Positions 1 through 64,000 of a stretch of 64,000 nucleotides of DNA are shown piece by piece. Within the stretch, counting starts at the first letter, position 1, and each line of letters opens with the position of its first letter. This stretch comes from Paracyclopina nana (lineage: Eukaryota > Arthropoda > Copepoda > Cyclopoida > Cyclopettidae). The DNA lies in NCBI GenBank assembly GCA_019096065.1, contig JAGUCH010000002.1:5158501-5222500 (forward strand), written 5' to 3'. A program made the translations under genes and the position numbers. The notes beneath the pieces are model-generated. The model did no database searches. It was not told the origin of the DNA and saw nothing but the letters and a program-made list of their open reading frames with translations.

Positions 1-90
1 CCAGTGCGAACTGCGAGGAATTATTCAATGAAAGCACTTCCCAGAAAGAGTGGCCAACTGTGTGGTTGAAGGCTGTGACAGTCAGGTTCA

Positions 91-3000
91 ATGATAGGAT
101 CTCTTCGACAGTACCCTGTGGCTGCAATTGTGGCTGCAGTGGTCACCTCTGTGGCAACAGTTTACGTGGTTTTGGGGGCCGCTTTATTGAAGCCCGGCAG
201 AAAGAGGCTCAAGGGGCCTCGAGGTCTTCAAAACTACGGACGGTCGTGCTACATGAATGCTGTACTTCAGGCAATCGCTTCTAGTCAAGCTGTGCAAGAA
301 TGGCTCTCTCAGTGTCGTCCAACACCTTTGAAGCAAAGCTTACTCAAGTGGTTGGTCATTAGTCAGAGGTCGATTAGGTCAAAGCATAATGAGCTTTTAT
401 TTTTAGCATCAGAGTATTGAACAGAATTGATGAGGATCCGAGTGAGGAGATATCACCTTCGTACTTACTGTCAGCCCTAAGGTAAGCTATTTAGGTAATC
501 AGTTTATCTAATCAATAGCATTTTATACTCATATTGAATAAGATTTCATTTTTGGTGTGTCACACCAGGTTTGAGCCCCTCATGACTGATGCGAAGATGA
601 GCTCAATTTTCACTGTTCTTGTTCAAAATTGACTTAGTCTCGAGTTTTTTTTTTCTTGGGACATCATCCAAACTTGCTAGACATCAAAATAAAAGTGTCA
701 GAATTACTGAGATGTTTTTTGGGTGATTGTGTCTACTAGTTCCATATTGGCTGTACACAGTACAATGTTGGGACACTTCCCATCAAATTGTATCAGCTAC
801 TAAGCGATGTATTTTGAAATAGTTATTTTTTTTGAGCTGGGGCACGTAAAGTCGGGTCATAAAATAGCTGAGCGAGGATTTTAAAATGCTGCTCGGTTTT
901 TAGTTGCTATGCTATGTGAATATCACTGGCTCTCAAGTGCTAGCATCCTGTGGTTTGGGAGCAATTAAATAGACTTTTAAAAACTCTTCTATAAAGGTGC
1001 TTCTATGGCACAAAGATTAGAGCCCTGGGCTCTTCATTCAGCTGTCTGAGGTTCAAATCCCAGTCATGCCTTTACTTTTCCAGATTTCTTTATTGGGCTT
1101 AGATTATGTGAAAGTCCTGTAATAGCAGCCAAATAGCATGAAGTTTCCATAGCTCAATGTTTAGAGCATTGGAATGCTAATCCAACTATCTGAGTTTTGA
1201 ATCTAGGTAGTCCCTCTCATTTTTCTAACTTCTTTGGAATTTGGATTAGCTCCATGGAATATGAGGGCCATTAGGTATTTAATGTCCCCCAAAATGCTTA
1301 GAAAGAATTGTGATATTAAAGAGCTGAGTCGGATCGGTAAACTGAATTATAACACAAGGAAATCGTATTACAATACATAAAAAGTAAAAATACATCCAAT
1401 TTTGAGCTCACTCATGAGAGGCTGTACCTTAACCTTAAATTGCTCAAAATGGTTGATTTTTTTCTGGCAAGTAAATATTATGTGGGTACTTTTCACCAAG
1501 TTTGAACCCAATTTCTTTCATACATTTCGATCTAGAGCTGTTATTTCAAAAAGGGCATTACATGAATCGCTGCATAAATATATCTTTTAAATAGCTTTAT
1601 CTTCAAATGATCAAATATTGAGGCCTATTCAAAAACTGGAGTCACTGTTTTAGTACCCTCTCTTAACTTTTCTAACCTTTCCGGGGGGCTGTGCCCACTA
1701 TAAATACTTTGCCTAAGTCACCTCAAGCATACTGTATGTTAGGTTGCTTTCAAGAAAAGATGTTGTTAGTCTCTATTCTTTAGCAAGCGTGCAATCTCCG
1801 AATCCCTGTTACAAATGCAGAGCTTCATTTTGCTTCCCCCTCTGCTCACTGGAAACCACCCCTTGCTATCATGCAATTGCAGTGATTCACATGGAAGTAT
1901 TAGACTAAATCAGTCCCTACTTCTGAATTTTCTCTCAAATGAATTGCTTTTTTCTTTTTATCTTTTGGTGACTATTTTAAATATGACGCTTTACTGCATT
2001 AAATCTCTCATTTTGTTAAAGTAATCGTGACTTTAAAAAAAGAGAATAACTCATCATTTAGTGGTACTTTTAATTGCTCAAGTAGATTATTGAAAGAGGC
2101 TTCTAAAACGGCATTTACACAACTAGCAAGGTGTCCAAAGAACTGAAAGCATACGCTACATAGTATCCTCGGATATTTAAAAAGCGAAGCGGGGTGGGAG
2201 ACTGAAGATAGATATATTAAATAAAATTCCGGCCATGAACTGAGAGTTTCTTCAAAACGTTTGGTGGGCAAAATGAATTGGTAGATATTACTTCAGCTCT
2301 TTTTCGTTCTGCTCAAAAATTAAAATCGTAGATGCTCAAGAAGTTTCAATATGCTAAAGCTAGATAGATTCCAACAGCAAAAAATACTATAGTGAACAAT
2401 AGGAAAGCTAGTGGTAACCCAAAAACAGTTATTTTTTCCACTATTTTCAATTTGTTATGGATTCTTGCTTTGCCATGGCATTTTTTGGCTCCCAAGCTTT
2501 TGACTTTTTGATCAACTGATGTCCAACAAAGCACCTGCTTTTCTTCTTTTGTGTTATACGTCTCCAACTGAAGCCTGAAATAGTCCATGATTGTGTGGAG
2601 CACCACCTCAGCAAATGGAATGGCCAATGTGGCCAGCAGCCATGTGTCAATGATTTTCAAGTATGATGTGCGAGGAAGGCTGTAAATTGTCTGCTCATCA
2701 GTATTTGAATGGAGAATTCATTAGGCATGAATGAACTTACGTTGATGACACACTTATAAACAACGTTGCATTCACAAGCAAAGCTGTCAAATTGACTGTG
2801 ACTATGGCTTCAAAATGGGCTGGTGCAAAGTAGTTAGTGCTGAAGGAGACCTACATTAAGCGGTTTTTTTTATCTGAAGATAGATGTTAGAATACAAAAA
2901 GGCCTTACGAGAACTATTAGAACAGTTGGTAATATTGTGGTTAGCACAACACTTAGCACTCTTCTGCCCAAAATTATTTCTACCTCAACTTTTTCTCCAG

Positions 3001-6000
3001 ACTGAAAAGAAATGTTCATTAGATGACTTTCCAGTTGTCTTTTATGCCTTGCTAAATGTACTCACAGATGATGTGAAGCTCATGTTTTGAATTATGTACA
3101 ACATTAATTCCTGTGGACCCTCATAAGACAAGTTGTCACTTATGAGATTGACAAAATGACCTGTGTTACCCTTCACTGAAATACTTGCAGTGCATGATTG
3201 AGTATCAAAGGGGTAAAAGGTCATGTCAAACTGGCAAATGAAGTCAACCGAGAAAAACTTTGATACTGAAATCAAACTATGAAGTGGTTTATCTCGTTGT
3301 TCAGGATGAAGTATAACATTTTACTAACTGTAACCGGTTTTACTCGCGAGTAAATTCACTTTGCCGATCGTGTCAGCTTTTTGCAAACCCCGTGACGTCA
3401 CAACATGGCATTCCGGCAAGTTCATTTCGCTCGGAAAATCGGTCACAGTTAATAAAATTTGACTTGCTGCTTCTCGGGACTTCGAAGGTAACGTAAATAT
3501 TGCCCTCGGTAAAATACTATTCCCTTACCAGTCTTTGCTGAGAAATAAGTTTGCATTTGACAGTTCACGTAATGGGCTTTTGATTGTTCTGCTGTTTTTT
3601 CCTAAAGTGGCATGGTATGTCAACGCTTGAGTGAAATGTCACGAATGTGAATTGGCGTTACCTAATTCAATTGTTGCATACGACGCGTCATCTTGAAAAT
3701 TGGCTTCAGTTTTGTCTTTGGTGTTGTTAAATACCAAGGTTGGCATCCACATGCTCCTTTTTTGTTGAAGGTTTATTGAATTTTTATGCTTATCCGACTT
3801 GAGGTTGACATACTCCAGTCGCAAGTCAACCCAAGATACAGTCAGCTCTAATTGCACTTTCATCAGGGACATGACTTCATTTAGCTCAAGGATTGAGATA
3901 AATTTGACTCCAATCACCAACGGACTTTTTTCTATAAAAGAAAACTTGTGATTGTCTTTGTGAAAAGCTGGCATTGAATACAGCATCATCACCATTTCCT
4001 TTTTCCCTTCTTGTTGGTGGAGCATCCTTCAAATAGGCCGGATCAAAAATAACTGAGTTGCAGTCTATTTCATCTGACTTGTCCTGGCAATTCATGATGC
4101 CATCACATCTATGTGCCAAATCAATGCTGTGAGAGGAATTTTTTAATCGGAGTTCATTTGAAAGACCTTTTTCTACCATGTTCCGTCTCTGCAGTTAAAC
4201 TCATCTTTTGAGCAAGCTGAAAAACTCAGGGGGAACTTGAAAATATTAGGACCAATTATGTCATCATCAGAAGTCCTTAGACAAGTTTCATTGAAAAAGT
4301 ACCAGTCATATGTCCCAAAAGGGTAGTTTTCCAGTGACTCATTGCATGTGGCATAGATGGTGGGATCATTGTAAAGCGAGAGCTTCCATTCTCTCTTGTC
4401 TGCCTGGAACTCAATCTTAGATACTGAGAAGCCTCTGAAAATGAACCTCTCAGATGCGCTCTCCATTTCCCCAGCCCAACCATAGTGGGCATCAAACTTG
4501 GACCCATAGCATAATCCTGCAACAGTTTAGAAAAGATTGAAATCTCGAGAGGTGATTGCAAGGCCTAAGTTAAATCTGACGAAAAAGTTAAGATGGGCTT
4601 AAAACCTCTTAGCTGAAAAGTTGGTGTCTCATACATATGGCATACTGCACAAGCAGAGCCCTCACAAGAAAAGTCATTCCATTTTCCATTGTGTATCTTG
4701 ATAACCGCGCAATTTTCTTGAGCATCTCCATTGGGCTCTGCATTATCCCAGTTCGTGTAAGAGGTATTTGACAATAGGGTTGCATTTGAGACATACTGAA
4801 AATTCCCTTCACTGGGTTCATCCCAAACCCCAATCCAGGAGTCACCTGCAAGCAGACAATTTCAAAACGCGGATAAACTTATGCTTGATTGGTTCACCTT
4901 GTTTTGCGCATATCGGTGAATCATTCAGCAATTTGACAATCTTTTTATTTTGAGCTCCATCTTGAATCGCAACAACTTCACCTCTGACTTGCTTGCAAGT
5001 TAAGTGTGCACCAGAAAAATTCCAAATGCCTGGAAATGCAACTGGGCCAAGGTACTTAGCAGCACAGATCTGCTGGTACTCCGTTTCATATGGTGTCATA
5101 TCAATCACCTCCCATGAGGCATTTGACCAGTTAATGAGGTCTCCTTGAATTGGTGAGCTGCAATTGGTCCAGCTCTTCATTTCTTCTACTGTCAAGGATT
5201 TGCTCCACAAGTTGACATCTGTAATGTTTCCAGAATGATCCGAGCAACCTCCTTTCAAATGCTCACATCTACCAACATAAACCATATCAAGGAAATTTTC
5301 GGGGAGAGAGTATTTTTCAACATTTTTGTCAACGTAATTGACGTTTGTAATTTGTCCATCCTGCAAGAAAGAATTGGCTGAGTTGCTCTTTGTGCGTTTT
5401 GGGCTAACCAACCAAGACAAAAGCCACGTGTGATGTGCTCTTGTTGAAAGCAAAACAGATATGGTGCCATCTAAACGCAGAAAAAACATTGAACTCATTT
5501 GAATTTGGATTTTTTAGGACCCAGTTTCCAAAGTATCCCAAGCCCTTTTCTCTCTCTCCAAATCTCGGCCAGGTTCCCTTATAACTTGGGTTAATACCAA
5601 AGAATTCTCTTCCAGAAGGGTCTGCTCTTTTAAAATAAAACAACTTGCTTGTTGAAGTCAATCTAGCATAGCTGAATCTGGCGCAAACTGTTATGCTTTG
5701 GGCTGATGCATTTGCCACCAATGTTTTGAAATGCAAGCCTGAAACTCTTCCACTCGTTCCAACTGGTACATTGCTTTTGTACACTTTCAAGGCAAAGATT
5801 TCTGTTGACAAAGATAAAATTATTAGAATATTAACTTTCATATTTCCTGTTTGGGTATCGAAGTCTGACTACCCAGTCTCAGCTCAATATAATTGTGCTT
5901 TATGTTACTTTCTTGCTTTGAAGACTTATGGGATTCCATTAATGAATTTTTCAATAGGTGCTTATTCACGGCAAAAGAATAAGTGTGTCTAGTTGAGTTC

Positions 6001-7164
6001 TTTATGGTGAATTGGATTTCCGATTGCAGGCTACATTTATCACTCACTTTTTTGCTTTTAAAAAGCAAAACATTGCCTATCTAAGCCAAAATTAATGCTT
6101 TAAAAAGAAGCCATGTGTACTTAAAAGAGCATTGTAACTATCTTGAATTTTATTTGGTTTTAAAGTGAGCATTTCTCTTTCAGATCTCACGGATTTGTCA
6201 TCACGAATGAAGAGCAAGATGCTCATGAGCTTTTCCAGGGCCTCCTAGATGCAATTGAACTTGACTCAAGATCCTGCCTTAGCGACATATCAGAGGAACA
6301 ATCTGGGTCTGTCAGTCTATCGGATGCAGTGGAAGAGAGCGAAGAGCAGAAGCTACCAGGAGTTTTAAACAAGCTGGGGAGGCCCATGGTATAGTTACTT
6401 AAAAATTTGCTCGTTTCAAGCAGCATTATTTATTCTAAATGCAGGCGATCAATGATGAAGCCATCTCTCCATTTTGCGGCACCATCACCAGCAGAGTTGA
6501 CAGCAGGCTGGCTTCTTCAAAATCCCCCACTCGTTCAACTACATTCAACAACGTCACCCTATACTTGCCCCGCAGAACGGATCTTTTATGCACCACGTTT
6601 ACCAGCAATGCACCTGTAACGCTAGAATCCTTACTGCAGTCTTTTGTGGCCTTAGAGGCGGTTGATGAATCTACGAAGCAACAATCCTTTGCAAGATTAC
6701 CAAAATGCTTATGCTTGCATATTCAACGCACTGGCTTCGACTCTGGAGTTGCTTTTAAGAGGACGGACCAAGTCCTTTTCCCTTTGCATTTGAACATGGA
6801 TCAGTTCGTGTATGCGCAACAGCTCGTAAAAAGGAAGGCTGATAATCTAAGCGGGAAAAATCGAAGCCAGTCCGAAGAGCAGCACTCTACTCCGTAAGAT
6901 ACTACAAATATTTATTTTCCACTTCATATTTTTTTCAAAAAATCGATTCCCAGGATAGTGGGCAGAAACAACTACATTCTCTGCGCTGTTATCTGCCATT
7001 TTGGCGATATCCAAGCGGGCCACTATATAACCTATCGAAAGTGTAAATGGCCATGCGGCCGAGTCAGATGGCATTACACGTCTGATGGAGACGTGAGGCA
7101 AGTTGGGCTACAGGAGGTGCTGGCCTCAAACCCTTACATACTTATCTATGAAAAGCTTGCTTGA
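91..7164 (+). CDS. USP30: USP30-like mitochondrial ubiquitin-specific protease, 5 exons
   Basis: Cysteine protease that removes ubiquitin from outer mitochondrial membrane proteins; in animals USP30 opposes PINK1/Parkin mitophagy. Exons are about 91-347, 413-481, 6184-6388, 6445-6893 and 6954-7164, all GT-AG and in phase, giving 396 aa. A hydrophobic segment at residues ~10-33 followed by a basic stretch is the expected outer-membrane anchor. The Cys box reads GLQNYGRSCYMN, where USPs usually have GLxNLGNTCYMN; the QDAHELF motif follows in exon 3. The LPKCLCLHIQR segment is in exon 4 and the His box AGHYITYRK in exon 5, with a WHYTSDGDVRQV stretch matching USP30, which uses Ser rather than Asp in the triad. 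It is shorter than human USP30 (517 aa) because loops between the boxes are reduced. Intron 2 is 5.7 kb and contains another gene in antisense. Identity is well supported by the membrane anchor plus the box order. Confidence 0.88.
830..1385 (+). repeat. Dimeric tRNA-derived SINE-like repeat, copy 1
   Basis: Two tRNA-like units lie in tandem, near 1005-1076 (contains GGCACAAAGATTAGAG and the B-box-like GGTTCAAATCCC) and 1140-1208 (contains CATAGCTCAATGTTTAGAG). They are followed by a unique body and a 3' tail near 1310-1380 (GGATCGGTAAACTGAATTAT). The whole block matches, in inverted orientation, the copy at 39835-40370 unit by unit. The 5' flank near 834 carries the GAGCTGGGGCACGTAAAGT arm that also occurs in the palindrome at 40440. 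It sits in USP30 intron 2. Confidence 0.8.
2346..5841 (-). CDS. Cys-loop ligand-gated ion channel with pentraxin-like, C-type lectin and LDLa ectodomains
   Basis: About ten exons between 5841 and 2346, roughly 870 aa, on the strand opposite USP30 and wholly inside its intron 2. Order: signal peptide (MKVNILIILSLSTEIFA); a LamG/pentraxin-like domain (exons ~5841-5425 and 5362-4890, with FRWHHICFAF and YVGRCEHLKGGCSD); a C-type lectin-like domain ending NDFSCEGSACAVC; a Cys-containing linker; and an LDLa module split across a ~45 nt intron (CSKDEFNCRDGTC then IDLAHRCDGIMNC, DKSDEIDC). A neurotransmitter-gated channel follows: W.P.LVF.N loop, Cys-loop CQFDMTFYPFDTQSC with the canonical 13-residue spacing, TM1 (LTTILPTVLIVL), TM2, TM3 after SSTLPRTSYLKIIDTW, and a C-terminal TM4. 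The segment between the two ligand-binding exons (~3660 to 3265) is short, so one small exon may be missed. Ion selectivity and ligand cannot be told; TM2 has PAHFEA instead of the anionic PAR motif. Confidence 0.85.
3318..3466. repeat. Small MITE-like element with ~48 bp imperfect terminal inverted repeats
   Basis: Left end ATTTTACTAACTGTAACCGG and the reverse complement of the right end (ATTTTATTAACTGTGACCGA) match over ~48 bp with a few mismatches and a short gap. The element is ~150 bp, centred close to the palindrome TGACGTCA, and lies in an intron of the ion-channel gene. No target-site duplication was confirmed. Confidence 0.65.
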
Positions 7165-7325
7165 AATTCATGTCAATTTCGATGATCTAAATGCTTCTTT
7201 ATTTTGTACACATCTCTCAAGTAAAAATCAGGGTGGGAATGTCAATTTTTTGACTCTGCTTACAATTGCTTAAAAACAAACTTGTATGGAATGATCACCA
7301 GGTAGCTGCCAGGATCGTTAAAAGT

Positions 7326-10030
7326 TCAAAGATCAGTGTCATACCAAGCAGCTACTTGGTTGTTGTCTTGAGGGGGATTTGGCACTTCGGAGTCGTAATT
7401 GATGTCAGAGCCGCCATTGTGATAGCCTTGTCCATAATGTCCTTCATTGATATCCAGGCCTTGGAAGGCCTCTACGGGTACCCCATCGTATCCTATGAAA
7501 TCAATGTGGTTGACGTTAAATATCATGAATCGGAATGGTATTATCATAAAAAAATAATTCAGTGAATGTAAGAACCTTGGTGGGAGTAGCTTCTTTGGCC
7601 TGATCCAACTGATGGGGGTCCATTCTGGCCATAGAGACCATCATGCAAATCCTGACAAAAATAACAAAAATGGGGAGCATGCAAAACAAAGGAAACAAAA
7701 ATGACAAATCATAAGACAACTTACGTGCGTTAGGTCACCATTCCACATCTGATTCTGCAAATCGCGTTGGTACAGTGAACTTTTCAGCTCCTGAGAAAGC
7801 CGCTTGGAGTAGTCTCCTCCTTTGTCCTCGGACATGTGGAAGAGAACGGCTGCTGCATAGGTGGCTGAAAAGTCAAAATGAGCAGCTATTATGCAAGAAA
7901 TTGAAAACCAGCATGACTAGTCGAAGCATACCGACAGCTTCATTTCTAGACTGAAGCAATTCTGTAAGGGGAGCAGTGGCACCTTCTTGCTCAATCATGA
8001 TAGCTCCTTGTCTGTCAGCAGATAGTTCGCAGAGGACTCCAGCAGACACGCGTTGAATGTTTTCGATTTCGTCGTACAAAAGTTGAACAAAGATAGGGAT
8101 AACATTGGCCTTCCTAATTAGGTCTCGGTTGTGCGGATCCCGTGCTAAAATGTGCAGAGCGCCGACTGTTCCCTCAACAATTTCCTCCATTCGTACCCCG
8201 TCAGCATAAGACCCAGCTGATTGGCCTCGGCTTGTCCTCTACAAATGTTAAAAAAGGCATGTTGACTCCCATCAATTCATCCTTACACAATGAGAACACT
8301 CACCCCTTGTAGGTCAGTAAATGCTCGAGTGAGCAAATGCACCAACCTAGGAATAGTCTGGCACTCACGGAGAGGTGCCAAGTTGGCAGACTGCAAAGCC
8401 AAGTTTCTAATTAGCCCAATGACAGCCTTGACAAGGGGCCATCTTGAAGGAGGGTGCAAGAGCCTAGCAACTGCTTCAATTCCATTTTCTTGAAGCCTTA
8501 CCGCATTTTGGGCCATCTCGCATTCTGGATGTCGAGATGTTAAATGTCTGAAAAAAGAACTTGGCAGTTCAGAAGGGAAAAGATTGGCATTAACCAATGA
8601 AATACCTTAAAGCACATATAGATGGCTCAGTGATCTCCTCCCTGTCACCGGCTTGCATAATGGTTCCCACGAGGGCTTCAACTCCATTTAGCTGGCAAAC
8701 CACAACTTTGTTTCGCTGATTGTTGCAGGTCAAATTGGACAAAATTCCAGCAGCACAAGTAACGATGTTGATATCAGTGTTATTCAAGAGATCCACAAGG
8801 CCTCTCATTAAATTGTCAAGGTTGTCCAGCTTGCTGCCAGCATCGGACAAGTTCCTGAGAGTCCAAAGGCAGTTTTGAACAAGTCGACTGCTAGGGTGGC
8901 TCAAATGAAGGGCCAATGCCTGCATTCCACCAGCTTCAACCAAAGCTGTTTTGTTGCTTGTGCACACAGACAACACTGAAAAGATGTTCAAAAAAATCAA
9001 TCTCATTATCTTTAAGGGCTTTAGACAACGCTTACCCTTGATTACTCGAGATGTTGTCCACAAAAGCTTTTCATAATCATAGGTTCTCATGAGCCGCACC
9101 AGCTCTGCTGGTCCAGAGCTGGCAAGCATAATCAACTTTGATTCTTGGTTGCCATAGGCCATGATTTGCAGGCAATCTGTGACGATAGCCAAAAACTTGA
9201 CATTATTTCTCTGTAGTAACGCAATCATCTTGGGAATTCCTCCAGCAAGTCGGACTTGATTCTTGACACCCTCCTGGTGCAGCAAAAGGTTGTGGAGAGT
9301 GGTGATGGTGTAAAAAAGCACACTTTCAACGGGTGATGACAACAGCTTCACCAAAGCGTTGATTCCACCCGACTTGAAGATGGCTAGGAGGCCTTGCCGA
9401 TGGTGACTCAAATTGTGCAATGTCCCAATGGCTCCTTTTGTTGACTCTGGATCGCTTGAGTTGGACAAGGCCTTGACCAAAGCTGCAACCATTTGAGGAG
9501 AGTTCATGATGGCATGACGAGAGGCCTCCTTTTTGCTTAGCTGGTGAACCATCATAGCAGCTTGAGATACAACAACTTGATCTTCATCATTCAGTAATTT
9601 GATCAACTCGGGGATGGCTCTGGTGGCCAGATCAGCATCATCCTGGTAGTTAATCAAGTTGACCACAGCATGCTTTAGCATTTGGCTTGGTTCAGCCAAC
9701 CTTTGCACAGCAGTCGGTTCTGCTGGGTCCAATTGAGTAGATGGAATTTCGATTCCATCCTCAAGGGTTTCAGGAAACATGGCAGCTCTGACCCTCTGGG
9801 ATCTGGTCTGGCTCAGTTGTTGATTCATTTCTGAAAAGAAGTGTTCAAGGAGTTCGCCCAAATAAATTCAAGACAAATATTTGACATTCTAGTGAAGGCA
9901 AGTGAATCATAAGATAAGATGGCTTACCTTCGACCTCTTGCTGGGTGTACCCTGCTTGATATTGAGGCTGCTCCATTGCATAGAACATTTGCTCGTTCCC
10001 AGAGGTCACTGAAACTCTGGTGGCCTCCAT
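7326..10030 (-). CDS. arm: Beta-catenin / Armadillo, 8 exons
   Basis: Adherens-junction adaptor and Wnt co-activator. Exons are about 10030-9928, 9830-9036, 8975-8606, 8547-8304, 8238-7932, 7864-7725, 7651-7576 and 7492-7326, all in phase, giving 733 aa. Residues from [14 protein letters not shown] onward match beta-catenin almost continuously: [66 protein letters not shown] and [19 protein letters not shown] show the 12 armadillo repeats. The protein ends in AAWYDTDL, the conserved PDZ-binding C-terminus. The visible N-terminus covers only the region next to the alpha-catenin site ([22 protein letters not shown]). The GSK3/beta-TrCP phosphodegron DSGxxS is absent from the listed exons. A pyrimidine tract and CAG stand one base before the ATG at 10030, so a further 5' exon, coding or not, is likely. 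USP30 ends 160 bp away, convergent. Confidence 0.95.
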
Positions 10031-11494
10031 GCTGGAGTGAAACAAAAGATGATTTCGGTTATGACCTCGACCCTCTTATCTTTCGCTTCCGTTCAACACA
10101 CACTCAGGCCCGGCCCGTTGCAATTCATGAAACTGACGACTGTGACTCAGGTAGAAGACGCCTTTAGCTCCACCCTCAATTCAGAAGATTATTTTGACAT
10201 CAAAGGCACTACAAAAATGCTTCGAAATGAGAACAAGCTCTATAGTTATTCAGTCCCTCAGTACTGTTTTAAAGAAAACCCTTAGTTCAGAGTCTCGAAT
10301 CACCCACCATTTAGGATTAAAAATCATCGCATAGCATTTTAAAAATTTTTCATGACGAGTTGTTCTATTTCCCAGATTCTCAAAAGTGATAATTTGCCTT
10401 ACATTTTGTTGCTCCTTCGCAAAATACTTGAAGGCCTCTTACTTGAAAACAAAATAGTTCGAAAATCGTTGATGGAAAAAGTAAGGCAAAAAGCGATACT
10501 GTATACATTTGTGAAATGTTTCTGAAAGAAATGCACTCAGTTTCTCCGTCGCAGTTATTCATAAACCGATAAGTCAATAGCAAACTCATTTTTCTTTACA
10601 TGCAAAGCCGCAGGTGGAAATTCATCCGCGAATTGGGGTTAATAAATGCAAGAGCTACCAGATTTAAGCCAATCTGGCAGCACTTTTTAAAAAATATTCT
10701 CCCCTTTCTCCTTTTAAGAGTTTTAATCTCTGAATATATCTAGGGCCTGGTGTGGTTTTTTTTATCTGCTTCTCGCATGTCCCTGAACTCAAAATCAGCC
10801 AATTATGTTTTTTAAGCATGAGTCACAGTTTCTCATTCTTACTATTCCATTTGAATTCAATTGCAGTAGTTTAATTATTCCTAACAATGGCATTGTATTA
10901 TGCATATTCCAGCAGATCGGTATGAGAATTTGATGAGCCTATGCACAACTCAGAAAGCGTTTGAAAAAGTTTGTTCGTTAATCGTCGAATTCAAGTGTCC
11001 TAAATTCTAGTTTAAGAATGTCTGTTACAGCAATCGAAGATTTCCAAATCAATAATTGAGGTTGATGGATGTCTGATTGCAGAACCAGATTAAAAGAGCC
11101 TTTTTTTGCAATTACTGTGCGTTCTATATTTAATTCTGCCTTTTATAAGACTGCATAATAGATTGCAAATTGGGTTAGCATTAGCATCCATGATATCCAT
11201 CAATTTTTCTCATTTTGCTGGTTGTGCGGTAATTAGGCGAACGAATGACACAGTTTTGCAACACCCCTTTTTGTTAGAAGATGCTACGAATCCCGCTATG
11301 TAGCGATGCCCTTGACGATCGTACTTGCAATAATTTTGAAAAAGGCGTTGGCCGAAATTTTCATCTCATTTATCACTAAACGTATCTATCAGCCGGTTAT
11401 GAAATCTTTCACAATGCAGAAGAGTATTAAAATGAGCTGGCGAAGGCTGAAATGTTTGCAGTCTACATTCTGGCACAGAAGTAGCAGAACCACC
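10031..11494. other. Intergenic region between armadillo and CUB gene 1
   Basis: Divergent spacer of ~1.46 kb that should carry the promoters of both flanking genes and probably the 5' exon(s) of armadillo. I found no convincing coding exon and no DSGxxS-encoding stretch on the minus strand. Short ORFs here have no recognisable domain. Confidence 0.5.
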
Positions 11495-13192
11495 ATGGTA
11501 AAAATTGAGAGCTTAGCCCTTTTGCTCTTCCTGATTCCTTTTTACATTGATTTCAATGGAGCAGCAGCACAGACCAAAGTATTGAGGAGGCGCAAAGTGT
11601 ATGAAACAAAGCCAGAAATCGAGCCATTTGAGTCCGATGCTGATCAAAAAGGATCAAAAGTTGTCGTGAAGAAGGATAGAAATGGACGATGTGAGGTCTT
11701 AGTTTCCCAGTTTCTCACAAATATAAATTAATTTTCTCCCTAGTTTTGAGCCTTTTCACTGTTGTAAGGTTCAGAAATGATTTGTGCGCTACAACTGCTG
11801 GTCATAACGGAACTTGCTACACTCAGTAAGTAATGCTCGATTTGTCGGATTTTATAACTATAATATAATATCTTCATAGGAGCGAATGTCAGCAGAGAGG
11901 TGGAACTGCAGAAGGTTCGTGCGCTGGTGGTTTTGGAGTTTGCTGCTTTTGTAAGTAACAAAACTGTGCTGGCTTTTTTTAACTTGCTTATTTTTATTCA
12001 ACGCTAATTTTAGTTAACTTCTATTGTGGTCGGTCCACTTCAGAAAACTCAACATATTTTACCAACCCTCCAACAGCGCAAAGAATATGCAATTTAATGA
12101 TTAACCGGATGCACAATGATATCTGCCAGGTATGAAGCAGATTACATCAATTTTAATACAGAACTAATTTTTTTTACTAATTTAGATCAGAATTGACTTT
12201 GAGCTTTTTGAGCTAGCACCCCCTGACATCAAAGGTCAATGCACTGTAGACTCAATGATCGTCACAGGTGGAAGCCCAGTTCCTTCCATTTGTGGCTCTA
12301 ACACCGGTCAACATGGTAACTGACTGTCTTGAGTTCAGCCTAGAATTAAGTCTGATTGAGAGTAATTTTTGCAGTAATCTACTCAGTGACCCCTGACAGT
12401 GGACCCAGCCAGGTTTCAGTCATCACAGACACAACAGGCACTCTTGCTGGAGCCAATGTAGCACGAACATGGCGATTTCGAATCCATCAATACGAGTGCA
12501 CAAGTCCTGTTTTAGGTAATTGAAAACTTATATGACAATAGCCCATAATATTAAGTGGTTCATTATGATAAAGCTCCCAGAGGCTGTCTCCAATATTACA
12601 CTGAGGCCTCAGGACAGTTCAAGAGCTTTAATTACAAAGTTGAAGCTCCTGCCAACTTTGGACCAAATCATCTGGCAAACTTGAATTATGCCATTTGCTT
12701 TCGAATTGAAAACGGCTTTTGTGGCATGAGATACAGCCAAGTTGAGTCTGACATCTACTCATTTACCCTCACTGGTGACTCCTCAATGACAAGTTTCACC
12801 AAGCTAGATGTCGCTCAAGTTAAGTATTCAGACTCGGCATGCAGCATAGATTACCTTCACATACCTGGCGGCTCCAAATCAGGAGAATACTTGGATACCC
12901 AATTTTCGAAGGACAGATTTTGCGGACTCACATTGGGCTATTGTGGAGCCTCCAATGCTGCCTCAACCAGTTGTGTTGCAACTGTGGGTCCCGTTATTTG
13001 TAAGCTGCTTTTCCACATTGAAAAATGAGTATTTAGCTAAAATTATTCATTGCAGCTTATGCTAGGCCTTTCATAGTCCGAGTAGTGACCAGTGCCAATG
13101 AAGAAGACGCCACTGCTGGCACCCTCACAGATAAGTCCAATCGTGGGTTTAACCTACTTTATAGCCAACTGCCATGCTCGTCAATAGGATAA
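11495..13192 (+). CDS. Secreted CUB-domain protein 1 (arthropod family)
   Basis: Eight exons: 11495-11690, 11744-11825, 11880-11950, 12014-12129, 12186-12315, 12375-12515, 12574-12999 and 13056-13192. They are all in phase and give 432 aa. The start is chosen at 11495 because of a strong CCACCATGG context directly before a signal peptide (MVKIESLALLLFLIPFYIDF). After a basic linker comes the family signature FTVVRFRNDLC...NGTCYT..EC...GGTAEGSCAGGFGVCCF, then two CUB-like halves with paired cysteines (IRIDFELFELAPP; YAICFRIENGFCGMRYSQ). Function in arthropods is unknown; extracellular binding is likely. A paralogue lies at 23230-30725 with the same exon-1 and exon-2 logic. Upstream in-frame ATGs from 11306 give no signal peptide and are not used. 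Confidence 0.85.
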
Positions 13193-13769
13193 AGTCGTTC
13201 AAAAAGTGATCTTGAAAATGTCACCCAGAGACAAGATGCAAAGCCCTTGATTTCAAAATGCTGCCATAATATAGATGTATATGAATGAAAATAGAATCAC
13301 ATGTACAATTCTAGCCTGAAGTATTCCAGAATGTAGTACTTTTAAGATCTAACTGTGTTGGGTTCCATAAGCATGCAAATCCTTCCATTTAGCATTACAG
13401 GTGTGTCTGAAAAATGCAAAAACAGCGAATGTAGTCACTGGATAATATTCCACTTTTCAATAAGATCTTTATTAAGACTTTCACCGAAACCTTAAAGCAT
13501 TTGTTTTTTGTTTTGTTTTTAAGATTCATCGTTACCAAAACTGGTGCCCAGTTTTGACTTGACAAGTGTAGTAAGTGCTCATGTTTGTGTATCAGCAGGA
13601 AATCAACTTTTAACAATTTGCTTCGCATAACAACAGTAGCTACAATAGATTAGCAATACGCAGTAGCAGTAGTAGTTGGCCTAAAATGCATCCCATTTCA
13701 GTAAATGCCGACGAATAAAGTTGAGGAAACAATAAAAAGGAACAGAAATATAAAAGGAGGACGACACAA
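13193..13769. other. Convergent spacer between CUB gene 1 and PIP5K
   Basis: 3' untranslated or spacer sequence. A minus-strand AATAAA (TTTATT on the plus strand near 13467) could serve PIP5K. No gene or repeat was recognised. Confidence 0.4.
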
Positions 13770-16700
13770 TCATCGATGATAGGTTGACAAATAATCACTA
13801 TGTATATATGACGAGAGAGAGACATCTTGTATAGCAGGATCGAGGACGCCCCCGTTGAAATCACTGAAAAAGTAGTGCAAGTACGTGAAAAACCAAAATC
13901 AAACATACCAAAACAGCTTGACCGCCAAGATTTGGAAATTGCAGAATCTCATCGAAAAAGTAGGCGAACGTGGCGAATGTATTTTAAAACACTTACCATT
14001 TCTGTCTCTTGATAAGAGCAAGTCTCGATGCGCCTTTCTCCGTGGCTTTCAGCGGAATGGTGGTGATATTGGTGAACAGGAGAAGACTGGAAGGGGCTCT
14101 TTCTAAGAGGGGTAGTTGACGAAGAAGTAAAATTGATCCGAGATCCTAGAGATGAACTCGTTCCTCCGTGGTTCGAAATTAACCCGTCTAGCTTGCTAGT
14201 TCGGCCTGAAATTAGGAGAAAATGACATATCTCCATTTGGCCACAAAAAACAACAAAAACATAAAAACGCATGCAGAAAGTAAAGAAGCTTAATTATGTA
14301 GGGATAATTAGGAGATTGAACTAAAAACAGCAGTGCAGGGCAAACATGGAAGATTAGCTATGGGTGACGTAACAACAACGAAAATCACACCAGAACTAAC
14401 CAGGATGATCAACACTCGCTCTGCCAAGACTTCCAGACATGGTTGACTCAGTGTAAGATGGAGTTCCTTCAGTCCAAGTATTTAGGCTAGAAGTTCCAAT
14501 AGATAAGTGAGAAGGAGTAGCGTGATTTGTTGGACTCTTTTCATATTCTGAATCATGAAGGGACCCAAAGCTGTCAAAAGAAGGATTGTTTTGTTGTTTT
14601 TATCCATGTTCAATGAAAGCTCTGATCTAAAGTTGCAGATGTAGCAGCTAGGGCAATTCATGATTGCAGTCCCAAAGCTAAAGCAACTACAATGCGGAAG
14701 CCACAAGCGTGATAGCGCTTATTCGCTATCAGCGGACAAGGTGCAGCAAAGAAAATATGGCTAATGATGAGCAATGGCAAGCAGGATGATGAATATGTAC
14801 TTTATAGTATGAAATGTCGTCACTCACCTGGAATGGTTGTAGCTAGAATGTTGAAGCTCATCCTGGCGTTTGTGCTTGGGTTTCCCGCCATACTTTGAAG
14901 AACTTGGAGCCTCCATGGAGTGTGACTGCTCTCCAACGCTGCTGTCATTGTCATCGTACACTGCAGATGACCCAGGCACTACATCAGGTCTAGCGCTTCC
15001 TGCAAAACGAGCAAGAGCGATGTCAAAAATAGGGAGCCTCATATTTTAAGAAGCGAGAGTGGTCTCGAAGATCTGCTACATTTATTTCAATCTGAAAGCC
15101 AACTTAGTCGTGAGACATGCGATGAGGATAAATGGCCTCGCTTGCTTGATAACTCAAAAAACTCAAGCGCTACATCTAATTAATAACAAAGCAAAAAAAA
15201 CAGGGTTGAGTAAAGGAGCCCCATAGTCCAGCTAGGGAAGAGACCGGATGGGGTCGTCAGTTTTTGAACACCAGAAAAAACGGATAAATAAAAAAACGAG
15301 GGAAACGCAAGCAAGAGAAATCGAGTAAAAGGGGGTTTGCCACTTCTAGGAAGTGAATAGTTAAGAGGAAGAAATAGGTTTAGTAGTTAACCTCTGCCGC
15401 CAATGAGATATGCCTCGCTGGCAGTGGCTGCAGCAAAGGATGCCACTTGATCAATTGGCCTTCGAGGGGACCGAGGAGGCACTGGGGGTGGGACCCTTTT
15501 GGACGATCCCACTGGTCGATCCCACAAAACAGCAGGAATGTTAAGAGTTTCAAGATTGCTGCCAGACTGCATTGCAGAATTGGGAGGGGGAGGACTCTCC
15601 GTAGACCTGCTTGCCTCCGAAAAAGCTACCGATTTGCCCTCGCAGACACCACCACCACCGCAGCTGTTTTCAAATGTCTCGAAAGTGGTGACCTCTTTCT
15701 CGAGGCCGCCATTATTAGGCGGTGACTGCGCAGCAGCCCGCAGCGTTTTGGTCACAACGCCGATGGCGGCAGCACCACGAAGTTGTCCAAGCTCTGAAAA
15801 GGTCACAATTGGTTGGCCTGAGGACACCGTGGGAAAAACCGTAACCGAAGTGCCTAAATGGGGAGTGAAACAAGAGCACTCACCGTTGCCATGTGAAGGT
15901 TGGCTGGCCGCAGCAGAAGTGGAGGCTACTGCACCTGGTAATTCGCTGGAGGCTGCTGCCCCCGGAGAAGTCAACACTGCCTCTCCTTGACTGTCATTAT
16001 GCCCCGGTTTCCGTACTGACTCACGTTTGCCTCTTTTGCTCGGCGAATGCTTCAGCGCTGAAAAACGAGTAGGATATAAGCATTGAACGCGTCAATAAGA
16101 GCTCACTCGAGAGGGATATGTAACTTGAACGAAAGAGAGCTTCAAAAGAGCAAGTGTGTAACGAAATGTGGAACTTTAAAAATATCAATACTCGGTCTTC
16201 AGACGAGGAAAGCAATATCGAAAACGCTCCTTACAAATAGCGGTAGATTTCCTTTATAAAACTGCGTGCTTCAGTTTAGGCGCACAGTTGAATTATATGG
16301 CATGCTGCTTATTATTATGTACATTTAAGAGGGTTCGAGCATCGTGTTTTTGGGTGTGTTTTTGTTGGTGAATAGTGTCGAATGAAACACAGTGTGTTTT
16401 CCATACCTATTAGGCTCGACACAATAGATCGAAATTTCCGGTGAGTGCCTGATACTTCGGGAAGATCCACTAAACATGAGGAGCAAGCACGAGAAAAAGG
16501 GATAATGATGATAGAAAATGCTGTTGGAGAAACTTGCCTGAACGCCGTTAGCTCATTGTTAAAAAAGCAATTTCACAGTCATGCGACAGTTTGCTAAACC
16601 ACTAAAGTTGTGCAAAGCGGATATATCAAGTAATTTTAGAACTCTTGAGGGTCGGTTTAACCCTTGTTCATAATTTTTTTTCGTTTTCAAATTGGTAGTT

Positions 16701-18708
16701 ATAGTAAAAAAGGGGGGTTTGGCATTATTAAAATATCCGTTTTATGTATGTCCTACCCTTGAAGAACAAAATGTCGCATGCAGTAAGGTTAACATTTTCG
16801 TTTGAAACCTCCCAAGAACAAAAAGGACATAACACCAGAATTGATGGAGAGACACGAAACACCGAATTCATGGTTACATTAATTATGGGGGATATGATGA
16901 TAATTTGTAGCAGCATTATGAGCGAAGATAAAAATAGGCTTACGTGATGGAATTTTCTTGAAAACCTTGTCAGCCATAAAGTCCAGAAAACGGTGGGCAT
17001 AAAATGCTGGTCGGTGCACTGACACGGTATCCTAGAAGAAGAGGGAAACGTCACCCCGGATAATCATATGAAGCGAGGTCCTAATCTTTGACAGACGTAG
17101 AACAAATGACCAAGCGAACCAGAAAAAGATTGAGATGATGGGTGCTTACTGCATCGTGAATGATTGCTTTGAACGTGTGCTCCAGCTTTTTACGCATACG
17201 ATAACTCTGAAGGATGTCGATGATACCAAGGTAAAGTAACAACCTCTCCCCTTTGTGGTTCCTTGCGGGTATTCCACCGGGCCTGCAATCGGAAGCGTGA
17301 ATTCATGCATCGAAAGTTGAAGTCAGAAACAAGGAACTCACGGCAAATGGTCTTGCTCGTCAATGGGCTCTGTCTGAGCCTGGATTGATTCCATAGGAGT
17401 GGACCGGTTGACCAGCTTCTGTTTGTTCGCGTAGCGCTGCATTTTCCTTTCAGCCTCCCGCCGAGCTTGCTCTCTGGTCGGACTCACTCCGCCAGAGCTT
17501 TCCTACAATGACAACAGTGTCAGTATAGTATATCCATTTACTTCGAAAGCCATTAAGCCATCTCACCGCCTCCTCTTTCGCTGCCTGGTCCAGATTGTGG
17601 ATGCCGATGAGCAAACTGTAGTCCATGATTCTAAAGCTCTCTAGCACGCGGCAATCCCTACGCATAGTGGTGACCAGTGCATTGTACGTTTCAGCCTCGA
17701 GCATCAGGCCTTCGGGTAGAAGATCCATAAAGTCCAGGTCCTTGAAAGTAGGAGAGGACTTGGCGCGTTCGTGCTTGTTGGCCTGCAACGATTTTTCATT
17801 TATACATATGACAGCTGGCGATAGCAGCAGTTCATTATGCACATGGCATACAGTGGGTATATACAATTACCTTGCGTTTGTAAGTCGATCCTTTGAGGTC
17901 GAACTTCAGATGCATCTTGATATTGGAAGGCAGGAGATTGTTCATGACGATGATTCGGATGTTCTTCTGGTTGCACTGGTACATATACATGCCGAAGAAC
18001 TTAGGTAGCAACGTGTGTGGGTTCTGGTTAAGGTTCATGTAGTAGCCAGGCAGAAGCTTCTGCAGAAACTCTGCCTCCTTGTGCTGCACAGTCTTCAGGA
18101 TGAATTCGTCATCGTATGTCAAGTAGAAGATGGAGCCAGAGGCGCCAGGGTTGCTGAGCTCGCGCATGGCTTGACTGCACAACGACACCAAAAAGTCATC
18201 TCTTTGGATGCCAAAGAGGTTGAGGAAGTAGCGGAAAGCCAAGGGCGCGTACGTGCGGAAGGTGTACTCGCTGAACGGATGTGCGGGCGTCTGGGATGAC
18301 CCGTTCTTCGGAAAATGCGTCGTTTCCACAGTCAAAAAGTCCTGCATGAGCAAGTCGCGATCGTCGTACTTGTTCAGTGCACCAATGGCATGCCCGATGC
18401 CCAACTGAATAGATCCCATCAACTGGTTCGTTGTCACCTTTTTGTACGATACCTCACCATTCTCGTTCACGCGCCTGTGCCCGATTTTTCGCTCCTTGTC
18501 CATCGCAGCAGCGGCGGCGGCCCCGGAGGCGGCCCCCGCTGGTACGGGCTGCTTCGACCTCGAGTGCCTCGAATCTGGAAAAACAAGTGTCATGCACAAA
18601 CACGACTTTTTGAAGCTGGTAATAGCTCAACTTACCGTCATCGGGGGTGATCCCGACAGTGGGGTTCAGGCTCTCAACGCCCTTGCTGTTTGGCATGGCG
18701 GCCGCCAT
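13770..18708 (-). CDS. PIP5K1: Type I phosphatidylinositol 4-phosphate 5-kinase, ~12 exons
   Basis: Makes PI(4,5)P2 from PI4P at the plasma membrane. Catalytic exons: 18708-18636, 18574-17871, 17782-17567, 17502-17342, 17282-17150 and 17031-16944. Visible family motifs are [33 protein letters not shown], [20 protein letters not shown] (here [11 protein letters not shown]), [47 protein letters not shown], the [27 protein letters not shown] activation segment (read in two parts), and [11 protein letters not shown] then FKKIPS. The C-terminal regulatory tail is in exons 16057-15884, 15853-15392, 14999-14828, 14486-14401 and 14205-13997, rich in Ser, Pro and Gly. The last acceptor, at 13863, gives an immediate TGA after exon 14205-13997 (826 aa). 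Joined straight to exon 14999-14828 it gives a different 30-residue tail ending at 13770 (~758 aa). An alanine run lies at residues ~40-48. Confidence 0.93.
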
Positions 18709-19503
18709 AGAAATTCACGCGCGTGATCCCTGCAAGTGTTTTCCTGGTCTTTTCGGCCTCATATGTGCGACAGCAGCAGCAGAAACGGCCTCGATTACGG
18801 CTAGAGAGTCAGTAGTCATCTGACTCCCCTCTCTGCAAAAAGAGAAAGCCCTCGGCGCTCTTCTTCGGCTTCCAATGAATTTTCACACTTTCGCAGTATC
18901 AGCGGCAGAATGAAATGACCAAAAAACAAGCCTGTCACACTTGTCATAAGCTAGATGAATTTCAAAAATGAAAAATTGTTGTTTCAGACTGGGTTGTCGT
19001 CATCCGCTCCCATCGCTGCTAGTGCATATGTAACCTTGATCTCCCAACCAAATATGATCTCCCAACAGACCGAATTGAAAAGTCGAGCTGAGAATATTTC
19101 AACTACGAGGTGGGCGGCTGTTAGCTTGCCATAGGGCAAGAGCCTTAAAACTCTACATCGTGTACTTTGACGAGTTTGAAAATTCTTCTAAAAGAAATTG
19201 GTAGCTTTTTTTAAGACATCACAATAAATTGTTTGCTTAATTAATAACTATTCTTTGAGACTGCAACGTTTCTTTTCAGCTACCCATGCGAAGATAATTT
19301 TTTGAAAAACTTAGAAAAATGGCTTCGTTTGCTTGAAAGCCTCATTTAGCTTGACGAACGATTGATAAGGGCTCACAGTTTCGAGATTGAGATACTTTCA
19401 ATCCACCATCATCTGCTCTTGCATACAAGTGTTGTAGTTATTTCAAATTTTATTTTCTTAATCGTTAGCTCTAGCTAGTGGCGTTTTTTAAGTTTTCATC
19501 CCC
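18709..19503. promoter_or_regulatory. Divergent intergenic region, presumed shared promoter of PIP5K and KCTD5/inc
   Basis: A 795 bp spacer between two head-to-head start codons, so it must hold both promoters unless untranslated exons lie elsewhere. The PIP5K-proximal part is GC-richer and carries several CAG/CTG runs. I saw no clear TATA box, and no motif was scored. Confidence 0.4.
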
Positions 19504-20221
19504 ATGACCACCTCCGAGCCGGCTGAAAATGGTGGAGCCTCCCAGAAATTGGCCTCGTTGTCTTCGTGGGTGCGGCTAAATGTTGGCGGCACCGTCTTCG
19601 CAACTACAAGGACGACCCTAGCCAAAGACCCCAACTCGTTTCTATGCAGGGTGTGCAGAGCTGACGATGATCTCGAATCGCACAAAGATGACACAGGTGC
19701 CTATCTCATTGACCGAGATCCTACTTACTTTGGGCCTGTCCTCAATTATCTACGTCACGGGAAGCTGGTATTGGACAAAAACGTCAATGAGCAGGGTGTA
19801 CTAGAGGAAGCCGAATTCTACAACATAACAGGGCTGATATTGCTGCTAAAGGAGCGCATCAAGCTGCGTCGAGGTAGCAATCAAATGAACGGTGGTGGAG
19901 ATGACGGCGGCCGTAAACACATTTATCGAGTCCTGCAATGCCACGAAGATGAGCTCACCAATTTGGTGTCAACGATGAGCGACGGATGGAAATTTGAACA
20001 GCTCATCAACATCGGCTCTCAGTACACGTATGGCAACGAGGATCATGCAGAATTCCTCTGTGTGGTCTCGCGTGAATACACATCCAACTCGGATGTTCCT
20101 GAGCCAGAACATACCGATCGAGCCAAAGTAAAACAAGCAAAAACACCATATTAATCTGCTGATGAATTTTAATTTTTCTTTGTCTTTTCAGGTCCTTCAG
20201 CAGATTGGATCAAGAATGTGA
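19504..20221 (+). CDS. inc: KCTD2/5/17 family BTB protein, Cullin-3 adaptor (insomniac homologue)
   Basis: Two exons, 19504-20127 and 20192-20221, 217 aa. A BTB/T1 domain occupies residues ~22-120 ([48 protein letters not shown]). The KCTD5-type C-terminal domain follows ([44 protein letters not shown]). The ten-codon last exon ends LQQIGSRM, matching the conserved GSRM end of KCTD5, which confirms the splice. The family forms pentamers that recruit Cullin-3 to substrates; in Drosophila the homologue insomniac controls sleep. Length and both ends fit the family closely. Confidence 0.92.
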
Positions 20222-21936
20222 TGCTTCGTGTGCTTTCTAAATGGAAAAGTGAATACTCCGTTAAAGTCTAAAAAGTTTTGCAAAGATATTGATGAGTGTA
20301 CTTTTTGGTAATGCGTCTGTTAAGATCATCTGTCTACCTTTGAAATACTATTTCATACTGCCTGTTAACTGTTTTTTCCCCTTTGACTCTATCATGCCTT
20401 TAAGTCGACATAAGAAGGCCCGTCTGGCTAACAATGAAGTTACTCTTGAAAGTCATAAGTTCGTCTGAAAAATGATAAGTGATTGGGTCTAAAATCTGGT
20501 CTTAGTCTGAGGTCCCAATATCGGCAGAGATATCAATAGATTTTTAGCTTCCGACCACCTTTAGGGCCCAAAACGATCACTTTTTCAGGGGTGCCGTCAC
20601 TAAGGCCTAAAATGAGGTAGGTTTTAGGATCCAAAATATTGGTGGATTTTAAGATCTAGCAAAGTGGATTTTAAAGCCAACACTTTTCTGGATCTGGATT
20701 GAAAAAAATATTTTGAGTTTTATGTGGGTTATAAGATCTGAAGAAAAAGGTTTTAAGATCTAACAGCCACAAAAATAGAAAGCTACAAGGAATTGCGAGT
20801 TTTCTTTCACTTTTCATTTTAAACTAACTTTACAGAACTAAAAGATCTGAATAACAGTCAGCTTGATTTAAAAAGCATAGTATAAAGAGGTGATGTTTTT
20901 CAATGTAGATCTTAAAACCCAGATGGTTAGGTCTTAACATCCGACTATTAGGCTTTAGAATCCAAATCTTTAGATCTTGATACCCAGAGCAAAAAAAGTG
21001 TAGGCTTTAAAATCCACCATGATTTTAGATCCTAAAAACTACCCCTATTTTAGGCCTTAGTGACTTCTCCCCCTTTTCAGACCATTTTAAAAACGGCCGA
21101 AACTCACCCAATGTATGCATGAAATGTCTCTTTTTCTACTATAAAATATTTTTAGGTAAAGTTTGGTGCCAAAAATGGAGATCAATTCTTAATCAGAATT
21201 TTTATTTTAATGTCCCAGCTCTTAGCAAAATGCAGACTGATTCACCAGAAGCCATTGCACATCTAGGTTTTTTGTTTCTTCAGAGATCAAGCTTTTTAAC
21301 TAGATTTTCTCGGCTAAGACAGGTCCTAAAAGGAAAAATGAGAATGTTTTAGAATTTGGCTTCTGTCCACAATTTGCCTATAGCTAGTTATTGGTCATTT
21401 TCAAAATAGATGATAGATCACTTATTCGACCACCAATTGTTTTCCCCGGCCAAATCAAGACAATAACGGCCACTTTCATCGTTTCCGATCACCGTTGAAA
21501 ATACGTTGATAACTCTGGATATCGATATAAGGTGATTTCAAAATGAAAGGTGGGATAATTTACAGAAAACGCCAAAATTTGACATTACTAGCGGAAAAGT
21601 GTACCGAAAGGCAACTTTTTTGTTTGCAGATAAGCTGCACAATTTTTGAGGCATACTTATCATTCAAAATTATCGTTCAATGAGAGGCAACTAGCATTAG
21701 ACGAGAAGATGCGAGATCCATTCGGAAGATTTCATAATTAATTTTTAGATTATGTGAATGAAGTGATGAGTCAGATTAGGTTTTAAAAAATCCTTCCGTT
21801 TATTCCATTGATTCGGACTATTTCGAAATTCCTGCTACTGCTGCTACAAAGCAAATTAATGGCCAGAATTGAAAGAAGAAAGTTGTGATTGTTATCAATG
21901 CAAAAGTGACCAAATCGTGCTCCAAATTAATTATCG
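20222..21936. other. Intergenic region with fold-back element, KCTD5 3' side to RAB40
   Basis: Holds the 3' UTR of KCTD5/inc, the fold-back element at 20575-21085 and the RAB40 upstream region. No other gene was recognised; ORFs here lack domains. Confidence 0.4.
20575..21085. repeat. Fold-back (inverted-repeat) element, ~510 bp
   Basis: Left arm near 20595-20655 (GTCACTAAGGCCTAAAATGA...GGTGGATTTTAA) matches the reverse complement of 21003-21065 (GTCACTAAGGCCTAAAATAG...GGTGGATTTTAA) at roughly 85 percent by eye. The interior is also full of degenerate copies of TTTTAGATC/TTTTAAGATCT on both strands. No coding capacity is visible, so it is probably a non-autonomous DNA transposon. Confidence 0.7.
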
Positions 21937-23126
21937 ATGCCTACAACGACGTCAGAGGGCGATCAAGCTCTCATTTGTGATCCAAGAAACGAGGACGTCT
22001 CGAGGGTAGCTTCGGCTTCCATGATAGACCTCGACATTACCGACGACCTCGACGACGCCAGCAACTACTACGCACCCTCGCCGAGTTGCCTTCGAACTCC
22101 ACCGGTTGTGAGCAGGGGAGCCGCAGCACTCGCTGCTAGCACACCTAAAACAGAGTCCAACGAGTCCCTGCCCATACTGAATCACAAGCCCTACGATTAC
22201 CTGCTCAAAGTCTTGCTCGTCGGTGATAGTGATGTTGGTAAGCAAGAGATTCTCGCTGGACTTGAGGACGGAACAACCGACTCGCCATTTTGCTCCAGCT
22301 CGTCTGGAGCAGCGTATAAGACGACAACGATCCTCATCGATGGGAAACGAGTGAAGCTGCAGCTATGGGACACGAGTGGCCAAGGCAGATTTTGCACCAT
22401 CATACGATCTTACTCACGCGGCGCACAAGGAATTCTCCTGGTTTATGACATCACCAACAAGTGGTCATTTGAAGGCATTGATCGGTGGCTCAAAGAAGTC
22501 GACCAGGTAAAATTAAATTTTAGCTCGCCTGTTTCCATATGATAATAGCTGTTTCTGGACGTAGCATGCCCCTGGCATCCCCAAGGTTCTGGTCGGTAAT
22601 CGGCTGCATTTGGCTTTCAAAAGGCAGGTAGATCAGGCTGAGGCTGAGACCTATGCCGAGAAAAACACTATGGGCTTTTATGAGGTTTCCCCGCTGGTAA
22701 ACTTCAACATTTCCGAGACTTTTGTCGAGCTGGCCAGGATGGCGCTCAAACGAAATGGCATGGAGAGGCTTTGGCGCTCTAACAAAGGTAAATATTTTAT
22801 CAATATTGCAGTCATCATTGCTCTTTTCCTACCCTTGAACCACTTTTGCAGTAACGTCCCTGTACGAAATGTGCGCGCACACAATCGTCAAACAAACGAC
22901 AGTTTACGGCATCGAAAGGCTTCCCTTGCCTCCTGGTATTAAAGAGAATCTCAAGTCCTATGCCTTAACCAATTATTCGACTTTATTGAGACATCCAGGC
23001 GGTGCTCCTCAGTACAAGTCTCTCAAGAAACGACACAAATATCGTACCAAGACCTTGCAGACTCCTGCTGATGCAGCCAAGACCGATTGTGCCAGCGTGA
23101 GTCGCAGATCTTGCGTTATTTCCTAA
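21937..23126 (+). CDS. RAB40: RAB40 small GTPase with SOCS box
   Basis: Exons 21937-22506, 22565-22787 and 22852-23126 are in phase, 355 aa. GTPase motifs are G1 GDSDVGK, G3 WDTSGQGRF (the RAB40-type SGQ instead of AGQ) and the G4 variant [14 protein letters not shown]. The SOCS box lies in exon 3 ([30 protein letters not shown]), so it should act as a Cullin-5 E3 substrate receptor. The end CVIS fits a prenylation CaaX box. Vertebrate RAB40 proteins are ~280 aa. Here an extra ~85 residues precede the GTPase fold (acidic then Pro/Ser/Ala-rich), unless a downstream ATG such as the one near codon 29 is used. Confidence 0.93.
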
Positions 23127-23229
23127 CAATAATTGCCATTCCATAATGAATCTTTTCCAAAGCACATCATTCTGTCTAAAAATCAAATATACAGTTACTT
23201 TTTATTACATCAATGAAAATTCAACTCGT

Positions 23230-26200
23230 TCAACAGAGTGTTTGCTGGTAATTCAGTGCGAAACCACGATCGCCAGTCAATTCGGTAGCATCCTCGGTGC
23301 CATCGAAAGATACGTAAATACCAAAAGGTGTGGTAGTGCTTAGCACTCCTCTGTGTACAGTGTCTCCGGTTATGCAGCTCAACTTGGCTGAACAATAGCG
23401 GTCTGAAATGAAGCGTTGCTGCACTATCTAAAGCAGCGAGATGATAAGAGTTTCATTACCTATCGTGTCTTGAGCCGTGTCCTTATTAGTGGTACAAGCT
23501 GCTCCAGGAGATGTCCCTCTAGTTATAACTATGAAATCGGTGTTACATTTCACCCCTGTTTTTCCATTATTTGCTTTAAGATCAGTTTTAAAGCTGAACT
23601 CGTCGTTCGTCGGGTAGTAGAACACTCCACATCGGTTTGTCGCTTGACGGATGCATACTCGATATTGCTGATTCGGCAGATGATTGTACTACAATGGAAA
23701 AAATTAAGAGTTTGTAAAACCTGATTTCTCCTAGCCTAAAAGTATTGAACTAACTGGAGATGGGGCTGCGAAGTTGAAGGAGTAAATTGTATTTTGAATA
23801 TCTGTGAAATACTGCAAGCAATCGGGTGACGGGGGTCCGTAAATTGTGTCACAGGGGATCTGTGAGACTTTGATGTTCCACTTTCGATTGAAGGTGACTG
23901 CAGAGTCAAAGGTATGTGCTATCATGATATTTGTGCTCAAGGCTCTCCCTGCATCGATGTACATGTGCTGACCAGCATTTTCTCCGCAAATAGTGGGGGG
24001 ATAGACTTGAACGCCAGTAGCATCTTTGGTCGTCCCCGAGGCTGCCTTCACCCTTCAAAACGTTAAAATGCTGCGAAAAATGAAAGAAAGTAATGCTTCA
24101 TTATGCTTTTTACGTGAACTTGTCCGGGCATAAATTAGTTGTCGCAGATGGCTGACTGGTTGAAAATTCCGTGAAATCGAGCCGAATAAAACAAATATCC
24201 GAAGCAATCTGTAAGAAATTTATTTGTAGCAATGACAGAACATATATATTAAGAGTGCTGGAGTTTATTCTTACTTGCTTAATTTCATTATTGCAAGCTG
24301 CTGCTCCATTATAGGTACCGGGATATCCAGGATTTCTGATGTAAGTACAATTTTCAGTTACAATCCCTCCACAAGTGGATACGGTTAGCAAACAGCATGC
24401 TCCAAATCCAGAGGCACATCCTCCTAGCACACTCCCACCCTAAATTTGGAAACACGGATCAATATTCAGATACAGTCTAAACGAGCAACTTTCTATCCCA
24501 TTCAAATATGATTCATTATCGTCGATCTTTTTTCGCTGCTTTTCTTGTTTTGGTTCACTCCATCTTTAATAAGCCCTCGATGTTACAATTTCTCTTTCTT
24601 CCTTTCATCTTAAAGGACGAACCAAAATTGTAAACAGTGATATTTTATTTTCAAAATTAGCTTTATCTGTAGTTGTGTCGTTGTCACTTACTTCAAAATT
24701 GCAGGCATGTAATTCCATGTATGTAGATCCTCTTCTATGAAGGGAATCCACGAATTGACATTTAAAGATCCAAAAAGACTCCACGAAGTCATGACTTAAT
24801 TGTACTGTTAATCAAATAAAAATACACCAAATATTTGTGTAATAAAACAGACGAGCTTGGTAAATTACTGTCCATACAAATTTGTCACTTCACTCTTACA
24901 CTTATTCTATTGTATAAATAATTCTTATAAAAACTATGTTTCTATTTAATACAAATTACAAACAGTACTGAAAAAATATATTTTAACTCAACTTGTTTTT
25001 CTATATTCGGAGTCTTTTCACCGTATTTTATAATTACCGTACCCACCTTAATTAAGGTCCGTTCGAGAAAAAATACGCTTGAATAAAGTCGCCACTTTTT
25101 AAGATTTATAAAACAAATTATGTACCATACACGCGCTAATTTAGTAGTTTTTGTAGCTAACAAAAGAAATTTTTTAAGGCCCGATCGAATTTTTCGTAAA
25201 ATTACAGTCCTCGCACGCTCGGGCTTTTGTAAAGCATGTTTATCCATTTTAAAATCTTCTCTCAACGGGTCTGTATAAATATAGATGCGTTAGATGATTT
25301 AGATAACTTAGATGATCTATGTAATATACAGACTGAGTCATAGAATTGTGAACAATTTTGTAGTAACCTATTACCGAGCTGCTCGTTTGAATCAGTCTGT
25401 ATGTTTGAACCGTTTTTGGTCAATTAAAAGATTAATTTTGCTCATCGTCATCTATATTTGGACTGATTTAGATGATTCTTGAGAGCTGATATAAAAGGTA
25501 CACCAAAAATATTTCTAAAATATATTCCACCTATAAAAAAAAAAAACTTTTCAAATACTTTTTCGGAAAAGAAATCAATTAAAATATTGATTCTTCTTGC
25601 TCTAATTTTTATCAAGATTTTTGGCCCTAAGAAATTAGATTAACTGATTTTGTTCTTTTTAAAACATGCTGTTTTGGATTGTCCTTTCTATGCCATCTAA
25701 AATTTAATTATAACTGTGTTGATTACTTTTCCTTGATACATATTTTAAAAGAGCCATGTATCATAAGGGCCAATATTATTTCAAAAGCTAGCATATTTGC
25801 TTGAGCCTGGTATAAGTCTAAAATCACCTATATTTGGTCCAATTATTGATGGCTGAAAGTAACAGTCCAAATATAGATGACGATCGACAAAAATCATCTA
25901 TATTTGGATTGGAAACGGCACAAAAATTGATGACCAAGATGATTTTCTAAGCCATCAAAATCATCTAATGCATCTATATTTTTACAGAGCGTCTCTCATC
26001 TATTAATCGGCCTTACTTTATGGTCCTTAGCTCGATATATATCTATTTATATATGTAAACAATATATAAAACAAGCTAATAAAATAGCTGAGCAAATTTT
26101 GTAAAGTAAAAATCGAGTGGCAACTTAGAGCCAAGTAATGCTACGAGATTTTTACTTTGTAAAATGAGCTCAGACATTTTGTAAACCTGTTTTATAATTT

Positions 26201-29200
26201 GTTTACATATATATACGATTTTATATGATGTAAAGTAATTTTCAAATGTTAATGAAGTTACCAGACCAGGCAATCTTGACTTAGCATTTGATCCATTACT
26301 TTGAGGGCTTGGGTTGAGATGCCCTCAGTAGTGCAAGAGTAGCCGAAAGTGTTAATGAATCACTTAAAAAGTGTGCATTTTGAATTTGGCACTTTTGAAG
26401 CTAAAAGATGTGTTAGATCAAGTTTTGTCTGGTATCTCTGATAGAGACTTTACTCCTCTGCTAATCATTGCTCATCCTAGAAGAAGAATCAAAAGTAATT
26501 CTAACAACAATTTTTTCTATCTGTAGTGGTAGCTCAGTCAGTAGAGTGTCGGACTCCTAATCTAGATGATCAGGGTTTGATCCCCATGCAAGGCATTTTT
26601 TCTCCTTTTTTCTGCAATGGGATTTACTTCTTGGACAATATCTGGTCAAACAGAGGAGCAACACACCTTATAAAATACTTTATAATGTGTGTCACTTGAT
26701 AAAGTAAAACGTCTGAGCCTTTATATATGTGTAGTTATATGAACTGAGACGAATTGGTAAACTGAATTATACATGCGAAAATTACTTTCCATCATATAAA
26801 ATATATAATGTAACAATAGGGAGCAAAAGACAGACAAAATGCAATAGATGGTGCTGAATTTTTGGATCTTTGGCGTGCGTGTGAGCGTGCGTAGCAATTG
26901 CGGAAAAAATAGCGCTTCTAACCAAAAGTAAACAAACCGTTTTCTAGAATTGTAGGGAAGAAATGACAAAGAGAGCTCTCTTTTTGAGCTTGTAACAGTA
27001 CAATTGATTCAAGGAACAGAATGGTACCATTTTGAGTAAGATTCATGATAGTCAAGGAATTTTGGATCATGAGTCACATCATATCCAGACCTGAGCATGA
27101 TGGATCGAATAAGACAAAATAGCCTTACTTTTTGCAGCTCAACTCTGTGTGAGTTCAAAACAATCAAGTTCATCTAGTGTGGATTCAATAAAAATAGCCA
27201 GTTTTTTAACAAATTAGCCATTACATGCAATGAATTGAGGAAAAAGTATTTTCTGGTAATCATGATGCCCATGCTATAGTTGTTGTACTGGCATGGAAAA
27301 AGCTAAGAAAATTGGAAAAAGCCAGCCCAAAAGTAGTGAACTGTCCCTTATTTTTAGATATACTCCTCAAAAACTTGGTAATATCTTTGAATCTGGGGCT
27401 TTAAAAATAGGTATCTGTAACATAGCATATCTTTTAAATTAAAAGTAGTTTAGAGAACCAAGGAGAACCAAAAGATATTGCACCTCTAATCAGAGAACCA
27501 GCCAATTTTGATTGTGAGCCCACCTAGACAAGGCAGTTCTCAGCCCACCATGGCTTCGCCCCACTACGCAAAAAAATTTCACCAAGGGCGAGAATCCGTT
27601 GAGAATCATTCGTGAATTTTTCGCCTACATCTTAAATTTTACTCTCTCCATTGTGACAAAACAGTTAGTTTATAGTTAGTCACCGATGCGAGATTTCTCA
27701 TATTTTTTCTACCTTTTTCATGTGAGAATGATGCGAGATGCAGTAAGTGAACTGTTTGAGATTTCAAATCTGTGAAACGGGGTGGCATGAGCTGCGTTTG
27801 GAGATGTAGTTGTGTAATTGTACTAGATCACATGAGATTGGTGTGAAGACATTTTTGAAGAATTTTCTACTGCATTTGGCATAATAATGATAAGATAGAT
27901 ACAGTTTTATTTGTGAGAACCCCAGAGACATTTATAGAGGCCCAGCCTCCCCCTTGGGCTCTAGGCCCAAATTAGGCCACCTATGCTTTGCTGATGCAAT
28001 TTCATTTTGTTTATTACCATGAAGTGATAAGATAGATAATGTTTATGTGTTGCCTTTTCCGTAGTTGCCTAGCTTGTCTTTGCCAAAATCCAAGTTTTTG
28101 CATGATCGAGATCCAAAATGGCTGGCTCCCGAGTCGATTTTGGCAAAATTCAAGTCGCCGTAGTCCCCGAGCTTGCCGTTTGAGGCCCCCAGATGCAAGT
28201 CCAAGTTTTTCCAAGAACAAGATCCAAAATGGCCGGCAACCCGGGACTTCAATTAATGGCCGCGTCGTTTTCGTCAATTTTCGCATCTTGAGTAATGTAG
28301 CTCATTGGGAGCGCCAAAAACACTGGGTCGTCGTCCATGATGGCTCCCTTGAACTCGGCCCATTCTTGCATCATCATCCTCACCGGCCTTGTCCTCCCCG
28401 AATACGACCTCGTCCTCGTATTTGACCTTGGCCTCCAATCCAACTTGTCTAGTCCAAGACCACCAGAGTTGCTCAACAGCCTCAGATACCTGAGTTGTTG
28501 TAGTTTTTGCAAGATCAAAATCCAAAATGGCCGGCTCTGAGTCAATTTTGGCAAAATTCGAGGCACCATTGTAGCCAAGCTTGCCTTTACCTCATTAGCC
28601 GCCTCATGTTAAGCCTCTGATTGCTGAGCCTCATGTTCAACAACCTCAGACGCCTGAGTTTTTGCAAGATCGAGATCCAAAATGGCCGGCTCCGAGTTGA
28701 TTTCGGCAGAATTCAAGCTGCTGGCTGAGGAATCCGTTGAGTGTTGACAAAAATAAAAAATCAGGAATAGTCTTGATTTTGTAATGGTTTTTTTGTCAAG
28801 TACTTTATCTCATGACTTAAAGGGACAGAAAATGCAATAAAATCTATTACTAGTGAGATCTACTTATGATCTAGCTATATATGGCATAAGATTATCTTGC
28901 CAGATTCATTAGAGAAAATATTTTTGAGCTGCAGGACTTGATGACATCACACAATTGCCAAATTTAAGATTCTTTAGTGATGTAGTACTTGTCAATCAGT
29001 GGGTCTCAACAGGAGCAAAGAGGGCCGAGATGTAGGACTTGCCACGTGAGATACACAGGTAGCCAAATAAATTTTTGCGTAGTGGGGCGACTAAAATCCG
29101 CTAGTAGGAATATGGCTCTTCTAGTTTCTCTCTATACTGTCCTGATGACGAGTCCATATAGGGTTTTTCGCTCATGAGTAGTCAAATGAAAGATCACCGA

Positions 29201-30725
29201 ACGAAAAAAAGCGTTACTGGCCGAATGTAGAACTTATTTCTTAATCCGGTATTGTCACAAGTTAGTAGCTATTCCTATCGGCCTCCATCATTTTGCCCGA
29301 CACATTGCGACATGTTGTAAAATATCCGGCATATTTGGTGGCGACAGGAGCATTTTTTGACCGACACATTTGGTATAGTTGCAAAATTACCTACACATGC
29401 CTTTACTGACAATCACATTTGACATAGTTGCCAGACTTAAATGGCTTTAAAAATTCTTAAAATTAAAGGCAAAAAAATGAAGCTATAATTCTGTGTATGG
29501 GATGTTTTCTGCTCAAAAGAAAATTTTTCTTAGTTGCCAATCTCAATATACATCTTACAAATTAAAAAAGCTTAAGACTAATACAAAAGTGTATGTCAGA
29601 CATCAGACAATATATGACAGCACCGGATTAACAAATAAGACCAGTACAGATCCCTGTTCTCTTGAAGGAGGTCCTAACCCAAACTCTTTACAACACCCAA
29701 AAATATACATTTTCTGAAAGCTTATGTTCTTAGGGTTCATTTGGTAGTAATTTTGAAATCCTGGCCTATGGCTTCCTGTAACATAAAATTTTCAAAAACG
29801 TCTAGCTCCTACAGTTTTTTTATTTAAATTATAGCAATGACTGCCTCTGGAAAAAGAAGATCTAACTTTTTTATTTTTAATAAGCAAGTCTGTAAAATGC
29901 ACTCAAATTGAGATATTTGCTACCAAACTTATAATGCAAAATTAATCAAGTTGGCAGTAATCCACTTTTAGCATAGCTATATCTCCATTTCTATTCATCC
30001 TAGCGATTTTACTATGAATTAACTTATGTTATATTTTTTAATTTTAGTTGCGGTCATTGAAACCAATTATCCCCAAAAAATGAGCCGTTTTTGCGCTAAA
30101 CGTTTTTAAAATTTTTATGTTATTGGAAGCGATAGGCCAGGATTTTTAATTTATCACCAAATGAACCCTTGGGACATACGCTTTCAGAAAATATACAATT
30201 CTTGGGTGTTGTAAGTAGTTTGGGTTAGGTCCTTTGCCAATGTGATGTTACAAGCTAAGTTATTGGTAAAATCAACTCTTTAGAAATACAGCGTTCGCTC
30301 AAATTATCCGTGACGGTGCTTTTTAGCTCCCTGCCTCGGACAACTAATTACATTTTTATTTTCACAAACCGTGGGTCGTCCAGTAGTTAAGATATGCGCT
30401 AAAAGTATTCAGTGACGCTATTAATTAATTAACCGCGTTACCATCATTCATTGAAGCTAAAAACTGTCTCTTTTTAACTCTGCAAAGAAAATAAATTCAA
30501 TCATTATTCATAAGGGGTGGTAATTACTTTGGCTGTGCATTCAGACGAAGTTAGGCAAACGCCTGTGAAGGAATTGCTTGTACCAGAGCAAGCTATGTTC
30601 GGGAATCGGACAACATTGAAAAGGCTGAAAACTTTTGATCCTCTTCTATCTAGTTCCGAAAAAGCCAGTTCCAATTGTGCTATTATCAATAAAAGAGTAG
30701 TGAGTTGCACCCACCAGGAGACCAT
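23230..30725 (-). CDS. Secreted CUB-domain protein 2, paralogue with a 6.1 kb intron
   Basis: Exon 1 is at 30725-30528 (signal peptide MVSWWVQLTTLLLIIAQLEL, then FSLFNVVRFPNIAC...GVCLTSSECTAK). The remaining exons are near 24439-24271, 24206-24113, 24054-23751, 23684-23466 and 23414-23230. The joint is supported by phase (0/0) and by family order: in CUB protein 1 the same FTVVRF/SEC motif is followed by GG..GSCAGGFGVCC, and here exon 2 begins GGSVLGGCASGFGACC. About 390 aa with CUB-like cysteines (CTYIRNPGYPGTYNG, FIRLDFTEFS, CLQYF, YRVCIRQATNRCGVFYYP). An alternative ATG at 30743 would precede the signal peptide. It ends ~100 bp from the convergent RAB40 stop. The big intron is almost entirely repeats. 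Confidence 0.85.
25165..26040. repeat. Relic of the GAGCTGGGGCACGTAAA palindrome family, interrupted by a younger element
   Basis: The left part, 25195-25264 (ATTACAGTCCTCGCACGCTC...CCATTTTAAAATCTTCTCTCA), resembles the loop and right arm of the palindrome at 40440-40617. The right part, 25992-26035 (CGGCCTTACTTTATGG...AGCTCGATA), resembles the continuation of the same arm. The two halves are separated by the fold-back element at 25265-25991. Confidence 0.55.
25265..25991. mobile_element. Fold-back/MITE element with 7 bp target-site duplication TCTCTCA
   Basis: Terminal inverted repeats CGGGTCTGTATAAATATAG and the reverse complement of the right end (CGCTCTGTAAAAATATAG) continue inward as a long imperfect palindrome (ATAGATGCGTTAGATGATTT). 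Direct repeats TCTCTCA flank it at 25258-25264 and 25992-25998. Removing the element rejoins an older repeat seen intact elsewhere in the window. The interior contains several ATCTATATTTGGA copies in both orientations. About 727 bp with no coding capacity seen; superfamily not assigned. Confidence 0.75.
26045..26220. repeat. ~175 bp palindromic element
   Basis: TATATATGTAAACAATATAT...AAAGTAAAAATCGAGT is mirrored as a reverse complement by ACGAGATTTTTACTTTGTAAAA...TTTGTTTACATATATATA. The arm contains AAATAGCTGAGC followed by a TTTTGTAAA stretch. This recalls the 40440 palindrome arm, so it may be a diverged member of that family. Confidence 0.6.
26515..26800 (+). repeat. tRNA-derived SINE-like repeat, related copy
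   Basis: A tRNA-like head at 26525-26598 has an A-box-like TGGTAGCTCAGTCAGTAGAG and a B-box-like GGGTTTGATCCC, then a T run. A tail near 26745-26775 (GAATTGGTAAACTGAATTAT) matches the tail of the copies at 1310-1380 and 39838-39910. Acceptor and T stems do not pair well, so it is not a working tRNA gene. Confidence 0.6.
27553..29092. mobile_element. Possible 1.5 kb element bounded by ~22 bp inverted repeats
   Basis: GCCCCACTACGCAAAAAAATTT near 27553 is matched in inverted orientation by AAATTTTTGCGTAGTGGGGC ending near 29092. No duplication of flanking bases and no transposase-like ORF were found, so this is a tentative call. It encloses the repeated block at 28090-28720. Confidence 0.3.
28090..28720. 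repeat. Four dispersed copies of a ~60 bp unit
   Basis: Units near 28093, 28204, 28504 and 28660 share TTTTTGCAAGATCGAGATCC, then AAAATGGCCGGCTCCGAG and a degenerate TTTTGGCAAAATTCAAG. Spacing is irregular (~110-300 bp). The block is more GC-rich than its surroundings and lies in the large intron of CUB gene 2. Confidence 0.65.
29655..30245. repeat. Fold-back element with ~150 bp arms
   Basis: Arm 29655-29815 (CCTAACCCAAACTCTTTACAACACCCAAAA..., AGGGTTCATTTGGT, AATCCTGGCCTAT) equals the reverse complement of 30100-30240 at roughly 85 percent by eye. A central loop of ~290 bp separates them. It is the best-preserved inverted repeat of the window, lying in the CUB-2 intron ~280 bp before the exon-1 donor. 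Confidence 0.8.
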
Positions 30726-31054
30726 TTTGTCTACTGACCGCATACATTCGGCACACTCACATTTGCAAAAGTGCAATGGAAATTGCGTACCGTTTATACC
30801 GTAGGGTACATTTAGCTCTGATACATAGAGAGATCCGTTTCACACGCAAACTGACGGCGGACACGGTAAATTACATGTCAAGATCTGATGCACGTGAGAA
30901 TATCACAAATGCAGAATTTGGGCTTGAGGGGACATGAATTTCCCAAATGCATGAGATTATAGCTTCCCTGCAACCAATGATTTTTTACGTAGTTATACTC
31001 TGTCTTTCATTTTTTTTCAGGTCTCGATAAGAGTTGAATCCCCTCACTTTATTC
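30726..31054. other. Spacer between INTS4 3' end and CUB gene 2 start
   Basis: Both neighbours are on the minus strand with ~330 bp between the INTS4 stop and the CUB-2 start, so it holds an INTS4 3' UTR and a CUB-2 promoter. Nothing else is seen. Confidence 0.4.
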
Positions 31055-34000
31055 TCATATTCCTTTCCTCGCAGCCTTTGGTAAGACATACACTTTTATG
31101 GGCTCGCAAAGCGGAATCAGGTTCTCATAACTCGTTCGTTGAGACGAGGCAGTGGTCAGATTAGCCTTGACGTCCAAAACAATTCTGATTTCAACATGAA
31201 GCGCTTCAGACCATACTTGATGGGACATGAGCGCATTCGTTAGGAGTCTTTTGCTGCCATCTGCCTTCACAATAAAGTCGGATGGCTTCGGAGTCACGAG
31301 CATAATTTTTTGATCAGGCGTCTGGATGGCAACTCGGACAAGGCTTTGATCTTCTACGTTGAACAGCTCACAATCAACAGGCACGGCTAGGATCATGCCC
31401 GCAGTATACTTGAAAGGAGTCTCGTTATTTCCAGCTGGCTCATACACGAGAGCATTGGCCTTTTTGATATTTTCATCAAAGGCCAAACATTCAATAGGAT
31501 ATTTGGTGAGCAGTGGTTGCAAAATGCGCACCAATACTCCAGCCTTCCGTTGCCCCTCATCAGCATTGAGAGCAGACAGAAGATCTTTTACGAATGGGCT
31601 TTCTTGGCAAGGGTCCTCAGCTTTTTGCAAACTGTCCAGCTCTCTAAGCAACAGTTCTGTGCTATTCAAGGCACTCTTGTTGGTGGCCTTCATTAAGAAC
31701 ACCAAATGCAAAGCCCTGATTCTGAGACGAAGAATCTTGATTTGCCTTAGGTAGCTCGGCTTCAAGTTGGTGAACTGACACTCAAGTTGAAGGCACAGTT
31801 TGAACAGTTCAGCCATGTTATCAGTGAAAATGTGACCTTGTTGGCCTTGCATCATTATTTGGGCCCCACTGTTGGTCCAAAATCTGCCCGAAAGAGATTT
31901 GAGCATCAGGATCTGGCATCTTATGTAAGTATGAGCAAACGTGGCCGCATCACTTAGTCCTGGCTCAATTGAAGCCAAACGAGACAAATCCTTGATAGCT
32001 TGGGCTAAGGTTTTAAGTCTTGCTTCCGTTTTTTGGCTGCTGCTCGATTCCACGTGAGCAATAATCTGCCGAGCAAACTTAGCTGTGTTCATCACCTCAA
32101 AGTTGTTGTTTGACAACAATTTTCTTCCAATTGGCAACAAATGGGGATATGTGTCTTCCAAGTAGTGATAATGCCTTTTGGTGTGCTGGAAAGAATGAAT
32201 AGCGTGGTTTAGTTGGCCACTAACATAGGCAGCTTTTGTAAATGCGGTTTACCTGATCTAGTAAGGGATCCAAGGTCGGACAATTGCTAGCTGCATTGAA
32301 AACTAGCACAAGAATACAAAGATACGCGGGGTCTTCAATGTCAGGCTCGGGTGTGTCGAAAAAGGGATGAATTTCCAAAAGTTGCGTGACCAATGGAAGA
32401 ACCAGCTCAGAGTGAGTATGGCCCAGCTTTTTGCACGTCATTAGAATCGATCTCTTGTCTTGAGGATACCGCTTCAAGTTTTCCAAAAGTTTGCCAATGA
32501 CATTTTGCAATCCGTCTTTAGTAGCTATAGTTGATGCTTGCAACATTTCATGCAACTTTTCTCGCACCATTATGGCATAATCATCCAGAGCCCACAAAAT
32601 GGTCTCAAGCTGATGAGCCTGAAGAGCAATGTGATCGGCTATGGAGGTCAGAGCTTCAATGGCCTTGAGCCTGACAGCCTCAATTTCGTCGTTAAACATG
32701 TCGACGAGAAAGTCCAACGCCATATTGGCCAGTTTTGAGTTCTTTATGCTCAGTGCTGTCAAAGAGTCAATGGAGGCTGACCGAACAGCCAAAAACTCAT
32801 CTTCGAGGCCATGAATGAACGCGCCGCAAGCACCTAAAGCCATCAGATTGACGCTCTCCGCATCGACTTCCTCACGAGGTGCATCGTCAGCCCATTTTTT
32901 GCCAGAGCTCCATTCACCAGATGCGACAATTTGTGCATGCCTCTCGTGAGCCGATTTCTTGCTCCTCATATTCGACATCAGCTTTTTATCCAATGTCTGC
33001 TCAAGAAAGGTTGGGCTAACCTTCTCCAATGAGCCGATTAGTTTGACGCTCAACTCTCGCACTTGACAGCTCAAATCCTGCACGGAATTACAAATCTTTC
33101 CAAATGCATCATCAACGAGCCTTTGTGAAGAGGAGCCTCCCGACTGATTCGAGTCCAGTACTTGCTCTTCAGGATAGGCCAAAGCCATGATGTGGACCAG
33201 CCTCAAACCAGCCATTCTTACTCCTTCATAGTCGTCTGTCAGTGCGCTGCAAAGGTCGTTGTAGGTCCCCGAATCCAACTTGTGACCCATGTTGTGTACG
33301 TCTAGCAAGGATTCAAAGGCGGCTTTTCTCACCCTGGGGTCTTGGTTTTTAGTATACCGATTGATGAGTTTCATAAGATCACTTGCCAATGACCTATCGT
33401 GAGCAGACAGAACGTGCGTACCCTTTCCCAGCACTTTCAGCGCAGCGATTTTGACGTAGTGATTATGCGACGTCAATTCCGATTTGAGGCGTTTCAAAAG
33501 TTTTCCTTGAGAGCTGAAATTGAAGGATGGCCCTTAGCATAAAAATAGCAAGTCGGTTGAGGAGTGTTTTGCTTACGCTGCCGAAATTGATCGGCCTGAG
33601 GCCAACCAATTGGCGATCACCGAGAACAAAGCACATTTCGACTTGGCACTCGTCTCAAATTGATCATGGAGCCAGTCTTCGTTAAATTCAAGCGGAACGG
33701 AATTGCCATCAAATCTGTCAATGATATTGGCAAGTGCTAGGTAAATTTGCATCCTGTGATGACCACCACCATCCTCTTCGGCCTTGTGAACAAAACTAAG
33801 AAGCTTCTTCGCAAAGTCGCATACCTCCGAGACGGACATGGATCTGTCAAGGATTGATGGAGTCAGCATCACTATTTGTTGCAGCACCGGCTCAACATTC
33901 GGACTCAAGTCGCCAATGCAAGAGGACAAGCGCCTAGCAATAGCAACCGAGTCGGTTGTCTTGGGTGGCAAGAGGAGTTTAAGCTTTTTGGTCGCTTTCC

Positions 34001-34067
34001 TCTCATCCTGAATCTCTACTTGACTCTGGTACTCGGCCAAAGCTCTTTTCTTTAGTTTAGCTGCCAT
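31055..34067 (-). CDS. INTS4: Integrator complex subunit 4
   Basis: Three exons, 34067-33577, 33513-32253 and 32185-31055, in phase, 960 aa (human INTS4 is 963). It is a HEAT/ARM-repeat scaffold: repeated helical pairs such as VRKAAFESLLDVHNMG, VRMAGLRLVHIMALAYPEE, VRELSVKLIGSLEKVSP, VRSASIDSLTALSIKN and VRLKAIEALTSIADH run through exon 2. The C-terminal part (HYHYLEDTYPHLLPIGRKL and a beta-rich end) fits the INTS4 C-terminal domain. INTS4 is the core scaffold that binds the INTS9-INTS11 endonuclease in snRNA 3' processing and promoter-proximal termination in the nucleus. The assignment rests on length, repeat pattern and remembered similarity. Confidence 0.85.
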
Positions 34068-34413
34068 TTCGAAATCAATGAAACATTTCGTTTTGAGTTT
34101 TGGCGAACTTTATTCAGAACGTTCAAGATTTTTGTTTACATTCGTCACTCGTCAGCTGCACTTGCTGTACCTTTCTGAAGCCGCGATGAAGAGGGTGACA
34201 GTAGTGGCTTTTTAAAACTGAAGAAACCGACACAGTTTATTGTGAGAAAATGCCAAAATAAATTGATAGAATGCTTCTCCTGGTCAAGAATAAATTGAGA
34301 ATTTCTTATAGCTTACAGCCTCATGGATGAGTTAATGGCTTATTGACCAATAAAAAAAATAGTTTTAGCAATAATAAAATATATAATATATTCAGCTCAT
34401 AGGTTTATCTTGC
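34068..34413. other. Spacer between INTS4 start and cysteine-rich gene
   Basis: 346 bp AT-rich, containing the INTS4 promoter side and the 3' end of the cysteine-rich gene. No feature was recognised. Confidence 0.35.
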
Positions 34414-34768
34414 TCAATCACAAAATGTATAGCATGAAATGCACGTCCTCTTTCCACGATTACACAGGGAAGTGCATTCATCAATGCCATTAACACAGAA
34501 GTCACATTGAGGTAAGCGGAAAGGCAAAAATCCGCACAATGAGCAAAGTCCACACTTCCTTTCGCAATTAAAGGATTGAGGATCAACACCATCAAATGTC
34601 TCCCTGCAAATCCCACAAATGTCTGCAGTACAATCATCGTTGGAGCTAAAAACACGTACGAATGAACACTTTGCAGTTGTAAGCGGAGCTACCATACCTT
34701 CTTCGCCACACGTTTGCCAAGCCACACGTGCTCAAAAGTAATAGGAGCAGAACCATTAATGAATTCAT
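34414..34768 (-). CDS. Small secreted cysteine-rich protein, 100 aa
   Basis: Two exons, 34768-34698 and 34645-34414, separated by a ~52 nt GT-AG intron and in phase. Residues 1-20 form a signal peptide (MNSLMVLLLLLLSTCGLA). The mature part of ~80 residues has 14 cysteines in a spacing of DC..DICGIC...NCERKCGLCSLC...QCDFC...ECTSLC...TCISCYTFC, consistent with seven disulfides. It has no family I recognise. Such spacing is seen in many unrelated secreted arthropod peptides, so function is left open. Both neighbours are on the same strand. Confidence 0.7.
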
Positions 34769-35089
34769 GATTTTATTATAATCATCAACTATTATCGAGC
34801 AAAGGATGCTACTCAACTGACGTCAAAGCGCTCTTCTTTGTGCTTCTTTAAGTGCAGACATCGCCAATAAATTTAAAAAATGGGCCGCGTTCAATCCGTC
34901 GTCTGACTTTGTGACAAAGAAATTGTTGCTTATTCAGTGAATTCATTCAGCAAAAGAATGCATCAATAAGCTCTGCAACTCAAAGTTTCATTGACGAGGC
35001 TATATCTCGGATGATTCCCATAGATCATCTTGGCTTCAGCAACGTACTTTTGATGATTGTGCAATTTTAATCACTCACAAATGCAAACA
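34769..35089. other. Spacer between cysteine-rich gene and SON
   Basis: About 320 bp on the 3' side of SON and 5' side of the cysteine-rich gene. No feature was recognised. Confidence 0.35.
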
Positions 35090-38000
35090 TTATAAAGGGT
35101 TGTTCGGATCTTTCGCTAGCAAACCCATCTCTTGCAGAGCAACAGTGGCCGCATCTGACTTGGCCTTTTTCTTGTTGTCACTCGCCACAGTGGGCTGGTA
35201 CTCACAGCCGTTGACAGCAACCTTAAATATGTACTGCTTTTTATGGGGAGGACCACACTCGAAAATCTGCGTGAAATTCGGTGGACCCCATCTCCGCTTA
35301 GAGGCCAATTCCATCAAAGCAGACACCGGGTGCTTGTGAGACAAGTCTTTGCAAGCTGTCAGAGTCATGACGCCATCCCTTTTGGCCTTTTTTACATCTT
35401 CTTCGGCTGCCATGAGTCCCTTCTTGTCCATTTTTATATCTAAGGTCAGAGGATCGACCTCGCCAGATCTCGTCTTGCCCAGACCTTCTCCCTCACTCCA
35501 CCCCATTTTCTTAAGCATAAACTCTCCAAATCCGCCTGAAACTTTTTGAGCCTTCGAAAATTGCTCCTGTCGAGCCCAAGCTTGAATACCCATGGACAAC
35601 TCGGCTTGCGAGAGGATTTTTGCACCGGTGTGACCAGTGAACTGTCCGGGCTTGTTCTTAGACTCTGCCCACTTGGACATTTCCTTTTGGGCTTCATACA
35701 TGTTTTTCAAAGCCTCGGCGTCATTTGGATTTTCTGACAATTTTTTCATTGCATTTAGCCTCTGACTGACAATGGATGAAATGTCCTTTAATGGTTCTTC
35801 AATAGCGTCGAAAACTTTCTCTGCAGCTGGGGCTGAGGAAGCAGGAGGAGGAGAGGGAATTTCAGCATCTTTGGACATTTCGATAGCTTTAGGGGGCTCG
35901 GGCATGCCTCCAAACATAATGAGACCAAGAGGGTTCGAAGAGTTGAACAGCTCCGCTTCAGATGGAGCTGGCTCCACAGGTTCTGTCTTGTCCTCAATGG
36001 CTTTTATTTCAGGTGGACCAGTAAGCTCCGCAAGTGGATCCACATCAGCCTCTTTGACTCTGTGAGCGTTTCCGGAGCTGACAGGGAACTCGATCATTCT
36101 GTGACTCATAGCTGCAGTTTTCATAGCTGGAGTCAGCCTCTCAGCCGTGACACCAGCAGATGAAAAGGGGTTGGGAATCGGCCGGTCCTTGACCTCAAAC
36201 GGATGATGCAAGTCCTCGCTATTCCCATACAGCAAGTCGTCGTCCTCGTCGAACTCATCAGTTATGCCTTTGGACGCAAGTTCTCGGCAGAAATCTGTCA
36301 ACTGTCGAAGAGTCTGACCACCAGACTTTATGGCAATAAGCCGGTCATGGTCCATGCCCATCAGGTTATCAGAACTTAGCAGCTTGACAGCATTCCGTTT
36401 GGCAATAGCCAACAGCTTGGCTTTATCGATTTCCCTGTTGGAACCGCGGAAGCTTCGTTGATTATCACCTGTTGGAGATCTTGACCTTCTTCTTGATTTG
36501 TAATAGGAGTCTCGGTCCTTATCTCGATCTCTATAACCTCTGCCATCCCTAGAGGATTGAAAGCTCGGGAAAAATCTGTCATGCCTGTCTCTCGATCTCG
36601 ACCTCCGCCTGGTATAGTGTCTATCTCTTGAACGGGATCTGCGTTGCACCCTCGACTTGGATCTAGAGCGAGATCGCCTCTCTGATCTGGATCGTGAGCG
36701 CGAACGCTTTCGATAGCTCCTGCTTGAATGCTGGAGCTTTTTGCCTTTGCTCCTACTACACGATTGCTCATCCTCTGAATGCACTTCTCCTTCCTCTTTT
36801 TCCTCCTCCTTCTTCTTTAAAGGCTTTTCCTGGCTTTTCTTTTGCGACTCGATGTACTTCTCCCTCTTCTTGCGTATCTCTTCGATTTCATCCAGAGACA
36901 TTTTCGATGTGTCCACTTTTTTATCAGAGGGCTCTTCAGCTTTCTGGTCGCTCGATTCAGCTTTCTGTTCACTTTTTTTGGTCTTTTGGTCACTTGTTTC
37001 TGCCTTTTGGTCACTCGTGGCTTCCTTCTCCTCAGGATCTTTTGAGGATGCACCTTCCTTCTTCGCTGCGCGAAATTGCTCTTCCATTCGCTCCTTCAGC
37101 TCTTCTTCGTAAGTTTTACCACCATTATCTGCGTCTTTTCTTTTCCACATTTTAACCCTGAAAAAAGATTCTCTCAATATTTTTCGCGTCGTGTTAAGGT
37201 ATTAGCTTTTACTTGTCATCCCAAGTGAAGAGATCAGGATCCAGCGGTTCCGCCACATACTTTTCACTCTCCTTCACCACCAGATCTTGAATTTCTTTCA
37301 TTCTTTTCAGACGCTTGAGCTCCTCGGTTTCAGAGCTAGGCGATCTTGATTTCTGCCTCTTGTTTGAGGCAGAAGAAGAGCTTGAAGGTTTAGGCTCTCT
37401 ACGCTTATCATCAGCCAAATAATAATGCCTCCCTCTCTTTTCCTAGTCAAAATGAGGTTTCAAAAAATAAATATCACTTCACAAAAGGGCCTTTTTCTTA
37501 CCAGGTGCTCAGCCTTCTTCTGTATTTCCATAGCTTCCCACCGATTCTCCCAAAAGTTATCTTCATGACTAGAGGAGGATCTCTTCGGGGGTCTTTGCTC
37601 CTCTTGCCCTGAATGCTTACTGCGGCGATGATCTCGGGAGCTCCTGTCATCAAAATGGGATCCTCTTCCATGGTATTTGCCATGGTCCCTATCATGACTC
37701 CTATCATATCCTCTATCACTGCTGTCATAGCCCCTTTCTCGGCCTCGGTCTCTGCTATCACCAAGAAAGCTTCTGTCACGGTCTCTGTCTTCGCCTCGAG
37801 AGCTCCTGTCGCGGTCTCTGTCATGCTTCACGTAACTTTTATGACTGTACCTATTATCACTATCATGAGATCCGGGAAACCTCTCCCTTTCATCCAAAAG
37901 AGGAACTGATTTTCGCTTGTGATCATTGTCAGTAGGGCTCAGTGGCCTTGATTTCCTCTTCGGAGACTTCTTCTTTTTCTTCTTCTTCTCCTTCTTAGCC

Positions 38001-38146
38001 TTCTTGGCCTTTTTAGAAGAGCCCTTATTCGAAGGCGAAGAAGCAGAATCCTCGGCTTCTCCGTCTTCGAGACAAGGCTGCTTGATAGAGTTGAAAAGCT
38101 CACTCAGAATTTCATCAGAAGTTTTTGTCTGCTCCTCACTACTCAT
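35090..38146 (-). CDS. SON: SON-like splicing factor (RS domain, G-patch, dsRBD)
   Basis: Exons 38146-37502, 37442-37213 and 37157-35090, in phase, 980 aa. The N-terminal third is charged: a Lys run (KKAKKEKKKKKKKSPKRK), then many RDRDRS/RDRG repeats, then an RS domain (RSRSRSERRSRSRSKS). C-terminal SON markers are DKAKLLAIAKRNAVKLL, KSGGQTLRQLTDFC, EFPVSSGNAHRVKEAD, GQFTGHTGAKILSQAEL, a G-patch (GGFGEFMLKKMGWSEGEGLG) and a double-stranded RNA-binding domain (DLSHKHPVSALMELASKRRW ... KKAKSDAATVALQEMGL). SON is a nuclear-speckle protein that supports splicing of weak introns. It is much shorter than human SON, like the fly homologue, because the tandem-repeat region is missing. Confidence 0.92.
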
Positions 38147-39296
38147 TGCTTTTGCCAAAATAATTTTCGCCCCAGAAAATACCTTTTTTCTGCAGTGAAA
38201 ATTACTCACTCCAGACCTTCAGTCTTTCTGCAAGATTAGTTGTTTTTAAACTGTATCGAATGTAAGTCGAGCCAACTCTCTGAAATTCTCAGCTCGACGA
38301 TGACTAAAGAAAACAAGAGAAGTGAGCCAGCCAAACTCCGGCTTATCATTTTTGTATTGCCAGTATCACAGCTCTGGCCAGTATCACTTAACGTATCTCA
38401 GCATAAAGCAGAGAAGCTGTAAAGCAGAGTTGTAAAGGAGCCTTCTTAATGAAAGAAACTTAAAATGCAAGAGAGGTCCTATGATTTTAGATACCAGATG
38501 TACCCGTCCACATTGCATTGTGGACAGATGGGGGCAAACGGTCTTAGCAATGAAAAAAATTTTAAGTCAGGTGCAGAAATCACAGAATTATTATTAGTTA
38601 AGTAGAAATAGATTTCATAGGCAACCAAATTCAAGCTAAGCTCCCTAGAAATCAATATAGTTGTAGCAGCAGTTACCATAAAAGCCAAATTAAACAGCCA
38701 TTCATCTCTTAAAAGTCACTAGCTTTGCTAGTTAATTATGGTGGGTGAGCACTTCTCCCCAGTCTTAACAAATCCTAACAAATAAGAGGTCAATAAGAAA
38801 AATAAGGCTTTTTAAATTGTGTTTCTCAGCATTCCCCACTTTTTAGTTGTGCTGAAATTCCACAAAGACACTTCACTTTGCCCAAAAATTATCTTTTTTG
38901 AGGAAAAATAAATCTTTATCTTTCCCTCTAAACCAATCCTGCAATGCAATCTTTACTTGTAAGATAGCTTTAAAGTAATCCAAATTAGAAGTTGACAATT
39001 GCTGCTACATTGAATAATCTTTTTTCATATTAAAGATACAGCTTCAATTTTGTTCATGGAAAATTGAAGCCAATTCTTTTGTCATATTTAGTATCTTTTA
39101 TCATGAATAGGGTCCTAATTTTGCCTGCCACAGTACAGCTACCTATGTCAAGTATTCAATGATTGTGGAATAGTTTTCTTGTGTTCCCAGATAGCCCATA
39201 ACTTATGACTTTCATTCCTCTCATGACTAAATACATGTACAATTTCCTATTCTTATTGTCAAATTGCTGCATCTTATATATTAGTGGTGTGGGGAG

Positions 39297-39668
39297 CCAT
39301 ACTTGGAACTACTAGTAGATCCGTCATACTTGGAACAACTGCGACGGATCGCACCTGGAACTATCGAGAAGTACTTGGGTTTTTTTCAAGCGGGGCTTTT
39401 TTGACACTAAGTTACCAAAACCCAACACGACCAGCAGTGCTAAATTTTCCAACCAACCGATTTGTGTCAAATGGAGAAAACAGAGCAGCAGATCATCAAA
39501 ATCTACTGCTCTGGACTGACCCGTCGCTTGAGTAGTAAGAACTACTAGCGCCACCGCAGCTAAGACGAACAGATTTGGTGATTTTAGCATAAAACTTGCG
39601 CCAAGAACTCACTTACGAGACCCCCCTGCATGACTGTAAATGGTAGTTCCAGGTATGGTGCGTTTTGT
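39297..39668. repeat. Possible fold-back element, ~370 bp
   Basis: CCATACTTGGAACTACTAG near 39297 and the further copies CATACTTGGAACAACT and GCACCTGGAACTATC are mirrored by GGTAGTTCCAGGTATGGTGCG near 39645-39668. Only the end motif repeats clearly, so the call is tentative. Confidence 0.45.
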
Positions 39669-39834
39669 CAGTAGTACCACGTACTATGCGTTTTGTAGAA
39701 TTTAATTGCAATGCATATTTTTAGTCTGTCTTTAGTAGGGGCATAATTTGAAAATATTTATTTTTAGCCGAAAAATGCGCGGGCCTAATTTTAGCGGGCA
39801 TATAATTTTAAGCGAGTACGATAGTAATTTTTTT

Positions 39835-40370
39835 ATATACTGTAATACGATTTCCTCGTGTTATAATTCAGTTTACCGATCCGACTCAGCTCTTTTATAT
39901 CACAGTTCTTTCTAAGCAATTTGGGGGATATTAAATACTTAACAGCCCTTGAATCAAATTTGAGGGATTTTAAGTAATTTAATGCCCTCATATTCCATGG
40001 AAGTAATGCAAATTCCAAAGAAGTTGGAAAAAGAGAGGATCATCCAGATTCGAACCTCAGACAGTTGGATTAGCATCCCAATGCTCTAACCACTGAGCTA
40101 TGGAAACATCATGATAATTGCATGCTATGTATAGGACTTTAACCATAATTTTAGCCAGATAAAGAAAAAAAGTTAGTTGAGGAATGACTGGGGTTTGAAC
40201 CCTAGACTCCTGAATCAAGAGCCTAGCGCTCTAACCATTGTGCCATAGGAACACATCTGATGAAATGGATTTTGAAAGTCCATTTAATTGCTCCCAACCC
40301 ACTGGATGCTAGCTAATGAGAGCCAGTGATATTCACATAGCAACTAAAAACCAAGCAGTATTTTCTAGGG
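39835..40370 (-). repeat. Dimeric tRNA-derived SINE-like repeat, copy 2 (inverted)
   Basis: Read on the minus strand it has the same order as copy 1. First comes the block near 40295-40360 matching 895-970, then tRNA-like unit A (40255-40185; CCTATGGCACAATGGTTAGA, GGGTTCAAACCCC). Unit B follows (40110-40048; CATAGCTCAGTGGTTAGAGC, GGTTCGAATC), then the tail 39910-39836 (GGATCGGTAAACTGAATTAT). Unit B has an anticodon-loop-like ATGCTAA; its T stem is degenerate. Confidence 0.8.
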
Positions 40371-40439
40371 CACGGGGCAGCCCGGTAACTTCATTAAAAC
40401 ACTCAAAAATCGTATTACAGAATATAAAATTGTATATTC

Positions 40440-40617
40440 CGAGCTGGGGCACGTAAAATTGGGTCATTAAATAGCTGACCTCGGATTTAAAAATGGAAAA
40501 ACACTCGTACAATTACAGCCCTCGCAGGCTCGGGCTAGTAAAGCTGTACTCGAGTTTTCCCATTTTAAAATCCTCGCTCAGCTATTTAATGACCCTACTT
40601 TACGTGCCCCAGCTCGA
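40440..40617. repeat. ~178 bp near-perfect palindromic (hairpin) element
   Basis: GAGCTGGGGCACGTAAAATT...GCTGACCTCGGATTTAAAAATGG at 40440-40497 is the reverse complement of 40558-40617 (CCCATTTTAAAATCCTCGCTC...ACGTGCCCCAGCTC) with few mismatches, with a ~60 bp loop. The same arm occurs singly at 834-890 next to SINE copy 1, and relics lie at 25.2-26.2 kb. Confidence 0.75.
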
Positions 40618-41289
40618 AATAAATAACTATTAAATTATCAGCCAAATTCGGAAAAATTGTATTGCGATTTACATAAACAAAAAAGTTGGTTAATTTTCAC
40701 TCTTAGAGCTTTTGCGAAAAGTTTTCAGTCCAGTCTTGCATAACATCAAAATGCTTTTGGAATTTGCTTTTTTTTCAAGTGCATGAATTAAAAAATTTCT
40801 AAAAATTTCAAGCTGGCTTTATGGCTGACCCCCCAAATAGACCGATCTGAAAACATCCAAAACTACTTTTAAAGGGATTTGAAGAAGCGGCCTTGGAGAG
40901 CATCTTAAAGACTGGAGCCATGGGTGGAAACTGAAATGAACCTGACGTAGCTGGTACGATCTTGGGCAAGTAGGGCAAGGTGAACTAAAGGATGGAGAAA
41001 CTGAATGCACCCGGATTTTTCGTGATTTCTGCTACAAATTACAATCGTTTTGCTATCTCATGATAACGCGGACACCTGACTAGTTTAAAAAGTGAAGCAA
41101 TCATCTTTTTGACTTTTTAATCCGCGACGTTGCATTGCTAGAAAAATCGAGATAATTACGCATCGATTTGAACAAAGGGATGTGTGCGCGACAAATGTCA
41201 ATTAATTATGACATTTAAAATTGCGACACGATTGACACATTCAAAGTGACTCACGTGTCACAGGGAACGTTTGCCAAAGAAGCATCGAC

Positions 41290-42660
41290 GTTAGCTTTCG
41301 TATGATCGTTTTTGCATCACGCTGTTGCTACAATGTAGGGTGGAAATGCCAATGAGTCATCGCGTTCGCTACCCATGATTTCTTGGAAAAAACCATCTAC
41401 TCACCCTTCTCCCCAAACAACGAGCGTTTCGTTGGCAAAAGGAGGTCACCTCGGCGTTGATCTCCGCAAAATCTGATGCAATCGCGTCAACAAGTGACGT
41501 GTACGCGAAACGCGATTGAGGGAGGCAAGACGCAACGCGCCAATCGCAGGAAGGGTTGATGCACTCAACAAATTCCCAACCTGACGCCCACGAAATGCGC
41601 AAAAGCCGCTGAGGCCGAAAGGGTCCAAACACTGCGTCCTTCTTTCGGGGCTAAGTTGTAGCTCTTTTGCAGCAATCTAGTATTCGACCGCAAATTGCTA
41701 GAAAACTCAGCCTCCTTGGGCCTGAAATTCAAAAAGTTGGCGGAGTCACGTGAAAACAGCTACCAACTCACGTGACCGCAGCAGTTGAGGGTGGGCAACA
41801 AATCAACCCTGTCTCCACGTTGCTCGTCTCCACCAGGCACCGTTTGATTTCTTCCTACCAGAGCGGTGAAATTAGATAAAGCAATGCATCGAAATTCACC
41901 CTATTAAGTTTGTAGAAAAGCGATGTAACCTTTTGTCATTGCTGATTTGGCGGAAAATTGCAAACAGCTCAAAAACAATAATACTCGGAAACGGAAGCGT
42001 CAACAAAGAACGAAAGCGTTGGGCGAAATTTATGCGGGAAAAAACATCCCCATGTGAACTGTGCGACTTGATTGCGCAAGGCCGTGGCTGGTCTTTGTTT
42101 GCCTTGGGGAGAACAACAGGGCTGAGTCATGCGCGGCGCTCTCGCGTTGACGTTCGCGAGGCGACGTGCTGCAATATTGCCGAGGAAGAACTGCGAAGGC
42201 GTCATCATTCGAGATCAAGTCTCAACACGATTCGGTCGACTCCATGCGACAAATAGCAAAGCATTTTAGGATTGCACCACTCTCATCAGTTGCAATCACC
42301 AATCAGTGCGATAAAGTGGACCTCGTGAACTGGAAGAGGAATAATTTCTGCGGGAGATGGTGCACTCGGAAATAATGGCCGCAGCATATTGGGGCTGGGC
42401 TTTGGCCCATGGGCGTCATTATTTCGGATTGCAACGCTCTCCCCCGGACGTCAATCATCCGCAAGCGAAGTCAACTCCCGCGGCTTTGCCGATTAAGGGG
42501 ACTTCTTGAACCCTCTGTAGGTACTCCTATAGGGTCCAAGAGTCGCCTTTTCTTGGCATCGCGCATGACTCAGCGTCGACTAGCACGAACTCATTTCACC
42601 AGGATTTTCTCTGGTTGGAAAAACCATGCAGGCATTTCCGGACTACACGGTAAGTAGCAG
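41290..42660. promoter_or_regulatory. GC-richer patch with paired CACGTG E-boxes
   Basis: Base composition rises and CpG is frequent compared with the flanks. Two CACGTG boxes, each inside TCACGTGA, lie at 41747-41752 and 41769-41774, and a third CACGTG is near 41251 just outside. At 42650 GTAAGT follows the short reading ATG CAG GCA TTT CCG GAC TAC ACG. That could be a first-exon donor, but no downstream exon was found. Inference only: an enhancer, or the promoter of an unannotated transcript. Confidence 0.3.
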
Positions 42661-42899
42661 AAAAAGAACATACCTCAGCGCTGCTTTTATGATGCTACGC
42701 CGCTGCTGTCTTGCCTTCATGAATCATGCGCGAGTTATCTAATTCTGCCAAACTGACTTAAAAACGCTGTGGCAATAGCATGATGAAATTCCATATAAAC
42801 GTTTAGCCGGTCGATTTCAAAAGATACTACCTTTTAAATGAATTTTTGAATTTATTAACTTGTGAAGGCCTCACTCGCGGGTTTTCCCAATTATCACAG

Positions 42900-43655
42900 T
42901 GGAATTCTCGGCTCTGATGGTAAAAGGCACTTTTTGGTAAATGCACCTACATTGGCAGAGCGAAAAAAGGCACTGGATTAAAAGGCACCATTCAATTTAT
43001 GTTTCAAAAAATATTTTTAGTCCAATCATATTAATTATTACAATTTGGGTTTGAAATAAAAAAAGATACCATTAGCATGAAGTTTGCATTATCTAATATG
43101 GCCGATAAAATGCAATCCCACATTGACTCGTTACTCGAGCCTTGAGGAGAAAAAGTTAACCAAAGTTAAGCTCTGCTCTCAGATAGTTTAGCGGGCACAC
43201 CATAATCTTGCTTCATTTTATGTAGTTACTTGCATAATTGCTAAGTTAAGTTGCCAAACTGACTTTGATGCCTAAGTTAAATTGCCAATCTGAGCTTGCT
43301 TGCTAAGTCAAGATGCCAAACTGAACTTGGCAACAAAAAGTTTTCTCAAACTTGTTGATACTAAAGCTTGCAGTATTGAGCAAAGCCAGCTGCTGATATC
43401 TAAATCACTTGTCGGGCTGGTTATAGCCGCTAAGAAATCAGGATCTTATAAGTTAATCTTTGATCGGAAAACCAATTGCCTCTAACGAAGTACATGCAAT
43501 GCAATGTTTTTTTACCCAAAACAATTTGAACAAACTACCCATTTCAAAACTGAGATGGGTGCCTTTTACAGTGAGTACCAAATATTAATGGTGCCTTTTC
43601 TTGCTATGCCTTTTTCAAAAAGTGCCATTTACCAGTAAACCCGAATTCTCCCCGC
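42900..43655. repeat. Fold-back element, ~755 bp
   Basis: The left end, 42900-42992 (GGAATTCTCGG, GGTAAAAGGCACTTTTTGG, AAAAGGCACCATTC), is mirrored by 43560-43655 (GGTGCCTTTTACAGTGAG, AATGGTGCCTTTT, AAAAAGTGCCATTTACC, CGAATTCTCC). The arms carry repeated AAAAGGCAC motifs. No coding capacity is seen. Confidence 0.7.
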
Positions 43656-44238
43656 AGATATCGCGATGCAAAAGTTATAGCAGTTCATGCGTATAAATTA
43701 ATAATGTGGGTAAACATTAAGACAATTTATTCTGACTAAGAACACACACCTTAAGGGAATGAGAATATCAGCGAACCAATGCAAACTATATAGTACAGTA
43801 ACAGAGCACTAAGAGTTTGTGTACAATAGTCCTTAAGCAAGCAAAGTATATCAGTTATGATCACACGTTTACACTAATAATCGTTGAAACCTAATCAATT
43901 TTTAGGTGAAGCCACTCAGCTAAGCTAGCAATGCTAATAAGGATAGTTGACAGTTGATTTAAGAAAAATACTGTAGCAGAAGAGAACGAGAAATTTCAGT
44001 CGACATAGTTGGCACTCAAAGTTGTTGTGGCACTCTAAATATCATAACCCCAGTATTGTGGCATCTTTGGAATGTTAAGAAAAGGCCTAGTAATCATCGA
44101 AAGAATGAGTAATAAGCTTCGGTCTCCATTGCTAGTATGAATAAGCTTGCCTTACTTTGCGTTGACAGATGGAGGCAACAGAAAGCAGATTATTTTTAAA
44201 GTACGTCAACGAAGAAACGCAATTCTCAGCAAAATTAT

Positions 44239-45676
44239 TTAGGCGTTCGCCGATTGCATTTGCGAAGGAGCCACGTCCATGGACGATGTGTCCGAAGAGC
44301 AATGGCCATTGGAAGTCATCAAAACGCCGTTGCTTTTAGTCGAAAAACCTACTGACTCAACCAGAATGCAGGTAGCAGAAGTTCCGGGCTTGGGAAGATC
44401 CTTGATTCTTGACATGACGGTAGTGGCCGACTCATCGGCCGTCGTTTGGTAAGCGATTCCCATCGAGGCTGTGGTATGAGTCCACAAAAAGTGACCTCTT
44501 CCCCGAGGTTCGTCATAATGCATGCATATGGCACCTCCCAGCTTTTCGGGAACGCCAGCTGAAAGCAACAAATGTCAGGGGAGCTTGCAAAATCATGCGT
44601 ACAAAGCTAACCTAAAAAGTCTGACTCTGCAAATTTCTCTTTCATGACCGTTTGCAAGGCATCCATAGGCATCCTCGACTTACTCAAGCCTTGAGCACAT
44701 TCGCGGGCCAGAAATGTTCGCACTAAATGCTCGCCACACCCAGTTGTGCTAATGCCGACACTGAAGGGTGTCACGGACGAACCTCTCTGAGCCCAACAGC
44801 CGCAGCCGAAAACGGGTGCTTGGCCCACTCGCCCGGGCTGTTTGAGCGCAATTCCCCCACTACTGACAGTTGACGCGACTCGTCCGAACTTATCTAAAAC
44901 AATCACTCCCACCTGTAAATACAACACAAGGATGAAAAAGGACGTATGTAAAAACATGGTGTCCTCTCGTACCGTGTCAGTTACGTGATCATCCATCTTA
45001 TGAGTGAGCTGACTTCGATGTGGCTTTTTAGAGGATGGGTGTGGTGGACCACCACCGTCTTGGAGGGCCTCTGACAGGGGCCGCTTTTGCTGATGCGCAT
45101 TGCTCATGGCTTGCTGACGAAAAGAGTCAAGTTTTTTCTTGTAGTGTCGATATAACTTGGCCGCCTTTTCGCTGATCAGGCTTTTTTCCGGCACAACAGG
45201 AACACCTTTCCTTTGGGCCCAATCTCGTGCTCCGTTCCCGACCAGAAAGCCAGGCGGGACTCGTCCTAGCGGCAGCAAACCCTTACGCTGTTCGAGCACG
45301 AGAAGTTTGGCCACTAGAATGGGATTCTTGATTCCAGGAACAGCGCCGACGGCACCGAAGAGGAGAGAGTCGCCATCCATGAGACCCGCATCCATTTCGA
45401 CAGTTCCCAGCTCGGTTAAATTACTCCCATAGCCTAGAGATTGCTGTTAAAATAACCATCTTAACATAAGACCTTAATGACCCTACCAGCATTTGTCTCG
45501 CCTGCGTCTTCAAGAACCATGGTGGCCGCAGCCGCTGCGTCAATGGCTGATCCTCCTTTACGCAGAATATCAATGGCAACTTGGCAGGCTTTGGCACATA
45601 TTGACAAATACTGACTTGTCTTGGCTTCTGAGTGCTGACCGGCGCCAATGTGAACACCGACGAATCCCTCAGTCAT
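44239..45676 (-). CDS. TASP1: Taspase-1 (threonine aspartase), 4 exons
   Basis: Exons 45676-45487, 45433-44973, 44912-44612 and 44558-44239, in phase, 423 aa (human 420). This Ntn-hydrolase of the asparaginase-2 family cleaves MLL/TFIIA-type nuclear proteins after Asp. Visible: VGVHIGAGQHSE at the N-terminus, TNAGYGSNLTELG, DAGLMDGDSLLFGAVGAV, and SSGGIALKQPGRVGQAPVFGCGCWAQ. The autoproteolytic site is D-TVGVIVLD, whose catalytic Thr is the last codon of exon 2, so the site spans an intron. GCGEHLVRTFLARECA follows. The segment before the cleavage site holds a basic cluster (KKRP, KKPHRS region) like the nuclear-localisation loop of the human enzyme. Complete and apparently functional. Confidence 0.94.
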
Positions 45677-46005
45677 GATGTTAGGAAAGAAATGCTTTTT
45701 GTTTACTCCGTAATCATTACCCTCGTGATTTCACATAATTTTTCGCAGCAGAACTATTTCAGCGGATCCTCTTTGTTTTCGTCAGCTGAATTTAGTGAGA
45801 TGGATCGAGAGAAAACCCGAGATAGTCATATCAAAAAATGGGCACTTTCATGAGTCACCTTTTTATGCTAAGCACTCCACTTCGGGAATCATCCTGGCCC
45901 TGTGATGCAGTTTTTAGCTCAACCATCCATGCAGTATGAAGAAAAATCAATCCTACCTCATTTTGATAATAATTACATTGTATATTTACGGGCTAACAAC
46001 TTATT
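45677..46005. other. Spacer between TTC7 3' end and Taspase-1 start
   Basis: About 330 bp between two minus-strand genes; no element was recognised. Confidence 0.35.
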
Positions 46006-49000
46006 CTAAGAGAATAACGGAATGACGGAGAATGGAACGATGGGCGAAGAAGCCTGCACCGACAAAGCTATAGAGTGACATTCTGCAGCCATTTCGTACA
46101 ACTTAGCCCCCTCACTATTAAAGCCAGCCACTGTTTCTTCCGTCGGAGTGAACTCAGACTCGACCTTCATAAACTCAGGTTGGAATGTAGGGGCTTCTTG
46201 AAGGTCCGCAATCTCCTGGTCGTCGGAACCTGGGTCATTATCGCTTTGGCTTCCATTTCTACTGAAAGCCGACTCCATCGGCATGCTTCCTTGCGTGATA
46301 TAGTCTTCTGCTAGGGCCTCCATGACAAGACCGAGCAATGACCAAAGATCCTCCGACACTGGGTCGATTCGCACGGCGATTTTCAACGTTTGCTCAGCAA
46401 GTCTGTTGAAACCCAGTTGGTAATAGACTTTTCCTAGTTGGAACAGACTGGAGACGTGACTAGGATTGATGCCTAGACTATTTTCGAAGCACTGCCTCGC
46501 CTCTTCAAACTCGCATTTCACCTCATGAACCAAACCCCTTACGTGCATAACGTGGTATGACATTGGCATCAATAGCCTGAGAGCAGTAGGAAAATTAAAC
46601 TCGACAGCTTGATTAGATTCATAATTGAGGAATCACTTACTTGGCCTCATTTACACAAAGTTCTGCCTCCACCACATTGTCTTGTCTTAAATGCAGCTCA
46701 GAGCACAGCAACCAAATCCTCATCAAACTGTACGTCGGATCCATAGAGGCTCCATTTTTAGGTGGGAATTGACTGGATAGGCTAGACGCGACCTCGCTCA
46801 AAGTCCGCTCAATATGAGACGCAGTCATGCTATGAGCGTGAAGGCTGATGCTATCCTTGTCTGACATGGTATCAAACATTCTCATACCACTATGGATGGT
46901 GCCATACCCGAGGGTTGGTTCGGTTGCTGAGCCACCCAATACTTTTTCCTGCCCCATAATTGTTGGGGTTGAGGCGGTTCCCGGCATCGTTGAGGCTGCA
47001 GTTGTCGCAGCTTCAGAGGATTGTTCATCAGCCTGCATTTTTTCAACCGCTAATTGCCATTGGTGCAACATAGCTTTGGCTGCTCCTAATGCAGTTTCAC
47101 CACCAAAAACGACCTCCGTTAGTCGAACTTTTAATGTCATCAGGCCAAGGTTGTCGGGGTACTCTTCTAAAACGGAATCCGTGAGCTCAAGAGCTTCCTG
47201 GAACTGTTTTTGGCCAGATAGCAGCAAAATTGACAGCTGTAGGCTAGAAAGGTGCTCAGGATTGAGTTGGAGCGCTTTTTTGGTAGCTTTCATCGCCTCA
47301 GCTGGGCGTCTGGTTGTCGCATAGTGAAGCCCGATGAAAAATTCGCACACGTGGTCATGCTTGTCTAATTCCAAACCAGCTTTGTAGTGGTATTCAGCTT
47401 TGTTAAGAAGCTCCTTTCGGTCAGTTTGGTTATCCGTATTACGAGCCACAAGACTGTATCCAAGAGCAACGAACACGTTGCACCTAAAAAAGTTATCTTA
47501 TGCAAATATGCTCAAATTGCACGCAACAATATAACTACCTTGACGAAAAGTGCTTAGAATAGTTCGCAGCTTGAGAGTGTAATGCCCTTTGGCTCAAGTC
47601 GAGACCTGCTGAATAAAGGCCAAGCTTTTCGTAGCAAATCCTCGCCATAGACAAATACATTCCAACATCGATATCCTTGTCACTCCACTCATTAGCAAGC
47701 TCTTGAAACACCATCAACGATCGGTACATTTTGCCTTCACACGCCAATGTCAAAGCAAACTGTTCCCAAGTATGCCTCTGCTTAAAGCTGAACTTCATGG
47801 ATCTTTCGAGCACGTCACTCAGCAGCTTGAACTGATTAAACCTTACCAAGGCCAATGTCATGAGATCGTAGGTGATCGTGGCTGCTTCGTAAGTTCGCTT
47901 TCTTTCCACAGAGAATTTTGGGTCTTGACTCAAAACAGCATCCTTGCTAGCTATATACTCAGACAAGACCAGCGAAAGGACAATTTCTTCATAGCGATTT
48001 TTAGGGACAAATGCTCCAGTTATCGTTGACCTTTTTGGCCTCCATGGGCTCTCTACGTTCGTGGTGGTGAACCTAGATGATGTTCCAGCGCGCCTAGTGC
48101 TTCCCGTTGACAAGTTTGTGGTGTCTGCATTAGGATCTGGCTTGCTGTACTTGCCATCGCTACAGCTACAAAAATACATGATAACTCCTTAAAATTCACA
48201 GCTACGCACGAATTTTGGCTTACCTATGCAACAGAGTTTCAGCAAGCTGACAGCACACGTTTCGTCTGATATCTCGAGTCGATTCCGATTCTTCAGCCAT
48301 GAGCATAGACCTCAACCTAGAAATGGCTTTAGGGGGTCTGCCAGCTTTAAGGTTTAGCCTGGCAGCCTGGAACAAGGCTGCTTCCAGAATTGGGCCCAAT
48401 CGTTCCTTCGGGGTCTTAATATTTTCGGGGAGGTCCGATGGGACCGGAGAGGCTGAGCCTCCGGTGGTTGTAGTTCCTGCAGACGCCACTGACCAGGTGC
48501 TTTGTCCCATCGTCTCGGACCTTGGAAATGGGAAATCTTGCAGGTTACAATTGCTAATGCGTTAAGTTTTATTTTGGACTTACTTGGCCTTACGGAGATT
48601 TCCAGGCTTGCTATTTTAACATTAACGCAACATATGGAAGAGAAGAACAAAAACGCATGCACAATAAACACACTCAACGGAAAAGAACTCAGGGAACGCA
48701 AAAGGCCGTATATAAGCAGTACCTGTCAGCAACTTGAAGAAAGAGCAACGTGAGATCTCCTGCAACCTCATAGCATTTAATCACAGAGTTGTCTCTCTCG
48801 GTCATTTTAGCCTTCGAAGTCGACCCAGAAGGGATTTTTTCGATGCACATCGCTTTTATAGCAAATGCTTCAGCCATTATCTTGAGGCTCCTCGGAGGAA
48901 GCTGTTTTTCTTCTAAACTGTCAATGTTGGCCTTATCATAGTAGTCTAAAGCCTCTTTGTAGCTAGCTTCTGCAAAATGTAGCTTGCCTAGCAAAATGAA

Positions 49001-49327
49001 CGAGTCTAAATGCACTCCAAGCTGTTTCGCTTCTTCCCCAACGGTGGAGAGAAGGCACACTTTAGCCTCGCGAAGTCCATTTTTGGCCTCAATTGATGCA
49101 CCTTTTGTTCTTAGGGGTGGATTATCCTGCAAGAATTGCTCGAGCTTGGCCTCTCCAGTCAAAAAATTTCCGAGGGTTGAAAATTGGGGGTTAGGCTCAA
49201 AATTGGTTTTGAGTTTTTTAGCCAAGTCTTCGACCTTGGACCAATACTCTAGCTCCCTGCATCTTTCAATTTCGTGCTCCAATTGGGGAGCCGTAGAGGC
49301 TCCACTACGCTTGTTCCTGTTGGCCAT
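46006..49327 (-). CDS. TTC7: TTC7, tetratricopeptide scaffold of the PI4KA complex
   Basis: Five exons, 49327-48723, 48520-48224, 48165-47539, 47483-46641 and 46576-46006, all in phase, 980 aa (vertebrate TTC7A/B ~850). The start is supported because ELEYW/EIERCR matches the family N-terminus within ~20 residues of the ATG. The end ASSPIVPFSVIPLFS matches the conserved C-terminal SSP..PFS.IP. TPR-like helices are visible (YKAGLELDKHDHVCEFFIGL, ALQLNPEHLSSLQLSILLL, NPSHVSSLFQLGKVYYQLG). TTC7 joins FAM126 and EFR3 to hold PI4KIII-alpha at the plasma membrane, where it makes PI4P. The ATG is only 2 nt after the Snapin stop codon and lies in the same exon as the Snapin 3' end. A ~60-residue Ser/Thr-rich insert sits in the middle. 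Confidence 0.9.
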
Positions 49328-49329
49328 GC

Positions 49330-49869
49330 TTATTTGCTAGCTTCAAGTAACGCTCTTCTGCTTGCTGTCTCTTTCAAGCAATTCTGGTGCACCCTGTTCA
49401 ACCGATCTTGAGCATCCTTAAAAAAAGACAGTTGAAGCTATATGGAGCTTATAAGTAGAATTTAGCATGAAATCACCTGAAGCATAGAATTGACAACGAT
49501 AACTTTCTTCTTGGTGTTCAGTAGCTTCTCTACGTAAGGCTCTAGGTCGACTGAACCTTGGAGCTCAGAATTGATTGACTCAAGTTGCGTTTCAAGAGCA
49601 GCCAACTGATCTTTGAGCTCTAGTTGAGCTGAACGGCAATTCGAAATGCCCTGATCTAAGTGCTCAATCGAAGGAGACAACAACCCAATTAAGCCTTCAG
49701 CTAAAGTGTCTCGAGTGGGATTCTCTAAAAGATCTTCAGGCGAGTCCAAAACTACGTTGCCTGTTGTATGTGAAGACGCTTGATCTTGAGTAGTTGAATC
49801 ACTTTTGGCAGCGGCCGCTGATAGTGATGAAGTGGACGAAGTCGACTTGGTCGGCGATGATGTGGCCAT
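49330..49869 (-). CDS. SNAPIN: Snapin (BLOC-1/BORC subunit)
   Basis: Exon 1 is 49869-49476 and exon 2 starts near 49413. Snapin is a small coiled-coil subunit of BLOC-1 and BORC that binds SNAP25 and links vesicles and lysosomes to transport. Family match: DTLAEGLIGLLSPSIEHLDQ, RSAQLELKDQLAALE, DLEPYVEKLLNTKKKVIVVN, then in exon 2 AQDRLNRVHQNCLKETASRR ending LLEASK. The first ~45 residues are Ser/Thr-rich and low complexity, as in other snapins. Length is ~155 aa against 136 in human. The stop codon TAA is followed by GC and then the ATG of TTC7, leaving no room for a private 3' UTR. Confidence 0.9.
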
Positions 49870-50512
49870 ACTATTGCCGCATTCTCCTTATCTTCGACTT
49901 CCACCTAACTTGACATGTGACAGTTGGCAGGAATCGCAGGACTGGACTAACAGCTGCAGAGGAGAGCCAGAGTTTGTTGTTATGGCTGATCGCTTTTAGC
50001 AAGAACAACGGACATTCTTACGTTTTCCTCAGTTCAAGTGCAGAATAATCGTGAATAACAATTCATTTCGAAATTTAATTGCTAGGCTCCTAAATTTGTT
50101 TGCTTTTTTTCATGAATTGAGACGATTTTTTTCGACTCAAGATGACTGAAGTGCCTTAAATTAAGCGTTCGCGTACAACATCGTTCTTTCAATTTGGCGG
50201 TTTTAAAGCGGAACTTTAATTTTTCTTTTTTAAGCATCTAATATGTATTTCTAGAATTGAATAAGGTCCTTTAAAATAGTTTTTGTGAAATCATCCCTTG
50301 TTTAATTGTTCTCTGCTTCTAGTCCCGATAAAAGTATACTAAAATCTGTATTCAATCAAGTGTTTGTCAAACTACCCTGCTATTTATGACTCCATTATCT
50401 GGTACCATTGCTCCCAGTTATTTTTAAATATCTTACTGAGAACTGACCTGAGTGACCTCTGAGAGTCGAGAGATGAGCGCGATGAGAAAAGTGAAAGGCC
50501 TCTTAGCCGAAG
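49870..50512. promoter_or_regulatory. Divergent spacer between Snapin and serine protease
   Basis: 643 bp head-to-head interval that must carry the Snapin (and perhaps Snapin-TTC7) promoter and the protease promoter. It is AT-rich; no motif was scored and no gene seen. Confidence 0.35.
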
Positions 50513-52096
50513 ATGGCCTCTTTGAAGCTGCTTATACTAGCTCTGGTCAATCTTTCCCAATCAGCCACGATTTTCCCTAACTGTGCACAATATGGTACTT
50601 GTCCGAGGGATGGAGCTGGTGAGCCTGTCACAGAAATCAGCAATAGCCTGTTCTTGAGCACTTTGAGCAAGTTGGCCAATATCGTGCTGCCTGCAGTAGC
50701 TCAGATTGATTCCATTAAGCAACCAAAGTTTTGTGGAACCGTGGTCTCCTACAATGAAAAGGGCAGGATTGTGGGTGGAAAAGAAGCAAGCATTGGTCAA
50801 TTTCCATGGCAAGCTCAAATTTGGGCCAAGAAAGCAGTGGACCAAAATCCCACCTTCATTTGCGGGGGTTCTTTGATAACTGAGGAATTGGTTGTAACTG
50901 CTGCCCATTGCATTCAGTTCACAAATGTTGACAGGTAAACAGTGCTTTTTATCTAGGATTGAAATGCTTTAAAACTGGTAACTAGGTATTCGGTTATGCT
51001 TGGAAGACATTACCTAAAGCCCGAATTCGAAAGAAGCGATTGTTGCCAACAAAAGTATCAGGTCATACAGATGGCAGTACATCCCAAATTTGATAAGAGG
51101 CACCTCACTAATGACATAGCGCTATTTTGGATCAGGGACAAGTACAACCAAACGGTCCGTTTCACTGACTTCATTCTTCCCATTTGTCTGCCTGATTTGA
51201 CAAAGAAGATTGACGACTATTATCAAGTTGGCAATGTTGGGACGGTGTCTGGTTGGGGACTTTTGAATGAGACTGACTTAGAAGGCTCCAATTCGTTGCA
51301 ATACGTATCAGTGCCAATGCTTGCCTATCCCGGCTGCTATCAAGCGTATGGAAAATTCGTTAATATGGAGGAGACAATACAATTTTGTGCAGGGAGCAAC
51401 TTTGGTCAAGATTCGTGTGCAGGAGACTCAGGTGGCCCTTATGCAGTGAAGAAAGACGGAGTTTACGTATTAGTTGGGGTCGTCTCATTTGGCAGAGGTT
51501 GTGCAAGAGCCGAGTTTCCTGGGGTCTACACGAAAGTGTACAATTTTTTGCGCTGGATGGATTCGCTCGCATCTGCTAATGGCGATTCCTCGAGAATAAG
51601 TACTGAAACTACCACATCAGCGCCAGTGATCACCACCCCTGCTACTACTACAAAGAGCACAACTACTTCTACAACCACAACTACGACTACGACTACGACT
51701 ACGACTGCGACTACGACTGCGACTACAACAACAACAACGAAAAGCCCAAAGCTTTTAACCACCGAAGCATTTTGCAATGACCAGTACAGACTTTTACGAT
51801 GCTCTGGAACTGAGAATATCAAGATCATCAGTTCTACATATGCGATTGATATGAACAACGTCTGTGGGGTTGCGTAAGTTGAATTTTGCTTTATCCTTAA
51901 AAGTGTTCAACGCGTCTGCGTCATTTTTAGTGCGTCAAGAGCCGCAGGTGAAGTATGTAGTCTTGAAAATGCCGATTTTATGCCCAAATATCGGTGTGAC
52001 GGAAGGCCTGCATGTTGGGTTTACCATGGGTTGTTTCACAAGGATCCTTGTCCTGGTTCAACCAAATATGCTATCATTACTTATGTATGCCAATAA
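50513..52096 (+). CDS. Trypsin-like serine protease with mucin-like linker and C-terminal SUEL lectin domain
   Basis: Exons 50513-50934, 50986-51873 and 51931-52096, in phase, 491 aa. A signal peptide (MASLKLLILALVNLSQSA) and a ~80-residue pro-region lead to the activation site KGRIVGGKEA. The S1 fold has the full triad: His in VVTAAHC, Asp in NDIALFW, Ser in SCAGDSGGPY. The Asp six residues before the catalytic Ser (GQDSCAGDSGGP) predicts cleavage after Lys/Arg. After the protease come ~60 residues of almost pure Thr, encoded by ACN triplets at 51600-51745, probably an O-glycosylated stalk. A SUEL/galactose-binding lectin-type module follows (CNDQYRLLRCSGT, then exon 3 ACWVYHGLFHKDPCPGSTKY and a final CQ). 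Secreted. The SUEL assignment is from motif memory; the protease call is firm. Confidence 0.88.
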
Positions 52097-52159
52097 GTGT
52101 TTTTAAAAAATCAACGATAATTTTCCGCCAATCAGTTGGTGGTTAATAAGTTTTAGTGC

Positions 52160-52165
52160 AATAAA
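52160..52165 (+). terminator. Putative polyadenylation signal of the protease gene
   Basis: AATAAA 64 nt after the protease stop codon and 58 nt before the next gene's start codon. It implies a very short 3' UTR and a compact tandem arrangement. Confidence 0.45.
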
Positions 52166-52223
52166 CCTGCGGATAATTTTCCTGCTAAATTCCACGCGCG
52201 AATCTAAATTTTTGTGTGACAAA

Positions 52224-54095
52224 ATGCATTCATATTTTCCTGAAGCTTCTATGGTGGTCAGCTTTTGCATTGCGCTTTCTGGAGTAGCCTTAATTGCCCG
52301 AAACCAGGACATGTTTCTGGGATTTCATTGCTCTCCTGAAGTGCTATGGATTGCTAAAGTTGGATTTGTTCTTTACTTGGCCTTAGCGGCATTCTACCTA
52401 GGAATTACGCTACGTCTGAAAAAGTATCACAATGATCATTTGAAGGAGAAGCAGCATTATGAAAAATGGACGGATGTTTATAATCTGATGGCCAATGATC
52501 CTACCATCAAGAGAATTCAAGGGAAGAGAATCTGCAAGACTGTGGTTGTCAGTGACCTATTGGCTGAAGAAGAAAACCAAAAGTTGAAAGAAATGCCTTT
52601 GCGACGTCCATTTTTTAGGCTCTTTTGTGGTGCCGCTGCCGCTACTTTGCCTGAGTCAACCGAGATTGCAGTGAAGCCAGATGAACTCTATCCTGCTAGC
52701 TTATCAAGTAGCTCATCATCAACTTCGAGCTCAACAACATCCTCACTCGATAGTTCTTCAACATCTTCTGAGCGTTCCACCACTAGCAGGACGTCTAGTC
52801 GTAGCACCTCTCCTAGAAATTCGGTTTCATCGAAGGAAAGCACAAGCCCTACAATTAATAAGGAAGCTGGAAACAGAAATTCCTCATTCGAAGTACCCGA
52901 ATCTGCCATTGGACATTCTGTTCCCAATATTAAAGAAGCTTCTGATAGTGGAAAAGAAGAACCTCAAGTCAATAGCTTAAAACCAATCAGCCCACCAAGT
53001 TCTCATTCTGGTCGTTCAAAGTCTCCTGCAGGCACCTCTACTCAATTATCTTCTGATGAATCTATTGCCTCACTACAAAGTTCCGTCACAGGCGAAAAGA
53101 CTCATGGAGACAATCTTAGCGATACTTCAAGCTCTTCCTTTCAATCGGGAAAGGAGGACGCATCCATGGACGAGAAAAAGTCTGAAACTATACCACCTTC
53201 GATTCGTAGGAAAATTTACGCCACCTTAAATTCGATCTCTACAGAGGCTACTGCAGGGTCAAGCTCTTCTGCGGCAAAGCCTTCATCACAGATTGAGCCT
53301 AAGGCACAAGCATCAGAAAGTCCCTTCCACTTTGATCCTCGAAGGCTTGGGCAGGACATTGAAGCTAATAACAAAGAGGGCCTTAAATTGGACTTTTCTC
53401 AGATCAAGCAAGAAGTTCATGGTGACCCTCAGGTGAATGAGGCTAATCCCCTCCAAGATTTGGATCAGGTGAACAAAGCCATTTCTAATTTGGAGGACAG
53501 GAAGATTCAGGAGGTAGCTGAAATTGAAAATGTCCAACCAACAAAACTCACGCTGGGCAAAAGTACTGATGATGAAAAAGCTGTTGTGCTTACACCGCCC
53601 CTTTCAGACCATACCAAAGCTGTGAATGAAGTTCTCAGCTCATCTTCAGGTTCAGATGTGACAATTTTGGACCCTCGCCAGCCTGATCAAATTATTAGAG
53701 CGAACACTTCATTAACATTTGATGCTCTCCAAGATGGGGAGCTCGAGGATATGGTCACCGATCGCAGAGAAGCTCTTAAACAACTCATAAAGCGAGCACT
53801 TCATGAAGCTAAAAAGGAAGGTAATGACTCACAGAGGCCAATCTATATTCATCTACAGCACCAAATTCACGTTGAGATTGTGAATAAGGAAGAGCCAAAT
53901 GATGCAAAAGGCAAGAACGATAATGAGCCAGAAGCAAGGAAAATGCACGAGTTGGAAGAAAGGGATGTTTCAAGAGAGAGCTCTGATTCAAGTGAAAGAA
54001 ACAAAAACCCTTCTTTGAAAAAGCGGCAACCAAGTCAAGTTTTTTACGATTCTGACTCAGATCATGATATGAGGCTTTGTTGCTGCATAGTATAA
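52224..54095 (+). CDS. Unrecognised two-TM, serine-rich protein with CCCIV C-terminus
   Basis: A single long reading frame; the first ATG is at 52224 (earlier in-frame codons are TTG-type), giving ~623 aa. Two hydrophobic segments lie near residues 10-27 (MVVSFCIALSGVALIARN) and 42-66 (VLWIAKVGFVLYLALAAFYL), followed by a basic stretch. Residues ~160-620 are low-complexity, Ser/Glu/Lys-rich and probably disordered. Only short helical patches appear near the end (EALKQLIKRALHEAKKEG). The last residues, LCCCIV, contain a cysteine cluster that could be lipid-modified; CCIV loosely fits a CaaX box. No known family was recognised and no function is proposed. It starts 128 bp after the protease stop, on the same strand. 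Confidence 0.6.
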   Translation: MHSYFPEASMVVSFCIALSGVALIARNQDMFLGFHCSPEVLWIAKVGFVLYLALAAFYLGITLRLKKYHNDHLKEKQHYEKWTDVYNLMANDPTIKRIQGKRICKTVVVSDLLAEEENQKLKEMPLRRPFFRLFCGAAAATLPESTEIAVKPDELYPASLSSSSSSTSSSTTSSLDSSSTSSERSTTSRTSSRSTSPRNSVSSKESTSPTINKEAGNRNSSFEVPESAIGHSVPNIKEASDSGKEEPQVNSLKPISPPSSHSGRSKSPAGTSTQLSSDESIASLQSSVTGEKTHGDNLSDTSSSSFQSGKEDASMDEKKSETIPPSIRRKIYATLNSISTEATAGSSSSAAKPSSQIEPKAQASESPFHFDPRRLGQDIEANNKEGLKLDFSQIKQEVHGDPQVNEANPLQDLDQVNKAISNLEDRKIQEVAEIENVQPTKLTLGKSTDDEKAVVLTPPLSDHTKAVNEVLSSSSGSDVTILDPRQPDQIIRANTSLTFDALQDGELEDMVTDRREALKQLIKRALHEAKKEGNDSQRPIYIHLQHQIHVEIVNKEEPNDAKGKNDNEPEARKMHELEERDVSRESSDSSERNKNPSLKKRQPSQVFYDSDSDHDMRLCCCIV

Positions 54096-54483
54096 CTTAT
54101 CAATAATGAAGATTGCCTCTACAAATTCCAATTTACCACGTAATCATATGCAGAGAATGTTCTCTGATATATTTGCTACGTTACCTTACTCTTCGTCAAA
54201 TCAAATCAACTAAATCGTCGAAACTTTTATAACTTATCTTATTTTAGTTAAAAGACATGACGATAGTTTTAAAGCTAAACTGTGCATTAATTGAAAAATC
54301 TCCGTATTTGAAGTGTTCTAATTTTGGCCCTTTTTGATAAGGTTAGTGGTGACATCGTACTTCGTCGTTATTGTCTGGTAACTCGAAATCGTCAGTTGAA
54401 ATTTTTAAACGTGCGAGGGGTGAGGGCGTGTGCAGCTGCCAGCTGAAGAGCGACAAATCTGATTCTAAGCGAAAATTCGAAAA
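54096..54483. other. Spacer before PRC1
   Basis: About 390 bp containing the 3' UTR of the two-TM gene and the PRC1 promoter; AT-rich, no further feature seen. Confidence 0.35.
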
Positions 54484-56633
54484 ATGGACGTGGATGAAAC
54501 AGATAGGTAAGGTGAAAGATAGTGAATTATGTTCATGAGCTCATTTTGTGACCCTTGCAGAGAGAGACTCGAGCGCGAAATAACTGCCTCGACTCGCGAT
54601 AGTTTGAACAGACTCTTCGAACTCTGGAAGGTCATGGGTGTAAAGAACCTACGCGAAATCCGCTTAAATGCCGTTCTTGATCACATCAACTCGATCTATG
54701 CCAAAATGGTGCAAGAAGAGGAATACAACCTCGACCAGCTTACCAAAAATATCCAACGGTTCGACAGGGAGCGCATGGAGCTTCGTAAAGACCTTGGCTG
54801 CTTTGACAACGATGATTCTGACGAGGCTGAACTTGGGCTTGTTGATGTGGAATCGAAAATCCGCACTGAACTTTTAAGGCTTCGAGAGAAGAAGGCTGAG
54901 CGAATGAAAGTTTGGGACGACCTCAGAAAAGTGGAGGCTGAACTTTGCGACTCAACCGGATCTTACCCGTTGAACATCGTTCTTGACAGGCTGCCTACAG
55001 ATGCTCAATTGCGCCAAGTTGAAAAGAACATTATCCATTTGAAGGTAGGTTTTACCCTTGAAAAAAATTATCCTAGTTCCATGCTTACTAACTATTTTGC
55101 AGGAATTGCGAGCTAAAAGGGAATCCGAGTTCGAATCGGTAACAGCAAACATTCATGACCTGTACCAAAAGCTCGAGTTGGAACCTAGAAATTCGACGGA
55201 AAGGCACCTGATTTGCAGCTCAATCGACTCAATTTCGCTATCACAGGACACCATGGACTCTGTTCAGTTGATTTTGAATAGGCTAGAAACGGAAGCTCAG
55301 ACAAACTATGAAGTTGCGCATGAAATCATCGACCAAATCAAGAACATTTCCGAGAAATTAAAGCTGCCATGTGATCTGGCGAGCAAGCAGCTCGACTTCT
55401 ATCCTACACGTATTGTTTCAGAGGTAACTAAACTGGACTCTAAATCGTTCAAATCATTTATTTATGGCTTTATTTCAGCTGAGGGACGAGTTGACAGTCC
55501 TCGAGGTAGAAAGACAGAAGCATTTAGTTGTATTCATCAAATCAGCTAAAGAGGAGCTCGAGCAATTATGGGAAAAATGCTTCGTTGGGGAGGATACCAA
55601 GAAATCCTTTTTTGCTATTCTTGAAAGCAAAGGGCAGGATGAGGACGCCGTGTTGGCCTTTTATGAAACTCATATCAAGGCCTGGAAACAGTTTTTTGAA
55701 GACCACAAAGTTATCATCTACAAAGTGGAGGAGTGGTTCGCATTGTGGCAGGATAAACTTGAGCTCGAGACTTGCGAAAAAGACCCCTCTAGGCTAGGGA
55801 ATTTCAGAGCACTTAGGGAAGAGGAAAAGAAGAGGAATAAGGTTAATAAGAGGCTGCCAAAAGTGGTTGAAGAGATAGAACAATTGACAGCCAAGTACTT
55901 CGAGGACCATGTCAAAGAGTTCCTCATCAAAGGAATGACTTTCACCGAGCTGAATGCTCACCAACAAAAGCATCACGAGGCCGAAGTTCAGCAAGAGAAG
56001 GAAAGGAAAAAGGCTGAAAAGAAGAAAATCATGATGCAAGAGACGCTTTACGGAGTAGCTAAAACTCCTATCAAGGGCAACAGGACAATCCGTCAAGTGA
56101 AGCGCTTGCAACATGAGTCTAAGCTTGGTGGAAAAGTATGGCATTTTATACGCACTAGCCCTTCAAGGTGCCTTAATGTTAACTTTTTCTTTATAGGATT
56201 CCAAAGCCAGCTTCGCAGTGCCTACTCCTAGGAAAGCTATCCCTACGCCTCGAAAGACACCAGGGGGTCCGATCGCAACCCCTGGGCGCAGAGCACTTAG
56301 GGACCGAAATGACACGTTTGTGAGTGGTAATCATCTTGGGCATGCCTTGAACAGCATTGCTTCAGTCGATGACAACATCTTCCACAATGCTGATGTGGCT
56401 AGCAGCACCCTCAAGCCCGAGCAATTGGTAATTTATTTGTCATTTTAATCATCAAGTCGTCGAAATCAATTTGCGGACCTATTTTGCAGATTCACACATC
56501 AGCGGCAACACCTGTGAGAAACAACGTGATGTCTTCCCTGAAGAAGTACAACACAATATCGTCGATGTCCCCATCAAAGGCTGGACGGTCTCGAATCCTT
56601 CGAAGCAGAAAGGAAATCCCATTTTACCCATAA
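54484..56633 (+). CDS. PRC1: PRC1/Ase1/Feo microtubule crosslinker, 6 exons
   Basis: Exons 54484-54506, 54561-55044, 55103-55423, 55479-56135, 56197-56427 and 56490-56633 are all in phase, 619 aa (human 620). A long coiled-coil N-terminal half (RTELLRLREKKAERMKVWDD, DLYQKLELEP) leads into the spectrin-like microtubule-binding domain (ELRDELTVLEVERQKHLVVF, ELEQLWEKCFVGED, LEEKDPSRLGNFRAL-like ETCEKDPSRLGNFRALREEE, RLPKVVEEIEQL). A basic Ser/Pro tail carries CDK-type sites (PTPRKAIPTPRKTPGG, ATPVRN, SMSPSK). PRC1 bundles antiparallel microtubules in the anaphase midzone with kinesin-4. Exon 1 codes only eight residues. It is convergent with HSP70, 115 bp between stops. Confidence 0.93.
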
Positions 56634-56748
56634 AGGTGGTGACATTTCAGTCTACCTTTGTGCGTGTAAAAATTCATTTATTTTCCTCAACTAATATTTT
56701 CCGTACCAGTAGAAGTTGTTTAAAGAGTAATAACAATATTTCAAAGAT

Positions 56749-58735
56749 TCACTCGGTTTTTGCAGCAAAGCCATAGCCAGGATCGCTCTGCGTCCTTGCG
56801 TATTTGTGAGGCACCAAATCCCTGCTGCTTAGAATGGGACTGCAAACGGCTTCTACCTCTCTTTGCTTTTGTCTCATTTCCTCAGCTTCTGCATTTGGAT
56901 GCGTTTCCAGCCATGCTATTGCTCCGTCGCATTTGTTTAATATTGCATCACATTCCTCTTTAGATATCCTTTCTTTCGTCGAATCATCACTAACTATCGC
57001 CTTGACATTGAAGCAAAATGACTCCAGACTATTCTTGGCAAAAATTCTCTCCTTGAAATTGTCGTCGCTGCTTTTGTACAGCTGAGCATCTACGACCATT
57101 TTGTTGATTTCATCAATTGAGAGGTGTCCTTTGTCATTCGTGATGGTGATCTTCTCCCTTTTTCCAGAAGACTTGTCTGTTGCCGACACGTTCAGTATTC
57201 CATTGGCATCAATGTCAAAGGTTACCTCTATTTTAGGAATCCCTCTGGGCGCCTGAGCAATGCCAATGATGTTAAACTTGCCCAACATGTGGTTATCCTT
57301 GGTCATAGCTCTTTCGCCCTCATACACTTTGATGGTTACAGCTGCTTGGTAGTCAATGTAGGTGGAAAAAATTCGAGTGTGTGCGACTGGAATTTTGGTG
57401 TTACGCTCAATCAAGGTGGTCATGACTCCTCCCACAGTTTCAATGCCCAAGCTCAATGGAGCAACATCAAAAAGTAGCATATTGGCTATTGCATCATGAG
57501 TATCACCTTTGAGGATAGCTGCTTGAATCGCTGCTCCCATAGCAATAGCTTCATCTGGATCTATTGAGCAATCCAGGGCCTTTCCATCAAAGTACTGGCT
57601 TAGCAGACTTTGAATCTTCGGTATTCTGCTTGAGCCACCAACCAGGACTATTTCATCGATAAGCGACTTATCCATATTAGCATCACTGATGGCCTTCTCA
57701 ACTGACTTGATGGTTCTCTCAAAAAGGTCACGACAAAGCTCCTCAAATTGTGTCTTGGTGATTGAGGTGATGAAGTCAATTTCCTCATGCAATGAGCATA
57801 GCTCTATTTCGGCTTGGTCGGCCGTAGACAAGGTCCTCTTGGCCTTTTCGCAGGCAGATCGCAGCCTTCTGATTGCTCGCTGGTTGTCATAAAGGTCCTT
57901 GTCAAAGTTGCTTTTAAATTCCCGCAGAAAATGCTCCATCAATCGGTTGTCAAAGTCTTCTCCTCCAAGATGGGTGTCACCAGCAGTGGCCTTCACCTCA
58001 AAAACTCCATTGTTGATGCTAAGAATGGAAACATCCAAAGTTCCACCTCCGAGGTCAAAAATGAGGACAAACAGTTGTTTGTCTCCTCTCTTGTCAAGGC
58101 CATACGCAATGGCTGCAGCGGTGGGCTCATTGATGATTCGGATCACATTGAGGCCAGCTATGAAGCCTGCGTCTTTGGTAGCTTGACGTTGAGAATCGTT
58201 GAAGTAGGCCGGAACTGTGACGACTGCGTCCATGATGGAGCGTGAGAAATGTGATTCAGCTATTCGCTTCATTCTTCCCAAGATCATGGATGTAATTTCC
58301 TCTGGAGTGAACTCCTTGAACGCTCCCTTGAATTCAACTGAGAATTTAGCCTTGCCAAACGCATCCTCTATTACTTTGAAAGGCCAGTGTTTGAGGTTGG
58401 CTTGCAAATTCGGGTCTTCAAACCTCCTCCCAATCAACCTCTTGACATCAACAATTGTGTTGCTTGGGTTCATGGCAAATTGGCTCATGGCAGCCTCTCC
58501 CACCATCAGTTCAGTATCAGAAAATGCTACGCAGCTGGGTGTCGTCCTATTCCCCTATAAATAATACGTTAAGTGTAAGTTAAGTTAACTGCTCTAGTTG
58601 CTAAGTAATTTTAAGGTGGATGGATCTCACCAGTTCATTTGCAATGATTTCTGCTTTTCCTTGATCAAAGACCCCCACACACGAGTAAGTAGTGCCAAGA
58701 TCAATTCCAATTGCAATTTTCTCGTTCTTGGACAT
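56749..58735 (-). CDS. Divergent cytosolic-type HSP70 lacking EEVD
   Basis: Exon 1 is 58735-58631 ([20 protein letters not shown]) and exon 2 is 58554-56749, in phase, 636 aa. Hallmarks: [80 protein letters not shown], then the substrate domain [35 protein letters not shown]. It is an ATP-dependent chaperone. Odd features: no C-terminal EEVD (it ends GFAAKTE), several substitutions at usually fixed sites ([14 protein letters not shown]), and a phase-0 intron after codon 35. Inducible HSP70 genes usually lack introns, so this is probably a constitutive or tissue-specific paralogue. Organelle targeting is not seen at either end. Confidence 0.93.
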
Positions 58736-59031
58736 TTTCTCGCCTTTGCTTCAAAAAAGCTTGGTTATTAACTCTTCCTTGATTTGGTAATTAATGACCG
58801 CAATTTGTGCTCGGGATATGTGGGCGCCCGCAATAAGCCGCGCTCGTTACATAGACGTGTATATAAAGTGGTCATCTTGATTGTAAAGTTGTTGCTATAA
58901 TTCAAGTTTTCGCTTGAATCATTGCATCAAACTTAATCTAAGCCAAAAAGTTTCCATTTGGCGATGTTATGAGCGCTTTCGTTGAGCCAAAAAAACGATA
59001 AGTTTTATTTCTGGACTATCAATCGAAGCTT
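58736..59031. other. HSP70 upstream region
   Basis: About 300 bp between HSP70 and the Ly6 gene, same strand. No tandem array of nGAAn heat-shock elements was evident on inspection. Confidence 0.35.
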
Positions 59032-59658
59032 TTAAGGAACATAACGCAAAAGGGCATTAATTGACGCTAAGCTGAAAAGCAGAGCTGGATTGATAGCATT
59101 TCTGTAGCAGCCATTACACCAATGGTCGAAGTTGCAAAAGCAATACGTTGTATTGTCATAATAGTCTCTGCAACAATGATGAAGTAAATAATGAGCAGTT
59201 TTTCTGCTAATTGAATTCGTCGGTCACATACCTTAAAGTATCCAGTTCTTTCACTCTGTTGAAAGTGTATTGGCCCAACTTGATCTCCGGTGTGGCTGGT
59301 CTGCAGCCTTCGTATTTGTCCGCTGGAATATCGACCCTGTGACCCTCCAAATTGCTGAGGCAATCTCGGGTGACCATTATGTCGGCGCCTTTTCTCTCTA
59401 TGAGCTTGACGCATCGGTCATCTGATCGTGGGCACGTCTTGCCCCAATACCATCTCCAGTCAAAATCATATAATCCACAGCCTGGATGAGTGCCAACACA
59501 CTGGTAGCAAATCAGGCCAGGCTCTAACCCGGTTTTGAATGAAGAAACTGTCATCAAGAAAGTATATGCTTTATATTTAATATACCAAGTAAGTAGTAAT
59601 TTTAAAAGTTCTACCTACCAAATTGAATAGAAATCGACAAGACTGCAATGGTAAGCAT
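59032..59658 (-). CDS. qvr: Quiver/Sleepless-like Ly6 (three-finger) GPI-anchored protein
   Basis: Exons 59658-59619, 59547-59232 and 59167-59032, in phase, 163 aa. A short hydrophobic N-terminus ([14 protein letters not shown]) serves as signal peptide. The Ly6 cysteines start with [12 protein letters not shown] and continue through [12 protein letters not shown] and VTRDCL. The final [12 protein letters not shown] contains the CxCxxDxWCN-type signature of the arthropod Sleepless/Quiver group. A hydrophobic end ([14 protein letters not shown]) would be replaced by a GPI anchor. In flies such proteins modulate Shaker channels and nicotinic receptors. Whether this is the Quiver orthologue or one of its several arthropod relatives cannot be told here. 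Confidence 0.75.
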
Positions 59659-60303
59659 TGTCTACGGTTCCTTTTCACAATTAGCTAAAGTAGTAGCTGC
59701 ATATTGACCCATGCCAGGTACAGTTGAGCGTAAGCTATATGCGTACAGTAATGTTCTACAGAGCATTATACGCTTATGGCGAAAGGTACATATTGGCGTA
59801 AAGAATGCGCGTATTTTTTTTCCATTTCTTTTCTGTTCGCTCTGGGCCAAACATATTTACGAAGAAATTAACTTCAGTTGAAAATCAGATAAATGAACGA
59901 GCTTGATTCCCGCGTGCTGAAGTCCCCCCGTCCTTTGGACGCATTTTTAAACACAAATAGATGTTATAGAAATACAGTCGCAATCTAGCACACATACTCA
60001 AATGAGGAGGAGGCAAATTACCTTTTTCAGCAAGAACTTGTTCGCATGTGCAATAAAAAACTTAAAAAAGGGCGCCGAAGTAGAATTATATCCCGTTCAT
60101 GTGCAAAGTTGCTTTTCGGAAAGTAATAGTATTTACCTACTCACAGTACGTCAAAAAGCCGTTTTCACGCGCATGAGATAATCCTCCAAATCGCCCGAAT
60201 TTCTCATTTCACACCCAATTTTCAATTCTAATTTGGCTGACTTCTAGGCATAAGAAAGTCAAGACTGGTATGAATAGATTAATATGTTTTCAAATGGGGT
60301 ATG

Positions 60304-60780
60304 CTGGTTAAAGGCTAATCGGTAAAAGTAATCCCCTTTACTAAGGTAGAGCTCAAACTACAGCTCCGATCGGAACGAAATTTTGAGCGGTTCATGGTTT
60401 CTCAGTGCTACTACTAAATAGGCAAATACCAAATAAAAAATAGCATTGCATAATAAATTAAACGGTGGAACAAAATTGGGCAGATGTCGAGCTACCGTAG
60501 GCCGGCCGGCCACCTTTAGGCTGTTTTTTGGAGCTGAGTTTTGAGAACGATCTACTCATCAAAATCTAGAGCTCTAATGAAAACCAGTTATTTTGCTCAA
60601 CATTTAATAGATGCAGCTGATTTTTGATTGCTGGAACTTCTATGATCAAAATAGATGTCATTAAATGAATTGTACACTTGTATTGTTATCAAGTTAGCCT
60701 CTTGGTAGCCTTTCACCAATCTAGCCTTTGGCCAAAGGGCCTTTCACCAATTAGCCTTATACCGATTAGCCTTTAACCAG
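60304..60780. repeat. Element bounded by 20-21 bp inverted repeats, with internal direct repeats
   Basis: TGGTTAAAGGCTAATCGGTA at ~60307-60326 is exactly mirrored by TACCGATTAGCCTTTAACCA at ~60761-60780. Before the right end lie four or five degenerate direct copies of a 17-19 bp unit (TTAGCCTTATACCGA, CTAGCCTTTGGCCAA, TAGCCTTTCACCAA). Confidence 0.65.
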
Positions 60781-62414
60781 TAGAGCCTTCAAATTTGACT
60801 TCAAAATCAAACTTTGCTTAAATAGTGTTCTTCAAGGAGAATGGTGATGTAGCCATTTTTTGGGCATCCATAACTTTTGATTGGAATCGAATTAAATTGT
60901 TCTTTAATGACTGAGAGGTCAATCAGACCCCATTTAATGATGATTCATCAAAATTGGCTGCGGAAATTTGCGGAATTGGGAGCTGTGAATGTCAGTTTTT
61001 AGCTATCGTACGGCCTGGTTTTTCGAGTTAGTTAGTACGGCCCTATGAAAATTGACTCGTGTAATGTTGCAAGCTTTTTCCCCGTGCGCGGCAAAAAGGC
61101 ATTTTGAGCCGCTGTGAGATACTGCTTTTCGGTACTGAGAAGGTACGGGTAAAAATTGCGCGTGTATGGTAAACATAAAACCAAGACGAATCTTTACCGA
61201 GCGTGGCGAGGTCAAAAGTGAGTCATCTGCTAATTTATTTTGTATTCTTTGATAATTCTGCAGAAGTCTAAAATGTGCTGTCTATTTGGGCTTCTGATGC
61301 ATTATGAAGTAAATGATAACCCTGGCCTAGGGATATTTTTTACTAAGCAGGGCATCCCTGGTTTTCCCGGTTTCCCCGGTTTTCCCCGCATCGGGAGCGC
61401 AAAAGGCTACTTATATAACAAGAGAAGTGCTACTGGGCGAGGCTTAAGGGGGTCCGTTTGCAGATCTGCTGCACGCTCCAAAAGAGACTACAATGGAATT
61501 TTGCTCGCGGCTGCCTGAATTTGGGCCGGGGCAGACTTTTGGTCGCTAATAACTCCTAAATGAGCCCACTTAGCCAAAATAGTCCTATTTTACGAGTTGC
61601 TCTATTTTGCTAGGGCTATCTTTTGAATTTTATAAATATTTCCCCAACTATTAGGAATTAAAAGTTGTAAAACAGAGGTGCCAGTTGGCGTTTTCCTTTC
61701 TGGATCAAAGCAGCCTGTTGACTACTTTTTTAGAACAGCTGACCCAAACGTTATCAAAATCACTTGTAGCACTTGGCGCGCGCTCGCGTGCTGTGAGAAT
61801 GCAAGAAGTAGCACTTCTCTTTCTAAATACGTCTCTGTTCTCAACTAGTTGAACCAGGAATCGAGTTAACAAATTTAGGGCAAAATTCAGAAAAACCTTG
61901 ATTATTTCAGCTGTATCTTATATGTGATAACTTTGCAATGTGTTGATTCATATGTTGATTTATGGAATCACCTCGCCTTCAACTCCCTTGCGCTGCTGAC
62001 GAGCTGCTGCTGGCGCTGACTCGCTGATCTCAACTTTCGTAGCCATTTTGGTCAGTTACTTTTATGATGTTGAATTGAATACACTGAATGTGCAATTGAA
62101 TTAGCATCCCAGAATCCGGTGGATTCTTTTATTCACTCTTTGAGCAAGTTATAGCTCCTCTTTGTTGGCAGCAAAGCAGGAGCTCTGGCCTCTACTTGAG
62201 GACTGTCAAATGTTTAGTAGACAATTAGACTATGGAATGCGATGCATTTATTTCGAGGTTTTAGATAGATTAGTTACTTCTTGGAGCTTGGAGCCCTCCA
62301 GGGCCAAGCGGGGTCTTCACCTTTTCCTCTCGGCCGCCGGCCTTTCCGCTCGTAGCACCGCTACTTTAGCCCGGAATTAACATCATATGGATTTGTGTGA
62401 TCCATTTCGTTGGC

Positions 62415-63280
62415 AAAGAAACACGGAAATACGTCCTGATGGAAATATATGGAAAAAGCATCATTTCTTCCCACTTCACACCTATAATAAAAGTCACACC
62501 TCGGCGTGATTCCGTGAAATCTAAATTCAAAATAACACAGACATGGAGCTAACTTCAGATGAAAAACACGGACAGAAAAAATACTTCTAATAGGGGCAGT
62601 GCCAATGTAACCTGAATTGTTTTGCTTGTGACAAGCCTGTAGGTGTGCACTGACATTTTTAAAATGATAAAAAAGGTTGCCCATGCCCAGTGGTTGAGGA
62701 TGCCGCTTTCACACTCATCCCATTGAAATTGTGAAATCGACATAACACCTTTTTCTGAAAGCAATAAGTTAAAAACAGGCTATTACAGCTCCTCATTCCG
62801 CGAATTTCCGTGCCCAATTTAGGTGATTATCCTGAAATGGTGCCTTAATCTATCACAAATATTTTAATTGCATTCAGTTGCAAACAAAGGCTATGGCTGC
62901 CTGAAAATAGCCAAGAATGGCTCTTCTACCATTTAAGTGAATTTTGACCAAAAGCTTGTATCAGGCTAGATGATCTATAGTGTATCAGGAATGCTTGTGG
63001 CTTACAGTCGGAACTGTTAAGTAATAAAATATAACATTGTAGTGGACAGCTCATAATTGAACAAATAGTTCATCAATGCTAGTTGACCCAAGTTTGCAAA
63101 ATCCTACTTTGGTGATTTTTGTTCAGCCTTTTCCGTGTAATTCCAGTTATAAGCTTATCTCTACTTTGTCTGCGTCCGTGTTATTTAAATTCTAATTTCA
63201 CGGAATCGAGAAGGTGTGATTTTAATTGGAGGGGTCAAATGAGGTCATTTCCGTATTTCTGTGTTTCTGTGCGTCCATAA
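62415..63280. repeat. Fold-back element, ~865 bp, ~150 bp arms
   Basis: 62415-62575 (AAAGAAACACGGAAATACG, CACACCT, GATTCCGTGAAATCTAAATT, AATAACACAGACA) is mirrored as reverse complement by 63130-63280 (TGTCTGCGTCCGTGTTATT, AATTTCACGGAATC, GTATTTCTGTGTTTCTGTG). No coding capacity is seen. Confidence 0.7.
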
Positions 63281-63374
63281 TTTGAGGGGACCCGATACAT
63301 TTTGATTCAGAAGAAACCAAACAGTTTGGCACTGAAATTGAAATAAACTTTGAGTGTTTACTTTTGGGATATAC

Positions 63375-63510
63375 TAAAATACGCAACAAGTGCAATATGC
63401 GCAATATATGCAATATGCGCAACAAACTACTAGAATGCGCAACATGCGCAACTATTAGAATGCGCAACACGCGCAACTACTTAAGTGCGCAACATGTGCA
63501 ATAACCATGA
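63375..63510. repeat. Tandem repeat of TGCGCAA-containing units
   Basis: Degenerate ~25-34 bp units such as TATTAGAATGCGCAAC repeat three to four times, each carrying one or two TGCGCA palindromes. Confidence 0.65.
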
Positions 63511-63819
63511 TTATTTTTTTAAAAAGACATACCTTCTTCATCCTTTAAACTTGTGAAATGCATTTTGCAGCTGGAATAAATTAATGGAATCAAAACTCTG
63601 ATACTTCACAGACTAAACATGTTTATTATTTTTTAAATATTTTATTACTTTTTATATTTTTTAAATAATAATGATATTTTTTAAAATAATTTAAAAATTG
63701 TAACAGCTCTTTACTTACATTTCTCTGTTGACTTCTTTAGCTTTACTCAAAATTCAAAATGATTAGGACATAAACATAAAAGTCAGCTACTTATTCTCAT
63801 TTTGCCAAATATATTTTTT

Positions 63820-63990
63820 TAGTACAATTAAGACTATTACAAAAAAGTCCTTGGATCGACTACTATGACTTAGCAGGACCTGGGTCGATTAGAACGAACT
63901 GTGCTTGGATAGACTGACAGAACAGACTGTCCCTCATCGAAAAACGGATCGTACTTGAATTGACAGCTAGAACGTACAGTACAATGTTAG
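63820..63990. repeat. Degenerate ~30 bp repeats
   Basis: CTTGGATCGACTACTATGAC, CTGGGTCGATTAGAACGAAC, CTTGGATAGACTGACAGAAC and CTTGAATTGACAGCTAGAAC follow one another with similar spacing. It may continue beyond the window. Confidence 0.4.
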
Positions 63991-64000
63991 AATTCAACAA

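Follow-up and report, generated by a model that had tools for sequence, protein, structure and literature searches.

The window analysed here comprises 64,000 nucleotides of contig JAGUCH010000002.1 from the copepod Paracyclopina nana. On its minus strand, the two unrelated genes for Snapin and TTC7 follow each other almost without a gap. Snapin is encoded by exon 1 (49477..49869, ATG at 49869), which is supported by a Pfam match and by the gene finder, and by exon 2 (49330..49416), which ends with the stop codon TAA at 49332-49330. The two exons are separated by a 60-nt GT..AG intron (49417..49476) with an acceptor score of 7.0. By direct reading, the dinucleotide GC (49328..49329) is the complete intercistronic spacer, and the TTC7 start codon follows at 49327 in a different frame (on the minus strand: GCT AGC AAA TAA, then GC, then ATG GCC AAC). 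This is exactly the arrangement that an earlier, sequence-only reading had described, in its bases as well as in its coordinates.

TTC7 coding exon 1 (48723..49327, minus strand) is supported by Pfam and PDB matches, and its AUG has a favourable context (AAGCATGG, with A at -3 and G at +4). Exons 2-6 of the model are found within 46006..48610 on the same strand (48610-48584; 48520-48224; 48165-47539; 47483-46641; 46576-46006). The first of these, with only 27 nt, is weakly supported, as its acceptor score is just 0.2. The self-trained gene finder predicts both Snapin and TTC7 and also reports a gap of 2.

Both proteins had been described as complete at the ends that meet at the junction, and alignments to Pfam families and PDB structures bear this out. 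The Snapin product has 159 aa and matches the Pfam family Snapin_Pallidin with 70.2 bits; a homologue of solved structure aligns up to query residue 153 of 159 (phmmer, E 1.6e-5). The match of TTC7 exon 1 to TTC7_N has 158.4 bits and begins at residue 12, which corresponds to profile position 8. In a phmmer comparison to PDB, TTC7 matches TTC7B with E 3.1e-119, and query residue 13 is aligned to chain residue 7. As this alignment reaches so close to the start, the N-terminus looks complete and the start codon is supported. The last residues of TTC7 align only weakly to the TTC7B structure (6.7 bits). An ATG within 21 nt past a stop codon is common by itself, being found for 19 of 70 predicted genes, and thus the weight of the evidence lies in the fact that the TTC7 ATG opens a conserved protein.

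Profile searches of the genome (91.95 Mb in 10 contigs) revealed a single TTC7_N locus, distributed over three exons, and two loci for Snapin_Pallidin (PF14712), the second of which is Pallidin-like. Chitin_bind_4, an arthropod-specific cuticle family, has 80 matches in this genome, and the 5S gene appears to be of a crustacean type. A search of the assembly for COX1 did not find this gene.

Such a junction might also result from a misassembly, from an indel error, or from a non-functional gene copy, and the unusual spacing is the sole point in favour of this. The two reading frames are uninterrupted and conserved, neither gene was found a second time, the window does not contain a single N, and the same pattern recurs at other loci (see below), so we consider an artefact hardly credible. 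A second extract from this assembly is identical at the junction, which is no independent check on errors as the assembly is the same.

Splice acceptors around the TTC7 start codon

Potential 3′ splice acceptors were scored with a matrix that was trained on predicted introns of the same genome. Predicted intron acceptors have a median score of 5.2 (n = 200, partly from the training set), while the median for the highest-scoring AG of a 60-nt coding window is 1.9 (n = 1512). No strong acceptor was found within 40 nt before the TTC7 ATG; the best score is 2.1, which is near the coding background. The doubt that had already been voiced about a trans-splice acceptor at this junction is thus well founded.

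The strongest acceptor near the TTC7 ATG is that of Snapin's own intron, which scores 7.04 and is located 89 nt upstream. If a leader were joined at this candidate acceptor for a TTC7 message, Snapin exon 2 would become an 89-nt 5′ UTR that holds one short AUG frame. There are candidate donors upstream of Snapin, e.g. at 50447 and 50021, each with a score of 4.9, and a cis-spliced leader for TTC7 is thus possible.

Closely spaced same-strand genes elsewhere in the genome

The LSM family, with 17 matches genome-wide, was used as a sample of small genes, one that is biased towards housekeeping functions. On the 3′ side, 340 nt at and beyond the end of the match were fetched for all 17 genes. The stop codon was reached in 16 of these, in five cases across an intron that was judged by eye, and in three of the 16 a protein start on the same strand follows within 21 nt. 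In the first case (L041), the LSM gene is followed after 0 nt by a 35-aa ORF with an intron and, after another 7 nt, by TP53RK, which matches a PDB chain of that name with E 1.3e-10; family and structure searches with the 35-aa ORF gave no match. In the second case (L048), a gene that we take to be LSM2-like is separated by 21 nt from TXNL4A, which matches DIM1 with 119.5 bits, starting at profile position 1. Both LSM2 and TXNL4A are components of the spliceosome. In the third case (L053), the LSM gene is followed after 19 nt by an ORF that extends over 82 codons or more, and this ORF has a negative coding score and no match in the family search. A further candidate (L052), in which a stop codon is followed after 5 nt by an ATG whose frame stays open as far as the fetched piece extends, was not counted, as it is overlapped by AATAAA.

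On the 5′ side, 250 nt were analysed for 15 of the 17 LSM genes, i.e. all except those at C2:8940977 and C6:4489146. The LSM gene of L053 (L070 in this survey) begins 1 nt after an EamA-like protein, the C-terminus of which matches with 20.9 bits and is thus under the curated cut-off. Another LSM gene (L062) lies 51 nt after NUS1, which is matched up to its last residues (E 4e-13). Two further upstream genes are putative: a frame without a match that ends 79 nt before the LSM gene (L064) and a short acidic frame that ends 140 nt before it (L072). Close same-strand neighbours are thus found for 6 of 17 LSM genes, or for 4 of 17 when L064 and L072 are disregarded, with several of the upstream partners being known from C-terminal fragments only.

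Among genes outside the LSM family, the Pallidin-like gene ends with AAG TAA and is followed, after a single A, by the ATG of a WWOX-like gene. The product of the latter has two WW domains and a short-chain dehydrogenase domain, which is the layout of WWOX. Simple scans for stop codons close to an ATG mostly returned intron read-through or shadow frames, as judged by eye, and from one such scan only this pair and a C2H2/SAAL1-like pair were kept. Two genes tentatively named NUDT-like and MED8-like are 105 nt apart with an acceptor score of 3.55, and this pair was classified as spaced although it lacks a strong acceptor.

The C2H2/SAAL1-like pair belongs to a 200-kb sample that was selected by its coordinates (C1:3.0-3.1 Mb, C3:3.0-3.1 Mb). 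Here, the self-trained gene finder predicted 21 same-strand neighbours, the smallest gap being 69 nt. This smallest gap was rejected as a gene pair, as it results from one gene having been split by the gene finder, and the gap of 94 nt also looks like a split gene; by eye, we took these to be a phosphorylase-like and an HSP70-like gene, respectively. Inspection resolved one merged prediction into three genes, of which an RRM-like gene ends 170 nt before a C2H2 gene, and the latter 8 nt before a SAAL1-like gene. The names RRM-like and SAAL1-like are tentative; the SAAL1-like gene is without a Pfam match, and the Pfam match of the C2H2 gene falls just under the cut-off. In this sample we thus recognised one abutting pair versus 21 predicted same-strand neighbours, and this counts against the operon reading.

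Overall, eight abutting junctions with spacers of 0, 1, 1, 2, 7, 8, 19, and 21 nt have acceptor scores from -1.1 to 2.6 in a window of 40 nt (31 nt for the L041 junction). The five spaced junctions (51-170 nt) have scores of 6.5, 5.8, 7.75, and 7.4, in addition to the score for the NUDT-like/MED8-like pair. In four of these five, a strong acceptor occurs 0-26 nt before the downstream ATG. Acceptors that score 5 or more in these 40 nt are thus present at none of the 8 abutting junctions and at 4 of the 5 spaced ones (Fisher p = 0.007; Mann-Whitney p = 0.0016), where the sets are small, the two classes were drawn after the data had been seen, and the support for partner genes varies. With a window of 60 nt, the junction between the 35-aa ORF and TP53RK reaches 5.3, which is due to the intron acceptor of the 35-aa ORF itself.

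The spaced junctions look like those of trans-spliced operons. However, the same picture would arise if an exon that precedes the first gene were spliced in cis. Of 11 LSM starts for which no coding frame was visible in the 250 nt upstream, 1 scores at least 5. Strong acceptors near the ATG are found at 12% of 66 predicted starts versus 3% of coding windows, and they also occur at five predicted genes that have no close same-strand neighbour (gaps of 779-3341 nt). Such acceptors therefore need not mean operons.

Transcription and translation of the Snapin/TTC7 pair

We consider it probable, at roughly 60%, that a single operon-like transcription unit comprises Snapin and TTC7, one of several such clusters in this arthropod genome. 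A shared primary transcript had been proposed in the sequence-only reading. It is still the best explanation and has been strengthened by the other clusters, while dicistronic RNA is not proved by sequence. The clusters suggest that this genome packs some genes into operon-like arrangements, so that the idea of operons is supported for the genome, while the proposal of trans-splicing at the Snapin/TTC7 junction (acceptor 2.1) is not. A promoter in the region 49870-50512, upstream of Snapin, would drive the dicistronic RNA.

The two genes might instead be independent units that overlap, with a TTC7 promoter inside Snapin and the 3′ end of Snapin inside TTC7. The genome is compact, with predicted gaps between genes on opposite strands down to 19 nt, and candidate signals for a Snapin 3′ end are available on the minus strand: ATTAAA at 48781-48776, which is 549 nt past the Snapin stop codon and within TTC7 exon 1, and the first AATAAA at 48568..48573, about 757 nt downstream and within a TTC7 intron of the model. 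According to FlyBase, where the 3′ coding region also has alternative monocistronic transcripts, these are usually initiated at an alternative promoter (PMC4528330). However, independent units do not account for the spacers of 0-8 nt in several unrelated pairs, nor for the finding that spacers of 0-21 nt are without acceptors and those of 51-170 nt have them. We thus regard this explanation as unlikely, although it is to be taken seriously.

As a further proposal, a spliced leader might resolve an operon by trans-splicing directly at the junction between Snapin and TTC7. Strong acceptors at four of the five spaced junctions elsewhere would fit this, and trans-splicing is stated for copepods and amphipods in a 2021 paper (PMC7986045), according to which operons and polycistronic mRNAs were unreported in these two groups. 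Against it stands the acceptor at the junction, which resembles coding background, as well as the outcome of the searches for a leader. With the core of the Parhyale leader set (PMC5111886), there was 1 match versus 3 in the reversed control, and 1 versus 2 in a second search. A dinoflagellate-type leader gave 4 matches on four contigs, with 3 mismatches each, versus 1 in the control. Neither result is convincing, and no leader gene was recognised by eye in those stretches of the 5S array that were read and in the flank of a dispersed 5S gene. Trans-splicing at this junction is thus very improbable.

A generic pattern of a donor plus an Sm site had 267 matches versus 143 in the control, which was not taken as evidence. 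One motif among the matches listed with their letters is present in five near-identical copies, all located at 175-379 kb of C2 (at about 175, 186, 203, 371, and 379 kb; control 0), and four of the copies were seen with an Sm-like site. We mention it as a candidate for a leader RNA, which is a lead only. Two further motifs with two copies each were found among the matches listed.

For the translation of TTC7 from a dicistronic RNA, ribosomes would most likely finish Snapin and restart 2 nt further on, although we give this route somewhat less than an even chance. Yeast ribosomes restart at UAAAUG and UAAAAUG, and longer spacers work less well (PMC11952965). Termination-reinitiation is favoured because spacers of 0-21 nt without nearby acceptors, together with the restart at short spacers in yeast, suit it. 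Restart after an ORF of 159 codons is usually inefficient in eukaryotes, which counts against reinitiation. As an alternative, a second message might be produced by joining a leader, either a 5′ exon or a spliced leader, to the Snapin intron acceptor; this is possible but doubtful. In our ranking, termination-reinitiation precedes splicing to the Snapin acceptor, and an internal promoter comes third.

A three-codon upstream ORF (ATG CGG CAA TAG, 49871..49882, minus strand) is separated from the Snapin ATG by 1 nt and could, if transcribed, let some ribosomes bypass Snapin. The scarcity of AUGs in Snapin (3 in 480 nt) was considered as a signature of leaky scanning and was rejected, as synonymous shuffles average 3.3 and the low number thus reflects amino acid composition rather than selection. 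At most 3 AUGs in the first 480 nt were found for 2 of 65 predicted genes, one of which is probably Snapin itself.

More tentatively, the genome as a whole may have a two-part operon system, in which spaced cistrons are resolved by splicing a leader to the acceptor that directly precedes the downstream gene, and abutting cistrons (0-21 nt) share an mRNA and are translated by termination-reinitiation. Snapin/TTC7 would then belong to the second kind.

Comparison with known polycistronic systems

Polycistronic transcripts have been described for 2.5% of the protein-coding genes of Drosophila, and fly loci with only polycistronic transcripts have spacings from -34 to 319 nt (PMC4528330). Snapin/TTC7, with two complete ORFs on one strand and 2 nt between them, falls inside this range. 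The similarity extends to the phylum, to the pairs being on the same strand, and to the size of the proteins, as small polypeptides are over-represented in the fly set and first cistrons are small in P. nana. The fly cases are supported by RNA, while the P. nana pairs are predicted from sequence. They also differ in that clusters touch 6 of 17 LSM genes (with two of the upstream genes being putative) and that some junctions bear acceptors of the trans-splice type.

Operons of Ciona have a median intercistronic distance of 1 bp, and many have no intercistronic region (PMC7986045). This resembles the 0-2 nt of the tightest pairs in P. nana. However, the distance in Ciona is that between annotated gene boundaries in an operon that is resolved by a spliced leader, while in P. 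nana it is the stop and start codons that abut, and leader searches did not give a convincing match. In the chaetognath Paraspadella, 18% of the genes are in operons (PMC12460157). Spliced-leader operons of nematodes and chaetognaths resemble the spaced junctions of P. nana, with 51-170 nt and an acceptor close to the downstream ATG. Snapin/TTC7 shares with them the short spacing on the same strand, but differs in having no acceptor shortly before the ATG, such as is present at four of the five spaced junctions, and no convincing leader RNA was found in our searches.

Bicistronic constructs with 80S reinitiation in yeast are similar in that spacers of 0 and 1 nt work and the effect fades with distance (PMC11952965). 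They differ in being engineered and in depending on a state that is induced in the laboratory, while Snapin/TTC7 is a natural animal pair.

In the open-access literature, we did not find a paper that joins Snapin, TTC7, and operon, nor one that joins TXNL4A, LSM2, and operon. Among the open-access papers listed on operons and leaders in crustaceans or arthropods, there was no title or abstract start that reports crustacean operons.

Among animals, operons have an odd, patchy distribution, to which an arthropod whose genome has many tight clusters of same-strand genes would add a lineage. The clusters include two spliceosome proteins that are encoded side by side (LSM2-like/TXNL4A). If the proposed explanation is true, these pairs would be natural test cases in an animal for the production of two proteins from one message at stop-start distances of 0-2 nt.

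Details of the Snapin/TTC7 locus

On the minus strand, an upstream ORF of three codons (window 49871-49882) has its stop 1 nt 5′ of the Snapin ATG, a gap which resembles that of 2 nt between Snapin and TTC7. The predicted 27-nt exon of TTC7 (48584-48610, minus strand) has a very weak acceptor score of 0.2, and may be a wrong call.

Other closely spaced gene junctions

In the second Snapin/Pallidin-family match (L002:1828-1832, contig C2 at ~14.256 Mb), the TAA stop of a Pallidin-like gene is followed by a single A and then by the ATG of a WWOX-like gene on the same strand. Abutting cistrons were also found at LSM loci, namely LSM/35-aa ORF/TP53RK (L041, C3), LSM2-like/TXNL4A (L048, C8) and EamA-like/LSM/ORF (L053/L070, one gene, C4). 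At three further LSM loci (L062, L064, L072), the upstream stop lies 51-140 nt before the LSM gene and a strong splice acceptor is found 0-6 nt 5′ of its ATG; these junctions are trans-splice-like.

Repeated elements

The tandem 5S array (L017, G000:C1:913-940 kb) has a unit of 472 nt that contains a second, diverged 5S-like copy, and a retroelement-like integrase frame was seen by eye inside the fetched stretch. A short motif with a donor-like GGTA occurs in five near-identical copies, spread over both strands and confined to the region G000:C2:175189-378982; an Sm-like site was seen to follow four of them. The copies may represent a family of small-RNA genes, or may have arisen by duplication within the region.
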